Of a stretch of 55,849 nucleotides of DNA, positions 1 through 55,849 are shown piece by piece. Positions within the stretch are counted from its first letter, which is position 1. Each line of letters starts with the position of its first letter. The stretch lies in the NCBI GenBank assembly GCA_030834165.1, contig JAURFU010000005.1:1-55849 (forward strand), given 5' to 3'. Made by a program: the position numbers and the translations under genes. The notes under the pieces are model-generated. The model did no database searches, had not been told where the DNA came from, and saw only the letters and a program-made list of their open reading frames with translations. Source of the stretch: Verrucomicrobiota bacterium (GTDB lineage: Bacteria; Verrucomicrobiota; Verrucomicrobiia; Opitutales; UBA953).

Positions 1-828
1 GAGGAGACGCAGCGAGACCGACTCCGCGTAGATGGTCGGGATGGTCGACACGCGGATATCGAGGACGTTCTTGCCGTCGCGGAAGTTGATGCGGCCGTCC
101 TGCGGGAGGCGGCGCTCCGAGATGTTGAGGCGCGCCATGATCTTCAGGCGCGAGATGATCGCGTCCTGGAAGCGGGCGAGGTTGTCGGGCAGCGGGATCG
201 GGATGAGGATGCCGTCGACGCGGTAGCGGATGCGCAGGTTGTTCTCCTGCGGCTCGAAGTGGACGTCCGTCGCGCCTTCGGCGACGGCCTGGGTGAGGAC
301 CTCGGTGACGAAGCGGACGACCGCGGCGTCCTGGTCGGCCTCGACGTCGGCGACCGCCTCGGCGGCGGGGAGGTCGTCGCCCTCGTCCTCGAGGCTGCCG
401 GAACCCACGCCGTAGTTCTCGTTGATGAGCGCGGCGACGCGTTCGGGGGGCGCGAGATACCACTGCGGGCGGCGGGCGGCGAAGGTCGCGACCCAGTCGG
501 CCGTGTCGGTGTCAGGCGGCAGGGCCGTGACGAGGCGGAGGCGGCCGACCTCGCCGCCGGGGAGCAGGGTCGGGACGACCTGGGCCTCGGAGGCGATGCG
601 CGCGGGCAGGATCTTCATCCCGTCCGGATCGATGGCGGGCTCCTCGAGGACCTCGAGGCCCGTGAGCCGGGCGAGCTCGGCGAGGAGCGCGGCCTCGTCG
701 AGGCCGAGGGCGCCGGCGAGGAACTTGAAGCGGGCTTCGCGCGGCGTCTCCGCGAACGCGGCGCGGGCCTCGTCGGTCAGGCGCTCGGCGAGGGCCGAGG
801 GCAGTCCGTGCCGGTCGACGGTCAGCAT
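1..828 (-). CDS. gspE: GspE/PilB-family secretion ATPase, partial (N-terminal 276 residues)
   Basis: Cytoplasmic AAA+ ATPase that powers type II secretion or type IV pilus assembly. The reading frame runs from ATG at 828 off the window edge, so the Walker A and B motifs lie outside. Residues 1 to about 150 match the GspE N-terminal domain; about 165 onward begin the ATPase module, with the typical ATDVHFEP segment, an RVDG motif and the ERRLPQDGR stretch. The start lies one base after the stop of the secretin gene, so the two are co-transcribed. GspE and PilB cannot be separated on this fragment; the secretin neighbour fits either system. Confidence 0.9.
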   Translation of the reverse strand, partial: MLTVDRHGLPSALAERLTDEARAAFAETPREARFKFLAGALGLDEAALLAELARLTGLEVLEEPAIDPDGMKILPARIASEAQVVPTLLPGGEVGRLRLVTALPPDTDTADWVATFAARRPQWYLAPPERVAALINENYGVGSGSLEDEGDDLPAAEAVADVEADQDAAVVRFVTEVLTQAVAEGATDVHFEPQENNLRIRYRVDGILIPIPLPDNLARFQDAIISRLKIMARLNISERRLPQDGRINFRDGKNVLDIRVSTIPTIYAESVSLRLL

Positions 829-829
829 G

Positions 830-3064
830 TCACTTCTTCTCGGTCGCGGCGGGGACCGTGCCGGGGACGTTGTCGATGACCTTCTTCACGTCCGGGCCGA
901 TCACGCTGGCGGTGGCGCGGCTGAGGGCGTCGAGGTTGTCGACGGCGGAGCCGTTGAGCACGTAGGGGCGGAGGAAGATGATGAGCTCCTGCTTCTCCTC
1001 GAGGTCGGTGGAGGAGCCGAAGAGGTCGCCGATGATCGGGATGGGGCCGAGGCGGGAGGTGGACTTCGTGGTCACCTTGCGCTGCAGGCCGCCGAGGACG
1101 ACGATCTCGCCGCTCTTCGCGCTGACGAAGGAATCGGTCGTGCGGCGGCCGATGATCGGCTGGTCGTTGCCGTCGAGGATCGTGCTGCCGAGGATGTCTT
1201 CGACGGACTGGGAGACCTGGAGCTGGACGGCGCCGTCCTTGCCGATGAGCGGCAGGACCTTGAGCTGGATGCCGATGTCGCGCTGCGAGACCGTGGAGGT
1301 GATCTGGCCGGTCTGGGCGGCGATCGTCGAGCCGGTGATGACCGGGCGCGATTCGCCGACGAAGATCGTGGCCTCCTTGTTGTGGGTGGTCGTCACGGCG
1401 GGCACCGAGAGCACGCGGAGGTCGCCCTTGCGCGGGGTGGTGGTCAGGCCGATCGTGGCGCTCAGGTCGTTGGTCGTCGTGTTGAAGGTGCCCTGGGAGG
1501 CGATGACCTGGGTGTTGTTGGGGCCGAGGGTGGTGGTGGTGGTGGCCGGAGCGCCGTTGACGGCGAAGCCCGCGCCCGTGCCGCCGAGGCCGACGAGCTT
1601 GCCGTTGGAGACCGTGAGGCCGAGGGTGTTGAAGCCGTTGGTCTCGTTGTCGGAGAGCTTCACCTCGACGATGACGACCTCGATGCGGACCTGGGGGAGG
1701 ACGATGTCCACCTTCTCGATGAGCTCGTGGAGGAGACGGAGGTCGTCCTGGGTGCCGGAGACCACGACGGAATTACTGCGGATGTCCGGCAGCACCGTGA
1801 GGTTGCTGCTGAATTCGTCGGCGCCCATCTGGGCGGGGCCGGCGGCCGCGGCGGCGGCGGCCGTCGTCGGGGTCGGCGTGCGGTTCACCGTGGCGCTGCG
1901 CACCGTGTTGCCGGCGCGGGCGGCGGCGGTCGTCTGGCCCGTGACGAGGGAAGTGACGAGGGTGGCGACCTGCTGCGCGTCGGCGTGGCGGAGGAAGATG
2001 ACGTCCGTCTTCGTGTTCGGGTTGGACTTCTGGTCGAGCGTGTCGATCAGCTTGTCGAAGAAGTCATGCTGGTCGGCGGAGCCCATGAGCAGCACGCGGT
2101 TGGTGCGCTCGTCGGCGAGGAAGGTCGTGCCGGTGCTGAGACGGAAGGGCGCGCCGCCGGAGACGGTGGCGGGGGAGCGCAGCATCGAGTTGAGCTTGTT
2201 GACCATGTCGGTCGCCATCGCGTTCTTGAGCGGGTAGCTCTTGGTCACGACCAGGTCGAGCTGCGGGCGGTCGATCTGCGTGGTCAGCGTCTCGATCTTC
2301 TGGAGGTTCGTGATCGAGTCGGTCACCATCAGCGCGTTGTTGCGGCCGAAGTAGACCGGCGGCGAGGCCAGCGTCGTGTTGAGGCTCGAGGCGATCTGGG
2401 CGACCAGCTCCTGGGCGTTGGCGTGCTTGAGCGTGAAGATCTTGGTGGCGATGCGGCCGCTGGGAGGCATCGAGAGCACCGAGCCCGTGATGAGCTGGGG
2501 CGACTCGGCCTTGGCGACGAGGTTAGGCACGACCTTGAGGAACTTGTCGCCCTGCTGGATGACGGCGATGCCGTTGAGGTTGAGGAGCGTCTCGAGGGCG
2601 AGGAGGGCCTCGTCGCGGGTGATCGAAGCCGGGAGCGTAAGGGTGTAGACGCTGGCCGGGAGGGCCTGCGGGCGGAGGATGGACTTGCCGGTCCAGCGCT
2701 GCATGAGGTCGAGGACCTGGGCGACGGTCTCATCGCGGAGGATGACCGGACCGATCTGGTCCGAACCGTTCAGTCCCGGCAACGGGACGGCAGCGGCGGA
2801 CCCGGCGACCACGGTCGGCGCGGCGGGGGCGGCCTGGCCGAAGCTCATGACCGGGGCGGAAGCGGCGGCCAGCAACAGGCAGAAAATGGGCAGAGAAGCC
2901 CGCCGTTGACGAGGGGAGGAATGAAGGCTGGTCACTGGGTTGAGAGGGGTACGGTCTGATAACACCAAGGGCGGAGAATAGTTCGATGAAAAATCGGTTT
3001 TTGAGAGGTTTATTCGGGTGGTAAGCCCACCTGAGCCAGCGAGATACCCTATGATAGTGAACAT
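830..3064 (-). CDS. gspD: Secretin (GspD/PilQ family outer-membrane channel)
   Basis: Forms the outer-membrane ring of a type II secretion or pilus machine. Visible are N0/N1-type repeats near the N-terminus, an alanine run in the middle linker, the secretin core (VVIVEVKL segment) and the C-terminal signature VLGGLQRK...GPIPIIGDLFGS followed by FLRPYVL. The start is uncertain. ATG at 3064 has an AAGGTGA ribosome site, but the next 43 codons are AT-rich and unlike the rest. GTG at 2935 would put the signal peptide (RQRRASLPIFCLLLAAASA) close to the N-terminus. The frame stays open to 3193. The ATPase gene follows directly. Confidence 0.88.
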   Translation of the reverse strand: MFTIIGYLAGSGGLTTRINLSKTDFSSNYSPPLVLSDRTPLNPVTSLHSSPRQRRASLPIFCLLLAAASAPVMSFGQAAPAAPTVVAGSAAAVPLPGLNGSDQIGPVILRDETVAQVLDLMQRWTGKSILRPQALPASVYTLTLPASITRDEALLALETLLNLNGIAVIQQGDKFLKVVPNLVAKAESPQLITGSVLSMPPSGRIATKIFTLKHANAQELVAQIASSLNTTLASPPVYFGRNNALMVTDSITNLQKIETLTTQIDRPQLDLVVTKSYPLKNAMATDMVNKLNSMLRSPATVSGGAPFRLSTGTTFLADERTNRVLLMGSADQHDFFDKLIDTLDQKSNPNTKTDVIFLRHADAQQVATLVTSLVTGQTTAAARAGNTVRSATVNRTPTPTTAAAAAAAGPAQMGADEFSSNLTVLPDIRSNSVVVSGTQDDLRLLHELIEKVDIVLPQVRIEVVIVEVKLSDNETNGFNTLGLTVSNGKLVGLGGTGAGFAVNGAPATTTTTLGPNNTQVIASQGTFNTTTNDLSATIGLTTTPRKGDLRVLSVPAVTTTHNKEATIFVGESRPVITGSTIAAQTGQITSTVSQRDIGIQLKVLPLIGKDGAVQLQVSQSVEDILGSTILDGNDQPIIGRRTTDSFVSAKSGEIVVLGGLQRKVTTKSTSRLGPIPIIGDLFGSSTDLEEKQELIIFLRPYVLNGSAVDNLDALSRATASVIGPDVKKVIDNVPGTVPAATEKK

Positions 3065-3126
3065 AGTTTCACCTTTTACTTGCCTCTCGGCCTTTTTAGG
3101 CCCAAAACGACATCCCGAGAGCCGCC

Positions 3127-3666
3127 ATGCGTGAAGACATCCCTGATTGGCTGGGCAAGCCACCCCTCCGAGGCACCGAACAATGGGAGGCATGGCTGAC
3201 CAAGTGGAGGCGTTATGCGAAGATCGAGCTGCGGGACACCGCGGCGGACGATCCGGAGTATGACTACGGGCTGCTGAGCCCGGAGGAACGCTGGCGGGTC
3301 GCCCTGGCGCTGCACGTCAAAGCCCAGATCGAAGCCGGCCGGCAGAACGCCCCCGTGCCGATGTTCTCCGGGGCCGGGCGCAGGGTCAGCGACCTCGACC
3401 ATGCCGGCGTCGTCGCCTGGCAGGTCGGGCGCTCGGTCGTCTCGCCGATACCTGACGAAGCCTTCACCGCCGCGCTCGAGTGGAGCAACGCGCGGGAGAA
3501 TCCGCGTCGGCGTCGGATCTCGCACGCCATCCGTTACGGTTTCATCGCCGGCCTCGGCGGCGAAGCCGCGGCGCCGGCCTGGTCTTCGCCCGACTATGTC
3601 GCGGCCTACGAAGCCTCGTGGGAGCTCGGCAACGCGCTCGCCATCGAGACGGACCCTCGGGGATAG
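3127..3666 (+). CDS. Hypothetical protein, 179 aa, divergent from the secretin
   Basis: I do not recognise this protein. It is soluble-looking, with no signal peptide or membrane segment, rich in Trp and charged residues. The N-terminus (DIPDWLGKPPLRG) and a repeated W-x-x-W pattern near residues 20 to 27 suggest a small globular or helical protein. It starts just across a short divergent gap from the secretin gene and ends 45 bp before rmuC, so it may share regulation with either. Codon use matches the neighbours and the frame is well conserved in GC3 pattern, which supports a real gene. Function unknown. Confidence 0.7.
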   Translation: MREDIPDWLGKPPLRGTEQWEAWLTKWRRYAKIELRDTAADDPEYDYGLLSPEERWRVALALHVKAQIEAGRQNAPVPMFSGAGRRVSDLDHAGVVAWQVGRSVVSPIPDEAFTAALEWSNARENPRRRRISHAIRYGFIAGLGGEAAAPAWSSPDYVAAYEASWELGNALAIETDPRG

Positions 3667-3711
3667 GTTGCGGAAAGCCCGGACCCGGGCAGAGTACGTT
3701 TTACTAGAAAC

Positions 3712-5067
3712 ATGGATACCGTCGCCGTCGCCCTCCTCCTGATCGTCCTGGCCTTCCAGGTCTACGTCTCCTTCTTCAAGTCCGCCGGCCCGGCCGGCGA
3801 CGACAAGGCCGCCGGAATCCTGCTCGACGACCTGCGCCGCCAGCTCGGCGAGGCGAACGCCACGGCCGAACGCGAACGCGCCGCCAAGACCGACGCCCTG
3901 ACGCGGGCCTCCGCCGCGGAGTCGGCGCGCAACGCCGCCCACCAGCAGCTCACCGAAGCCCAGCAGGCGAACGAACGGGCCGTCGCGCAGCTGCGCGAAG
4001 ACCATCGCAAGGCGCAGGCCGAGGCGGAAGCGCGCTACAACAAGGCGCTGGCCGACCTGCGGATCACCTTCGAAAAGACCAGCACGGATGTCCTCAAGGG
4101 CATGGCGCCCGACGTGACCAAGGAGGTCTCCACCCGCGTCGAGCCGCTGATCGCGCAGATCAACACCGCGCTGGAGAGCTACCGCAACGCCATGCAGCAG
4201 GGGCTGCGGAGCCAGGATGACGCGCTCGCCGCCGTCGGCGCGCAGATGAAGACCATCAGCGAGACCACGGCCGCCCTCGCGACCAGCACGACGGACTTCA
4301 CCTCCGTCCTCAAGTCTTCGCAGCACCGCGGCAAGTGGGGCGAGCAGACGCTCCGCAACGTCGTGGAAGCCGCCGGCCTCAGCCCGCACTGCGATTTCTC
4401 CGAACAGGTCTCGCAGGATGACGCCCGCCCCGACCTCATCGTGAAGCTGCCGGGCAACCGCTGCATCATCATCGACTCAAAGGTGCCGGAGTTCGACGTC
4501 GCCATCGCCGACCAGGCCGCGCCCAACCGCCGCGAGCTCGTGGCCGCCCACGCCGCCAAGCTCCGCAAGACGCTGCGTGACCTCGCGGCGAAGAACTACC
4601 CGACGACGATGCAGAAGCAGGGCGTGACCCCCTTCGACAAGGTCGTGCTGTTCCTGCCGGCCGAATCGCTCCTGAGCACCGCGCTCGAGGGCGACAACGA
4701 ACTCATCCTCGCCGCCGCGCGCGAAGGCATCCTCATCGCGACGCCGGCGACCCTCATGGGCTTCCTCGGCGCGATCAGCCTGGCCTGGCAGCAGCACACC
4801 CAGGCCGAGAACGCCGGGCGCATCGCCGAGGAGGCGACCGAGCTCTTCGACCGTCTCGTGAAGTTCTCCGAGCATTTCACCAAGGTGCGCAAGGGCCTCC
4901 TGGCCGCCTCCGAAGGCCTCGACGCCGCGATCGGCAGCTACGAGTCCCGGATCCGCCCGCAGGGCGAACGGGTGCGCGAGCTCGGCGGCGCCGCGAGCCG
5001 CGCCGCCCTCTCCGAGATCCTGCCGGTCAACGCCACGATCCGCCGGCTGGAAAACTCGGCGGAGTAA
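3712..5067 (+). CDS. rmuC: RmuC family DNA recombination protein
   Basis: RmuC proteins limit inversions and rearrangements at short inverted repeats and carry a nuclease-like fold. At 451 aa it has the family layout: an N-terminal membrane anchor (residues 1 to 20, VAVALLLIVLAFQVYVSFF), a long alanine/glutamate-rich coiled coil to about residue 135, and the RmuC domain with HRGKWGEQTLRNVVEAAGL and the IIIDSKVPEFD segment that holds the putative catalytic Asp/Lys. No clear Shine-Dalgarno precedes the ATG. A tRNA gene on the other strand lies just downstream. Confidence 0.93.
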   Translation: MDTVAVALLLIVLAFQVYVSFFKSAGPAGDDKAAGILLDDLRRQLGEANATAERERAAKTDALTRASAAESARNAAHQQLTEAQQANERAVAQLREDHRKAQAEAEARYNKALADLRITFEKTSTDVLKGMAPDVTKEVSTRVEPLIAQINTALESYRNAMQQGLRSQDDALAAVGAQMKTISETTAALATSTTDFTSVLKSSQHRGKWGEQTLRNVVEAAGLSPHCDFSEQVSQDDARPDLIVKLPGNRCIIIDSKVPEFDVAIADQAAPNRRELVAAHAAKLRKTLRDLAAKNYPTTMQKQGVTPFDKVVLFLPAESLLSTALEGDNELILAAAREGILIATPATLMGFLGAISLAWQQHTQAENAGRIAEEATELFDRLVKFSEHFTKVRKGLLAASEGLDAAIGSYESRIRPQGERVRELGGAASRAALSEILPVNATIRRLENSAE

Positions 5068-5081
5068 GCCGCCCATCCTGC

Positions 5082-5157
5082 TGGTGGAGCCGATGAGGTT
5101 CGAACTCACGGCCTCGTCATTGCGAACGACGCGCTCTACCAACTGAGCTACGGCCCC
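5082..5157 (-). tRNA. tRNA-Ala (anticodon CGC)
   Basis: A 76-nt cloverleaf reads on the minus strand. The acceptor stem GGGGCCG pairs with CGGCTCC, with A73 and an encoded CCA. The D arm is GCTC...GAGC, the anticodon stem CGTCG/TGACG closes the loop TTCGCAA, and the T arm is GTGAG/CTCAT around TTCGAAC. Anticodon CGC reads GCG alanine codons, fitting the GC-rich genome. Confidence 0.95.
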
Positions 5158-5266
5158 AAACAGCAGGAAGATGAGGGAAGCCGTCCCGACGGGGGCGGTC
5201 AAGGTTTAGATGCCTGTCGCCTTGCCTCGGGCCGGAATGGGCTTAGGTTCGACGTTCCTTAACACC

Positions 5267-5890
5267 ATGCGCGTAGCCAAAGAAACCGTCGTCGCCATCG
5301 AATACACCCTGAAGGACGACCAGGGCACCCTCATCGACGCCTCCGGCGAGCGCGGCCCGATGGAGTACCTCCACGGCGCGCAGAACATCATCCCCGGCCT
5401 CGAGCAGGGCATCGAAGGCCTCGCGGCCGGCGACACGAAGAGCGTGCTCGTCCCCCCCCAGCTCGGCTACGGAGAATACAGCGAGAAACTGATCCAGCTC
5501 GTGCCCCTCTCCGCCTTCGGCGCCAACACGCCGCAGGTCGGCATGCGTTTCCACGCCGAGACCAACCTCGGCATGCGCGTCCTCACGATCAAGAAGATCG
5601 AAGGCGAGGAGGTCACCCTCGACGGCAACCACGAGCTCGCCGGCAAGTCCCTCCACTTCGACATCAAGGTCGTCTCCGTCCGCGCGGCTGAGCCGACCGA
5701 ACTCGCCCACGGCCATCCGCACCAGGCGGGCGGCTGCTGCGGCGGCGGCGGTTGCGGTTCCGGCGAAGGCTCGGGCGGCGGCTGCTGTTCGTCCGAAGAA
5801 GGCTCCGAAGGCGGTTGCTGCTCCGCGGAAGAACCGGCCGCGCAGAAACAGGGCGGCTGCGGCTCCGGCGGCTGCGGTTGCTCGCACTGA
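5267..5890 (+). CDS. slyD: SlyD-like FKBP peptidyl-prolyl isomerase with Cys-rich metal-binding tail
   Basis: Cytoplasmic folding helper and nickel/metal chaperone. Residues 1 to about 70 form the FKBP half-domain with PGLEQGIEGLAAGD and the PPQLGYGEY strand; residues 71 to 125 are the inserted chaperone flap; then the FKBP fold closes. Residues 147 to 207 are a low-complexity tail with an HGHPH motif, ten cysteines (three CC pairs) and acidic spacers, ending CGCSH, like the metal tail of E. coli SlyD but Cys-dominated. The frame opens further upstream, but ATG at 5267 begins the conserved strand (RVAKETVVAIEYTL). A strong terminator follows 14 bp after the stop. Confidence 0.93.
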   Translation: MRVAKETVVAIEYTLKDDQGTLIDASGERGPMEYLHGAQNIIPGLEQGIEGLAAGDTKSVLVPPQLGYGEYSEKLIQLVPLSAFGANTPQVGMRFHAETNLGMRVLTIKKIEGEEVTLDGNHELAGKSLHFDIKVVSVRAAEPTELAHGHPHQAGGCCGGGGCGSGEGSGGGCCSSEEGSEGGCCSAEEPAAQKQGGCGSGGCGCSH

Positions 5891-5904
5891 GCGACGCCAC
5901 GGCA

Positions 5905-5944
5905 GGCAACAAAAGACCCCGGACCGCCGGGGTCTTTTGTTGCC
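5905..5944 (+). terminator. Perfect 18-bp stem terminator after slyD
   Basis: Positions 5905-5922 and 5927-5944 are exact reverse complements around the loop ACCG. The stem has a GACCCCGG core, and its A and T runs lie within the stem. It is the strongest hairpin in the window and isolates slyD from the transporter gene that follows in the same direction. Confidence 0.88.
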
Positions 5945-5983
5945 GCGCCCTGCCCGCGGCGCAGGCTGGGTTCACCCCCGCGC

Positions 5984-7294
5984 ATGCGCCCCGACTCCGT
6001 CCATGCCCGTGACCTGACGCCGGGGCAGACGCGTGCCTCGCTCGCGATCATCGCGGGGTTGTTCTTCATCTTCGGCTTCGTCTCCTGGGCGAACGCGATC
6101 CTCATCCCCTATTTCAAGATCGGCTGCGAGCTGTCGCACTTCGAAGCCTATCTGGTCACGTTCGCCTTCTACATCTCCTACCTGCTGTTCTCGTGGCCGG
6201 CCGCCGGACTGCTGCGCCGGACCGGCTTCAAGCGCGGGATGATGATCGGCTTCTGGGTGATGTCGGCGGGCGCCCTGCTCTTCATCCCCGCCGCCCTCGC
6301 GCGCGCCTACCCTGTCTTCCTCGGCGGCCTGTTCACGCTCGGGGCGGGTCTGGCGATCCTGCAGACCGCCGCGAACCCTTACGTCACCGTGCTCGGCCCG
6401 CAGGCGAGCGCGGCGCGACGCATCAGCCTGATGGGGATCGCGAACAAAGGCGCCGGCATCCTGGCGCCGGTCCTCTTCGCGGCCGTCGTCCTGCGCGTGA
6501 CGGACACCTCCCTCTTCGCGGCGCTGCCGACGATGGAGCCGGCGGCCAAGGCCGCGGCGCTCGACGAACTGATCCGGCGCGTCGTGACGCCGTACGCCTG
6601 GGTCGCCGGCGTGCTCGTCGTGCTCGGCCTGCTCGTGCGCCGGTCGCCGCTGCCGGAGATCGACACCGACCACGAGAGCCCCGCGGTCGCCGAGGCCAAC
6701 GCCGGCCGGACGAGCGTGTTGCAGTTCCCGCAGCTCGTGCTCGGCGCGCTGGGCATCTTCCTGCACGTCGGCACGCAGACCATCGCGGTGGACACCATCA
6801 TCGGCTACGCCGAGACGATGGGCATCCCGTTGGCCGCGGCGAAGATCCTGCCCGGGTGCGTGCTGGCGTCCATGATCCTGGGCTACGTGCTCGGCCTCGC
6901 GCTGATCCCGCGGTTCGTCACGCAGGTCACGGCGCTGCGGGCGTGCACCATCCTCGGCGTCGTCGGCACGCTCGGCGTCCTGTTCGCGCCGGGCCAGCTG
7001 ACCGTGCTCGGCCTCACCGCCGACACCTCGCTCTGGTGCCTGACGCTGCTCGGGCTCTCGAACTCGCTGACCTGGGCGGGCATCTGGCCGCTCGCGTTGG
7101 ACGGACTCGGCCGATTCACCAAGACCGGCGCCTCGCTCATGATCATGGGCCTCTGCGGCAACGCGCTCATCCCGCTCGGTTACGGCGGGCTGGCGGACCG
7201 CTTCGGCGCGCAGGGCGGTTACTGGATCCTCCTGCCCTGTTATCTCTATCTCACTTATTACGCCGTGAGCGGGCACAAGAAGAGGGCGTGGTGA
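5984..7294 (+). CDS. FucP/GluP-type sugar:H+ MFS transporter
   Basis: Inner-membrane major facilitator, 436 aa with about twelve hydrophobic segments. It carries hallmarks of the fucose/glucose-galactose permease branch: FGFVSWANAILIPYFK in the first helix, the long helix with LQTAANPYVTVLGP near residue 130, and the following RRISLMGIANKGAG loop. Substrate is probably a hexose or deoxyhexose taken up with protons, but no sugar catabolic gene is adjacent to say which. The gene sits alone after the slyD terminator and before a long non-coding repeat region. ATG at 5984 is the first start after the terminator. Confidence 0.88.
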   Translation: MRPDSVHARDLTPGQTRASLAIIAGLFFIFGFVSWANAILIPYFKIGCELSHFEAYLVTFAFYISYLLFSWPAAGLLRRTGFKRGMMIGFWVMSAGALLFIPAALARAYPVFLGGLFTLGAGLAILQTAANPYVTVLGPQASAARRISLMGIANKGAGILAPVLFAAVVLRVTDTSLFAALPTMEPAAKAAALDELIRRVVTPYAWVAGVLVVLGLLVRRSPLPEIDTDHESPAVAEANAGRTSVLQFPQLVLGALGIFLHVGTQTIAVDTIIGYAETMGIPLAAAKILPGCVLASMILGYVLGLALIPRFVTQVTALRACTILGVVGTLGVLFAPGQLTVLGLTADTSLWCLTLLGLSNSLTWAGIWPLALDGLGRFTKTGASLMIMGLCGNALIPLGYGGLADRFGAQGGYWILLPCYLYLTYYAVSGHKKRAW

Positions 7295-7518
7295 GGGCCG
7301 CGGGGGGCACGTGGGCACGGTGACACGGGGGCATGGGGACGAACACGAGGACTAGAGGGCCGGAGGGCCGGGGACAAACGAGAGGCTGAGTTGACCAGAG
7401 GCCCGGAGGCTCAGACCGAGACGGCATTAGTTGAACGGTTGATCGGTTGGCCAGAGGTGAGGCAGTGTTAGTTGACACGTTGACAAGGTGACACGCGGGC
7501 AAGGGAGGCAGCGGAGGA
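7295..7518. other. Non-coding region with GTTGACC/GGTGACAC-type short motifs
   Basis: No credible gene. The stretch is built from recurring words: GGTGACAC, GTTGACC, GTTGACAC, GTTGAACGGTTGATCGGTTGG, and GGAGGCTC/CCGGAGG units. Several recur in the second non-coding block at 21185-21597 (GGCACGGTGACA, TTGACCAGAG, CCGGAGGC). It looks like a mosaic of short intergenic repeats, not a decayed gene. Confidence 0.6.
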
Positions 7519-7603
7519 GCCGCAGGAACCTGGAGCCGGCTGCCGACGGCTGAACGGCTGGCGCCCGAATAGCTGACGCCCCGGTGGCCGTCACCTGGCA
7601 CCC
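7519..7603. repeat. 85-bp dispersed intergenic repeat, copy 1
   Basis: These 85 bp match 21414-21498 with four mismatches and no gaps (by eye). The unit starts GCCGCAGGAACCTGGAGCCG and ends GTCACCTGGCACCC. It lies between the FucP-type transporter and the OsmC-like gene, outside any supported coding frame. Confidence 0.85.
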
Positions 7604-7705
7604 GATTCAGCTAGGTCGGCACGCAGTGCCGACCCTACCTCGATGCAGCCATCTACCTGCCAGACTAACCGCCATCCGCTAGCCGCCATCCGCATTAACC
7701 TGACT
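7604..7705. repeat. Intergenic stretch with a REP-like perfect hairpin
   Basis: Positions 7614-7622 and 7626-7634 form GGTCGGCAC-GCA-GTGCCGACC, a perfect 9-bp stem with a 3-nt loop. No T run follows, so it resembles a repetitive extragenic palindrome more than an intrinsic terminator. The rest, with two GCCATCCGC words, has no gene that I can support. Confidence 0.55.
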
Positions 7706-8113
7706 TCACCACTTCCAAGTCAGCGCGATCTCGGTGTCGGGATGGAAAGATTGCTTCACGGGGCAGGCTTCGGCGGCGCGGATGAGCCGCTCGCGGACAT
7801 CGGCCGGGACGCCGGGCGGCATGGTGATCTCGACATCGAGCTTCGCGATGCGACGCGGCGGCGTGGTCGTCATGTGCTTGGCGACGGACGCGCGGGCGCC
7901 ACGGAGATCGAGGCCCGTATTGCGCGCGTGGATGCCGAGGATCGTGAGGAAGCAGGTCGCCATGGCGGTGGCGGCGAGGTCGGTCGGCGAGAAGCCCTCG
8001 CCCTTGCCTTGGTTGTCGACGGGAGCGTCGGTCACGATGACGTGCCCCGACGGCCCGTGCACGGCGCGGACGCGGAGGTCGCCGAGGTATTCGCAGGAGA
8101 TGTTGACGGCCAT
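7706..8113 (-). CDS. OsmC/Ohr family protein
   Basis: Small thiol peroxidase-like protein, 135 aa, of the OsmC superfamily (YhfA-like branch). The two redox cysteines are present: C54 in ATAMATCFLTIL and C117 in EACPVKQSF; the loop GKGEGFSPTDLAATA is typical. Family members reduce organic hydroperoxides, but YhfA-type members have no firm function. The frame is open well upstream, but ATG at 8113 begins the conserved domain and lies after the ferredoxin terminator. It ends at the repeat region. Confidence 0.88.
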   Translation of the reverse strand: MAVNISCEYLGDLRVRAVHGPSGHVIVTDAPVDNQGKGEGFSPTDLAATAMATCFLTILGIHARNTGLDLRGARASVAKHMTTTPPRRIAKLDVEITMPPGVPADVRERLIRAAEACPVKQSFHPDTEIALTWKW

Positions 8114-8146
8114 AGGCGGAGTAAAGCTCGCGGCCGGACGCTCCCA

Positions 8147-8171
8147 ACAAAAAACCCCGGCGAGCCGGGGT
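8147..8171 (-). terminator. Rho-independent terminator after the ferredoxin gene
   Basis: On the minus strand ACCCCGGC and GCCGGGGT (8164-8171 and 8154-8161) pair around a 2-nt loop and are followed by TTTTTTGTT. It lies between the ferredoxin stop and the OsmC start and ends the ferredoxin transcript. Confidence 0.85.
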
Positions 8172-8196
8172 CTTGGGGGCGTAAGGGCGTGGACGA

Positions 8197-8433
8197 TTAT
8201 TCGTCGCCGTCCTTGCCGATGGCGTCGACCGGGCAGCCTTCGAGGGCTTCCATGCACTTGTCGATGCCTTCCTGGTCGGTCGGCTGGGCGAAGACGTAGG
8301 AATAACCGCCGTCATCCTGGCGGGTGAAGAACTTCGGGGCCGTCTCGCGGCAGAGGTCGCAGTCGATGCACTGCGAATCCACGTAGAATTTGCCCGCGAC
8401 GCTCTCGGGACGCTTGTCGTTCTTGTCGGCCAT
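8197..8433 (-). CDS. Single-cluster [4Fe-4S] ferredoxin
   Basis: A 78-aa soluble electron carrier. Cysteines C22, C25 and C28 (CIDCDLC) plus C67 in EGCPVDAI supply the four ligands of one [4Fe-4S] cluster; C60 is an extra cysteine. The lone cluster and acidic C-terminus resemble the ferredoxins that serve P450s or other mono-electron partners, but no partner lies nearby. The frame continues 13 codons upstream; ATG at 8433 fits the family start. It is followed by a clear terminator, so it is probably a single-gene transcript or the end of one with the gene at 8482-8931. Confidence 0.9.
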   Translation of the reverse strand: MADKNDKRPESVAGKFYVDSQCIDCDLCRETAPKFFTRQDDGGYSYVFAQPTDQEGIDKCMEALEGCPVDAIGKDGDE

Positions 8434-8481
8434 AGGACTACTACTATCAGGAAGCCCGCCCGCAGGTGTCAAGAATCCGCG

Positions 8482-8931
8482 TCAGTTCGCGGGCAGCATG
8501 ACCACGAGACGATACCGGAAGAAGCCATCGCGCCCGGCGAGGTAGGCGGCGGACAAACGATCGGCCGTGGCGAAGGTCACTTCGATGACGGCGTCGGGGG
8601 TCAGGTTCGGACGCAGGCCGGGGCCGGGCTGATGATCGTAGGCGGGCAGCGCGCGGACGACGACGGAAGCGACGGGCAGCTCGTGTTCCTGCTGGATGAC
8701 GAGGCGGAGGCGGGCGCGCGTGGCCGCGTCGACTCCCTCCCAGCAGAACAAGCTTTCGATCGCCGCGGCGTCGCGGCGGGCGAAGGCCGCGCGGAGATCT
8801 TCGGCCAGCACGCCGACGGTATGCGTCCGCCACCACGACCAGACCGCCACCAGCAGGAAGCCGAGCAGCAGGCCAAAGACCGCTGCGAAGGCGCGACGGA
8901 ACCAAGGTGAACGGAGGAGAAGCGGGCGCAC
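8482..8931 (-). CDS. Hypothetical protein with N-terminal membrane anchor
   Basis: Unrecognised, about 149 aa if started at GTG 8931. A basic N-terminus is followed by one membrane helix (FAAVFGLLLGFLLVAVWSWW) and then a soluble alpha/beta-looking domain with DLRAAFARRDAAAIESLF, which resembles the SnoaL/NTF2-like or DUF4878 style of lumenal domains; this is a guess. Starts further upstream would run into the divergent purM gene. GTG at 8976 is an alternative start. It lies 48 bp upstream of the ferredoxin gene in the same direction. Confidence 0.65.
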   Translation of the reverse strand: MRPLLLRSPWFRRAFAAVFGLLLGFLLVAVWSWWRTHTVGVLAEDLRAAFARRDAAAIESLFCWEGVDAATRARLRLVIQQEHELPVASVVVRALPAYDHQPGPGLRPNLTPDAVIEVTFATADRLSAAYLAGRDGFFRYRLVVMLPAN

Positions 8932-8985
8932 GCAGGAGAAGGACGTTGACCGAATAGCAGGGTCGGAGATAAGCACGCAAGAGCC

Positions 8986-10194
8986 ATGGCGCACGAAAGC
9001 AAGCCCTCCGCGGATTCCGGCCGATATGCGGCCCGGGGAGTCTCCGCCTCCAAGAGCGAGGTGCATGCCGCGGTCGACCGCCTCGACCCAGGCCTCTTCC
9101 CGCAGGCCTTCTGCAAGATCGTGGCCGACAACCTGACCGGGGACGCGTCCAAATGCGTCGTCACGCATTCGGACGGCTCCGGCACCAAGGCCCTGCTCGC
9201 CTATCTCTGGTGGAAGGAGACCGGCGACGCCTCCGTCTTCCGCGGCATCGCCCAGGACAGCATCGTCATGAACATCGACGACCTCCTGTGCGTCGGCGTG
9301 ACCAAGGGCGTCATCCTTTCCTCGACCATCAACCGCAACGCCAAGGCCATCCCCGGCGCGATCCTCGCGGAACTGATCAACGGCACGGAAGACGTGCTCG
9401 CCATGCTGCGGGCGCAGGGTTTCGGCATCACCTCCGGCGGCGGCGAGACCGCCGACGTCGGCGACCTCACGCCCACGCTCACCGTCGACTCCACCGCGAC
9501 CGCGATCCTCGCCCGCGCCGAAGTCGTGGACGCCGCGCGCGTCGTCCCCGGGCTCGTCATCGTCGGCATCGCCTCGTTCGGCCGCGCCACGTATGAGCAG
9601 GGCGAGAACAGCGGCATCGGCTCAAACGGCCTGACCAGCGCCCGCCACGAGCTCCTTTCCAAGTACTACGCGGAAAAGTATCCCGAAACCTATGACAAGG
9701 CCACCCCGGCGGACCTCGCCTACTGCGGCCCCCACCGGATGACGGACCCCCTGCCCGGCTCGACCCTGAACGTCGGACAAGCCCTGCTCTCCCCGACCCG
9801 GACTTACGCCCCGTATGTCCTGCGCCTGCTTCAGACGCTGGGCAGCCAGCGGGTCAAGGGCCTGGTCCACTGCTCCGGCGGTGGCCAGACCAAGTGCCGT
9901 CGCTTCGGGACCAAGGTTCATTTCATCAAGGATAACCTCTTCCCGACCCCCCCGATTTTCGCGGAAATCGCCAGGGTAAGCGGCACGGAACCCAAGGAAA
10001 TGCACCAAGTTTACAACATGGGGCACCGACTGGAGGTCTTTTTGGAGCCGGCGGACGCGGAAGCCGCCCTCCGGATCGCGGCCGAGCTAGGCCTCGAAGC
10101 CCGGATCATCGGACGGACCGAGGGGTCGACGCGTCCGGACGGCGCCAACCACGTCACCATCATCAAGGACGGTCAGACCCTGGCCTACGCCTGA
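8986..10194 (+). CDS. purM: Phosphoribosylformylglycinamidine cyclo-ligase (AIR synthase), long form
   Basis: Catalyses ATP-dependent closure of FGAM to AIR in purine synthesis. At 402 aa it is longer than E. coli PurM and resembles the long form seen in several non-proteobacterial phyla. Visible are the early [14 protein letters not shown] segment, the [11 protein letters not shown] metal/ATP region, the glycine-rich [16 protein letters not shown] segment and the C-terminal HRLEVFLEP strand. No other pur gene is adjacent. The ATG has only a weak purine-rich leader. GC drops in the 3' half. A tRNA on the opposite strand follows. Confidence 0.88.
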
Positions 10195-10224
10195 GCAGCC
10201 GGGTAGGCCGGGGGGGCGTTCGGG

Positions 10225-10300
10225 TGGTCGGGCAGACAGGACTTGAACCTGCAACACCCTGCTCCCAAAGCAGGGACTCTACCAATTGAGATACTGCCCG
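10225..10300 (-). tRNA. tRNA-Pro (anticodon UGG)
   Basis: A 76-nt cloverleaf on the minus strand. Acceptor CGGGCAG pairs with CTGCCCG, with A73 and encoded CCA. Anticodon stem CCTGC/GCAGG closes the loop TTTGGGA, giving TGG with the G37 typical of proline tRNAs. The T loop is TTCAAGT. Confidence 0.95.
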
Positions 10301-10388
10301 GTACCCGAGAAAACAGTCTGATTTTGTGTTGCTGTCCCTGTCAAACCGCTAATCTCAAACTGTTCTAACCCGCAAAACTCCTCCACAC

Positions 10389-10889
10389 ATGGAAAACGAC
10401 AGCATCTCCTCCTCATCTTCCGAATCCAAACTCCCGCTGATCGTGGGCATCCTTGGTTTCGCTCTCGGCGCCGCCGGCCTCGTCCTCGGCATCAAGGCCA
10501 AGGGCGCCGCGCAGCTCGCCGGCGAAGACGCGGCCCTCGCGAAGTCCCAGGTCGCCGAACTCGGCGCCACGATCTCCGCCAAGGCCAACGCCGCCGACGT
10601 CCAGGCCCTCGCCACCGACCTCGCCTCCACCAAGCAGCAGATCGAATTCAACGAAAAGACCCTCGCCGACCGGATCGACGAGCTACAGAAGGTCGCCGCC
10701 GCCCCGAAGGCCCCCGGCTCCGGCAAGGTCCCCACTCCCGCCGGCCCCGGCGAACACGTCGTCGCGAAGGGCGAGACCCTGGGCGGCATCGCCAAGAAGA
10801 ACGGCATCTCCCTCAAGGCCATCCAGGACCTGAACCCGGGCGTCAACCCGAACCGCCTGCAGATCGGTCAGAGGCTGAAGGTCAAGTAA
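10389..10889 (+). CDS. Membrane-anchored LysM-domain protein
   Basis: A 166-aa envelope protein. Residues 15 to 37 are a membrane helix (LIVGILGFALGAAGLVLGI), residues 40 to 105 an alanine-rich coiled coil, then a Pro/Gly linker and a C-terminal LysM domain (about 121 to 166, with GEHVVAKGETLGGIAKKNG and LQIGQRLKVK) that binds peptidoglycan. The layout suggests an inner-membrane trimer or dimer reaching the cell wall. The upstream gap holds a tRNA and an AT-richer stretch that may contain the promoter. The NUDIX gene follows after 7 bp. Confidence 0.88.
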   Translation: MENDSISSSSSESKLPLIVGILGFALGAAGLVLGIKAKGAAQLAGEDAALAKSQVAELGATISAKANAADVQALATDLASTKQQIEFNEKTLADRIDELQKVAAAPKAPGSGKVPTPAGPGEHVVAKGETLGGIAKKNGISLKAIQDLNPGVNPNRLQIGQRLKVK

Positions 10890-10896
10890 GCCACGC

Positions 10897-11454
10897 ATGT
10901 CGGCGCCCTCTCGCTGGTCCGTCCGGCACGAAGAGCTCCACGCCGACTGCAGGGTTTTCCGGGTTTTCAAAGAACGCTGTCATCACCCTCTCGATCACCG
11001 GGAGGGTGATTTCTTTGTGCTCCGTTCCCGCGACTGGGTGCTCGCGCTTCCGGTCACGGACGACGGCCGTCTCGTGATGGTGCGGCAATACCGCTTCGGC
11101 ACGCGCGACCTCTCCACCGAAGCGCCGGGCGGCATCATGGAAGCGGGCGAAGACCCGCGCGTGACCGCCGCGCGCGAGACCGAGGAGGAGACCGGCTTCG
11201 CCGGCGGCCGCGCCCGCGTGCTCGGCACCTGCGCGCCGAACCCCGCCATCCAGTCCAACCGCTGCCACTTCGTGCTGCTCGAAGGCGTGCGCCCGACGGG
11301 CCGGCGCGAGCCCGACGAACACGAGGAGATCCAGGTCCTGGCCCTGTCGCCCAAGGCCGCCCTCGCGGAAGCGCTCGCCAACCCCGCGCAGCATTCGCTC
11401 GCCCTCCTCGCGCTCTATCGTCTTCGTGACGAACGGCCCGACCTCTTCTCATGA
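10897..11454 (+). CDS. NUDIX hydrolase (ADP-ribose pyrophosphatase-like)
   Basis: Hydrolyses a nucleoside diphosphate linked to another group, most likely ADP-ribose or a nucleotide sugar. The NUDIX box GX5EX7REXXEEXG spans residues 78 to 100, with the RETEEETG catalytic helix; the upstream VMVRQYRFGTR and following PN...S segments fit the ADPRase branch. At 185 aa it is of normal length. The stop overlaps the start of the PfkB kinase gene by four bases (ATGA), so the two are translationally coupled. A role in nucleoside or sugar salvage with that kinase is plausible but not shown. Confidence 0.9.
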   Translation: MSAPSRWSVRHEELHADCRVFRVFKERCHHPLDHREGDFFVLRSRDWVLALPVTDDGRLVMVRQYRFGTRDLSTEAPGGIMEAGEDPRVTAARETEEETGFAGGRARVLGTCAPNPAIQSNRCHFVLLEGVRPTGRREPDEHEEIQVLALSPKAALAEALANPAQHSLALLALYRLRDERPDLFS

Positions 11455-12395
11455 CCGCTCCCACCCGCATCAAGCACAAGGGCCGCGAGGCCGATCCCGT
11501 CCTCGTCGTCGGCTCCGTCGCCTACGACAGCATCATCACGCCGCACGACAAAGGCGAACGCATCCTCGGCGGCAGCGCCTCGTACGCCTGCCTCGCCGCG
11601 AGCTACTTCGCCCCGCCCCGCATCGTGGGCGTCGTCGGCCATGACTTCCGCGACCGCGACCGCAAGAAGCTCGCCAAGCGCGGCATCGACCTCGACGGAC
11701 TGCTCACGGACTCCTCCGGGCGCACGTTCGCCTGGCGCGGCCGCTACCACGAGAACTACAACCGTCGCGACACCGAGGACCTGCAGCTCAACGTCTTCGA
11801 GCACTTCAAGCCGCGCCTGCCCGAGGCGCACCTCGCGACGCCGTTCGTCATGCTCGGCAACATCCGACCCGACCTCCAGCTCGACGTCCTCAACCAGCTC
11901 GCCGCCCCGCGCTTCGTCCTCGCCGACACCATCGACATCTGGATCGAGACGCAGCGCGACAAGCTCGGCGAAGTCATGCGCCGCGCCGACCTGCTCGTCG
12001 TCAACGACACCGAGTCGACCAAGCTGACCGGCGAGAGCAACGTGATCGTCGCCGGCCGCGAGCTGCGCAAGCACGGCTGCAAGACCGTCATCATCAAGAA
12101 AGGCGAGCACGGCGCCGTGCTCTTCCATGAGGAAGGGATGTTCGCCCTGCCCGCCTATCCCGTGACCGAGCTGCGCGACCCCACCGGCGCCGGCGACAGC
12201 TTCGCGGGCGCGCTCCTCGGTCACCTCGCCGCGACCGGCGCCACCGACTTCGCCGCGCTCAAGCAGGCCATGATCTACGGCACCGCCGTCGCCAGCCTGA
12301 CCGTCGAGGCGTTCTCGACCGACCGCCTGGCCAAGGCCGGCTGCCGCGAGATCCGCGCGCGACGCAAGGAGCTGCTGAAGCTGATCAAGGCCTAG
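11451..12395 (+). CDS. PfkB family carbohydrate/nucleoside kinase
   Basis: Ribokinase-like kinase, 314 aa. The N-terminal PfkB signature is GGSASYACLAASYF (about residue 43 to 56) and the C-terminal one DPTGAGDSFAGALLGHL (about 244 to 260), with the catalytic Asp in GAGD. The substrate cannot be named: ribose, adenosine and fructose kinases share these motifs. It overlaps the upstream NUDIX gene. Its TAG stop lies within the tetranucleotide CTAG, which also holds the stop of the convergent gene on the other strand. Confidence 0.9.
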   Translation: MTAPTRIKHKGREADPVLVVGSVAYDSIITPHDKGERILGGSASYACLAASYFAPPRIVGVVGHDFRDRDRKKLAKRGIDLDGLLTDSSGRTFAWRGRYHENYNRRDTEDLQLNVFEHFKPRLPEAHLATPFVMLGNIRPDLQLDVLNQLAAPRFVLADTIDIWIETQRDKLGEVMRRADLLVVNDTESTKLTGESNVIVAGRELRKHGCKTVIIKKGEHGAVLFHEEGMFALPAYPVTELRDPTGAGDSFAGALLGHLAATGATDFAALKQAMIYGTAVASLTVEAFSTDRLAKAGCREIRARRKELLKLIKA

Positions 12396-12595
12396 CCCCG
12401 GGGGCGGCCGAGCATCCGCCACAGCACGAACAGGAGCCCGCCGGAGAAGACCAGGTCGCCCAGCACGAGCGGCCAGAGCTTCGGGAGCTTCTGCGCGAAC
12501 AGCCCGTAGCCGAGCGCGACGGCCTGCAGGACGACCAGGATGGACAGGAAAGGGACGAAGCGGCGGAGCTTGGCCAGCGGATCGGGGGAGTTCAT
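12392..12595 (-). CDS. Small two-helix membrane protein
   Basis: A 67-aa protein with a short basic N-terminus and two membrane helices (FVPFLSILVVLQAVALGYGLF and PLVLGDLVFSGGLLFVLW). I do not recognise the family. Its start overlaps the coaX stop (ATGA), so it is the last gene of the grpE-to-coaX run. Longer upstream starts exist but would overlap coaX deeply. Its stop is interleaved with the convergent kinase stop. Confidence 0.7.
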   Translation of the reverse strand: MNSPDPLAKLRRFVPFLSILVVLQAVALGYGLFAQKLPKLWPLVLGDLVFSGGLLFVLWRMLGRPRG

Positions 12596-13344
12596 GCGAA
12601 ACGACGGCGATGGGCCTCGGCGAGGCCGAGGAGCGTGAGATGCGGTTCGTGCGCGACGCGGTCGCGCCACGCCGCCGGCAGGTAGACCGCGGCGCCGCCG
12701 GTGACGATCACCTTGGGCATCGGCGAACCTTGGCGGACGAGCTCGGCGCAGACGCCGTCGAGGAGCGCCCCGATCATGCCGGCGAAGCCCAGGGCGCAGC
12801 CCGCGCGCATGGCGTCGACGGTGGACTTGCCGATGGCGGGTCCGCCGAGGAGCGCGGCCGGATCGAGCGCCGGGAGCAACGCGGTGCGCTCGTGGAGGTA
12901 ACGCGTCATCACGCCCAGGCCGGGCGCGATGATGCCGCCGGCGTAACCGCGCTCGGTGAGGATGTCGACCGTCGTGGCCGTGCCCATGCCGACGATCACC
13001 GCGGGCGCGCCGGCGACGAGCTGGGCGCCGACGCAGTCCGCGAGGCGGTCCTGGCCGACCTCGGCCGGCGTCGGATAGTCGAAGCCAAGGCCCTTGACGG
13101 TGTCATGGCGGAGATGGAAGCAGGGACGGCCGCTGCTGAGGAGGGCGGGCTGGAGCACGGCGGTCGCGGCGGGGACGACGCTGGCGTAAGCGACGCCGTC
13201 GGTCGGATGCGCCGCGAGCAAGGCCGTCAGCGCGACGGTGTCGAGCGCGGCGGTCGGCACTTCGCCATGGGCGAGGACGCGACGTCCGTCGACGACGCCC
13301 CAATGGGCGTGCGTGTTGCCGACATCGAGACAGAAGAGAGCCAC
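12592..13344 (-). CDS. coaX: Type III pantothenate kinase
   Basis: Phosphorylates pantothenate in the first step of CoA synthesis, in an ATP- and monovalent-cation-dependent way. About 250 aa as usual for the family. Motifs: FCLDVGNTH near the N-terminus (ATP-binding Asp), the GQDRLADCVGA helix, GMGTATTVDI (phosphate-binding), and YAGGIIAPGLGVM. Start GTG at 13344 puts LDVGNT at the right place; the frame extends upstream without homology. It follows birA, a pairing that is common, and the window also carries coaC, another CoA-pathway gene. Confidence 0.92.
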   Translation of the reverse strand: MALFCLDVGNTHAHWGVVDGRRVLAHGEVPTAALDTVALTALLAAHPTDGVAYASVVPAATAVLQPALLSSGRPCFHLRHDTVKGLGFDYPTPAEVGQDRLADCVGAQLVAGAPAVIVGMGTATTVDILTERGYAGGIIAPGLGVMTRYLHERTALLPALDPAALLGGPAIGKSTVDAMRAGCALGFAGMIGALLDGVCAELVRQGSPMPKVIVTGGAAVYLPAAWRDRVAHEPHLTLLGLAEAHRRRFA

Positions 13345-13382
13345 GGCGAGGAAGGTGTCGAGAGGTCGGCCCGGCGCAAGCG

Positions 13383-14372
13383 TCAGGGTTTGCGCAGGGT
13401 GACTTCGCCCGACGAGACGACGGCCCGGCGGCCGCCGCCGGTACGCAGGATGAGCGAGCCCTCCTCGTCGATCCCGTCCACGATGCCCGCGATCGGATCG
13501 CCGCGGAGGCCGACGCGGACGGACTTGCCGGCCAGCACGTCGTAGGAGGACCAGAGCCTGCGGAAGGAGCGCGACCAGGTCCCCTCTTCGAACTGCTCCC
13601 ATGCGCGGAAGAGCGCCGCGATGACACCGGCGGCCACGCGGTTGAGGTCGAGCGGCGCGCCGAGCGCGGCTTCCAGCGATCCGGCGACCGTACGGAGCTC
13701 GGAGGGGAAATCCTTGGGCGCGCCGGTGAGGTTGAGCCCGACGCCGAAGACCAGCTCGCGCACGGAGTCCGCGTCGAGGCGCGCCTCGGTGAGCATGCCG
13801 GCGACCTTGCGGCCGTCGGCCGACTGCAGGTCGTTGGGCCACTTCAGGCCGAGCTTCAGGCCCAGCGCCTTCTCCACGTGCGCGCAGAGGGCGAGGCCCA
13901 TCCAGAGCGTGAACGGCCTGAGCCGTTCCGGCGGGATGAACGGCCGGAAGGCGAGCGAAAGGTAGAGGTTGCCGGCCGGCGCGCTGTGCCACTTGCGGCC
14001 GAGCCTTCCGCGGCCGGCCTTCTGCGTGCGGGCGAGGACGGCGAACGGCGCCTCCTGACCGACGGCGAGGCGGCGCTCGGCCTCGGAGTTGGTGCTGTCG
14101 ACCGCCGCGAGGAACTCGACCTTCGGCGCGACCTTCAGCCGGCGGAGATGGGCGTCGAGCAGGGCGTGGTCGAGCTGCCGCGGGACGGCGCGGAGCACGT
14201 AACCCTTGCGGGTCGAAGCCGCGAAGACGAAGCCCGCGGCGCGGAGACGCTCGAGCCGGCTCCAGATCGCCACGCGGGAGACGCCGAGCTCCTTGGCGAG
14301 ACGGTCGCCGCTGACGGGCTCGCCTTCGGCTTCGAGGAAGGCCAGGAGGATGCTGCTGTCGAGGTCGGCCAT
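13383..14372 (-). CDS. birA: Biotin-[acetyl-CoA-carboxylase] ligase with HTH repressor domain
   Basis: Bifunctional enzyme that makes biotinyl-AMP, biotinylates carboxylase carrier protein and, in its class II form, represses biotin genes. Residues 1 to 65 are a winged helix (DRLAKELGVSRVAIWSRLERL). The ligase domain has STNSEA, the biotinyl-AMP loop GRGRLGRKW, KWPNDL and KVAGMLTEA. The C-terminal SH3-like domain closes with ILRTGGGRRAVVSSGEVTL. At 329 aa it is full length. It lies between nadC (4 bp upstream) and coaX. Confidence 0.93.
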   Translation of the reverse strand: MADLDSSILLAFLEAEGEPVSGDRLAKELGVSRVAIWSRLERLRAAGFVFAASTRKGYVLRAVPRQLDHALLDAHLRRLKVAPKVEFLAAVDSTNSEAERRLAVGQEAPFAVLARTQKAGRGRLGRKWHSAPAGNLYLSLAFRPFIPPERLRPFTLWMGLALCAHVEKALGLKLGLKWPNDLQSADGRKVAGMLTEARLDADSVRELVFGVGLNLTGAPKDFPSELRTVAGSLEAALGAPLDLNRVAAGVIAALFRAWEQFEEGTWSRSFRRLWSSYDVLAGKSVRVGLRGDPIAGIVDGIDEEGSLILRTGGGRRAVVSSGEVTLRKP

Positions 14373-14376
14373 GGCT

Positions 14377-15303
14377 TCAGGGCCAGTCGAGGCCGAGGTC
14401 GCACCACGGCGCCGCGTGCGTGAGGGCGCCGCTCGAGACGAAGTCCGGCGCGAGCGCGCCGATCTCCGGAAGGGATTCGAGCGACACGCCGCCGCTGACC
14501 TCGGACCAGGCGCGGCCGCGGAGGAGCGGGATCGCCGCGCGCAGGTCGGCGAGCGGGAAGTTGTCGAGGAGCACCACGTCGGCGCCGGCCGCGAGGGCCG
14601 GCTCGAGCTGGTTGAGATGGTCGATCTCGACTTCGATGAGGAGGTCGGGGCGCTCGGCGCGGGCGCGCAGGACGAGCGCGGTGAGGCGTTCGCCCGCGGT
14701 GGCGCCGCCGGCCGCGAGATGGTTGTCCTTGACCATGATGCGGTCGAAGAGTCCGAGGCGGTGATTATAACCGCCGCCCTGGCCGACCGCGTATTTCTCC
14801 AGCATCCGGAAGCCCGGCGTGGTCTTGCGCGTATCCAGGAGCATCGTGGGCGACGCGCCCAGCGCGCGGACGTGGGCGCGCGTGTGCGTGGCCACGCCGC
14901 AGAGACGCTGCAGGAAGTTAAGGAGCACGCGTTCGGCGGCGAGCAGCTCGGACGCAGGCCCTTCGACCTCGGCCACCGCGGTCCCGGCCGGCACGTGCTG
15001 GCCGTCGCCGGCGAGCAAGGTCGCGCGGCAACGTCCGCCGTAGGCGGCGAAGACGAGTTCGATCAGGCCGAGGCCGGCGAGGACCATCGGGCGACGCGCG
15101 ACGACGCGGGCGCGCGCGCGCGCGGCCCCCGCGAGGAGGGCCCCCGAAGGATCGCCGGGGCGCGGCGGACGATGCGCGAGGCCGAGGCCGGCGAGGTCTT
15201 CCTCGCGGGCGAACTCGGCGAAGCGGAGCAACCAGGCGCGGTCCAGCTCCTCCCAGCGGAGACGGCGGATGAGTCGGTCGGTCTGGCCGGAGTCGCGCGG
15301 CAT
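14377..15303 (-). CDS. nadC: Nicotinate-nucleotide pyrophosphorylase (carboxylating)
   Basis: Quinolinate phosphoribosyltransferase of de novo NAD synthesis: quinolinate + PRPP gives nicotinate mononucleotide and CO2. At 308 aa it shows LNFLQRLCGVATHTRA, LLDTRKTTPGFRMLEKYAV and GGGYNHRLGLFDRIMVKDNHL, then IEVEIDHLNQ and VLLDNFPL of the barrel, all matching the family. nadA and nadB are not in the window. It is 39 bp after dnaJ and just before birA in the same direction. Confidence 0.95.
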   Translation of the reverse strand: MPRDSGQTDRLIRRLRWEELDRAWLLRFAEFAREEDLAGLGLAHRPPRPGDPSGALLAGAARARARVVARRPMVLAGLGLIELVFAAYGGRCRATLLAGDGQHVPAGTAVAEVEGPASELLAAERVLLNFLQRLCGVATHTRAHVRALGASPTMLLDTRKTTPGFRMLEKYAVGQGGGYNHRLGLFDRIMVKDNHLAAGGATAGERLTALVLRARAERPDLLIEVEIDHLNQLEPALAAGADVVLLDNFPLADLRAAIPLLRGRAWSEVSGGVSLESLPEIGALAPDFVSSGALTHAAPWCDLGLDWP

Positions 15304-15342
15304 GGCCTCACCTTACGCCCCCCGCCCTCGCGGGCAAGGGGG

Positions 15343-16476
15343 TTAAGGGAAGAACTTCTTGAACTTCGAACGCCAGGATTCGGAGACCGGCGCGGCCTCG
15401 TCGCCGCAGGCGGCGGCGTAAGCCCTGAGGGCCTCCTTCTCCTTGTCGGTCATCTTCTTCGGCACGTCGATGTCGACGCGCACGAGCAGGTCGCCGGCGA
15501 CCGAGCCGCGGAGCGGGGGCATGCCCTCGCCGCGGAGGCGGAAGATCGTGCCGCCCTGGGTCCCGGCGGGGATGTTGAGGTTGGTCTTCCCTTTCAGTTT
15601 GGGGACGACGATCTTGCCGCCGAGGGCCGCGACCGAGAACTTCACCGGCACGCTGCAGGCGAGGTCGTCGCCGTCGCGTTCGAAGAGCTCGTGCTCCTGG
15701 ACGGTGATGTAGACGTAGAGATCGCCCGCCTGGGCGCCGCGGCGGCCCGCGGAGCCGTTGCCGCTCGAGCGGAGCTTCGTCCCGGTGTCGACGCCCGGGG
15801 GGATGCGCACGTTGACGCTGGATTCGGCGACCGTCCGGCCTTCGCCGGAGCAGGCCTTGCAGGGCTTGTCGATGCGCTCGCCTTCGCCGGCGCAGCTCGG
15901 GCAGGTCTGCTTCATCGAGAAGAACCCTTGCGAGCGGACCACCTGGCCGTGGCCATGGCAGGTCGGGCAGCGGGTCTTCTTCGCGCCGGCCTCGGCGCCG
16001 GAACCCGCGCACTTCGCGCAGGCGACGTGCTTGCGGTAAGGGATCTTCCGTTCGACGCCTTCGGCGGCTTCTTCGAGCGTCACCTTCAGGTCGACGCGCA
16101 GGTCTTCGCCGGCGTTGTCATGACCGCCCCCTCCCCCGCCGCCGAAGATGTCGCCGAAACCGCCGCCGCCGAACATCTGTTCGAAGATGTCGCGGGGATC
16201 GGCGCCGCGGAAACCGCCGCCGGCCGGACCGCGGGGACCGCCGCCCATGTTCGGGTCGAAGGCCGCCTCGCCGTGCTGGTCGTAAAGCCTGCGCTTGGCT
16301 TCGTCGCCGAGGATCTCGTAGGCGCGCGAGACCTTCTTGAACTTCTCCTCGGCCGCCTTGTCGCCGGGGTTGCGGTCGGGGTGGAACTCCATGGCCTTCT
16401 TGCGGTAGGCCTTCTTGAGTTCGTCGGCGGACGCGGATTTCGCGACCCCGAGCAGGCTGTAATAATCTTCGGCCAT
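15343..16476 (-). CDS. dnaJ: Chaperone DnaJ
   Basis: Hsp40 co-chaperone that stimulates DnaK ATPase and holds unfolded proteins. Full length at 377 aa: J domain with the HPD motif at residues 32 to 34, a Gly/Phe-rich linker (about 75 to 115, including a run of glycines), four zinc-binding repeats (CAKCAGSG, CPTCHGHG, CPSCAGEG, CKACSGEG) and the C-terminal peptide-binding domains. It follows grpE by 9 bp; dnaK itself is not in the window. Confidence 0.97.
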   Translation of the reverse strand: MAEDYYSLLGVAKSASADELKKAYRKKAMEFHPDRNPGDKAAEEKFKKVSRAYEILGDEAKRRLYDQHGEAAFDPNMGGGPRGPAGGGFRGADPRDIFEQMFGGGGFGDIFGGGGGGGHDNAGEDLRVDLKVTLEEAAEGVERKIPYRKHVACAKCAGSGAEAGAKKTRCPTCHGHGQVVRSQGFFSMKQTCPSCAGEGERIDKPCKACSGEGRTVAESSVNVRIPPGVDTGTKLRSSGNGSAGRRGAQAGDLYVYITVQEHELFERDGDDLACSVPVKFSVAALGGKIVVPKLKGKTNLNIPAGTQGGTIFRLRGEGMPPLRGSVAGDLLVRVDIDVPKKMTDKEKEALRAYAAACGDEAAPVSESWRSKFKKFFP

Positions 16477-16485
16477 CGCAGGGGC

Positions 16486-16989
16486 TTACTGGGCGGGACC
16501 GGCGGAGACGAAGACGGCGGCCGGGCGGAGCACGCGGTCATGGAGCAGCCAGCCGGAGCGGGCGACGCGCACCACCGTGCCCTCGGCGACGTCGGCGGAG
16601 GCTTCGGAGCCGACGGCTTCGTGACGCGACGGATCGAAAGGCTGGCCGACCGGATTCACTTCGACGAGGCCCTGGCCGGCGAGGATGCCGCGGAGCTGGC
16701 CGACGGCCATGCGGAAACCCTCGGCGACGGCGCGGCCGTCGGTCTGCGTGGAAGCGGACTCCAGTCCGAGCGCGAGCGAATCGAGCGCGGGGAGCAGGTC
16801 TTCGAGCAAGCCGGACGTCGCGAACTTACGCAGCTCCTCGCGCTCGCGCTGATGGCGGCGCTGCTGGTTCTGCTGGTCGGCGTTGCTGCGGAGCACGGTG
16901 TCCTTGAGACGGGCGACCTCGCCCTCGAGTTCGGCGAGGCGGACGGACGGATCGGCGGGTTCAGGGGCGGTGGAAGCGGGTTCGGTCAT
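16486..16989 (-). CDS. grpE: Nucleotide exchange factor GrpE
   Basis: Exchanges ADP for ATP on DnaK. The 167-aa protein has a long N-terminal helix (LEGEVARLKDTVLRSNADQQN, then RQREREELRKFA) and the C-terminal beta domain with GFRMAVGQLRGIL, PFDPSRHEAVG and EGTVVRVARSGWLLHDRVLRPA. ATG at 16989 begins the acidic N-terminus; the frame is open further up but only with shadow sequence. It lies 4 bp after the AsmA-like gene and 9 bp before dnaJ. Confidence 0.95.
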   Translation of the reverse strand: MTEPASTAPEPADPSVRLAELEGEVARLKDTVLRSNADQQNQQRRHQREREELRKFATSGLLEDLLPALDSLALGLESASTQTDGRAVAEGFRMAVGQLRGILAGQGLVEVNPVGQPFDPSRHEAVGSEASADVAEGTVVRVARSGWLLHDRVLRPAAVFVSAGPAQ

Positions 16990-16993
16990 AAGA

Positions 16994-17746
16994 TTATTTC
17001 TCTTCGCGGGTAGGGGCGGGGCGGCGCAGTTTCTCGCGCGCGAACTCGAAGAGCAGTTCGGGTCGGCGGCGGAGGGCCGCCTGCAGCGCCTGCTGGCCGA
17101 GGGGTACGGAGACCTTGGCGTCGAAGTTCCGTTCGGTGATGTCGCTGGCTTCGAAGACGAAGCCGATGTCCTGGTCGACAACCACGCGGCGCTCGGGCGT
17201 CCCGTCGCCGGAGACGACCTTGACGTGGCCGACGCGGACCCGCAGCCGCTTGATGAGGAAAGGCCGGGCGGGGGGCGGGGTCTCGGCGGAGGGGCCGGCC
17301 GGGGCGGGCTTGAAAGCGTTCCCGATGTCCTTGGCGTTGTTGTCGGTCAGGAAGTCGGCCTTGCCGGCGATCGTCACGCGATCGAGGTCGAGCTCGGCCT
17401 CGTTGACCACCTGGCCGCCGCCCTCGGTGAAAGTCAGCGGGTCGACGTCGAGGACGATGCGCTTGGCCCGGAGGAACTCGCGTTCCTGCCAGCGGGAAGG
17501 ATTCGTGACGACGAGGCCCGCGTAATCGATGCGGCCCAGGAAGAGGTTGGTCTGGTTGTCTTCGACGGTCAGATGGGCGCCGGATTGCCCGGAAAGGGAG
17601 GCGTCGAGCAGCCGGGGAGAGTATCGGCCGAGAGCCCAGACCCCCAAGGCGCCGACCAGCATCAGGAACAACGCGATGCCGCAAAGCACCGTGAGGAGCT
17701 TGCGGAGCGCCGAACCTGGGCGGGACTGAGGACGAAACAGGGTCAT
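16994..17746 (-). CDS. AsmA-like / DUF748-type envelope protein
   Basis: A 250-aa protein with one N-terminal membrane helix (LLTVLCGIALFLMLVGALGVWAL) and a periplasmic domain of short beta strands. The pattern LFLGRIDYAGLVVTNPSRW followed by FLRAKRIVLDVDPLTF resembles the repeat modules of AsmA/YhdP-like proteins that are thought to bridge lipids between membranes, but it is much shorter than those, so I keep the assignment tentative. ATG at 17746 gives a typical anchor; the frame extends further. It heads the run that continues into grpE and dnaJ. Confidence 0.68.
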   Translation of the reverse strand: MTLFRPQSRPGSALRKLLTVLCGIALFLMLVGALGVWALGRYSPRLLDASLSGQSGAHLTVEDNQTNLFLGRIDYAGLVVTNPSRWQEREFLRAKRIVLDVDPLTFTEGGGQVVNEAELDLDRVTIAGKADFLTDNNAKDIGNAFKPAPAGPSAETPPPARPFLIKRLRVRVGHVKVVSGDGTPERRVVVDQDIGFVFEASDITERNFDAKVSVPLGQQALQAALRRRPELLFEFAREKLRRPAPTREEK

Positions 17747-17844
17747 TGGCAGGAAAGAGGGGGAGCAGTAGGCGTGCCACCGAAAAGGGTCAATGGCGGA
17801 GGAAAAACAGCGGGTTTTGCGACGATATCTGGTTATCCGGCCAA

Positions 17845-17876
17845 ATAAAAGACCCGCCGTGCGTCGCCGGCGGGTC
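17845..17876 (-). terminator. Intrinsic terminator after the lipoprotein gene
   Basis: On the minus strand GACCCGCCG and CGGCGGGTC pair around an 8-nt loop and are followed by TTTTATTT. A second small hairpin (GTCAC...GTGAC) lies between it and the lipoprotein stop. Confidence 0.83.
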
Positions 17877-17906
17877 CTTCTGTCACGCTCAGTGTGACGC
17901 GCGGGC

Positions 17907-18287
17907 TTACTGCGCGAGCACCGCGAAAGCGAGGTCGTCGCCGGCGCTGACTTCAGGGACGGAGGCCTGGTTCGGGCAGATCGCGACGATCGTGGAGGCG
18001 TCGTCACCCTTGATGACTTCGACGAGGAAATTCCTGCCGGCCTTGGTCAGCTGAAGCTTGGTGCCCGGGTCGCGCTTCTCCAAGGCGCCGACTTCGAGGA
18101 GGGAAAGGTCGGCGCGGACCTGGCGGACGAGCACGCGGGTGGGGTCGACGGCGGGAGGCGGAGCATCCTTCTCCCAGGAGAAACGGACCTCGCCGGAAGC
18201 GGCGCCGGAGGCGGAAGCGGACTTCTGGGTGGATTTGCAGCCGACGAAAAGGGCGGCAAGGGCGAGGAGGAGCAGGGAGCGCTGCAT
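17907..18287 (-). CDS. Putative lipoprotein, 126 aa
   Basis: A type II signal peptide with lipobox LFVGC puts the acylated cysteine at residue 17, so the mature protein is membrane-bound on the periplasmic side. A Ser/Ala linker precedes a small domain with VLVRQVRADLSLLEVGALEKRDPG and GRNFLVEVIKGDD. The last part, a basic-charge-free beta-rich segment ending VSAGDDLAFAVLAQ, resembles small OB-like domains, without clear family. It is divergent from hisG and ends in a terminator. Confidence 0.75.
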   Translation of the reverse strand: MQRSLLLLALAALFVGCKSTQKSASASGAASGEVRFSWEKDAPPPAVDPTRVLVRQVRADLSLLEVGALEKRDPGTKLQLTKAGRNFLVEVIKGDDASTIVAICPNQASVPEVSAGDDLAFAVLAQ

Positions 18288-18385
18288 AGGTGTTGGGGTG
18301 GAGGAAAAGGGTCTTTTCCGCCTAGTTCCTAGTCAATCCCTTAATGCTTGCGGAGGGGCTGGCCGTGGGCTTCCTCCAAGCTCTC

Positions 18386-19270
18386 ATGAGTCAGGAAGCC
18401 GCCAAATTGATGCTCGGACTGCCCAAGGGCAGCCTCGAGGAGGCCACCCTCCAGCTGTTCGCCCGGGCCGGATTCCCCGTGGCCAAGAGCAGCCGCTCCT
18501 ACCGCCCCTCTTTCGATGACCCCGCCCTCGACGGACGCTTCATCCGCGCCCAGGAAGTGGCCCGTTACGTCGAGCATGGCTTCTTCGACTGCGGCCTGAC
18601 CGGCCAAGACTGGGTCCAGGAGAACAACGCCGACGTCGTCCAGGTCTGCGAGCTGATCTACAGCCGCGCCTCCGCCCAGAAGTCCCGCTGGGTCCTGTGC
18701 GTGCCCGAAGCCTCCCCCGTCAAGACCGCCAAGGACCTCGCCGGCAAGCGCGTGGCCACCGAGCTCGTCGAGACCACCCGCCGCTGGTTCAAGTCGCAGG
18801 GCGTCGAGTGCGAGGTCGAATTCTCCTGGGGCGCCACCGAAGTGAAGGTGCCCGAGCTCGCCGACGCCATCGTCGACATCACCGAGACCGGTTCGTCGAT
18901 CAAGGCCAACAAGCTGCGGATCGTCGCCCAGCTGATGGAGACCACCACCGTCCTCGTCGCCAACAAGGCCGCCTGGGCCAATCCCGCCAAGCGCGCCAAA
19001 ATCGAGCAGATCGTGCTCATGTTGCAGGGCGCCCTCGCCGCGCAGCACATGGTCGGCCTCAAGTTCAACCTCCCGAAGGCCAAGCTCGAACAGGTCGCCG
19101 CCGCGCTCCCCGCCCTGCGCAACCCGACGGTGTCGCCGCTCAGCAACGCCGAGTGGATCGCCGTCGAGACCATCATCGACGCCCGCCAGGCGCGCGAGTT
19201 CATCCCGACGCTCAAGGCCGCCGGCGCCGAAGGCATCGTGGAATACCCGATCAACAAGCTCGTCTACTGA
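18386..19270 (+). CDS. hisG: ATP phosphoribosyltransferase, long form
   Basis: First step of histidine synthesis: ATP + PRPP gives phosphoribosyl-ATP. About 294 aa, so it is the long HisG that carries its own C-terminal regulatory domain and needs no HisZ. Visible are LGLPKGSLEEAT at the N-terminus, FDCGLTGQDW, the PRPP-binding region around ELADAIVDITETGSSIKANKLR, and the C-terminal ACT-like domain ending AAGAEGIVEYPINKLVY. ATG at 18386 is chosen over an in-frame start at 18344 because the family begins near the KLMLGLPKG strand. aguB follows after 10 bp; no other his gene is near. Confidence 0.92.
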   Translation: MSQEAAKLMLGLPKGSLEEATLQLFARAGFPVAKSSRSYRPSFDDPALDGRFIRAQEVARYVEHGFFDCGLTGQDWVQENNADVVQVCELIYSRASAQKSRWVLCVPEASPVKTAKDLAGKRVATELVETTRRWFKSQGVECEVEFSWGATEVKVPELADAIVDITETGSSIKANKLRIVAQLMETTTVLVANKAAWANPAKRAKIEQIVLMLQGALAAQHMVGLKFNLPKAKLEQVAAALPALRNPTVSPLSNAEWIAVETIIDARQAREFIPTLKAAGAEGIVEYPINKLVY

Positions 19271-19280
19271 CGACCCCCTC

Positions 19281-20150
19281 ATGGCTGACTCCGTCCGCGT
19301 CGGTCTCATCCAGCTCACCGCCGAAGACACCCCGGCGGCGAACGTCCGCAAGACCCTGCCCCGCATCGAGGAAGCGGCCGCCAAGGGCGCGAAGATCATC
19401 GGCCTGCAGGAGATGTTCACGACGAAGTATTTCTGCGTCAGCCAGGACCCGAGGCATTTCGACCTGGCGGAGCCCATCGAGACCGGACCTTCCGTGACGG
19501 AACTCGCCAAGGCCGCCCAGCGCCTCGGCGTCGTCATCGTCGCCCCGCTCTTCGAAGCGCGCGGCAGCGAAGTCTACCACAACACCGCGGCCGTCATCGA
19601 CGCCGACGGCACCGTGCTCGGCAAGTACCGCAAGATGCACATCCCGCAGGACCCCGGCTTCGAGGAGAAGTTCTACTTCACCCCCGGCGACCTCGGCTTC
19701 CGCACCTGGAAGACCGCGCACGGCGACATCGGCGTGCTCATCTGCTGGGACCAGTGGTATCCCGAAGCCGCGCGTCTGACCGCGCTCGGCGGCGCGCAGA
19801 TCCTCTTCTACCCGACCGCGATCGGCTGGCTGCCCGAAGAGAAGGCCGCCCTCGGCAAGGCCCAGCATAACGCCTGGGAGACCGTGCAGCGCGGCCATGG
19901 CGTCGCCAACGGCTGCTACGTCGCCGCGACCAACCGCGTCGGCACCGAAGGCCGCACCCAGTTCTGGGGCCAGAGCTTCGTCTCCGACCCTTACGGCGAG
20001 ATCGTCGCCCGCGCGTCGGCCGAGAAGGAGGAGATCCTCCTCGCCGACTGCGACCTCGAGAAGCAGCGCGAATTCCGCCGCATCTGGCCGTTCTTCCGCG
20101 ACCGCCGCATCGACGCCTACGGCGACCTGACGCGCCGTCTGCGCGACTGA
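19281..20150 (+). CDS. aguB: N-carbamoylputrescine amidase
   Basis: Nitrilase-superfamily enzyme that turns N-carbamoylputrescine into putrescine, ammonia and CO2. The catalytic triad is visible: E44 (GLQEMF), K118 (KYRKMHIP) and C155 (LICWDQWYPE). The QDPGFEEKFYFTPGD loop and C-terminal WPFFRDRRIDAY tail are typical of the plant/bacterial AguB branch. It directly precedes aguA, which makes its substrate, so the two form a complete agmatine-to-putrescine route. The upstream enzyme (arginine decarboxylase) is not in the window. Confidence 0.95.
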   Translation: MADSVRVGLIQLTAEDTPAANVRKTLPRIEEAAAKGAKIIGLQEMFTTKYFCVSQDPRHFDLAEPIETGPSVTELAKAAQRLGVVIVAPLFEARGSEVYHNTAAVIDADGTVLGKYRKMHIPQDPGFEEKFYFTPGDLGFRTWKTAHGDIGVLICWDQWYPEAARLTALGGAQILFYPTAIGWLPEEKAALGKAQHNAWETVQRGHGVANGCYVAATNRVGTEGRTQFWGQSFVSDPYGEIVARASAEKEEILLADCDLEKQREFRRIWPFFRDRRIDAYGDLTRRLRD

Positions 20151-20158
20151 CCTTCCGC

Positions 20159-21184
20159 ATGGCCACGCCTCGCTCCCTCGGATTCCGCATGCCCGCGGAA
20201 TGGGAACCCCAGTCCGCCACGTGGCTCTCGTGGCCGTCCAACACCGCGCTCTGGCCGGGACATTACGAGCTGATCCCGGCGAAGTTCGCCGAGTTCGCCG
20301 CCGCGATCTCCCGCTTCCAGCCGGTGAGGATCAACGCCGCGGGCAAGCTGCGCGCCGAAGCCGAGCGCGAGCTCAAGGCCGCGAAGGCCGACCTCTCCGT
20401 CATCGAACTGACCGACATCGCCACCGACGACGTCTGGTGCCGCGACCATGGCCCGATCTTCGTGAAGAACGACCGGACCCAGGAGCTCGCGCTCACCGAC
20501 TGGGAATTCCACGGCTGGGGCGGCAAGTTCGAGGCCTCGCTCGACAACCAGGTCCCGGGCAAGATCGCCGCGAAGCTCGGCGTGAAGAAGTTCAGCTACC
20601 CGTTCGAACTCGAAGGCGGCGGCATCGAAGTCTCCGGCGACGGCCTGCTCCTGACCACCGAGGCCGTGCAGAACAACCCGAACCGCGCCGAAGGCCGCGA
20701 CGACGCCGCGTTCCACGCCGCCATCCGCGAAGGCCTGGCGATCGACGACATCCTCTGGATCGGCGAAGGCCTGGCCAACGACGACACCGACGGCCACATC
20801 GACAACCTCGCACGCTTCATCGCGCCGCGCGCCATCCTCGCCGTCAGCGAGACCGACCCGGCCTCGCCCAACTACGCGCCGATGCAGGAGAACCTGCGCC
20901 GCCTGCGCGAGATGCGCCCGCGCGGCCAGCGCCTCGACATCCTCGAGCTGCCGCTGCCCAAGCCCATCCGCCTCGCCGGCCGAGACCTCCCGCCGAGCCA
21001 CGCGAACTTCCTCATCGTCAACGACGCGGTGCTCGTCCCGCTCTACGGACAGGATTCCGACCAGGTCGCCATGGGCGTCATCGGCGACTGCTTCCCCGGC
21101 CGGAAGATCGTCGGCATCGACTGCCGCGTGCTGCTCATCGAGGGCGGCGCGCTGCATTGCCTGAGCCAGCAGCAGCCGGCTTGA
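20159..21184 (+). CDS. aguA: Agmatine deiminase
   Basis: Guanidine-group hydrolase that converts agmatine to N-carbamoylputrescine. At 341 aa it has the PAEWEPQSATWLSWP start, the active-site segment DDVWCRDHGPIFV, the GGGIEVSGDGLLLTTE strand, DDTDGHIDNLARF and the catalytic cysteine C334 in GGALHC near the C-terminus. It follows aguB by 8 bp. A 413-bp non-coding repeat region follows. Confidence 0.95.
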   Translation: MATPRSLGFRMPAEWEPQSATWLSWPSNTALWPGHYELIPAKFAEFAAAISRFQPVRINAAGKLRAEAERELKAAKADLSVIELTDIATDDVWCRDHGPIFVKNDRTQELALTDWEFHGWGGKFEASLDNQVPGKIAAKLGVKKFSYPFELEGGGIEVSGDGLLLTTEAVQNNPNRAEGRDDAAFHAAIREGLAIDDILWIGEGLANDDTDGHIDNLARFIAPRAILAVSETDPASPNYAPMQENLRRLREMRPRGQRLDILELPLPKPIRLAGRDLPPSHANFLIVNDAVLVPLYGQDSDQVAMGVIGDCFPGRKIVGIDCRVLLIEGGALHCLSQQQPA

Positions 21185-21413
21185 ACGCGGCGGTGCCGCG
21201 AGGGGGCACGGTGACATGGGGACAAGGGGGCCAATACGACAGGCCCGGAGGCCCAGAGGCTCGGTTGACCAGAGAGAGGCAGCGCTCAAAGGGAAACCGG
21301 AGACCGGAGGATTGGCTGGGGTCCAAAAGCGTAGTGCAAAAGTGGAACCAACTTCTGGTGACGGGTGACGGCCACGGGAGTCGGATCCTCCGGAATCGGC
21401 TTCTCGGCCATCG
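21185..21413. other. Non-coding region with repeat words and an inverted segment
   Basis: No gene. It shares words with 7295-7518 (GGCACGGTGACA, TTGACCAGAG, CCGGAGGC). Near 21353-21375 the string GGTGACGGCCACGGG is the imperfect inverse of the end of the following repeat (CCCGGCGGCCGTCACC), so transcripts here could fold into a long stem. Confidence 0.55.
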
Positions 21414-21498
21414 GCCGCAGGAACCTGGAGCCGGCTGCCGGGGGCTGAACGGCTGGCGCCCGAATAGCTGATGCCCCGGCGGCCGTCACCTGGCACCC
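21414..21498. repeat. 85-bp dispersed intergenic repeat, copy 2
   Basis: Same orientation as 7519-7603 with four substitutions (AC to GG, C to T, T to C) and no indels. It lies after aguA and before the convergent feo operon end. Confidence 0.85.
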
Positions 21499-21597
21499 AA
21501 GGTGATTAAATCCGCAGGTAAAAATTCCGGTCGCCGGTCGCCTTTGATCTGCGTGATTCCTCCGGCCAACTGATCGACCGATTAACCTGTCGCTGGC
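21499..21597. other. Intergenic remainder between repeat and feo operon
   Basis: Contains GGCCAACTGATCGACCGATTAACC (split here as GGCCAACTGATCG and ACCGATTAACC), whose complement resembles the GTTGATCGGTTGGCC word at about 7438-7453, so a repeat module appears inverted here. No coding frame or clear terminator seen. Confidence 0.4.
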
Positions 21598-21747
21598 TTA
21601 CTTCTTCGGCTTCACCTTCGAAGCGCACCCGCAATCACCCGCGCACCCGCCTTCTTTGCGGCGACGCGCGGCGGCCAGCCAGCGGCGGGCGAGCCAGCCG
21701 ACGGCCACGCCGACGACGGCGCCCACGATGACGGCTTCGAGGTTCAT
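21598..21747 (-). CDS. Small FeoB-associated Cys-rich membrane protein
   Basis: A 49-aa protein with one membrane helix (AVIVGAVVGVAVGWLARRWL) and a short cytoplasmic tail with three cysteines (CAGDCGC) and Lys at the end. This matches the small FeoB-associated Cys-rich proteins that sit at the end of feo operons in many phyla; a role in iron delivery or in control of FeoB is presumed. Its ATG overlaps the feoB stop (ATGA). Confidence 0.85.
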   Translation of the reverse strand: MNLEAVIVGAVVGVAVGWLARRWLAAARRRKEGGCAGDCGCASKVKPKK

Positions 21748-23897
21748 GTGAGGCGGATGACGACCTGATAGACGGCCATCGAGACGAGCCAGGCGAGCGT
21801 CGTCATGTAGACGAACGAGCCCGCGGCCCACTTCCAGCCGCCGGTCTCCTGGGCGAGCGTGGCGATCGTCGGTCCGCACTGCGAACAGAGCGCGAAGAAC
21901 ACCATCAGCGCGAGCACCGCGGCCAAGGAGAAGATCGGGCGGCCGGCGCGCGGCCCCTCGGACCACTTCGCGTCCTGCATCGCGCGGCGCAGGTCCTGGC
22001 TGTCGGCCTCGGCGCCTTCGCCGACCGAATAGGTCACGCCGAGCGTGGAGACGATGACCTCGCGCGCCGGGAAGCTTGCCAGGACGCCGACGGTGATCTT
22101 CCAGTCGAAGCCCAGCGGGTCGAAGATCGGCTGGATCGTCTTGCCGAAGCGTCCCATGTAGGACTGCTCGACGTAGGCCGCTTGGACGCGGGCCTGCACC
22201 TTCTCGGCGGATTCGGTCGGGTGCGCGGCGCGGACGCGTTCGGCGACCGAGGCGTCGCGCGGGAAATACGAAAGCGCCCAGACCACGATCGTGATGGCGA
22301 AGATGACCGTGCCGGCCTTGGACACGAATTCGGCGGCGTTCTGCCACATGCGCCAGACGACGTCGCGGGGCTTGGGCATCTGGTAGCGGGGGAGCTCGAG
22401 GACGAACGGCTGCGGCTTCACCTTGAGGACAAGGCGGGTGAGCACGAAGGCCGTCGGCACGGCGAAGACCAGGCCGACGCAGTGCATGCCCACCATCACG
22501 AGGGATTCCCAGCCGGGGCCGTAGAGCGGGCCGATGAAGGCCGCGCACATGAGCGCGTAGACCGGGAAGCGCGCCGAGCAGCTCATGAACGGCACCACGA
22601 ACGCGGTGGCGAGGCGGGCCTTCGGGTCTTCGATCGTGCGCGTCGAAAGGAGGCTGGGGATCGCGCAGGCGAAGCCGGAGAGCATCGGCACGAAGCTCTT
22701 GCCGTTGAGGCCGCACCAGCTGAAAAGGCGGTCCATGATGAACGCGGCGCGCGCCATGTAGCCGCTGTCCTCCAGGATGCCGATGAACAGGAACAGGATG
22801 AGGATCTGCGGCAGGAAGACGAGGAACGCGCCGACGCCGCCGAGGATGCCGTCGGCGACGAGGCTCTGCAGCATCGGATAAGCCGAGAGCGGCGGCGCCA
22901 CGACGCCCTTGGTCCAGTCGACCGCCGTCTGGATCCAGTCCATCGGGAACTTCGCCAGCCAGAAGACGGACGCGAAGAACCCGAGCATGATGCCCAGGAA
23001 GAGAAGCGGGCCGAGCACGCGATGCAGGAGCAGGCGGTCGACGGCCGCGGTACGGCCGGCCTTGCCGTGACCCTCGCTGACGACGCCTTCGAGCGCCGTA
23101 CGGAGCCAGGCGTAATGGACGAGCGGCTCGGCCGCCATCGGGTTATAGCCGGAATTACGGACCCGATCGCGGGCGGCGCGCAGCGGCTTCTCGCGACGCT
23201 CGGCCGTCCAGCCGAGCCGGTCGGCGGTCGAAGGATTGGTGTCGAAGAGCAGCCGCTGGGCGTCAGCGGCGGTGATCGCCTTGCCCGTGTCGGCCGAAGC
23301 CGCCTCGGTGACGTCGGCCAGCGCGCCCGCGATGTCCGTCGGCCAGACGACGCGCTTCATCGGCGCGCGGCGCGTGAGCGCTTCGCCGAGCCCGCGGCGG
23401 ACTTCCGCGATGCCTTCGCCTTTCCAGGCGGAGGTCAGGACGACCGGCACGCCGCCGAGGCGACGCGACAGGAGCCCGGTGTCGATGCGCAGGCCTTGCT
23501 CCTTGGCGACGTCGGCCTGGTTGAGGACGAGGGCGACGGGCAGGCCGAGCTCGGCGACCTGCGAGGCGAGGAAGAGATTACGCAGCAGGTTGGTCGCGTC
23601 GACGACGAGCAGCACCGCGTCGGGCCGGCGGTCCCCGGCGATGTTTCCCGAGAGCGCGTCGATGACGACCTGTTCGTCCGGCGAGGCGGCCGCAAGGGAA
23701 TAGAGCCCGGGAAGGTCGATGAGTTCCGCCTTCCGGCCATCGCCGAGGTCGCAGGTGCCCGACTTACGGGCGACGGTCACCCCGGGATAATTGCCGACGC
23801 GCTGACGCAGGCCGGTCAGGGCGTTGAAGAGGGTCGACTTGCCGGTGTTGGGATTGCCGACGAGCGCGACCAAGAGGCCTGCTTCTAGGGAGCTCAC
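21744..23897 (-). CDS. feoB: Ferrous iron transporter FeoB
   Basis: Inner-membrane Fe(II) transporter with an N-terminal G domain. About 717 aa. The P-loop GNPNTGKST is at about residues 13 to 21, then VTVARKSG (switch I), DLPGLYSL (G3) and NQAD (G4). A helical spacer follows, then two Gate domains with membrane helices; GNIPS-like core motifs appear as SGFACAIPSLLSTRT and FPAREVIVSTLG. Start is GTG at 23897, which overlaps the feoA stop (GTGA); TTG at 23924 is possible but would overlap more. The Cys-rich protein gene overlaps its end. Confidence 0.95.
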   Translation of the reverse strand: MSSLEAGLLVALVGNPNTGKSTLFNALTGLRQRVGNYPGVTVARKSGTCDLGDGRKAELIDLPGLYSLAAASPDEQVVIDALSGNIAGDRRPDAVLLVVDATNLLRNLFLASQVAELGLPVALVLNQADVAKEQGLRIDTGLLSRRLGGVPVVLTSAWKGEGIAEVRRGLGEALTRRAPMKRVVWPTDIAGALADVTEAASADTGKAITAADAQRLLFDTNPSTADRLGWTAERREKPLRAARDRVRNSGYNPMAAEPLVHYAWLRTALEGVVSEGHGKAGRTAAVDRLLLHRVLGPLLFLGIMLGFFASVFWLAKFPMDWIQTAVDWTKGVVAPPLSAYPMLQSLVADGILGGVGAFLVFLPQILILFLFIGILEDSGYMARAAFIMDRLFSWCGLNGKSFVPMLSGFACAIPSLLSTRTIEDPKARLATAFVVPFMSCSARFPVYALMCAAFIGPLYGPGWESLVMVGMHCVGLVFAVPTAFVLTRLVLKVKPQPFVLELPRYQMPKPRDVVWRMWQNAAEFVSKAGTVIFAITIVVWALSYFPRDASVAERVRAAHPTESAEKVQARVQAAYVEQSYMGRFGKTIQPIFDPLGFDWKITVGVLASFPAREVIVSTLGVTYSVGEGAEADSQDLRRAMQDAKWSEGPRAGRPIFSLAAVLALMVFFALCSQCGPTIATLAQETGGWKWAAGSFVYMTTLAWLVSMAVYQVVIRLT

Positions 23898-24154
23898 GGC
23901 TGGCGCGGGCGCTGGATGGGACAATCGGCGGCGACGTCGACGATGAGGTTCTCGGCCTCGGCGAGGCGGAGGCTGACGACCTGGCCGCCGAACTCGATGG
24001 CCAAGGGGTCGCCCAGCGGAGCCTTACGGACGAGCTTCAAGACCATCCCCGGGAGGAGTCCCAAGGCCATCAGACGCTGATCCACCCCGCGCTCGGGATT
24101 GAGCGAGGCCAGCTTCCCGAATTGACCGGGTAGAAGTTGGGATAGCGGGGTCAC
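23894..24154 (-). CDS. feoA: FeoA family protein
   Basis: An 86-aa SH3-like cytoplasmic protein needed for FeoB transport. PLSQLLPGQFGKLASL, the RLMALGLLPGMVLKLVRKAPLGDPLAIEF core and a final beta strand SLRLAEAENLIV match the family. Start is GTG at 24154, directly downstream of a Fur-like palindrome. First gene of the feoA-feoB-Cys-rich operon. Confidence 0.93.
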   Translation of the reverse strand: MTPLSQLLPGQFGKLASLNPERGVDQRLMALGLLPGMVLKLVRKAPLGDPLAIEFGGQVVSLRLAEAENLIVDVAADCPIQRPRQP

Positions 24155-24160
24155 GCTAAT

Positions 24161-24175
24161 TGAGATTGAGTCTCA
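24161..24175 (-). promoter_or_regulatory. Candidate Fur box upstream of feoA
   Basis: TGAGATTGAGTCTCA is a 7-1-7 inverted repeat that matches the Fur consensus TGATAATNATTATCA at ten of fourteen arm positions. It begins six bases before the feoA start codon, where binding would block expression when iron is plentiful. Another metal regulator such as a DtxR/MntR type could use such a site too. Confidence 0.5.
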
Positions 24176-24275
24176 AAAGTAGGCCTCCTCCCCCCGTTGT
24201 CAACGCGTACCCTCATTCTATCGGGGATTCGTTTACGACTGCCCCTCCCCTGCCCGCCTCCTTATAACGCCTCGG

Positions 24276-25790
24276 ATGCACGAGCTGACCCCTGACGTCG
24301 AATCCCCGGCCCGGCACACCGAGCGGGACCACGGTGGCCTCGGCGGCCACCCGCGGGGGCTGAGCATGTTGTTCTATGCCGAGATGTGGGAACGGTTCTC
24401 CTACTACGGCATGCGGGCGCTCCTGCTCCTGTTCATGATCACCCCCTTGGCGATGGGCGGCCTCGGGTTCGATCAGAAGTTCGCGGCGCAAGTCTACGGC
24501 AACTACACCATGGCGAGCTACATGGTCTGCATCCTCGGGGGCTATCTGGCGGACAACTTCATCGGCGCGCGGCGCGCGGTCCTCGTCGGCGGCCTGATCA
24601 TCACCGCCGGTCACTACTCCCTGGCGGTCGACTCCCTCCCGACGTTCTACGCCGGCCTGGTCCTGATCGCGCTCGGCACCGGCCTGCTCAAGCCGAGCAT
24701 CAGCACGCTGGTCGGCGGGCTCTACTCGCACGGGGACGCGCGACGCGACGCCGGCTTCTCCCTCTTCTACATGGGCATCAACCTCGGTGCGTTCGCCGCG
24801 CCGCTGGTGGTCGGCTGGCTCGCGCAGGGCGAAGCCTTCCGCGCGATGCTGTCCGGATGGGGGCTCGATCCGACCCACAGCTGGCACTGGGGCTTCGGCG
24901 CGGCGGGCATCGGCATGACCTTCGGGATGATCGTCTACCTGCGCCGGCTGCATTGGCTGTCGCACATCGGTCATGCGCCGACGGCGGACATCCCCCGACC
25001 ATGGGGCGGACTCACGCTGGTGACGCTCGGCACCGCCGGCCTGCTCGCCGTGATGATCGCTTCGGATTACGTCGCGTGGATCAACCCCGTCGTCTACGCG
25101 TTGCCGATCGCCGGCATCATCTGGTTCGGCGTCGTACGACGTGACGAAGACAGCCGTCGCCTTGCCGCGATCCTGGTCTTCTTCGTGTGCGCCATCCTCT
25201 TCTGGGCGATCTTCGAGCAGGCGGGCTCGTCGCTGACCCTGTTCGCCGACGAGCTCACCCGCAACGAACTGCTCGGGTTCGCCTTCCCGTCGTCGTGGTT
25301 CCAATCGGTGAACTCGCTCTTCATCCTCGCGCTGGCGCCGCTGTTCGCCTGGCTATGGGTCCGGCTGCGCGAACGACAGCCGTCGATGCCGATGAAATTC
25401 GCCTGGGGTCTCGTCTGCCTCGGGCTCTCCTTCGCCCTGCTCGTCCCGGCGGCGAAGCTCACCGCGGAAGGCAAGGTCAGCCCCTGGTGGCTGATCGCGG
25501 TCTACTTCCTCCAGACCGTCGGCGAACTCTGCCTCAGCCCCGTCGGCCTGAGCGCCATGACCAAGCTCGCGCCGGCGAAGCTGGCCGGACTCGTGATGGG
25601 CATCTGGTTCCTCGGCACCGCGCTGGGCAACAAGCTCGCCGGCGTGGTCGCGGCGGAATTCGACGCCCAGGACCCGCAGGCGCTCGCGCACTTCTTCTGG
25701 CAGCAGGCCCTGCTCGTCGGCGGCCTCACCGTGCTGCTCCTCGTGCTCGTACCGTGGGTGCGCAGGCTGACCGGGGAAACTCCGCGCTGA
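24276..25790 (+). CDS. POT/PTR2 family peptide:H+ symporter
   Basis: Inner-membrane di/tripeptide importer of the proton-dependent oligopeptide transporter family, 504 aa with at least twelve helices. The ExxERFxYYG motif (AEMWERFSYYGMRA) that couples protons lies in helix 1, and the second PTR signature appears as FSLFYMGINLGAFAAPLVVGWL in helix 5. The N-terminal leader to residue 30 is hydrophilic with HTERDHGG. It is divergent from feoA; the gap holds the candidate Fur box, so iron control of this gene is possible but not implied. A small membrane protein gene follows after 1 bp. Confidence 0.92.
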   Translation: MHELTPDVESPARHTERDHGGLGGHPRGLSMLFYAEMWERFSYYGMRALLLLFMITPLAMGGLGFDQKFAAQVYGNYTMASYMVCILGGYLADNFIGARRAVLVGGLIITAGHYSLAVDSLPTFYAGLVLIALGTGLLKPSISTLVGGLYSHGDARRDAGFSLFYMGINLGAFAAPLVVGWLAQGEAFRAMLSGWGLDPTHSWHWGFGAAGIGMTFGMIVYLRRLHWLSHIGHAPTADIPRPWGGLTLVTLGTAGLLAVMIASDYVAWINPVVYALPIAGIIWFGVVRRDEDSRRLAAILVFFVCAILFWAIFEQAGSSLTLFADELTRNELLGFAFPSSWFQSVNSLFILALAPLFAWLWVRLRERQPSMPMKFAWGLVCLGLSFALLVPAAKLTAEGKVSPWWLIAVYFLQTVGELCLSPVGLSAMTKLAPAKLAGLVMGIWFLGTALGNKLAGVVAAEFDAQDPQALAHFFWQQALLVGGLTVLLLVLVPWVRRLTGETPR

Positions 25791-25791
25791 G

Positions 25792-26250
25792 ATGGCAACG
25801 GACGTCGCGAAGATGAACGAGCGCTGGAAGAAGGGGTGCCTGCTCGTCTTCGTCGCCGCGCTCTGGCTGTTCCACATCACGACCGCTGTGTGGTTCGTGA
25901 CGCACAGCGAAACGACCGAAGCCGAGGTACTGAAGCGGGAGGAGCGTCTGTTCCCAGGCAAGCGCAAGGGTTGGGCCAACCTGCAAGTCTCCTATGTCCG
26001 GGCCGACGGAAAGACGGACATCACGACGGTGAGATGGCGCGTCACGCCGGCGCCGTCCGGAACGAAGATCCCGGTCTGGCGCGCCCGGTCCGGCCTGATC
26101 GAGGTCGGCCCGGCGAGCTGGGCCGAGGCCTTCTACGTCGAGACATTGATGGGATATCTCGCCCTCTTCATCGGGACCCTGCTGGGCGGCTACCTCGGCT
26201 TCGCCAAACTGAAGGCCCGCCTGAAGAAGCGCCAGGCGCGGAAGCCTTGA
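25792..26250 (+). CDS. Small membrane protein, DUF3592-like
   Basis: A 152-aa protein with two membrane helices (CLLVFVAALWLFHITTAVWFV and LMGYLALFIGTLLGGYLGF) that flank a short beta-rich domain with SYVRADGKTDITTVRW; this layout resembles DUF3592 proteins, whose function is unknown. The tail is strongly basic (KLKARLKKRQARK). It starts one base after the POT transporter gene; ATG at 25813 is an alternative start. It is convergent with xth, 3 bp apart. Confidence 0.7.
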   Translation: MATDVAKMNERWKKGCLLVFVAALWLFHITTAVWFVTHSETTEAEVLKREERLFPGKRKGWANLQVSYVRADGKTDITTVRWRVTPAPSGTKIPVWRARSGLIEVGPASWAEAFYVETLMGYLALFIGTLLGGYLGFAKLKARLKKRQARKP

Positions 26251-26253
26251 CCC

Positions 26254-27021
26254 TCAGAGCTCGGCCTGCACGCGCACGGACACCGGACAGTGGTCGGAGC
26301 CGGTGACCTTGTCGTGGATGTCCGGCTGCGAATACTTCAGGCCGTCGGAGGTCAGGCAGTAATCGAGGCGCCAGCCGATGTTCCGGGCACGGATGCCGGG
26401 GCGATACGACCACCAGCTGTAACGCTGCGCGAGCGTCGGGTTCTGGGCGCGGAAGGTGTCCGTGAAGCCGTGGTCGTCCAGCAGCTGGCCGAAGGACGTG
26501 CGTTCCTCGTCCGTGAAGCCGGCGTTGCGGCGGTTCGAGGCGGGATTAGCCAGGTCGATCTCGGCGTGCGCGACATTGAGGTCGCCGCAGACGACGACGG
26601 GCTTCTTCTTCGCGAGGCGGGCGAGGTACTTGCGGAAGTCGGCGTCCCACTGGAGACGATAGTCGAGGCGCTCGAGCTCGCGCTGCGAGTTCGGGACGTA
26701 GGCGCTGACGACGAAAAGCCCGTTGAACTCCGCCGTGACGACGCGCCCTTCGGGCGGATGGTCGCCGGGAAAATCGGTGGCGACGGAGAGCGGGGCGCGC
26801 TTGGAGAGCACCGCGGTGCCGGAATAGCCCTTCTTCTCCGCTTCGTGCCAGAACTGATGAGGGAAGGCCAGGCCGAGCGTCGAGGCGACGGCCGTCTCGC
26901 ACTTGGTCTCCTGCAGGCAGAGCACGTCCGGGTCGGCGGACGCGATGAACTCGCCGAGCCCCTTGCCGAGCGCCGAACGGACGCCGTTGACGTTCCAGGA
27001 AAAGATCTTCGCGTGACTCAC
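26254..27021 (-). CDS. xth: Exodeoxyribonuclease III
   Basis: Apurinic-site endonuclease and 3'-5' exonuclease for base-excision repair. The 255-aa protein has the family motifs KIFSWNVNGVRS, LCLQETKCE (metal-binding Glu), VCGDLNVAHAEIDLANP, SWWSYRPGIRARNIGWRLDY and the final SDHCPVSV with catalytic Asp-His. It starts with GTG (27021). The Pro/Ala-rich protein gene lies 7 bp upstream in the same direction. Confidence 0.95.
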   Translation of the reverse strand: MSHAKIFSWNVNGVRSALGKGLGEFIASADPDVLCLQETKCETAVASTLGLAFPHQFWHEAEKKGYSGTAVLSKRAPLSVATDFPGDHPPEGRVVTAEFNGLFVVSAYVPNSQRELERLDYRLQWDADFRKYLARLAKKKPVVVCGDLNVAHAEIDLANPASNRRNAGFTDEERTSFGQLLDDHGFTDTFRAQNPTLAQRYSWWSYRPGIRARNIGWRLDYCLTSDGLKYSQPDIHDKVTGSDHCPVSVRVQAEL

Positions 27022-27028
27022 GGGCCGG

Positions 27029-27916
27029 TCACTTGAAGAGCTGGTTGATCTTACGGTCGAGATCCTTGCCCTTTTCTTCGGCCTTGGCGGCCTCAGGCGT
27101 CACCGGCGCCGGAACGACCGGAGCGGTGGCGGCGGGAGCCGGGGCGGAAGGAGCAGCCGAAGGGCTGGCCGTAGGAGCCGCGGGCGCGGGCGGCGCCTCC
27201 AGCTCGGGAGCCTTGCGGCCGTAGAGCACGTCGATGCGCTGCGCGAGGGTGAGCGGACCTTTCGGCACGACGGCGACCGGGGCCGGGGCGACGGCGACGG
27301 GAGCGGACGGAGCAGGCACCGGGACGGGCGTGGCAGCGGGATAAGGGGAGTCGAACTTGGTGCCCTTGGCCACGAGTTCGGCGGCGCGCTTGCCGAGTTC
27401 GGCGGCGAAATCCGTGGCCGTGCTGGCGATCTCGAACTTCGCGCCCTTCGCCCGCACCTCGAGCTGACCATTGGGAAGGACGCGCGTGAGCTGCAGCACC
27501 GCGCCGGCTTCGAGCGCGAGATCCTGGGGCTTCTGGCCTTCGACGGGGACGGCCACCGTCGTGGTCTGCCTCACCTTGACGGCGGTCGGCCAGAGGACGA
27601 GGTGCCGGGAGATCGCGGCGAAATCGAGCGAGGGCTCGGCGGAAGAGCCGGCGGCCGCGGGGGCAGTCGAAACCGGTGCGCCAACGGGCTTGGCCGCGAC
27701 GGTCGGAGCCGGCGTGGCGGGCTTGGTCGGGTTCGGGGCGGGAGCCGCCGGGACCGGGGTCGCCCTCGTGAAGCGGGGGACAGGCTCGACCGGCGACGTG
27801 TCCGCGTCACCCCGCCGGACTTCGATCTGGAAGCTCGGGGTGAGGAACAGGATACCCGCGGCGCCGACGAGGGCGCCGAAGAGGAAGAGGAGCAGGCCTC
27901 GGAAGAAAGCAGCCAT
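27029..27916 (-). CDS. Membrane-anchored Pro/Ala-rich protein, 295 aa
   Basis: Unrecognised. An N-terminal membrane helix (GLLLFLFGALVGAAGILFL) is followed by a Pro/Ala-rich linker (about 40 to 90), a small folded domain (about 95 to 175, with HLVLWPTAVKVRQTTTVAV and LQLTRVLPNGQLEVRAKG), a second Pro/Ala linker and a charged C-terminal helix. The folded part may be an SH3-like domain on the periplasmic side. The long Pro/Ala linkers suggest it spans the periplasm. It lies between guaB and xth. Confidence 0.68.
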   Translation of the reverse strand: MAAFFRGLLLFLFGALVGAAGILFLTPSFQIEVRRGDADTSPVEPVPRFTRATPVPAAPAPNPTKPATPAPTVAAKPVGAPVSTAPAAAGSSAEPSLDFAAISRHLVLWPTAVKVRQTTTVAVPVEGQKPQDLALEAGAVLQLTRVLPNGQLEVRAKGAKFEIASTATDFAAELGKRAAELVAKGTKFDSPYPAATPVPVPAPSAPVAVAPAPVAVVPKGPLTLAQRIDVLYGRKAPELEAPPAPAAPTASPSAAPSAPAPAATAPVVPAPVTPEAAKAEEKGKDLDRKINQLFK

Positions 27917-27920
27917 GGGA

Positions 27921-29495
27921 TCAGGAGCCCGCCTTGATTTCGATCACGTCGTGCGGAGAGGCTTCGCGCTGACCCGCGGGCGTGATGCGGATGTAACGCG
28001 CGCGCCTGCGGTGCTCGGCGAGGTTGGCGGCGCCGAGGTAGCCGAGGCCGCTCTGGACGCCGCCGGCGAGGGTGCCGAGGACCTGGTCGACCGTGCCGGA
28101 GACTTCCTTGAGGGCTTCGATGCCTTCGGCGGCGACCTTGCTGAACTTGCCGCTGGAGGAATGTCCGTAGCGCGCGGCCGACCCCTTGCGCATGGCTTCG
28201 TGCGAACCCATGCCGCGGTATTCCTTATAGGTCTTGCCGTTGATCTCCATCAGCTTGCCCGGGGCTTCGCGCGAACCGGCGAGGAGGCCGCCGAGGATGA
28301 CCGCGTCGGCGAGCGTGAGCGCCTTGACGATGTCGCCGCTCTTGGTGATGCCGCCGTCGGCGAGGATCCGGACGCCCTTCCTGGCGGCGGCGCGGGAGGC
28401 GACGTAGAGCGCGGTGAGCTGCGGGATGCCGACGCCCGCGACGATGCGGGTCGTGCAGATGGAGCCGGGACCCTGGCCGATCTTGACGGTGTCGGCGCCG
28501 GCGGCGGCGAGGAACTCGACGCCTTCGCCGCTGGTCACGTTGCCGGCGATGAGGGTGAGGCCTTTGTGGGACTTGCGCAGAAGCCGGAGCGCATCACCCA
28601 CGCCCTTGGTGTGGCCATGGGCCGTCGAGATCGCGAGGGCGTCGGCGCCCTCGTCGACCAGCGCGCCGACGTGGGCGAGCAGGCGGTTACGGTCGATCTC
28701 GCCGTCGGCCGTGCGGGGGACCGAGACGGCGACGCCCACGCGGAGGCGGAAGTCGGCGTCGCGGGTCGGACGGACGTGCGCGCGGGATTCCTCGGAGATG
28801 CGCTCGATGTCGCTGAGCGTGAACAGGCCGCGGAGGCGGTTCTTGGCGTCGACGACGAGGAGCTTGTTCTGGCCGACGTGGTCGGAGAACTTGCGGTCGG
28901 CGGTGGCGATGGGGTCCTTGCCCAGGTCCTTCTCGGCGACGGTGAAGACCTTGTCGCGCGGGATCATGACGGCGACGACCTTGCGCTGGCCGTGGCGCTC
29001 CTTGACGGCGCTGCCGGGCAGGAGGCCGAGGAGCGTGCCGTCCTGGGCGGTGACGGGGAAGGTGCTGAAGGCGAGGCCGTCGCGCTCGATCCGCGCGAGG
29101 ACTTCGGCGATGGTGTCGTCGGCCGAGACGACGGCGGGGTCGCCGATCATGCCGTGGATGTGGTTCTTGACCCGGCGCACCTCGGCGACCTGGTCGGCCT
29201 CCCCCATGTTATAATGCAGGAGTCCGAGGCCGCCGTTGAGGGCCATCGCGATGGCCATGCGGTGTTCGGTGACCGTATCCATGTCGGAGGACACGATCGG
29301 CAGGGAAAGCGGGAGGGCGTCGGAGAGGGCCGAGTCGAGGCGGGTCATCCGGGGCAGGACCTCGGAGTAACGGGTGGCCAGAGAGACGTCGTCATACGTC
29401 AGGCCGAGTCCGGCGTTGGCGGGGAAGAAGTCGTCCGCGGACAGGTAGAAGCGTTCGTCGAGGGAAACGCGGCCCTTGGATTTCGAGGAGGCCAT
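27921..29495 (-). CDS. guaB: IMP dehydrogenase family enzyme (divergent)
   Basis: Barrel enzyme with CBS domains, 524 aa, most likely oxidising IMP to XMP for GMP synthesis. Visible: LTYDDVSL start, two CBS domains (about 117 to 225), catalytic C347 in [11 protein letters not shown], the active-site ADGGI strand, and the flap with ARYGH. Oddities: the NAD-site Asp is Ser ([10 protein letters not shown]), GIGPG has become GQGPG, and the usual flap segment GRVPYKG is replaced. A GuaB1-type GMP reductase is therefore possible. ATG at 29495 is set by the domain; the frame extends upstream into the menC promoter area. Confidence 0.85.
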
Positions 29496-29579
29496 GAGTG
29501 GTCGGTTTCCCCAAAGGGTGTTAGGCACCCCCCCGCAGGGTGGCAAATTGATTTTGCGGATTAGGGGCAATTGCCGACG

Positions 29580-30539
29580 ATGGTCGGGATGAACGGCGGA
29601 AATTTCGACTTTCTGAGGGTGCGACGCCGCTTCCGGCAACCGATCGCGACGGGGCACGGCGCCGTCGAATCCGTGGACCGCGTCCTGCTGCGGACGGAAG
29701 ACGAAGCCGGGGTCGGCTTCGGCGAGGCCGCGCCCTGGCCCGGCTTCCCGACCGAAGACTGCGACGCCATCGTCGAGGCCCTGCGCTCCGCCCGGGGAAA
29801 TCTCTCGCACCTACGGGCCAGCGTCGCGGCCTCGCGCGGTTCCCTGCCTTGCCTTGCCGCCGCCCTCTCCTCCTGCGCGCACTGGGGCGAGATCGAAGCC
29901 TTCACGGGCGCCCTGCCCTGCGCCGGCCTGCTGATCAAGCCTACCGCCGAAGGACTGGCTGAAAAAATCGGGGCCGGCTTCCGCACGCTGAAGCTCAAGA
30001 TCGCGGGCGACACCCTGCCGACGACGATCCGCGCCTTGATCGCGAAGGCGCCGGCCGGGATCCGTTTCCGCCTGGACGCGAACGGCGGGCTTTCGCTCGA
30101 GCAGGCGCGGGCCTGGACGGAGTTCGCCCGCTCCCAGGAGAAGGTGGAATTCCTCGAGCAGCCTCTTCCCGTCGGACATCCGGGCTACGCCTCGCTCGGC
30201 GCCGACAAGGTCGCGCTCGACGAATCGTTCCACACGCCCGGCGGCGTCGACTGGCCGGGGACCGTCGTCGTGAAGCCGGCGCTCGCCGGCGACTGGGATG
30301 AATTCCTCCGCTGGCGACGAGGGCACGCGGGAAGCGTCGTCTACTCCTCCTGCTTCGAGACCGCGTTCGGCCGTCAGGCCGCGCTCTGGCTCGCCGCGCA
30401 GGATCCTGCGGCCGGCGCGGTCGGCTTCGACACCTTGGGTCGCTTCGAGATGGACGGACGCGACCGCCACGAGCCCGGACCGACGGCGCGCGGACGGCTC
30501 GACGTCCGCTGGCACGAACTCTGGAAGGAGATGACATGA
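29580..30539 (+). CDS. menC: o-Succinylbenzoate synthase
   Basis: Enolase-superfamily dehydratase of menaquinone synthesis. About 319 aa. The capping domain begins [18 protein letters not shown]; the barrel shows the catalytic lysine pair region LKLKIAG, metal ligands in DANGG, EQPLP and LDES, and the second lysine in VVVKPALAG. Starts at TTG 29571, ATG 29580 or ATG 29589 are all possible; none has a clear ribosome site. It overlaps menE by four bases (ATGA). menD, menF, menB and menA are not in the window. Confidence 0.88.
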
Positions 30540-31741
30540 GCGCCGTCGCGGTCTTCCATGCGGACCACGCGGAGCACCTGCGCGAGGCGCTGCGCGCGCA
30601 CGACGCCGGCCTGCCGGTCTTCCTCGGCAATCCGCATTGGGCGGACGCCGAACGCACGGAGGCCGGGCGTCAGCTCCCGAAGGGCACGCGGATCCTCGGG
30701 ACGACGCTCGAGGCGCGCGGTCTCGGCACCTGCGACTGGCCCTTGAACTGGCGCGGACGCGTGATGATCCCCACCGGCGGCACCGGCGGAAAGGTGAAGT
30801 TCATCATCCACTCCGCGGAGACCCTGCGCGCCGCCGCCTTCGCCCTGCGCGACGCGTTGGTCGCACGCGGCCATTCGCCGGTGCTGCATGGCGTGACGTG
30901 CACGCCGCCGTGGCATGTCAGCGGCTTCATGCCCGCCGTGCGCGCGCGCCTCACGGGCGGACGTCATGTCGTCCTCGACGGACGCTTCCGCGAAGAGAAC
31001 GCCCTGCCCTCCGTCGGCCTGCCGGAGAACGGGACGAAGATCATCTCGCTCGTGCCCGCGCAGCTCTCCCGCCTGCTCGCGCGCGCGGACGGCGAAGCGT
31101 GGCTGCGCGGCTTCGACGTCGTCCTGCTCGGCGGATCGGCGGTGCCGGCGCCGGTGCTCGCGGAGATCCGGGCTCGGCGCCTGCCCGTCTTCCTCACTTA
31201 TGGCGCGACCGAGACCGCGGCGGCATGCGCGCTCTGCCCGCCTGAAAAAATCTGGGGCGGTGCATCCGTCCGCGGCGCGCCTTTGCCCGGCGTACGCTTC
31301 ACGACGAACGTCGAAGGCGTCGTCGCGATCGCGACGGCTTCGCTCGGACTCGGGGTCTGGCCCGACGGCCCGCTGACGCATCCTTGGGTCAGCGGCGACC
31401 GCGGCGACGTAGCCGCGGATGGCAGCGTGCAGATCTCCGGCCGCGCGGATCGCGTGATCGTGACCGGCGGAGAAAAGGTCGACCCCGCGCGCGTCGAACA
31501 GGTGCTGCTCGCCGCCGGCCTGGTCCGCGAAGCGCTCGTGCTCGGGATGGCCGACGCCACCTGGGGCGAAGTCGTCGTCGCCTGCGTCGTCGCCGGCCCC
31601 GAGACCGAAGCCGCCTTGCGCAAGGCCTGCGAGACGCTGGAACCCGCGGCGAGGCCGCGACGTTACGCCTTCGTGCCCGTCATGCCGACGAACGCGAGCG
31701 GCAAGCCGGACCGGGCGGCGATCGCGAAGCTGACCGCTTAG
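30536..31741 (+). CDS. menE: o-Succinylbenzoate-CoA ligase
   Basis: Acyl-adenylate enzyme that activates o-succinylbenzoate to its CoA ester. At 401 aa it is shorter than typical MenE. The phosphate loop is [11 protein letters not shown] instead of the usual SGTTGxPK, with [17 protein letters not shown] and the C-terminal NASGKPDR lysine. Its place directly after menC, with overlapping start, supports the assignment. Its TAG stop overlaps the convergent kdsA stop. Confidence 0.88.
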
Positions 31742-32532
31742 GCGCGGACGGCTTTCCAGACGCGCAGGCAGGATTCCACGAGGGCGGGGAATTCCGCGAG
31801 CGGCACCTGCGAAGGGCCGTCGGAGATCGCCTTCTTCGGCTCCGGATGCGTCTCCATGAAGAGACCATCGGCGCCGGCGGCGAGGGCCGCCTTGGCGAGG
31901 ACCGGGACGTATTCACGCTGGCCGCCGGAGGAGCCGCCCGCGGCGCCGGGGAGCTGCACCGCGTGGGTGGCGTCCATGATCGTCGGGTGACCGAAGCCGG
32001 CCATGACCGGGAAGGAGCGCATGTCGACGACCAGGTTCTGGTAGCCGAAGGTCGTGCCGCGGTCGGTCTGCCAGATCTCGGCGGCCTTGGCGCCTTCGAG
32101 CTTGTCGACGACGAAGCGCATCTCGAACGGCGAGAGGAACTGGCCCTTCTTCACGTTGACGACCTTGCCGGTCTTGGCGGCCGCGACGAGGAGGTCGGTC
32201 TGGCGGCACATGAACGCCGGAATCTGCAGCACGTCGACGACCTTGCCGACCGCTTCGCACTGCTCAGGGCCGTGGATGTCGGTCAGCACCTTGAAGCCGT
32301 AGTCCTTCTTCACCATCGCGAGGAGATCGAGGCCGGCCTGCATGCCGGGGCCGCGGTCGCCGGAGAGCGAGGTGCGGTTGGCCTTGTCGTAGGAGCCCTT
32401 GAAGATGATGTTCAGCTCCGGATGACGGGCGGCCAGGGCCTTGAGCTCCGTGGCGACCGTCCGGCAGTTGGACTCCGATTCGAGGGAGCAAGGTCCGGCG
32501 ATGAGGAGCAGGCGGCGCTTATCGTGCAGCAT
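31738..32532 (-). CDS. kdsA: 3-Deoxy-8-phosphooctulonate synthase
   Basis: Makes Kdo-8-phosphate from PEP and arabinose-5-phosphate, the first committed step of the LPS inner-core sugar. The 264-aa protein shows [32 protein letters not shown]-like segment [38 protein letters not shown] and [10 protein letters not shown]. The Cys in FMCRQTDLL hints at a metal-dependent form, but this needs checking. It shows that the organism has a Kdo-containing outer membrane. Convergent with menE. Confidence 0.95.
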
Positions 32533-32581
32533 GCGGCACGATAGGACGGACGGAGCCCGCAGGGCGAGCCGTAAGGAGCGC

Positions 32582-34303
32582 TCAGCGGCCGAGCCAGCGG
32601 AGCACTTCGGGCAGCGGGCGCGTATTGAGCACCTGCTCCGGCGTCAGCCAGCCCTTGCGGGCGATGCGCACGCCGTGGGCGGCGAAGGCCAGCTGCTCGG
32701 TGTCGTGGGCGTCCGGATTGATGGAGCAGAGCACGCCCTTCTCGGCGGCGCGGCGCCACCAGCGCCAGTCGAGGTCGAGGCGCCACGGGTTGGCGTTGAG
32801 CTCGATGATCGTGTCGTTGGCCGCGGCGGCGTCGATGACCTTGGCGATGTCCACCTCGTAGGGCTCGCGCTTGTTGAGCAGGCGGCCGGTGAGGTGGCCG
32901 ATCATGTCGACGTGCTCGTTCTCGATGGCCTTGATGATGCGCGCCGTCTGGGCGTCGCGCTCCAAGGTGAAGAGGTTGTGCACCGACGCCACGACGAAGT
33001 CCAGGCGGGCGAGGACATCGTCGGTGAAGTCGAGGGCGCCGTCCTTGAGGATGTCGACCTCGCTGCCGGCGAGCACGCGGACGCGGTACTTCTCCGAAGC
33101 GTTGAGCTTGGCGATGTCCTCGAGCTGCTTCGCGAGGCGGGCCTCGTCGAGGCCGCCGGCCTGGAAGCTGGATTTCGAGTGATCGGAGATGCCGAGATAT
33201 TCCCATCCGTGGGCTTCGGCCGCGGCGGCCATCTGGTCGAGCGTGTGGTCGCCGTCGGACTCCGTGGTGTGGTTATGGAAGACGCCGCGCAGGTCGGCGA
33301 GGGAGACGAGGTCGGGCAAGGCGCCGGCCTCGGCGGCGTCGATCTCGCCGTTGCCTTCGCGCAGTTCCGGCGGGATCCACGGCAGGCCGAGCGCGCGGAA
33401 GACCTCTTCCTCGCTGGTCGCGCCGGGCGCGGGGGTCTTCTCGTCGACGGACTTGAAGCCCCACTCGCTCATGCTGAGCCCGCGGCCGAGCGCGCGGTGG
33501 CGCATGGCGACGTTGTGCTCCTTGGAGCCGGTGAAGTGGTGGAGCGCGAAATAGAACTGTTCGGCCGGGACGACGCGGAGGTCGGCCTGGAGTCCGTTCT
33601 CGAAGCGCACGCTGGACTTCGTGTCGCCGTGGGCGGTGACCTCCTTCACGCCGGGATAGGCGACGAACCAGTCCATGATCGGCTTCGGTTCGGACGAGGC
33701 CACGAGGAAGTCGAGGTCGCCGACCGTCTCGCGGGCGCGGCGGAGCGAACCGGCGGACTCGGCGAGCGAGACCTGCGGCAGCGCGCGGAGGCCGGCGAGG
33801 ATCGGCTCGGCGATGGCGGCCGCCTCGTACCAGCGGTGACGCTTGCCGTAGGCGATGCGGTTCTTGATGCCCTCGAGGATCTTCTCCTGGGTCTTCGCGC
33901 CGAAGCCCTTCAGCTCGGCGACGGCGCCGGCTTCGCAGACCTCCTTGAGCTTCGCGAGGTCTTCGACGGCGAGCTGCGTCCAGAGCGCGCGGACCTTCTT
34001 CGGTCCGAGGCCGGGGATCTGCATGACCTCGAGGAGGCCGGCGGGGATGGAAGCCTTGAGCTTCTGGTGGAACGGCAGGACGCCGTCGCGACGGAGCGTC
34101 GTGATCTTGTCGACGAGCGCTTCGCCCAGGCCGGGGATCTCGGCGAGCTTGCCGCCGTCGATGAGTTCGCCGAGGTCTTCGGTGAGGTTCTCGAGGATGC
34201 GGGCGCCCGCGGAGTAGGCGCGGATCTTGAACGGGTTCTCGCCCGTCAGCTCCATGAAGGTGGCGATCTCGTCGAGGACGCCCGCGATGTCGTTCTTCTC
34301 CAT
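32582..34303 (-). CDS. polX: DNA polymerase X with PHP domain
   Basis: Bacterial family X repair polymerase, about 573 aa. N-terminal HhH segments ([41 protein letters not shown]), a palm domain with [19 protein letters not shown] holding two catalytic Asp, and a C-terminal PHP phosphoesterase ([38 protein letters not shown]) which gives 3'-5' exonuclease activity. ATG at 34303 overlaps the gmk stop (TGATG); GTG one codon earlier is possible. Confidence 0.94.
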
Positions 34304-34896
34304 CACGGACGGCGGGCCTTCTCGGCGAGGTAGATGGACTGCAAGGCGGTGAAATCCGCCTCACGGCTGCCGCTTTCGATGACGTGCTGATAGGAGCCCG
34401 CGTGCCGGAGCTCCTCTTCGGCGGCGGCGACGCGACGGTCGATCTCATCGGCCGGGTCGGTGCCGCGGCCGGTGAGGCGGCGGCGGAGTTCGGCGCGGTC
34501 GCTGACGCGGATGAAGACCGTGACGAGGGAGGCGGCGAGGCGCGGATCGGCGGCGCCCTTGGCGCGGATCGTGGCGGCGCCCTGGACGTCGACGTTCAGG
34601 AGCGCGTCGAAACCCGCGCCGAGATGCGCGGCGACGTCGGCCGCGCGCGGGCCGTAAAGATTGCCGTGGACGTGCGCGTGTTCGAGGAACACGCCGGCCG
34701 CGACCTGGGCTTCGAAGCTCGCGCGGTCGAGGAAATGGTAGTCGACGCCGTCGGCTTCGCCGGGACGCGGGGCGCGCGTGGTGCAGGTGATCACGCGACG
34801 GATGGCCTGCGGGTAGGCTTCGGTCAGGCGCGAGCAGAGCGTGGTCTTGCCGCTGCCGGCGGGGCCCGAGACGACGATGAGGAGCGCCCGGCTCAC
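34303..34896 (-). CDS. gmk: Guanylate kinase
   Basis: Phosphorylates GMP to GDP. About 197 aa: P-loop VVSGPAGSGKTTL, the GMP-binding RVITCTTRAPRPGEADGVDYHF, GNLYGP, and LLNVDVQGA with the catalytic Asp. Start is GTG at 34896, overlapping the stop of the upstream membrane protein gene (GTGA). The frame extends upstream without homology. It pairs functionally with the guaB-type gene 5 kb away. Confidence 0.95.
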   Translation of the reverse strand: MSRALLIVVSGPAGSGKTTLCSRLTEAYPQAIRRVITCTTRAPRPGEADGVDYHFLDRASFEAQVAAGVFLEHAHVHGNLYGPRAADVAAHLGAGFDALLNVDVQGAATIRAKGAADPRLAASLVTVFIRVSDRAELRRRLTGRGTDPADEIDRRVAAAEEELRHAGSYQHVIESGSREADFTALQSIYLAEKARRP

Positions 34897-35432
34897 GGCA
34901 GGAGGAAGGACTGCGCCACGCAGGCGAGGCCGAGGAGCAGGCTCAGGCCGCCGACGACGTAGCGGCGGCCGGAAGTCGCGAGGACCCAGTCGCACTGTCG
35001 GCCGAAGACAGGCGGCGAACAGGCCCACCAGAACCCGAAGAGCACCAGCACGCCGTAGCTGACGGAGGCGTCCAGCAGGCTGTGCGGCAGCTGACGATAA
35101 CCCGCGTCGAGGGTGGCGCGGGCGGTGAAGAGCATCAGCGCGCCGAGGGCGCGCACCGACAGGAAGTCGGGCATGTAGGCGAAGGTCGCCAGGCTGGCGC
35201 CGATGAAGACGGCGACCACCGGCAGGCGCGGCAGCCCGGCGAGATCCGCCTCGGGCAGGTTCATGAGCCACCAGGCGAACCAAGCGGTCGCGGCCAGGCC
35301 GAGGAGGTAAGTCGCGCCCTTGGAACGGCGGAACGTACGCAGCACCTGCGAGTCGGTGACGATCAGCCAGCCGGCCAGAAGCAGGAGGACGGCGAGCGCG
35401 TAGTAAGCTTGGGCGAGGGTCACGACTCCCAT
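34893..35432 (-). CDS. Integral membrane protein, about 179 aa
   Basis: Unrecognised protein with about five membrane helices and almost no soluble part. Sequence features: AYYALAVLLLLAGWLIV, YLLGLAATAWFAWWLM, FIGASLATFAYM and the last helix GGLSLLLGLACVAQSFL. ATG at 35432 has a GGGGAG-type leader. Its stop overlaps the gmk start. Codon use is normal. Confidence 0.75.
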   Translation of the reverse strand: MGVVTLAQAYYALAVLLLLAGWLIVTDSQVLRTFRRSKGATYLLGLAATAWFAWWLMNLPEADLAGLPRLPVVAVFIGASLATFAYMPDFLSVRALGALMLFTARATLDAGYRQLPHSLLDASVSYGVLVLFGFWWACSPPVFGRQCDWVLATSGRRYVVGGLSLLLGLACVAQSFLLP

Positions 35433-35467
35433 TAGGAGGCTCCCCTCGTCCGAGGCAACCCGTAGGT

Positions 35468-36475
35468 TCAGCGGACGCGCAGGCGGTCGACCGCCCAGGC
35501 GGCGTGTTCGGCGACCATCGGGTCGGCGGAGGCGAGCAGCGCTTCGGCGGCGGGCAGGTCGGCCTTCGTCCCGACGTTGCCGAGGACCGTCAGCGCGTTG
35601 CGACGCCAGCGGGCCAGGCCGAGACGTTCGACCGGCGTACCCTTGAAGTGGGTCAGGAACTGTTCGTCCGTCCAGGCGAGCGTTTCGCGGAGCGGAGGAT
35701 GCGGCCGCGGGGCGAAGTGAGCTTCGCGCGTCGCGACGGCCCATTTGTTCCACGGGCAGACGTCGAGGCAATCGTCGCAGCCGAAGACGCGGTCGCCGAG
35801 GGCTTCGCGATACTCGGCGGGGATGGCGCCTTTGTGCTCGATGGTCAGGTAGGCGAGGCACTTCCGCGCGTCCATCTTGTAGGGCGCGATGATCGCGGAA
35901 GTCGGGCACGCGTCGAGGCAGCGCACGCAGGAACCGCAACGGTCGGGCTCTTTCTTATCCGCAGCCTCCAGCTCGAGCGTCGTCAGGACGACGCCGAGGA
36001 AGAGCCAGGTGCCGGCGCCGCGATGGATGAGGATGGTGCTCTTGCCCTGCCAGCCCAGCCCCGCCGCGGCGGCGACCGGCTTCTCGAGCACCGGGCCGGT
36101 GTCGACGTAGGGCTTCTGCTCGCCCCCGTGTTCCTTCATCACCGCGCAGAGGGCATGCAGGCGTTCGAGGATCACGTCGTGATAATCGGCGCCCAGGGCG
36201 TATTTCGCGATGCGGTAGCCGGCAGGAGGGTGCGGCTGATAATAGTTCAGGCCCACGACGATCAGGCTGCGGGCTTCGGGCAGGACCTTGCGGGCGTCGG
36301 TACGCCGGTCCGGATTGCGCGCCAGCCAGGCCATGTCGCCGTGCATGCCGTCGGCGATCCACTTCTTGAAGTAATCCGCGCGCACGTCGACCTCGACCGG
36401 CGCGACCCCGAAAGCGTCGAAACCCAGCGCCTTCGCCGAAGCCTCGAGTCGCTGGCGGAGGAGGCGCGGATCCAT
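35468..36475 (-). CDS. queG: Epoxyqueuosine reductase
   Basis: Last step of queuosine synthesis in tRNA, a cobalamin- and iron-sulfur-dependent reduction. At 335 aa, with two [4Fe-4S] motifs (CGSCVRCLDACPTSAI and CDDCLDVCPWNKW), the N-terminal GFDAFGVAPVEV and WLARNPDRRTDAR segments, and a short C-terminal HEAT-like tail. Implies that the organism makes Q-tRNA and uses a B12 cofactor. It follows coaC by 4 bp in the same direction. Confidence 0.95.
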   Translation of the reverse strand: MDPRLLRQRLEASAKALGFDAFGVAPVEVDVRADYFKKWIADGMHGDMAWLARNPDRRTDARKVLPEARSLIVVGLNYYQPHPPAGYRIAKYALGADYHDVILERLHALCAVMKEHGGEQKPYVDTGPVLEKPVAAAAGLGWQGKSTILIHRGAGTWLFLGVVLTTLELEAADKKEPDRCGSCVRCLDACPTSAIIAPYKMDARKCLAYLTIEHKGAIPAEYREALGDRVFGCDDCLDVCPWNKWAVATREAHFAPRPHPPLRETLAWTDEQFLTHFKGTPVERLGLARWRRNALTVLGNVGTKADLPAAEALLASADPMVAEHAAWAVDRLRVR

Positions 36476-36479
36476 CGGC

Positions 36480-37028
36480 TCAGCCCAGGATCGAAAGCAC
36501 GCGGCTGACGATCTCTTCGACCGGCGCCAGCTTGCCGACGCCTTCGTAGCCGCAGGCCAGCATGCCTTCGGCGGGCTCGACCACGGCGTGGCCGCGGGAG
36601 CGGAGGGTCTTGAGGTTGGCCTGGGTGGCCGGGTGTTCGTACATCTTGCCGTTCATCGCCGGGCAAAGCAGGACCGGGCCGCGGGTGGCGAGGTAGATGC
36701 TGGTCAGCAGGTCGGGGGCGAGGCCGTGGGCGAACTCCGCCAGCACGTTGGCGGACAGCGGGGCCACCAGGAGCAGGTCGGAGGAATCGGCGATCTCGAT
36801 GTGGCCCGGGACGGAGTGGGCGCCTTCGGCCCAGAGGTCGAACGCCACCGGCCGGCGGGAAAGCACCTGCAGCGTCATCGGGGTGATGAACTGCGTCGCG
36901 CCCTTCGTCATGACCACCTGGACATCGGCGCCGTATTTGACGAGCTGGGAGGTCAGGTCCGCGGCCTTGTAGGCGGCGATGGAGCCGGTGACCCCGAGGG
37001 TGATGCGTTTGCCGACGAGCTGGGACAT
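36480..37028 (-). CDS. coaC: Phosphopantothenoylcysteine decarboxylase, stand-alone CoaC
   Basis: Flavoprotein of CoA synthesis that decarboxylates 4'-phosphopantothenoylcysteine. The 182-aa protein has LGVTGSIAAYKAADL, the active-site His in VPGHIEIADSSDL, APLSANVLAEFAHGLAPDLL, the PAMNGKMYEHPATQANL motif and the substrate-flap Cys in ACGYEGVGK. Most bacteria fuse this to the CoaB synthetase; here it ends without it, so coaB must lie elsewhere. ATG at 37028 begins the domain. Divergent from gnd. Confidence 0.9.
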   Translation of the reverse strand: MSQLVGKRITLGVTGSIAAYKAADLTSQLVKYGADVQVVMTKGATQFITPMTLQVLSRRPVAFDLWAEGAHSVPGHIEIADSSDLLLVAPLSANVLAEFAHGLAPDLLTSIYLATRGPVLLCPAMNGKMYEHPATQANLKTLRSRGHAVVEPAEGMLACGYEGVGKLAPVEEIVSRVLSILG

Positions 37029-37171
37029 GACGGCGATGGACGATGGGAAGGGCGCGGGATGAGGCGAGGGGAAAGGCGGCCGGCGGTGCCGAAAACCCGA
37101 GCTTCCGACCGAATTCCGACCCTTTTCTTGTTTGCCATGCCTGCCGACGGGGGTTCGCATTGGCTCCTCTT

Positions 37172-38668
37172 ATGCAATCCGACATTGGTCTCATCGGTCT
37201 GGCCGTCATGGGTCAGAACCTCGCCCTCAACATCGCCGACCACGGCTTCGCGATCTCGGTCTACAACCGCACGACCGCCAAGACCGACGAGTTCGTGAAG
37301 GAGAACCCGAACACCCCGGGCAAGCTCATCGGCTGCCCGACCATGAAGGACTTCGCGGCCTCCCTGAAGAAGCCCCGCAAGGCCGTCATCCTCGTCAAGG
37401 CCGGCGGCCCCACCGACGCCGTGATCAACGAGCTCGCCGCGGTCTTCGAGCCCGGCGACATCATCATCGACGGCGGCAACGCCCTCTGGACGGACACCAT
37501 CCGTCGCGAGAAGGAGCTCAAGGCCAAGGGCCTGCGCTTCATCGGCTCCGGCGTCTCCGGCGGCGAAGAAGGCGCCCGTTTCGGCCCGTCCCTCATGCCG
37601 GGCGGCGACCCTGCCGCCTGGGCTGAACTGAAGCCCATCTGGGAAGCCGTCGCCTCCAAGGTCGACGCCGTCACCGGCGTCGAGCTTACCGGCGCGACCC
37701 CGGGCAAGCCCGTCAAGGGCGGAGTCCCCTGCGTGGCCCACATCGGCCCCGACGGCGCCGGCCACTACGTCAAGATGGTCCATAACGGCATCGAATACGG
37801 CGACATGCAGATGATCTGCGAAGCCTACGACCTGATGCGCGGCCTCCTGGGCATGACCCCGGACGAGATCGGCACCACCTTCGAAGAATGGAACCAGGGC
37901 GACCTGAACTCCTTCCTCATCGAGATCACCGCCAAGGTCCTCAAGCAGAAGGACCCGGAGACCGGCAAGCCGCTGGTCGACGTCATCCTCGACACCGCCG
38001 GCCAGAAGGGCACGGGAAAGTGGACGAGCGCCAACGCCCTCGACATGGGCGTCGCCGCCCCGACCATCGCCGAGGCCGTCTTCGCCCGCTGCCTTTCCGC
38101 CGTGAAGGAGGAGCGCGTCGCCGCCGCCAAGGCCCTCCGCGGACCGAAGCGCGCGATGACGAATCCCGACAAGGCGAAGGTCATCGAACAGATCCGCGAC
38201 GCCCTCTACTGCTCCAAGATCTGCTCCTACGCCCAGGGCTTCCAGCTCATGCGCGAGGCGCAGAACGAATACAAGTGGAAGCTCAACTTCGGCGAGATCG
38301 CCCAGATCTGGCGCGGCGGTTGCATCATCCGCGCCCGCTTCCTCCAGAAGATCACCGAAGCCTTCGGCAAGAAGCCCCGCCTCGCCAACCTGCTCCTCGA
38401 CCCGTACTTCAAGAAGACCGTCAAGAAGGCCCAGAAGAACTGGCGCAAGGTCATCGCCCTCGCGGTGAAGCACGGCATCCCCGTGCCGACCCTCGGTTCG
38501 GCGCTCTCGTACTTCGACTCGTACCGCACCGAAGACCTCCCGCAGAACCTGCTCCAGGGTCAGCGCGACTTCTTCGGCGCCCACACCTACGAGCGCAAGG
38601 ACAAGCCCCGCGGCGAGTTCTTCCACATCGACTGGCCGGATCCCAAGCGCCCGCAGATCAAGGCCTGA
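37172..38668 (+). CDS. gnd: 6-Phosphogluconate dehydrogenase, decarboxylating
   Basis: Oxidative pentose phosphate pathway enzyme: 6-phosphogluconate + NADP+ gives ribulose-5-phosphate, CO2 and NADPH. The 498-aa protein has the dinucleotide site [35 protein letters not shown], and [17 protein letters not shown] with the catalytic Lys and Glu; the long C-terminal helical domain has [11 protein letters not shown] at 37172 is the start of the Rossmann fold. No zwf or pgl is near. A hairpin terminator follows. Confidence 0.96.
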
Positions 38669-38691
38669 GCGCCTTGACCGGCAGGAACAGG

Positions 38692-38715
38692 AAGGGCGTC
38701 CGCGAGGACGCCCTT
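38692..38715 (+). terminator. Intrinsic terminator after gnd
   Basis: AAGGGCGTCC and GGACGCCCTT pair around GCGA and are followed by TTCTTTG. It lies between the convergent gnd and the outer-membrane efflux gene and could also act on the minus strand, although only four T follow there. Confidence 0.85.
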
Positions 38716-38727
38716 TTCTTTGCGCGC

Positions 38728-40104
38728 TTACTTCGCGGACCAACCGCCGCCGGTCGCGGCGGCGAGGCGCACGGCGACCTGCCGGCGTTCCCACACGACC
38801 ATCGAGAGCGTGCGGGCGGCGAAGGCTTCGTCGCGGCGGGCGAGCGTGAGTTCGCTCTCGCTGGCGAGGCCGGCCTGGTGGCGGTGCTCGGCGTTGGCGA
38901 GGCGGACGCGCACGGCGGCGAGGACGCGCACGGTGAGTTCTTCCTGCTGGGCGAGCTCACGCAGGTCGGCGAGCGCGTCCTCGACCTCGCGGAAAGCGCC
39001 GAGCACGGCCTTGGTCCATTCGGCGGCGGAACCATCGATCCGCGCGCGCGCGGCCTCGAGGTTGGCTTCCCGGCGACCGGCGTCGAAGACCGGCAGGTCG
39101 ACGGAAGGCGCGAGGCTCCAGAAGCCCGCGGCGCCCCGGCCGAGCTGCGAGGCCGGATCGGCCTGCCAGCCGGCCTGGCCGGTGAGCGTGACCGAAGGAT
39201 AGAAATCGGCGCGAGCCGCGCCCTCGCGGGAGACCGCGGCGTCGAAACGCGCGGCGGCGGCGGCGAGGTCGGGCCGACGGAGCAGGAGCTCCGACGGCAA
39301 GCCGGCGCCGAAGCCGGGCATCGCGGCGACGCCTTGGGCGACGGGCAGGCTTTCGCCGGGCTTGGCGCCGATGAGGGCGCGGAGCGCGTTCTCCGCGGCG
39401 GCGAGCCGGCGGCGGCCGAGGCCTTCGTCGACCTTGGCCTGCGCGGCGGCGAGGCTTGCGGAGGAAAGCGGGTCGGAATCGATCAGGCCGGCGGTGACGG
39501 TCTGCTGGACGAGCTCCATCTCGCGGAGACGCGTGGCGAACTCGACCTCGAGGAAGGCGAGCTGCTCGCGGGCGCCGCGGACGGCGAACCAGAGACGCGC
39601 GACTTCGGCGGCGAGGGCCAGGTCGGCCTGGGCGGCGGTGAACTTCGCGGCGCGGACGTCGGCTTCGGCGGCCTGCGACTTCGCGGCCTCACGGCCCCAG
39701 AGGTCGAGTTCCCACGAGGCCTTCGCGGCGACGGCGGTGACGTCGGTGCGGCGCGGGATGCCCGGCGGGAAGCGTCCGTTGGCGACGGAGATGCGCGAGG
39801 CTTCCTGGCCGGCGGCGAGCGAAACCGCCGGCTGGTCGCCGGCGTCGGCGGCGCGGAGCAAGGCGACCGCTTCGCGCTGGCGCGCGCGGGCGAGGGCCAG
39901 GTCGGGGTTGCCCTTGCGGGCGCGGGCGATAAGTTCGGTCAGGGCGGGATCGCCGAAGGCTTCGGCCCACTTCGCGTCGGCGGCGGCCCCGGCCTGCGAG
40001 AACGCGGCGGGCGCGGCCGGGGTCGCGGGCTTCGCGGCCGGATCGTGCGCGCAGCCCGCGAGGGCGAGCGCCGCGAGCAGGAAGGTCTTATTTGCCCGGC
40101 GCAT
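38728..40104 (-). CDS. TolC/NodT-type outer-membrane efflux lipoprotein
   Basis: Outer-membrane channel of a tripartite exporter. The 458-aa protein starts with a lipobox (LALAGC, Cys at residue 18) and carries the two outer-membrane efflux repeats: GNPDLALARARQREAVA...ASWELDLWGR and a second copy with RRPDLAAAAARFDAAVSREGAARADFYPSVTL. It overlaps the HlyD-type adaptor gene by 17 bp, and the ATPase and permease genes lie upstream, so it is the exit channel of this system. Confidence 0.92.
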   Translation of the reverse strand: MRRANKTFLLAALALAGCAHDPAAKPATPAAPAAFSQAGAAADAKWAEAFGDPALTELIARARKGNPDLALARARQREAVALLRAADAGDQPAVSLAAGQEASRISVANGRFPPGIPRRTDVTAVAAKASWELDLWGREAAKSQAAEADVRAAKFTAAQADLALAAEVARLWFAVRGAREQLAFLEVEFATRLREMELVQQTVTAGLIDSDPLSSASLAAAQAKVDEGLGRRRLAAAENALRALIGAKPGESLPVAQGVAAMPGFGAGLPSELLLRRPDLAAAAARFDAAVSREGAARADFYPSVTLTGQAGWQADPASQLGRGAAGFWSLAPSVDLPVFDAGRREANLEAARARIDGSAAEWTKAVLGAFREVEDALADLRELAQQEELTVRVLAAVRVRLANAEHRHQAGLASESELTLARRDEAFAARTLSMVVWERRQVAVRLAAATGGGWSAK

Positions 40105-41014
40105 CTTGGGAGGAAGCGTCGATGTAGACGTCCATCTGCTGGCCGACGAAGAGCGCGCGTCCTGCGGGGCGGTCGAACTGATAGATCACCTGGAGCACGC
40201 GCGTGTCGACGCGTTCGACGCTGGCGCCGGTGAGCGAGGTCTTCGGGATGACGAAGGGCTCGATGCGGACGAACTTGAGGGCGATGGAACGGTCCTTGGC
40301 GCCGGCGAGCGAGCTCTCGCCCTTGAGGTAGCCCTTGGCGGGCAGGCCGTCGCGCATGCGCGTGGCGAGCTGCTCGTCGACGTCGCAGCGGATCTGCAGG
40401 CGGGTGATGTCTCCGAGGACGACCGGAGCCTTGGCGCCGGAGGCGACGAACTCGCCGGCGCGGACGCCGACCTGGAGCACCGTGGCGTCGATGGGCGCGC
40501 GCAGCACGAGGCGGTCGAGGAGCACGGCGGTCTGGTCGTGCTGCGCGCGGGCGAGCGCGAGCCTGGCCTGCGCCTCCTTGGCGGCCATCTGGTAGGAAAG
40601 AAGGTCGGCGGCCGAGACGGCGCCGCTGTCCTTGAGGCCGGTCCAGCGACGGGCGGTGTCGGCGGCGCGTTCGGCGGTGGCGGCGGCGGCGTCGACGGCG
40701 GCCTTCTGGACGGCGTGCTGCGCGCGGAGGTCGCGGTCGTCGAGCGTGAGGATCGGATCGCCGGCCTTCACCTTGTCCCAGACCTTCACGTGGACCTTGG
40801 CGACCGTGCCGGAGGTCGGGGAACCGAGGAGCGTGTTCTCGGCGACGGCCTCGACTAGGCCGGCGGCGGCGATGAGGCCGTCCTTGTCGCGGGTGGCCGG
40901 CTCATAAGGCGGCGGCTTGATCGGCGTCTCGGTGGCCGTGCCGCGGGTGAGCTGCAAGGCGGCGGCGGCCCCGGCGAGGGCGAGGGCGAAGAGCAGGAGG
41001 CGTTTCTTGAACAT
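40088..41014 (-). CDS. HlyD/DevB-type periplasmic adaptor
   Basis: Membrane fusion protein, 308 aa, that links the ABC permease to the outer-membrane channel. N-terminal anchor (RLLLFALALAGAAAAL), lipoyl-type half (VAKVHVKVWDKVKAGDPIL), an alanine-rich coiled-coil hairpin, second lipoyl half (LRAPIDATVLQVGVRAGEFV) and beta-barrel with GDITRLQIRCDVDE. It precedes the TolC-type gene and follows the ATPase gene by 8 bp. Confidence 0.92.
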   Translation of the reverse strand: MFKKRLLLFALALAGAAAALQLTRGTATETPIKPPPYEPATRDKDGLIAAAGLVEAVAENTLLGSPTSGTVAKVHVKVWDKVKAGDPILTLDDRDLRAQHAVQKAAVDAAAATAERAADTARRWTGLKDSGAVSAADLLSYQMAAKEAQARLALARAQHDQTAVLLDRLVLRAPIDATVLQVGVRAGEFVASGAKAPVVLGDITRLQIRCDVDEQLATRMRDGLPAKGYLKGESSLAGAKDRSIALKFVRIEPFVIPKTSLTGASVERVDTRVLQVIYQFDRPAGRALFVGQQMDVYIDASSQDAPGK

Positions 41015-41022
41015 AAGGGGGA

Positions 41023-41751
41023 TCAGAGATGGGTGGTGTCCAGGAGCTTGGGATCGTCGACGACGCGGCTGATGCGGCCGTCCTCCATCTCCGCGATGCG
41101 GTCGGCGAAACGGAAGATGCGGTGGTCGTGCGTCACGACGACCACGCAGCGTTCGGGGGAGCGGGAGAGGTCGCGGACCATCTGCATGATCTGCGCGCCG
41201 GTGTCCTTATCGAGCGCCGAGGTCGGCTCGTCGCAGATGAGGAGCGGCGGTTCGTGCACGAGGGCGCGGGCGATGGCGACGCGCTGCTGCTGGCCGCCGG
41301 AGAGCGCGTTAGGGCGGCCTTCCTCGCGGCCCTTGAGACCGACCTTCTCGATGATCGCGAGCGCGCGTTCATGGGCTTCGTCGAAAGGACGGCCCTGGAT
41401 GAGGAGCGGCACCATCACGTTCTCGGCGACGGTGAGCGTCGGGATGAGGTTGAAGGACTGGAAGACGAAGCCGAGGTTCTTGCGACGGAAGGTCGTGAGC
41501 GCCTCCTGGCCGAGGCCGTCGAGGCGCTGGCCGAAGACCTCGACCGCGCCGGCCTGCGGCGTCAGCGTGCCCGCGATGACGGAGAGCAACGTGGTCTTCC
41601 CGCAGCCGGACGGACCGACGAGCATGATGAGCTCGCCGCGGCGGGCTTCGAAGCCGGCCTGCTTGAGGGCGACGACGCGGTTCTCCGGCGTGCCGAAGAA
41701 CATGTCGACGCCGGAGGCGCGGACGGCGACGGTGTGGGCGAGGTGGCTCAT
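41023..41751 (-). CDS. ABC exporter ATP-binding protein (DevA/LolD-like)
   Basis: Energises the adjacent permease. The 242-aa protein has Walker A GPSGCGKTT (about 46 to 54), Q-loop FVFQSFNLIPTLTV, signature LSGGQQQR (150 to 157), Walker B LLICDEPTSALD and the H-loop VVVTHDHRIF. The close match to the LolD/MacB/DevA branch fits a lipid, peptide or glycolipid exporter. Its ATG overlaps the permease stop (ATGA). Confidence 0.95.
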   Translation of the reverse strand: MSHLAHTVAVRASGVDMFFGTPENRVVALKQAGFEARRGELIMLVGPSGCGKTTLLSVIAGTLTPQAGAVEVFGQRLDGLGQEALTTFRRKNLGFVFQSFNLIPTLTVAENVMVPLLIQGRPFDEAHERALAIIEKVGLKGREEGRPNALSGGQQQRVAIARALVHEPPLLICDEPTSALDKDTGAQIMQMVRDLSRSPERCVVVVTHDHRIFRFADRIAEMEDGRISRVVDDPKLLDTTHL

Positions 41752-42938
41752 CCGCGGAAGACGGAGGCGGCGTCGACGCGCGACACCTTGACGATGCCGA
41801 TGACGGCGGAGACGAAGCTGATGCCCAGCACGAGGGCGAACGTCGCCCAGAGGATCTGCGGGTACATCACGAAGGGAGGCATGCCTTTCTCGATCATCAC
41901 GCGGCCGATGGCCTGCGCCATGCCCGCGCCGAGGCCGAAGCCGATGAGGCCGGCGGTGAACGCCTGCACGAAGAGCATGCGGGCGATGACGCCCATGCCG
42001 GCGCCCATGGCCTTGATGGCGGCGAAATACTTCAGGTTCTCGAGGACGAACGAATAGAACGTCTGCCCGGAGATCGCGATGCCCACGAACAGGCCGAGGA
42101 GAACCGCGGTGCCGAAGGAGAACGGGATGCCCGTGTTGGTCCAGAACCACCAGAAGGTGTTGCGCGCCAGGCTGCGCTCGCCCCAGTTCCAGATGACCGT
42201 GTCGGAAGTCCACGCCTTCAGGCCCGTGTCGCGCTCGATGCGGTCGCAGAGTTCGGCGGGGGCCACGCCCTTCTGCGGCTCGACGAGCATGAAGCTCAGC
42301 GTACGGCGCGCGCCGAGCGTGTAGCCCTTCGCGCGGTCGTAGGTGGTGTAGACGAACGGTCCGCCGGTGAAGGCGCGCTTGACCCGGCAGATGCCGACGA
42401 TGCGGGCCTGGATGTCGTTGATCTCGAACGTGTCGCCGACCTGGAGCGGCGTGTTGCGCGGCTTGCCGTCGGGCCCGACGCCCATGCGGCCCATGAGCGC
42501 GGCGCCCCACTCGTCGACGATGACGGTGTCGGGCAGACGGAGGTCTTCGATGCGGCCCTGGGAAAGCACCGCGGGCGCGCCGGCGAAGGTGTCCGCGTCG
42601 ATGCCGACGAGGGTGATCAGCTTGAAGTTGCCGTCCTGCATGCGCGCCTGGACGAAGGAGGTATGCAGCGGGGCGGCCCAGGCGACGCCGTCGACGGAGC
42701 GGACGCGACCAAGGTCGGTGTCGCGGAGCGGCTTGGCGTCGTTGACCTGCTCGACCATCGGATCGCTCACCCAGACCTGGGCGCGGATGTTGACCATCGG
42801 CGTGTAGGTCCAGCTCATGATGCCGAAGAAGACCGAGCTCTGCTGGGCCATCAGCAGGGCCGAGAACGCCAGCCCGCACAGGAGCATCGCCAGCTTGGCG
42901 CGGTCTCCGAAGAGCATGTTGAGGGCGAGGCGATACAT
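41748..42938 (-). CDS. ABC exporter permease (DevC/FtsX-like)
   Basis: Inner-membrane permease, 396 aa, with the FtsX/MacB topology: helix 1 (LAMLLCGLAFSALLMAQQS), a periplasmic core of about 240 residues with LITLVGIDADTFAGAP and DTVIVDEWGAALMGR, then three C-terminal helices with FAAIKAMGAGMGVIARML. This, with the ATPase, adaptor and TolC-type protein, forms a DevBCA-like exporter, known in cyanobacteria for glycolipid export. The actual cargo is unknown. Confidence 0.92.
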   Translation of the reverse strand: MYRLALNMLFGDRAKLAMLLCGLAFSALLMAQQSSVFFGIMSWTYTPMVNIRAQVWVSDPMVEQVNDAKPLRDTDLGRVRSVDGVAWAAPLHTSFVQARMQDGNFKLITLVGIDADTFAGAPAVLSQGRIEDLRLPDTVIVDEWGAALMGRMGVGPDGKPRNTPLQVGDTFEINDIQARIVGICRVKRAFTGGPFVYTTYDRAKGYTLGARRTLSFMLVEPQKGVAPAELCDRIERDTGLKAWTSDTVIWNWGERSLARNTFWWFWTNTGIPFSFGTAVLLGLFVGIAISGQTFYSFVLENLKYFAAIKAMGAGMGVIARMLFVQAFTAGLIGFGLGAGMAQAIGRVMIEKGMPPFVMYPQILWATFALVLGISFVSAVIGIVKVSRVDAASVFRG

Positions 42939-42995
42939 CGGAGACGGGCGAGGAGGAGTCTCGCCCCAACAAGCCGTGCGTCAACGGGAAGTCAA

Positions 42996-43020
42996 ACGGC
43001 CCGGACGATGTCCGGGCCGT
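42996..43020 (-). terminator. Hairpin between the membrane protein gene and the exporter operon
   Basis: ACGGCCCGGAC and GTCCGGGCCGT are perfect inverse arms (11 bp) around GAT. On the minus strand they are followed by TTTGACTT, a weak T tract. It probably ends the 43046-43438 transcript and separates it from the exporter genes. Confidence 0.65.
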
Positions 43021-43045
43021 CGTGACCGAAACGTGACTTCGGCCC

Positions 43046-43438
43046 TTACGGGGCGACCGGAGCGGTGGCGCCGACCTTGAACATCAGCGTGCTCTTGAAG
43101 AAATCCGGGCCCCAGGAGGCGTTGACGGACCAGGCGGCGACGAGCAGGACGAGGGCGATCGAGAAGCAGCGGACGACCTTGGCCTTGTCTTCGCTCTTGG
43201 CGCCGGCATGCAGGAGGCCGACCGCGCCGAGGGCGAAGATCGGGTGGAACCAGGAGATCGGCTTGGCGGTGTAGAACAGGGCGACGATCCCGACGACGAG
43301 GTTGATGTCGACGAGGACGGCGACGATGCGCTGCAGGACGGGCTTCGGCCCCTTGGTGAGCGCCACGACGATGACGGCGAGGACCAGGACGAGGAGGAGC
43401 GAGCCGTAGTGCTTATGGGCGATTAGGAGCGGAGACAT
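43046..43438 (-). CDS. Four-helix membrane protein, 130 aa
   Basis: Unrecognised. Four membrane helices, with histidines at the membrane edge (LLIAHKHYG and WFHPIFALGAVGLLHAG). The paired His residues resemble heme or metal ligands in small four-helix membrane proteins, but I cannot confirm that. Mostly hydrophobic; C-terminal tail MFKVGATAPVAP. It lies 50 bp after the aquaporin gene in the same direction. Confidence 0.7.
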   Translation of the reverse strand: MSPLLIAHKHYGSLLLVLVLAVIVVALTKGPKPVLQRIVAVLVDINLVVGIVALFYTAKPISWFHPIFALGAVGLLHAGAKSEDKAKVVRCFSIALVLLVAAWSVNASWGPDFFKSTLMFKVGATAPVAP

Positions 43439-43488
43439 GCCGACACCTTGGGGCCTGCCCTGACCGATTCAAGCCCTCCCGCAGGTTT

Positions 43489-44187
43489 TCAGCGATCTTC
43501 CGGGAAGAGATACCGGAAGAACCAGGCGGCCAGCGCCGCGCCGAGGAACTGGACGGCGATGTCGGCGGCGACGCGGGGGGCGATCTTGGCGAGGTAGACG
43601 GTCTCGGTGACGAAGGCCTTGGCGCCTTCGATGCCTTCCGCCAGGGCGGCGCAGGTTCCGAAGATCGCGGACGTGAAGCCAACCGCGGGATTCATGGCCG
43701 GGCTGTGGTCGCTGAAGACCCCTTGCAGGCCGAAAGCAGCCAAGGCGAGGGCGAGGGCGAAGTAGCTGTTACCGGCGGTCAGGCGGGAGGTTCCGACCAG
43801 GAGGAAGACGAAAGCCAGGAGGAACGTGCCGAGGAGTTCCGCGCAGCCATCCGCCACATAGCCCTCGAAGACCGGCGCGCCCAAGGCGTCGACGGCTCCC
43901 TTCGCGCGCTCGGGGTCGTGGCCGAGCATCGCTCCGGCGACCAGGGCGGCCGTGAGCGCCGCAAGCAGCTGGACGCCGACGGTCGCGGCGAGCGAGCGGG
44001 TGCCGGTGCGGCCGCGCAGGCGGAAGGCGAGCGAGAGCGCGGGGTTGTACTGCATGAGGCCGGCCGGAGCGCCCATGTAGTAAAGCGCGCAGAGCAGGGC
44101 CGCGATCGGCAGCGTGCCGGCGCTCGTCATCGAAGCCAGGCAGAGGAAGAAGGTGCCGACGGCCTCGAGGAGGAGCTTGTTCCGCAT
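43489..44187 (-). CDS. Divergent aquaporin/glycerol-facilitator (MIP) family channel
   Basis: Membrane channel, 232 aa with six predicted helices and both half-helix motifs: NPA at residues 48 to 50 (MQYNPALSLA) and at 166 to 168 (AMNPAVGF). These place it in the MIP family. The arginine that normally follows the second NPA, and that shapes the selectivity filter, is valine here; the usual GxxxGxxxA packing motifs are weak. Substrate cannot be predicted. Start ATG at 44187. Confidence 0.8.
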   Translation of the reverse strand: MRNKLLLEAVGTFFLCLASMTSAGTLPIAALLCALYYMGAPAGLMQYNPALSLAFRLRGRTGTRSLAATVGVQLLAALTAALVAGAMLGHDPERAKGAVDALGAPVFEGYVADGCAELLGTFLLAFVFLLVGTSRLTAGNSYFALALALAAFGLQGVFSDHSPAMNPAVGFTSAIFGTCAALAEGIEGAKAFVTETVYLAKIAPRVAADIAVQFLGAALAAWFFRYLFPEDR

Positions 44188-44232
44188 CGTCTTAATCTCC
44201 GCGTTACGCGACGGGGCTCAAGCGCGGAGTCC

Positions 44233-45384
44233 TCAGCGGGCGCCGCCGGCCGTCAGCCAGTTCTCGCTGAAGGCGGCCATCTCCTCGAAGCCCGGCAGTC
44301 GGCGGGTCTTGTAACGCAGCTCGCGCGCGGCCTCCTCCTGCGCGGCGTAAAGCGCGGTGAGCGTCGCGTGCAGGGGGGTCTTCTGGTTCCTGTGGTCGAC
44401 GAGCCAGAAGCCGACCTGCTCGCCGTCCACGACCTCGTTGTTGTAATACTGCCAGAAGAGCACCAACGCCGGCTTCCAGGAAAGGAACTTCATGAGGATC
44501 TCGCGGTTGCGTTTCTCGTGCGCGGCGCCGTCGCCGCCGCAGGCCTTCCAGGAAAGGCCGCATTCGCCGATGAAGACGCGCTTGGCGGGCAGGCCGGCCT
44601 TCGGCGTCAGCTGCGCGTTGACGTAGTCCAAGGTGGCCCGGACCTCCTCGGCCGGCAGCAGCTGGCAGTCGTAGGCGGCATAGGAGACGAAATCGACGGC
44701 GAGCTTGGGCAGCACCGCGTTGACCATGCGCTGGCGTCCGCCCTTCATCGCGTCGCGGACGCGGTTGACTTCGGCGTAAGTGTAGACGCGGCACTTGGTA
44801 TAAGGGACTTCGGAGCGCGCGTCATCGACGGCTTTCTGCCGGATGGCGAACCACTCGATCATGGCGGCGATGCGCTCGGGGGTCGCGTCTTTGCTCACGT
44901 CCCGGTCGGGCAGCAGATACCAGTCTCCTTCCCAATGCCCGAGCAAGAAGGTCTTGCCCGTGGCGTCGTAACGCGTGAGCAGATCCTTCGTGAAAAGGTA
45001 CATCGCGTTGTATTCGCGGAGACGGAGCTCCGGCGTGATGCCTTTGGTCCACGCGTCGTTCGAGCGGTACCACACGACATAATGCGTGAACGGCATCGCG
45101 ATGTAAGGGGTCAGCTGACCGCCGGAGACGGCGTCGAGCTTGAGGATGCGCGAGCCCATCGCCGAGATGCCCTTGGCCGCTTCGAGCACCGCGGGGTCCT
45201 TGGTGAACTTATAGGCCGGCCCGAAGGCCTGGGTGCCGACCACCTGGGGGAAGGCGTCGGGCAGGCTCGGCACGGCCGGCAGGGCGGTCATCTCCGCCTG
45301 CTGGGGCGGGCGTTTCTTCTGCGCGGAAAGGACGACCGGGAATAACAGGAAGGCTCCCAGAAGGAGACGGAGGAAGGGACTCAT
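44233..45384 (-). CDS. Secreted glycosidase-like (beta/alpha)8 protein
   Basis: A 383-aa protein with signal peptide (LRLLLGAFLLFPVVLSAQ). The body looks like a TIM barrel of the cellulase superfamily: LGHWEGDW near residue 149 to 155, DFVSYAAYD near 231, and VFIGECGLSW near 270 place E152 and E274 as candidate acid/base and nucleophile. I cannot assign a GH family. ATG at 45384 gives a normal signal peptide. It stands alone between the aquaporin gene and the divergent small secreted protein. Confidence 0.7.
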   Translation of the reverse strand: MSPFLRLLLGAFLLFPVVLSAQKKRPPQQAEMTALPAVPSLPDAFPQVVGTQAFGPAYKFTKDPAVLEAAKGISAMGSRILKLDAVSGGQLTPYIAMPFTHYVVWYRSNDAWTKGITPELRLREYNAMYLFTKDLLTRYDATGKTFLLGHWEGDWYLLPDRDVSKDATPERIAAMIEWFAIRQKAVDDARSEVPYTKCRVYTYAEVNRVRDAMKGGRQRMVNAVLPKLAVDFVSYAAYDCQLLPAEEVRATLDYVNAQLTPKAGLPAKRVFIGECGLSWKACGGDGAAHEKRNREILMKFLSWKPALVLFWQYYNNEVVDGEQVGFWLVDHRNQKTPLHATLTALYAAQEEAARELRYKTRRLPGFEEMAAFSENWLTAGGAR

Positions 45385-45460
45385 GGGGCGGACCTCAGGG
45401 CGAGGGACTTGAATTGTCCTGCTTCGACCGCCTTCCATCAAGCCCGTTCCCACCCACACC

Positions 45461-45916
45461 ATGAACACCACCCAAGCCACCCTCGCCGCCGTGCTCCTCG
45501 CCGTCGGCGTCCACACGCCCCTCATCGCCGCTCCCGCCAAGGAGACCGGCGCCGGCGGCGATCCGGACCACGCCCGGCTCGTCGCCGCCCGCAAGGCGGC
45601 CCTCGAGCTCCCGGAAATCGCCACCGCCGAGCAGCAGGCCAAGGCCGACCGAGCCCTGACGACCAAGGCCTACGCGGAGTACAAGTCGGCGCGCAAGCGG
45701 TCCGACGAGTCCGAAGCGACCTACCGCAAAGCCTACGCGGCGGCGCTCGCCAAGATCGACCCCGCCGCGCCGGGACTCCAGGAGAAGGAGCGCGCGGCCT
45801 TCCGAGAGCGCATGCTCAAGGCGCGCACCGCCCGGAAGAACGGCGTGAAGAAGCCGGAAGTGAAGGACGACGAGACCGACGAGGAGCAGGTCAAGGACGA
45901 GAAGGACGCCCACTGA
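45461..45916 (+). CDS. Small secreted alpha-helical, charged protein
   Basis: Unrecognised, 151 aa. A signal peptide (TQATLAAVLLAVGVHTPLIAA) is followed by an almost wholly helical, Lys/Ala/Glu-rich body (about 30 to 125) and an acidic-basic tail (KDDETDEEQVKDEKDAH). It is likely a periplasmic helical protein, perhaps coiled coil. Divergent from the glycosidase-like gene, and ends in a clear terminator. Confidence 0.72.
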   Translation: MNTTQATLAAVLLAVGVHTPLIAAPAKETGAGGDPDHARLVAARKAALELPEIATAEQQAKADRALTTKAYAEYKSARKRSDESEATYRKAYAAALAKIDPAAPGLQEKERAAFRERMLKARTARKNGVKKPEVKDDETDEEQVKDEKDAH

Positions 45917-45923
45917 ACCCTGC

Positions 45924-45947
45924 GCGACCCGCCGACCGGCGGGTCGC
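45924..45947 (+). terminator. Intrinsic terminator after the small secreted protein gene
   Basis: GCGACCCGCC and GGCGGGTCGC pair around GACC and are followed by TTATTT. The convergent gene's stop codon (45948-45950) lies within the T tract. Confidence 0.85.
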
Positions 45948-47405
45948 TTATTTGGGGAGCGCGGCGACGAACGCGGCCCAGATCTCCTCGACCGGCTCGA
46001 GGCCGACGGAGACGCGCAGGAGGTCCGGGTCCAGTCCGGCGGCGCGCAGGCCCGCCCTTCCCTGCTCGGTCGTGACTTCATCGAAGTGCGCGAGCCAGAG
46101 GAACGGCGCGGCGAGGGTGTAGCGCAGGCCGAAGCTCGGACCCTTGCCGACGGCGAGACGATCGTAGACCGCGCGCATGTCGCCGCGGAGCTCGATCGTG
46201 ATGAGCGCGCCCGCGCCCGCGCCAGGTCGGCGCACCCGCAGATAATTCGCCGCGGTCGGCCCTTGGTCGGCGGTACGCACGCGGACGACGGCCGGATGCG
46301 CGGCGAGCCGACGCGCGAGTTCCGCGGCGTTCGCGGAGAGCCGGCGCGTGACTTCCTCCAGGCGGCCGACCTGCGCGGCGAGCGCGTGGAGGTCGAGCGG
46401 ATGAAGCGGAGCGAGCCGGGCGCGGGCGGCGGCGAGCATCGCCGCGGCGTCCGCACGATGCGGGGCGATGGCGAGCACGCCGGCCATGACGTCGCCTTCG
46501 GAGGCGGCGTATTTGGTGAGGCTCGAGACGAGCACGTCGGCGTAAGCCATGACGTCGACCGAGGCGAGGCCGACGCTGCTCGGATCGAGCAGCAGCTTCG
46601 CGCCGTGCTTGTCGCAGAGCGCGCGAAGGGCCGGCAGGTCGGCGGTCTCGAGCTGCGGATTGTTCGGGATCTCGGTGAGGACGCCGGCGACGGCGCCCGT
46701 CGCGAGGAGACGCTCGACCGCCGCGAGGTCGCGGACGTCGGGGACGAAATGGCGGCGGGCGTCGCGCGCCTTCTCGAACAGGCGCGTCGAGTCGACGTAG
46801 AGCCAGCCGAGCTGGATCCAGTCGGCGCGGCCGCGGGGACGTTGGACGGCTTCGACGGCGGCGAGTCCGGCGGCGACCGCGTTCATGCCGGCGACGGCGA
46901 GGAGGATATCCGCAGGCGGCACGCCCGCGAGCAACGGCGCGAGGGCCGCACGGATCGACGTGGCCGCGGCGGCGCCGTCGGCAGGCGCCTCACCGGCGAG
47001 CCAGGCTTCGGCCTGACGCGACGAGATGAGCGTGCCGGTGTGCTGCACCATCTTCGCGAGGCGGAGCGCGGCGTCCCCGGCCGGCGTCGCGGCCAGCCAC
47101 CAGTCGCCGACGGCGTCGAGCGAAGTCAGCTCCGCGCCGACATGCGCGGCGAGCCGGCGGGCGCTCTCCGCGGAGACGAGCGGGAAGAGTTCGCCGGCGC
47201 GGCCGAGGCGACGGGCGGCCTCCTGCGCGGCACGCGCGACGAGCTCGTTGCGGACGAAGCGCGGGTAGCCGGCACGGATGAGCGACCACACGCGCGCTTC
47301 CTTGCGCTCGTAGGCGATGACGTCGTCGAGCGTCGGCAGGCAGACGACCGTCGCATGCGGAGAGTCCGGCAGCGTGGCGCCCAGCGCTGGGGATAGGAGG
47401 GGCAC
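45948..47405 (-). CDS. Cystathionine gamma-synthase-like PLP enzyme
   Basis: Cys/Met-metabolism family fold-type I enzyme, about 485 aa, longer than the usual 390. The N-terminal extension HATVVCLPTLDDVIAYE...GYPRFVRN resembles fungal-type cystathionine gamma-synthases. The PLP lysine is K298 in SSLTKYA; the cofactor-stacking region LLLDPSSV and C-terminal HFDEVTTEQGRAGL are present. Probably joins cysteine to an activated homoserine, or splits cystathionine. Start GTG at 47405, directly after lysA; the frame extends upstream through lysA shadow. Confidence 0.82.
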   Translation of the reverse strand: MPLLSPALGATLPDSPHATVVCLPTLDDVIAYERKEARVWSLIRAGYPRFVRNELVARAAQEAARRLGRAGELFPLVSAESARRLAAHVGAELTSLDAVGDWWLAATPAGDAALRLAKMVQHTGTLISSRQAEAWLAGEAPADGAAAATSIRAALAPLLAGVPPADILLAVAGMNAVAAGLAAVEAVQRPRGRADWIQLGWLYVDSTRLFEKARDARRHFVPDVRDLAAVERLLATGAVAGVLTEIPNNPQLETADLPALRALCDKHGAKLLLDPSSVGLASVDVMAYADVLVSSLTKYAASEGDVMAGVLAIAPHRADAAAMLAAARARLAPLHPLDLHALAAQVGRLEEVTRRLSANAAELARRLAAHPAVVRVRTADQGPTAANYLRVRRPGAGAGALITIELRGDMRAVYDRLAVGKGPSFGLRYTLAAPFLWLAHFDEVTTEQGRAGLRAAGLDPDLLRVSVGLEPVEEIWAAFVAALPK

Positions 47406-47407
47406 GT

Positions 47408-48664
47408 TCAGAGACCTTCGGCCGGGACTTCGTTCTGGAGGATCTGCTCGAGGGACTGGCGGCGACGGATGAGCGAGACGCGGCCGTCGCGACGAAGGAG
47501 GACCTCCGGGGCTTCGGGGAACGAGTTGTAATTCTTGGTGCTCATGCCGGCGCAGTAGGCGCCGGCTCCGCCGATGACGCAGAGGTCGCCGGCGACGGCC
47601 GCGGGCAGGCGTCGCGTGGCGAGCGTCTCGGGCTCGCCCGGCGCGCAGCTGATGAGGTCGCCGGATTCGCAGCAGTGTCCGACGATGACGTAGTCGCGCT
47701 CGCCGGCGGCGGGCTTCGCGGGATAGAGATGCACCGGATGCTGGGAGCCGTAGAGGGACGGACGCAGGATCTCGGTCATGCCGGAATCGAGCTTCAGGAA
47801 TTCGCGGGCGCCGGTGGAGACGACGTCCTGCACGCGCGCGAGCACGGCCCCGGCGTTGGCGACGAGGAACGTGCCGGGTTCGATCTCGAGACGCAGCCTG
47901 CGTCCGTCGGCCACGGCGAACTTTTCGAAGGCGACCTTCACGGGCGCGCCGACGACCTGCGGGTCGGTGCCCTTCTCCGCGGCGACGCGGGCGACCTTGT
48001 AGCCGCCGCCGAGGTTGAGGGTCTGGACGGTCGGGAAGCGGGCGACGAGCGCGAGGCTGGCGGCGGAGACTTCCTGCCAGACCACCGGGTCGCTGCCGGA
48101 ACCGATGTGCGTGTGGATGCGGACGACCTTGAGGCCGTGCTGCTTCACGATGGCCTGGGCCTGGTCGGCCCACTCGTGCCAGATGCCGAAGGAGGAATCC
48201 GGGCCGCCGACGTTCGTCTTGCCCGTGCCGCCCGATCCACGGCCGGGATTGAAGCGCAGGCCGACCTCATGGCCCGGGAGCGCCTGGCCGATCCGCTCAA
48301 GCTGCAGGAGCGAGCAGGCGTTGACGTGCACTCCTTTAGCAAGGAGGGAGGCGAAATCCTCCGGCAGCTCCTGGGAGGAAAGCGAGATACGATCGGCCGG
48401 GACGCCGGCATGGAGGGCGCGGCGGACTTCCCAGCCCGAGCTGGCGTCGAAATGCAGCCCCTTGTTGGCGAAGATCTTGAGGATCGAGGCGTTCGGGCAG
48501 GCCTTCATCGCGAACCGGACGGTCAGCCCGAAGGCGTTCGGGAACGCCAGCATGGCGTCAGCCTGGGCCTCGAGGGTGGCCTGATCGTAGACATAGCAGG
48601 GGGTGCCATGGGCCGCCGCGATCTGGCGGGCCGGGTCAGGAAGGAGGAAGCGGTGATTTTCCAC
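47408..48664 (-). CDS. lysA: Diaminopimelate decarboxylase (LysA family)
   Basis: PLP enzyme that makes lysine from meso-diaminopimelate. About 418 aa: K54 in RFAMKACPN binds [11 protein letters not shown] and LNLGGGYKV follow, then [17 protein letters not shown] and the C-terminal CCESGDLI with the substrate-binding Cys/Glu. Start is GTG at 48664. The CGS-like gene follows 2 bp after its stop, making a small amino-acid operon. Related decarboxylases share these motifs, but the CESGD pattern favours LysA. Confidence 0.87.
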
Positions 48665-48785
48665 GGGAGTGTCTCGGGCGGACTTTGGCAGGCCCGCCCT
48701 TCCCTTCCAGCCTTTTTGCGGTCGTATGACACCGCTTGCCTCCCCTCCCCTCGCCCCTTGGGATGAACCCGGCTCACGCCCTCCC

Positions 48786-50144
48786 ATGTCCGCCACCGAG
48801 ACCATCGTCGCCGCCGCGACCCCCGCGGGCCGTTCCGCGCTGGCCATCGTGCGCGTCGACGGCCCGCTCGCGGCCACGATCGCGCACGCCGCCCTCGGCC
48901 GGAAGACCCCGCTCGCGGAGAAGACCTCGACGCTCGGCATCTGGCGCGACGGAACCGGCGCGCCGATCGACCAGGTCGTGGCCGTGCTCTGGCAGGCCGG
49001 CCGTTCCTTCACCGGCAACGACTCGCTCGAGATCACCTGCCACGGCAATCCCCTGCTCGTGCGCCGCCTCACCGAGGACTGCCTCGCGCGCGGCGGCCGG
49101 CTCGCCGAGCCCGGCGAGTTCACGCGCCGCTCCTATCTCGCCGGACGCATCGACCTCACGCAGGCCGAAGCCGTCGCGGACCTGATCCACGCCAGCTCCG
49201 AGCGCGCGCTCGCCTCGGCGCGCCGCATGCTCGCCGGCGAACTTGGCCGGCACGTCGCGCAATGGACCGACCGCACCCTGCAGGTGCTCGCCGAACTCGA
49301 GGCGCACATCGATTTCCCCGAGGAAGACCTGCCGCCCGAGGACCCGCGCGGACCAGCGGCCCGCTTGGCCGGAATCGCGTCAGAACTTTCCGCTTACGCC
49401 CGCACGGCGAAGCACGACGGCGCCCTGCGCGCGGGCCTGCGCGTGGCCGTCGTCGGCGCGCCGAACGCCGGCAAGTCGAGCCTCCTCAACGTGCTCGCCG
49501 GCGCCGAACGCGCGATCGTGAGCCCCGAAGCCGGCACGACGCGCGACTACCTCGAGGCGCCCGTCGCGGGCCTGCCGCTCGCCGTCACCGCGATCGACAC
49601 CGCGGGACTCCGCGACGGCGGCTCGACGGTCGAGAACCTCGGGATGACGCGCTCGCTCGAACAGGCGCGCGGCGCGCACCTGCTGCTCCTCGTGGTCGAC
49701 GCTTCCGCCGAACCCCCCGCCCTGCCCGCGGAGCTCGTCGCGCTGCTGGACCCCGCGCGCTCGCTCGTCGTCGCGAACAAGTCCGACCTGCCCGCGCATC
49801 CCGCGCAGAAAGATTTCCTGCCCGGACTGACCAAGCTTTCGGCCTGCCTCCTCGACGGCCGCGACGCCGAGTCCCTGCGCGCGAAGCTCGGGGAATTCCT
49901 GGTCGCCCGGGACATCGCCCCCGGCGCCGAGGAACTCGTCGTCTCCGTCCGCCACGCCGAGGCCATGGCCAGGGCGGCGGTCGGCCTGACCGAAGCCGTC
50001 GGCCACCTGAAGGCCCCCATCCAGACGGAACTGGCGGCCGCCCAGGCCCGGGCCGCCCTGGACGCCCTGGGGGAGATCGTCGGTCGCATCGATAATGAGC
50101 GTATGCTGGACAAGCTCTTTGCTTCCTTCTGCATAGGTAAGTGA
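48786..50144 (+). CDS. mnmE: tRNA modification GTPase MnmE
   Basis: With MnmG it builds the 5-carboxymethylaminomethyl group at U34 of certain tRNAs. The 452-aa protein has the folate-binding N-terminal domain ([22 protein letters not shown]), helical domain, G domain with GAPNAGKSS (224 to 232), TTRD, DTAGLRD (271 to 277) and NKSD, and ends with the catalytic CIGK. ATG at 48786 begins the domain; the frame opens earlier. The mnmG gene follows at once. Confidence 0.96.
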
Positions 50145-50167
50145 TTCCCTCCGGTGAGGGAGCGCCT

Positions 50168-52048
50168 ATGCGACCTCACAAACAAATCCGCCTCGGGCCC
50201 GACCGCCCCTACGACGTCATCGTCTGCGGGGCCGGCCATGCCGGCGTGGAAGCCGCCCTGGCCGCCGCCCGCATGGGGGTCGACGTCCTGCTGCTGACCG
50301 GCAACGTGGACACCATCGCCCAGATGAGCTGCAACCCCGCCATCGGGGGCCAGGCCAAGGGCCACATCGTCCGCGAGATCGATGCCCTGGGGGGTGAGAT
50401 GGGCCTGACCGCCGACGTCACCGGGATCCAGTTCCGCCTCCTCAACTCTTCCAAGGGTCCGGCCGTCCAGGCCCCCCGCGCCCAGTGTGATAAGAAGGCC
50501 TATCAGTTCCGGATGAAGCACCTCTGCGAGCTCCAGGCCGGCCTGACGATCTTCCAGGCCCAGGTCACCGGACTCCTCTTCAAGGCCGGCGCGGTCGTCG
50601 GCGTGCAGACCAATCTGGACCTCGATTTCCACGGCAAAACCGTAGTCGTCACCACCGGGACTTTCTTGCGCGGCCTGATGCACATCGGGGCGAATAAAAC
50701 CGAAGGAGGACGGCTGGGTGACTTTAGTGCTAAGTCATTGTCCAGCAGTTTCTTAGAGGCTGGCATTGAGCTCCAAAGGCTCAAGACCGGCACCCCTCCG
50801 CGCATCCTCGGATCGTCCATCGATTTCTCGAAGTGCGAAGAGCAACCCGGCGATGCCTCCCCTACCCTGTTCGCCTTCCATGACACGCGCCAGCAGGAGG
50901 ATTTGTTCCACGTGGAACAAGCGGGTGAGCGCCTCCCTGGATGGACTCCCGGCAGCGATCAGGTATCCTGCTGGATGACGGAGGCGACGGGCGCCACGGG
51001 TAAGATCGTCCAAGAGAACCTCCACCTCTCCCCCCTCTATGGAGGCGAGATCACCGGCGTCGGCCCGCGCTACTGCCCCTCCATCGAGGACAAGTTCGTG
51101 AAGTTCTCGGATAAGGATGCCCATAAGCTCTACCTAGAGCCCGAAGGTCGGAATACCGATGAATGGTATATCAATGGCCTGTCGACCTCCCTTCCCTTCA
51201 CGGTCCAGCTGCAGATGCTGGCCTCCGTGCCGGGACTGGAGAATGCCGTCATGTTGCGCCCGGCCTATGCCGTAGAGTATGATTTCGCGCCTCCGACCCA
51301 GCTCTACCCCACCCTCGAGTCCAAAAAGGTGGATGCCCTCTTCTTTGCTGGCCAGATCAACGGTACCTCCGGATATGAGGAAGCCGCCGCCCAAGGCCTG
51401 GTCGCCGGGGTCAATGCCGCCTGTAAGGTCAAAGGCCAGACTCCCATGGTCCTTGGCCGTGATGAGGCCTATATCGGGGTCCTCATTGATGACCTTGTCA
51501 CCAAAGGCACCCAAGAGCCTTACCGGATGTTCACCAGCCGGGCTGAATTCCGCCTTTTGTTCAACCACGGCAGCGCCGAGCTTCGCCTTAAGGATAAAAT
51601 CGCCGAATTCGGCCTCGTACCGCCTGATCGTCTGGCCCGGATCCAGTCCAAGGCCGAAAAAGTGGCCCACTGGATCGAATACCTGGAAAAGCTGGCTATC
51701 CCGGGAGGAATCGCTGGCGATGTCATCCGTCGCAATTGGGACTCCACGCCCAAGGACTTGCCGCCCACATTCCTGGCCGAAGCCGCGGAAGTTCAGGCGG
51801 AAGTCATGTATCGGGTCAAATACCGTGGCTACTTGGAACGTGAAACGCGCAACGCCCGCAAACTACACGACCTGGACTCTTTTAAAGTGCCTGAAGGCTT
51901 TGATTTCCTCAAAGCCTACGGACTGCGGATCGAGGCCCGCCAGAAACTTCAGGCCATCCAGCCTAAGACCCTCGGCCAAGCCAGCCGCATCAGCGGGGTC
52001 AACCCGGCAGATATCTCGCTGCTGATGGTTCTTTTTCGATCCAAATAA
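50168..52048 (+). CDS. mnmG: tRNA uridine 5-carboxymethylaminomethyl modification enzyme MnmG
   Basis: FAD enzyme and partner of MnmE, about 626 aa. FAD site [62 protein letters not shown], the [10 protein letters not shown] and [17 protein letters not shown] segments, and the helical tail ending [16 protein letters not shown] ribosome site six bases before ATG 50168 favours that start; GTG at 50141 overlaps the mnmE stop and is an alternative. The second half is clearly richer in A+T than its neighbours, and it contains a parS match at codons FHVEQ. Confidence 0.96.
50904..50919. promoter_or_regulatory. parS: parS site inside mnmG
   Basis: TGTTCCACGTGGAACA is a perfect palindrome identical to the parS form known from Pseudomonas and close to the Bacillus consensus TGTTNCACGTGAAACA. 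It lies in frame, encoding FHVE residues of mnmG. With the second copy at 52066 it probably loads ParB near the chromosome origin. Confidence 0.85.
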
Positions 52049-52065
52049 GAGAGAAGGGAAGGGGG

Positions 52066-52081
52066 TGTTCCACGTGGAACA
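52066..52081. promoter_or_regulatory. parS: parS site just downstream of mnmG
   Basis: Second exact TGTTCCACGTGGAACA. It is embedded in a 24-bp perfect palindrome (52062-52085) by flanking GGGG and CCCC. It begins 18 bp after the mnmG stop. A hairpin-terminator role is also possible but the loop-free palindrome and lack of a T run argue for ParB binding. Confidence 0.88.
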
Positions 52082-52251
52082 CCCCTATGTAAAGATTGTG
52101 GCCGCACGGGGTGACAGTCGTGTTTCATAAGTTCATAAATTATTGATAGTGAATTACTTATGTATCAATAATCGCTGCGTAACCTAGCCGCCATCATTGA
52201 CACCTAACTCTGGCGCTTAGGTCGGGGCTCCTTTTATGTAAGGACTCACCC
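52082..52251. other. AT-rich intergenic region with a dyad, upstream of the PhoB-like gene
   Basis: Positions 52120-52175 are the most AT-rich stretch in the window. It holds a TTCATAA direct repeat (52124-52130, 52132-52138) and perfect 10-bp inverse arms ATTATTGATA/TATCAATAAT (52139-52148 and 52163-52172). It may be the promoter/operator of the two-component genes or part of an origin-like element; no consensus DnaA box (TTATCCACA) was found. Confidence 0.5.
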
Positions 52252-52947
52252 ATGGACGCCGAACATCTCAAGCGCATCCTGATCGTCGACGACGAAGCCG
52301 ACGTCACCGAGCTCCTGGATTATAAATTCAAGCAGGCGGGCTACGCCATCCGCACGCTCAACGACCCGCTCCGCGCCATCGGCCTGGCCCGCGACTTCCG
52401 CCCGGACCTGATCATCCTCGACGTGATGATGCCCGAGCTCACCGGCGTGCAGCTGCTCCGCATGGTCCGCGCGGACGCGCTCCTGCAGGACACCCCCGTG
52501 ATCTTCCTGACGGCGAAAGGGGAGACGGTCGACAAGGTGAAGGGCCTCGAGTCCGGCGCCGACGATTACGTGACCAAGCCTTTCGACACGCGTGAGCTCC
52601 TGCTCCGCGCGCAGGCGCTCCTCCGGCGCGCGAAATCCGCCGCGGCCAAACCGTCGACGCGCCTCGCCGCCGGCGCGCTGGTGCTCGACATCGAACGCCA
52701 CGAGGTCACCGCCACCGGCAAACCCGTCGACCTCACGGCGACCGAATTCAAGCTGCTCCGTCTGCTCCTCGAACGGAAGGGCAGGGTGCAGTCGCGCGAA
52801 GAGCTGCTGGCCGACGTCTGGAATTATTCTCCCGACCTCGAGACGCGGACGGTCGACACGCACGTGCGCCGTCTCCGCGAGAAGCTCGGCCCGGCCGGCG
52901 ACGTGATCGACACGGTCCGCGGCGTCGGTTACCGCGTGAACGGCTGA
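52252..52947 (+). CDS. PhoB/OmpR-type response regulator
   Basis: DNA-binding regulator, 231 aa. Receiver domain with DDE at 13 to 15, phospho-acceptor D57 (LIILDVMMPE) and K107 (FLTAKGE); C-terminal winged helix with TEFKLLRLLLERKGRVQSREELL and RTVDTHVRRLREKLG. An AAGGA ribosome site is seen eight bases before the ATG, unusual in this window. The kinase gene follows by 49 bp. Phosphate control is likely by similarity, and a PstS-like gene lies nearby. Confidence 0.92.
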   Translation: MDAEHLKRILIVDDEADVTELLDYKFKQAGYAIRTLNDPLRAIGLARDFRPDLIILDVMMPELTGVQLLRMVRADALLQDTPVIFLTAKGETVDKVKGLESGADDYVTKPFDTRELLLRAQALLRRAKSAAAKPSTRLAAGALVLDIERHEVTATGKPVDLTATEFKLLRLLLERKGRVQSREELLADVWNYSPDLETRTVDTHVRRLREKLGPAGDVIDTVRGVGYRVNG

Positions 52948-52996
52948 GCCGCTTTGCGCTCGCGCGTCTTCGCGTGACCGACAGCATCCGAAGCCG

Positions 52997-54238
52997 ATGA
53001 CTTGGCTCCCCTGGCTGCTCCTGCTCGCGCTCGTCGCGGCCGCCGTCTGGGTCTTCGCCGCGGTGGCTTCGCACGTCCGCTGGGCGCGCCGCACGCTGCT
53101 CGCGGGCGACGCCGGCCCCCGCCCGCAGGGCTGGCTGGTGCGCAAGCTGCGCCTGGAAGAATTGTTCGTCGCGATCGAAGGCCGCGCCGAAAACGAAGGC
53201 GAGATCCGCGCCGCCGCCGGGCGCCGCATCGAGGCGCTGCTCGCGCCGCTGACCGAAGCGGTGCTCGTCGTCGACGCGCAGGACCGGCTGCGTCTCGCCA
53301 ACCCGGCCGCCGCGACGCTGTTCGACATCGCCGAGGAAGACATCGGCGGCCCGGTGGTGCCGCTCGTGCGGAGCGCGGACATCATCGAACTGATCCGGCG
53401 CGTACGGGCCGAAGGCGACGCGCGCGCCACGCTGATGCTCAACCGCGCGCCGCTCGCCGACGTCTGGCTCCAGGCCGCCGGCGCGCTCACCGACCCGGAG
53501 GCGTTCGGCCCGGGCGCCGCGATCTTCGTGCTGGCGGACGTGACCGCGCTGAAGCGCCTGCAGGCGATGGAGCGGGATTTCGTGACCAATGTCTCCCATG
53601 ATCTCCGCACGCCGGTGACGATCCTGCGCGGCTACGCCGAGACGCTCGCCGAAGACCAGGCGACGATGTCATCCGAAGACCGCGCGCGCTTCACCCAGAA
53701 GATCGTGAACTCCGTCGGCCGGCTCCAAGGCCTCGTCGAAGGACTCCTCGCGCTGGCGAGCCTCGAGTCCTCCCGCGAGGTCCGGCGCGAGACGGGCGCC
53801 CTGCATACGGCCGCCCGCGAGGTGGCCGCCGAGTTCGACGCCCGCTGCAAGGCCGCGGGCGTCACGCTCAGCCTGGACCTGGCGGCGACGCTGGACGTCG
53901 GCGCCGATCCGATCCAGGCGCGCCGCCTCATCCAGAACCTGATCGACAACGCGCTCGCGCACGCCGCCGGCCTCAGCCGGCTGCGGATCGCCACCCGGGA
54001 CACCGCCGAGGGCACGGAACTCAGCGTGGAGGATGACGGCGCGGGCGTGACGCCGGCGGACCTGCCGCGCCTCTTCGACCGGTTCTACCGGACCGACAAA
54101 TCCCGCCGGGCAGGGGGGAGCGGGCTGGGCCTCAGCATCGTCCGCCAAGTCGCCGAACTCCATGGGGGGTCCGCCGGGGCTGAACCAGCCCGGCCGAAAG
54201 GCCTCCGGGTGATCGTCACGATTCCTCGGGTCGCCTGA
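52997..54238 (+). CDS. PhoR-like sensor histidine kinase
   Basis: Membrane kinase, 413 aa. One or two N-terminal helices (WLPWLLLLALVAAAVWVFAAVA), a PAS domain (about 75 to 185), a dimerisation domain with phospho-accepting H201 (TNVSHDLRTPV), and a HATPase domain with LIDNALAHA (N box), DDGAGVTPADLPRLFDRFYR and SGLGLSIVRQVAELHGG. The short, almost absent periplasmic part and the PAS resemble PhoR. Ends at a strong terminator. Confidence 0.92.
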   Translation: MTWLPWLLLLALVAAAVWVFAAVASHVRWARRTLLAGDAGPRPQGWLVRKLRLEELFVAIEGRAENEGEIRAAAGRRIEALLAPLTEAVLVVDAQDRLRLANPAAATLFDIAEEDIGGPVVPLVRSADIIELIRRVRAEGDARATLMLNRAPLADVWLQAAGALTDPEAFGPGAAIFVLADVTALKRLQAMERDFVTNVSHDLRTPVTILRGYAETLAEDQATMSSEDRARFTQKIVNSVGRLQGLVEGLLALASLESSREVRRETGALHTAAREVAAEFDARCKAAGVTLSLDLAATLDVGADPIQARRLIQNLIDNALAHAAGLSRLRIATRDTAEGTELSVEDDGAGVTPADLPRLFDRFYRTDKSRRAGGSGLGLSIVRQVAELHGGSAGAEPARPKGLRVIVTIPRVA

Positions 54239-54252
54239 ACCTCGGTAAATGA

Positions 54253-54279
54253 AAAACCCGCCGGGTTTCGGCGGGTTTT
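54253..54279 (+). terminator. Intrinsic terminator after the kinase gene
   Basis: AAAACCCGCC and GGCGGGTTTT pair around GGGTTTC. The T and A arms make it potentially bidirectional; on the minus strand it would also end the tRNA-Gly transcript. Confidence 0.87.
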
Positions 54280-54295
54280 GGCTCCATTTTTAAAG

Positions 54296-54370
54296 TGGAG
54301 CGCGCGACTGGACTTGAACCAGCAACAGCCACCTTGGCAAGGTGGTACTCTACCATTGAGCTACGCGCGC
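54296..54370 (-). tRNA. tRNA-Gly (anticodon GCC)
   Basis: A 75-nt cloverleaf: acceptor GCGCGCG/CGCGCGC with T73 and encoded CCA, short D loop (AATGGTA), anticodon stem CCACC/GGTGG around TTGCCAA, and T arm GCTGG/CCAGT around TTCAAGT. Anticodon GCC, position 73 U as in other bacterial tRNA-Gly. Confidence 0.95.
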
Positions 54371-54396
54371 GTTGGACGAGGAGCAGACCAAACGGG

Positions 54397-55233
54397 TCAG
54401 CGAGTGTCAAGCCTTTGGAGGAAGGCCGTGCGGGCCGCCGCGGGGGAGGGGGTCAGACCCTGTTTGGACAACACGTCGGCCGCGGCGTCCGAACAGAGCC
54501 AGCGCAGGGCAGGGCGGAGGGCTGCGACCTTGTCCGGGCGGACATAAAGGACAAGGGGCACCTGCAAGGGATAGTCCCCGTTGTGCACGTTGTTCTCATC
54601 CGGACCGTAGGCGGTGGCCGACTTGCCGGGTCTCCCGTCAGCCACCGGTAAAACCCTGCCTCGGCTGAGAGGAGGGCGGGGCATGAGGACGATCGTCCCG
54701 GCACGCGAGGCGAGCAGGTCGGAAGCGAGGGAGGGCTCGACACGAAGGCGGACGTCCGGTCGGAAAGCCTGACCCTCCAGGACGAGGCCTTGGAAGACTT
54801 CGAGGACCATCGTTCCCGGCGGTGAGGACAACGCCGGCGTCATGAGCTCCGACCGCAGGAGCGGATCAAGGTCGTTCCAATTGCGAGCCGGCGCGCGCGC
54901 GTCCTTGCCGAACGCGTTCGCGAGCTGCTCGAAGGTGATCTGCTCCATCCGGTTGCTGCCATGCGTCGCGACCACGACGACGGCGGAAGCCAGGCGGAAC
55001 TCGCGGACGCCCGCTACGGGCGAAGCCTCGCCCGGACGGACCATCAGGACGGCGGCCGCGGCGCGGCCTTCCACGAAAGACCGGCGGGCGGGCAGGCTGC
55101 CCGCGAAATCGGCGACGTCCTTGCCGGCCGCGGCGCGGAGCGCCGACGCGAATTCTCCGTCGAGCAGGTCGGTCCCGACGAGTTCCGCGCCCTGCGCCGC
55201 GCAGACGGAAAGAAGGAAGAGGAGGGACCTCAC
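54397..55233 (-). CDS. PstS-like periplasmic binding protein
   Basis: About 278 aa with signal peptide (SLLFLLSVCAAQGAE). The ITFEQLANAFGKDARAPARNWNDL segment is typical of the phosphate-binding PstS superfamily, as is the C-terminal PLQVPLVLYVRPDK and final helices. It is shorter than classical PstS and no pstCAB genes lie next to it, so it may be a stand-alone sensor or a phosphate-scavenging protein. Start GTG at 55233 overlaps the upstream regulator stop (GTGA). Confidence 0.78.
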   Translation of the reverse strand: MRSLLFLLSVCAAQGAELVGTDLLDGEFASALRAAAGKDVADFAGSLPARRSFVEGRAAAAVLMVRPGEASPVAGVREFRLASAVVVVATHGSNRMEQITFEQLANAFGKDARAPARNWNDLDPLLRSELMTPALSSPPGTMVLEVFQGLVLEGQAFRPDVRLRVEPSLASDLLASRAGTIVLMPRPPLSRGRVLPVADGRPGKSATAYGPDENNVHNGDYPLQVPLVLYVRPDKVAALRPALRWLCSDAAADVLSKQGLTPSPAAARTAFLQRLDTR

Positions 55234-55849
55234 GCGGTCTCGGGGCCCGGATCGAGTTCCGGCCACTGCAGGAGTTTGCGATGCAGCGTGCGGCGGGAGA
55301 TGCCCATGAGTTCCGCGGCGCGCGTACGATTGCCGGCCGCGGCGGCGAGCGCCTGCTTGAGGAGCTGCTTCTCGTTCAGCGTGCGGTCGAGGTTGCCCCC
55401 CGCGCCGGAAACCGGCGCCACGGCGGGCGCGCCGGAGACGGGCGTGGTGAAACGCGCGTCGAGATCGGGGGGGCCGACCGTCTTGCCCGCGCGCAGCACG
55501 GCGAGGTTCTCGCACGCGTTGCGCAGCTCGCGGATGTTGCCCGGCCACGGATAGCGCACGAGGATGGCCGTCGCCTCGGGAGAAAGCTTCGGCGCCACGG
55601 CGCCGTTCTCCTTGGCGAAACGCTCGAGGTAATGGGCGAGCAGGAGAGGGATGTCGTCGGTGCGTTCGCGGAGGGGCGGCAGGCGCAGCGGGACGACGGA
55701 GAGGCGGTAATAGAGGTCTTCGCGGAACCTACCTTCCTTGACCATCTGCCGGAGGTCGCGGTTCGTCGCGCAGACGAGGCGGAGGTCCAGGGCGATCGGG
55801 CGATGCGAACCCAGCCGCTCGACGGAGCGGGTCTCGAGGAAGCGGAGGA
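55230..55849 (-). CDS. Sigma-54-dependent transcriptional activator, C-terminal part
   Basis: The frame runs in from outside the window. Visible is the second half of the AAA+ activator domain (RFLETRSVERLG, LRLVCATNRDL, GRFREDLYYRLSVVPLRLPPLRER) and a C-terminal Fis-type HTH (AAAAGNRTRAAELMGISRRTLHRKL). Between them is a Pro/Gly-rich linker. Any receiver domain lies beyond the edge. It is translationally coupled to the PstS-like gene, so it may respond to or control phosphate or another anion signal. Confidence 0.92.
   Translation of the reverse strand, partial: LRFLETRSVERLGSHRPIALDLRLVCATNRDLRQMVKEGRFREDLYYRLSVVPLRLPPLRERTDDIPLLLAHYLERFAKENGAVAPKLSPEATAILVRYPWPGNIRELRNACENLAVLRAGKTVGPPDLDARFTTPVSGAPAVAPVSGAGGNLDRTLNEKQLLKQALAAAAGNRTRAAELMGISRRTLHRKLLQWPELDPGPETA

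Follow-up and report, generated by a model that had tools for sequence, protein, structure and literature searches.

Two identical copies of the 16-bp palindrome TGTTCCACGTGGAACA were found 1162 bp apart (start to start) in the 55,849-nucleotide stretch of Verrucomicrobiota DNA that was analysed as a whole (the window). One copy lies inside the gene mnmG and the other just downstream of it. Both are very probably (probability about 0.93, from sequence comparison) chromosomal parS sites, at which the ParB clamp of a ParABS system would load and which would mark the origin region for segregation. By analogy with characterised systems, in part as described in an excerpt of PMC7333895, ParB dimers would bind the 16-mer, close with CTP and slide to flanking DNA; the ParB complex would be moved by ParA and would load SMC. 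We infer that the ParB of the source organism binds these sites and that they serve segregation there. The centromere of the phylum Verrucomicrobiota would be carried in mnmG, in most cases within a loop of the protein that varies in length, and the intergenic copy would be a second site in the nearest relatives of the window.

parS sites in the window

The host gene of site 1 was mnmG (gidA; 50141..52048, plus strand), encoding the tRNA uridine-5-carboxymethylaminomethyl(34) synthesis enzyme. Its ORF scored 741.5 bits against TIGR00136 (cut-off 524.85). Site 1 (50904..50919) was identified by exact match and by the synonymous constraint described below. It is read as L-FHVE-Q: FHVE corresponds to mnmG codons 256–259, and with the flanking bases codons 255–260 are covered. 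Site 1 and its flanks form an 18-bp palindrome. Site 2 (52066..52081) is the identical 16-mer in the intergenic region, 17 bases 3' of the mnmG stop codon, and the palindrome search placed it inside a perfect 24-bp palindrome (52062..52085). The initial annotation had described an identical 16-bp palindrome present twice within 1.2 kb, the second copy within a perfect 24-bp palindrome and the coding copy held in FHVE codons, and these positions agree with it on every point.

No further match to the 16-mer was found in the window at up to three mismatches. In shuffled windows the mean was 0.07 matches at this tolerance, and two matches were reached in 0 of 100. The source genome is available as a draft of 2.25 Mb in 150 contigs, which is 81% complete. 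Many copies spread over the genome had been named as evidence against parS; the search of the whole draft gave two copies, with no match at 0, 1 or 2 mismatches besides sites 1 and 2. At three mismatches there were ten places, versus six for a reversed control pattern.

The intergenic palindrome could alternatively be a hairpin at the RNA level that terminates mnmG transcripts, its likeness to parS being secondary. The transcript 52049–52120 was predicted to form an 11-pair stem at the palindrome, with −35.1 kcal/mol for the whole stretch and a z value of −5.0. However, no T-run follows the hairpin, and the terminator scan did not report it. Relatives keep the 16-mer but not the extended stem: the palindrome around site 2 ranges from 16 to 28 bp among them, and its extension past 16 bp is not conserved. 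A terminator as the primary role was rejected on the missing T-run and the variable stem extension, and this explanation is considered most unlikely. The 24-bp palindrome was also rejected as a functional unit because its extension beyond the 16-mer varies among relatives.

Conservation of the coding copy and selection on DNA

Relatives were taken as the best 80 of 587 mnmG-encoding stretches, ranked on the MnmG of the window. All 80 carried parS in mnmG at up to two mismatches (none in 65, one in 13, and two in two), in one shared reading frame and one shared loop. This conservation excludes chance as the origin of the palindrome; with 0.07 matches expected at up to three mismatches and two exact ones observed, the probability of chance is negligible. 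The coding copy is, judging from these alignments, conserved far beyond the genus and not incidental. The intergenic copy 3' of mnmG was present in all 20 nearest of the best 80 relatives (15 exact and five with one mismatch); the remaining 60 contained one, with one mismatch.

In 14 of the best 80 relatives, the loop held two or three in-frame copies of parS, 48, 51 or 63 nt apart. Start-to-start distances of 48 or 51 nt were seen in L092, L096, L106, L108, L115, L125, L128–L130, L134, L135, L145, and L151; L123 had two loop copies at 63 nt. The spacing of multiple loop copies was even.

Codon use was examined in 100 MnmG rows, of which 96 were kept and 72 remained after dereplication at 90% protein identity. 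The rows left out were L158 (no site), L045 (decayed site), L029 (a stop in the matched stretch), and L160 (a duplicate of L013). FHVE was present in 72 of 72 dereplicated MnmG proteins, encoded by TTC in 72; CAC in 68 (CAT in 4); GTG in 67 (GTA in 5); and GAA in 72. Of 314 conserved degenerate columns in these 72 proteins, the four with the least codon entropy were those of FHVE. Among 109 comparable runs of four, the next run had a summed entropy more than five times that of FHVE. The exact FHVE codon set was found in 63 of 72 proteins, versus 4% expected under pooled codon use.

The reading frame was compared in 70 loci of the phylum, comprising the 30 best scorers and 40 loci picked for family spread, several of them from the order of the window; this set was not random. 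In 7 of the 70 loci, from outside the class, the loop held a parS read in another frame, spelling CSTWN or VPRGT, and six of these had at most one mismatch. L251 carried three exact parS, each in a different reading frame. parS occurs in all three reading frames across the phylum, so the coding copy is under selection at the DNA level. The loop would tolerate any peptide that the DNA spells, be it FHVE, CSTWN or VPRGT, according to the frame. A portion of mnmG seems to be maintained for chromosome segregation and not for the enzyme.

The site was also found at other positions. In family f23, which we guess to be Akkermansia, the loops examined had no site, and parS lay at MnmG residue 546 in 9 of 12 rows. 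In genome G038 the mnmG site had decayed to PLYVER. The sole parS of G038 at up to one mismatch lay 20 kb from mnmG on the same contig (L157:7492; G038:C14:27491), read as MFHVEQ in a 985-residue ORF on the plus strand (L157:6771-9728).

A functional MnmG peptide, with the palindrome as a mere by-product of protein conservation, would account for FHVE in all 72 dereplicated proteins. However, synonymous positions were nearly frozen at the FHVE codons only, the 16-mer was also used in the other two frames of the loop, and a second copy stands outside mnmG in the nearest relatives of the window. Nine rows of one family had the site at residue 546 instead, and MnmG proteins with no site exist (genome G042 and the rows lacking parB, described below). 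The loop that carries FHVE was also predicted with low confidence. An origin of the palindrome in protein conservation is thus extremely unlikely, and the reading as parS is preferred.

The MnmG loop carrying site 1

Site 1 sits in a length-variable loop of MnmG. The mean pLDDT of the predicted MnmG structure was 84, and residues 252–266 (50894..50938, plus strand), whose codons hold site 1, formed the longest internal run with pLDDT below 50. In the alignment with the best-matching solved MnmG chains, 2zxh and 3cp8, gaps shorten this stretch. Such low confidence is as for disordered loops, and the loop of site 1 is probably disordered.

The loop stretch measured 94–157 residues (median 105) in the 42 rows whose loop carried a site at up to one mismatch, and 97 residues in the nine rows with the site at residue 546. 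Four parB-bearing rows without a site had 96–97 residues, and 15 rows without parB had 82–96 (median 83). The extra length is not due to parS alone, because parB-bearing rows without a loop site reach 96–97 residues. The idea that parS caused an insertion in MnmG was not cleanly borne out by these lengths.

ParB and ParA of the source genome

One ParB match was found in the source genome (TIGR00180, 168 bits; G000:C98:9222-9740), and it was close to solved ParB/Spo0J. Matches to AAA_31, a ParA-type profile that also fits related ATPases, were found on contigs C67, C75, and C59, the best being on G000:C67 with an E value of 6e-53. Neither parB nor AAA_31 matches were found on C106, the contig of the window. 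The absence of parA and parB from the window, stated in the initial annotation, was thereby corroborated, and its caveat that the genome might lack parB was answered by the match on C98.

The source ParB was aligned to Caulobacter ParB 6t1f; residues were read by eye, with the chain numbering shifted by 10 by our own count. It has kept the residues that correspond to R173 and G201 in Caulobacter numbering. These two residues are absolutely conserved in ParB and altered in Noc (PMC7383237, excerpt). Two DNA-contact residues common to ParB and Noc (same excerpt) differed in the source ParB, S172 being replaced by P and R204 by K.

Distribution of parS and parB in the phylum

The co-occurrence of parS and parB was investigated in a phylum sample of 145 genomes, with a strong ParB match defined as E at most 1e-40. 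Of the 94 genomes with strong ParB, 79 had exact parS, and of the 51 without strong ParB none had it; these are raw counts over related genomes. Among the 15 of 94 strong-ParB genomes without an exact site, G066, G067, and G089 had a one-mismatch site in mnmG. No site was found in the fetched mnmG locus of the strong-ParB genomes G105 and G178. The initial annotation had taken the palindromes for ParB-binding sites; this is consistent with the restriction of exact parS to strong-ParB genomes in the sample, with the R173 and G201 equivalents of the source ParB, and with the identity of the 16-mer to parS2 and parS3 of Pseudomonas aeruginosa (PMC4368675, excerpt).

In the source genome and its close relatives (n = 57), parS was present at up to one mismatch in 51. 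Six genomes lacked it: the assemblies of G002, G005, G020, G022, and G051 contained no credible mnmG, and G042 (0.9 Mb) had mnmG and lacked parB. parS without a ParB match was found in G006, G008, G012, and G045, all of which are drafts, G045 being 95% complete.

Just one exact site was held by 41 of the 79 genomes with exact parS. Among the 75 exact sites listed, which came from 43 of the 79 genomes, 58 were inside mnmG, 12 were outside it on the same contig, and five were on a contig without an mnmG match; gene limits were estimated where the mnmG profile match was partial. At least one site inside mnmG was found in 41 of these 43 genomes. In G188:C84:2722-3520, five exact parS were packed in 0.8 kb, and the contig had no mnmG match among the matches listed.

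These counts bear on a mainly local role, in which bound ParB would regulate, or act as a roadblock to, mnmG and the phoB-like genes 3' of it, and the sites would not be a centromere. The arrangement in the window, with one site in mnmG and the other between mnmG and the PhoB-like gene, suits such a role, and earlier work on other systems has put forward parS-mediated gene regulation (PMC2346475 and PMC4368675, excerpts). However, the source draft had no other parS at up to two mismatches, and usually no other candidate centromere exists in the phylum sample, because 41 of 79 genomes have a single exact site and 58 of the 75 listed sites are within mnmG. A mainly local role is therefore very unlikely, and the sites are best regarded as centromeric parS.

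An MnmG tree of 71 rows was made by a quick search, with the loop and residue-546 columns excluded. An in-gene site was present in 52 of 56 parB-bearing rows versus 0 of 15 rows without strong parB. The 52 sites consisted of 42 in the loop at up to one mismatch, nine at residue 546, and one in the loop with two mismatches; the mnmG of four parB-bearing rows had no site. On the tree, site presence changed three times, position classes five times, and parB twice. Two independent pairs were available, of which one changed in the same direction and one showed no difference. The co-distribution of parB and parS rests on few independent events. The tree, which does not separate gain from loss, is compatible with parS having arisen in mnmG close to the root of the sampled phylum and with subsequent losses.

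Position of parS relative to the origin and the par genes

The source draft was too fragmented (150 contigs) to be mapped for the origin, so relatives were used. GC skew was sampled in 20 or 10 coarse stretches, supplemented by finer sets, and not computed as whole-genome curves. In G040, a single contig of 2.63 Mb, the sole parS at up to one mismatch was at 2,274,433 and the skew changed sign, minus to plus, near 2.294 Mb, approximately 19 kb away. In G055 (3.75 Mb), the mnmG-borne parS was at 882,723 and the skew turn at about 0.898 Mb, approximately 15 kb away. In G142, parS was at 2.155 Mb and the skew turn at about 2.065–2.10 Mb. In G192, parS was at 3.732 Mb and the skew turn between 3.62 and 3.66 Mb, with a coarse half-circle estimate of 3.81 Mb. 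In the latter two genomes, parS was approximately 55–110 kb, or about 1–3% of the chromosome, from the nearest skew switch. Local skew was irregular in all four genomes. The results supported the earlier proposal that such ParB sites lie near the replication origin, since parS was at or near a skew switch in four relatives; in the genome of the window itself, parS would lie near the origin likewise.

The distance between dnaA and parS was 40% of the chromosome in G040 and 7% in G055. In a study of 12 gut bacteria, all with ParABS homologues and Akkermansia muciniphila YL44 among them, the origin was placed by Hi-C, parS clusters, and GC skew, and dnaA was not always an origin marker (PMC10197239, excerpt).

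The distances of the par genes were determined with contigs treated as circles. Eight genomes of the same order on one or two contigs were used: G040, G055, G072, G142, G145, G153, G175, and G192. In every one of the eight, parB and parS were separated by 43–49% of the chromosome; the genomes are related, so these are not eight independent facts. parA was 28–46% of the chromosome from parS, and parA and parB were at least 21 kb apart. In G135, from outside the class, the distances to parS were 35% of the chromosome for parB and 20% for parA. In G040, G142, and G192, parB fell between the samples bracketing the opposite skew turn, a coarse placement for G142 and G192. In G055, parB was about 0.3–0.5 Mb from the opposite skew turn. 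A parAB operon beside parS and oriC, which is usual though not required, was absent in the source draft, in which the par genes are on other contigs, and in the relatives measured. One 15-kb sample of G055 (L185; G055:C1:376001-391000) had a G+C of 0.29, and the other 19 samples had 0.51–0.62.

A joint reading of these data, towards which we lean, is that mnmG has housed the centromere in much of the phylum from close to the root of the sampled tree onwards. The length-variable, probably disordered loop would be a protein-neutral landing pad, where parS was gained, multiplied in frame, frame-shifted, and lost with parB. parA and parB would have drifted off, parB towards the terminus in the order of the window.

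Comparison with known systems

In P. aeruginosa, parS2 and parS3 are perfect palindromes, are among the four sites nearest oriC, and are best bound by ParB in vitro (PMC4368675, excerpt). Some parS of this species are intragenic (same excerpt), including one in recF (PMC3909081, excerpt). P. aeruginosa has ten sites, and its parAB lies at a distance of approximately 7 kb from oriC, whereas the source draft has two sites, one of them in mnmG, and parA and parB on other contigs. parS-359 of Bacillus subtilis is likewise in a protein-coding gene, parB (PMC4442127, excerpt); here the host is mnmG, over much of the phylum, with the site in a low-confidence loop and in three frames in relatives. Putative parS of Mycobacterium bovis BCG were reported in the coding region of parA and the regulatory region of gidB, beside gid and par genes (PMC2346475, excerpt). 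M. bovis BCG has parAB close by, unlike the window. No mention of parS in mnmG was found in the literature searched, of which the coverage was partial. Coding parS as such have been described before; what appears to be new, within the literature searched, is that mnmG anchors the site in much of a phylum, together with the frame evidence.

Coding parS have so far been single cases, and here one gene would host the centromere across much of a phylum. Judging from the codon-level and three-frame evidence, part of a tRNA-modification enzyme appears to be shaped by a signal for DNA segregation. If this is true, an origin-linked housekeeping gene would guard parS from loss and, with no par operon next to it, keep it by the origin. 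Centromere maintenance without a neighbouring par operon, and parS duplication and movement, would have a natural test case in the phylum. parS in mnmG may also be a simple origin-region marker for uncultured members of the phylum, in which dnaA can be distant.

Neighbouring genes of mnmG

mnmG is preceded by mnmE (48669..50144, plus strand), and its 3' neighbour is a gene for a PhoB-like response regulator (52252..52947, plus strand). A PhoR-like kinase is also encoded downstream of mnmG with the PhoB-like regulator. The mnmG stretch (50001–52000) had a G+C down to 0.615, and the other 2-kb blocks of the window had 0.66–0.73. Before the PhoB-like gene, the region 52124–52171 was AT-rich. By eye, TTCATAA was repeated there at 52124–52130 and 52132–52138, and an inverted repeat, TTATTGATA/TATCAATAA, was present at 52140–52148 and 52163–52171. 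By resemblance, the repeats of 52124–52171 are perhaps a PhoB-type operator.
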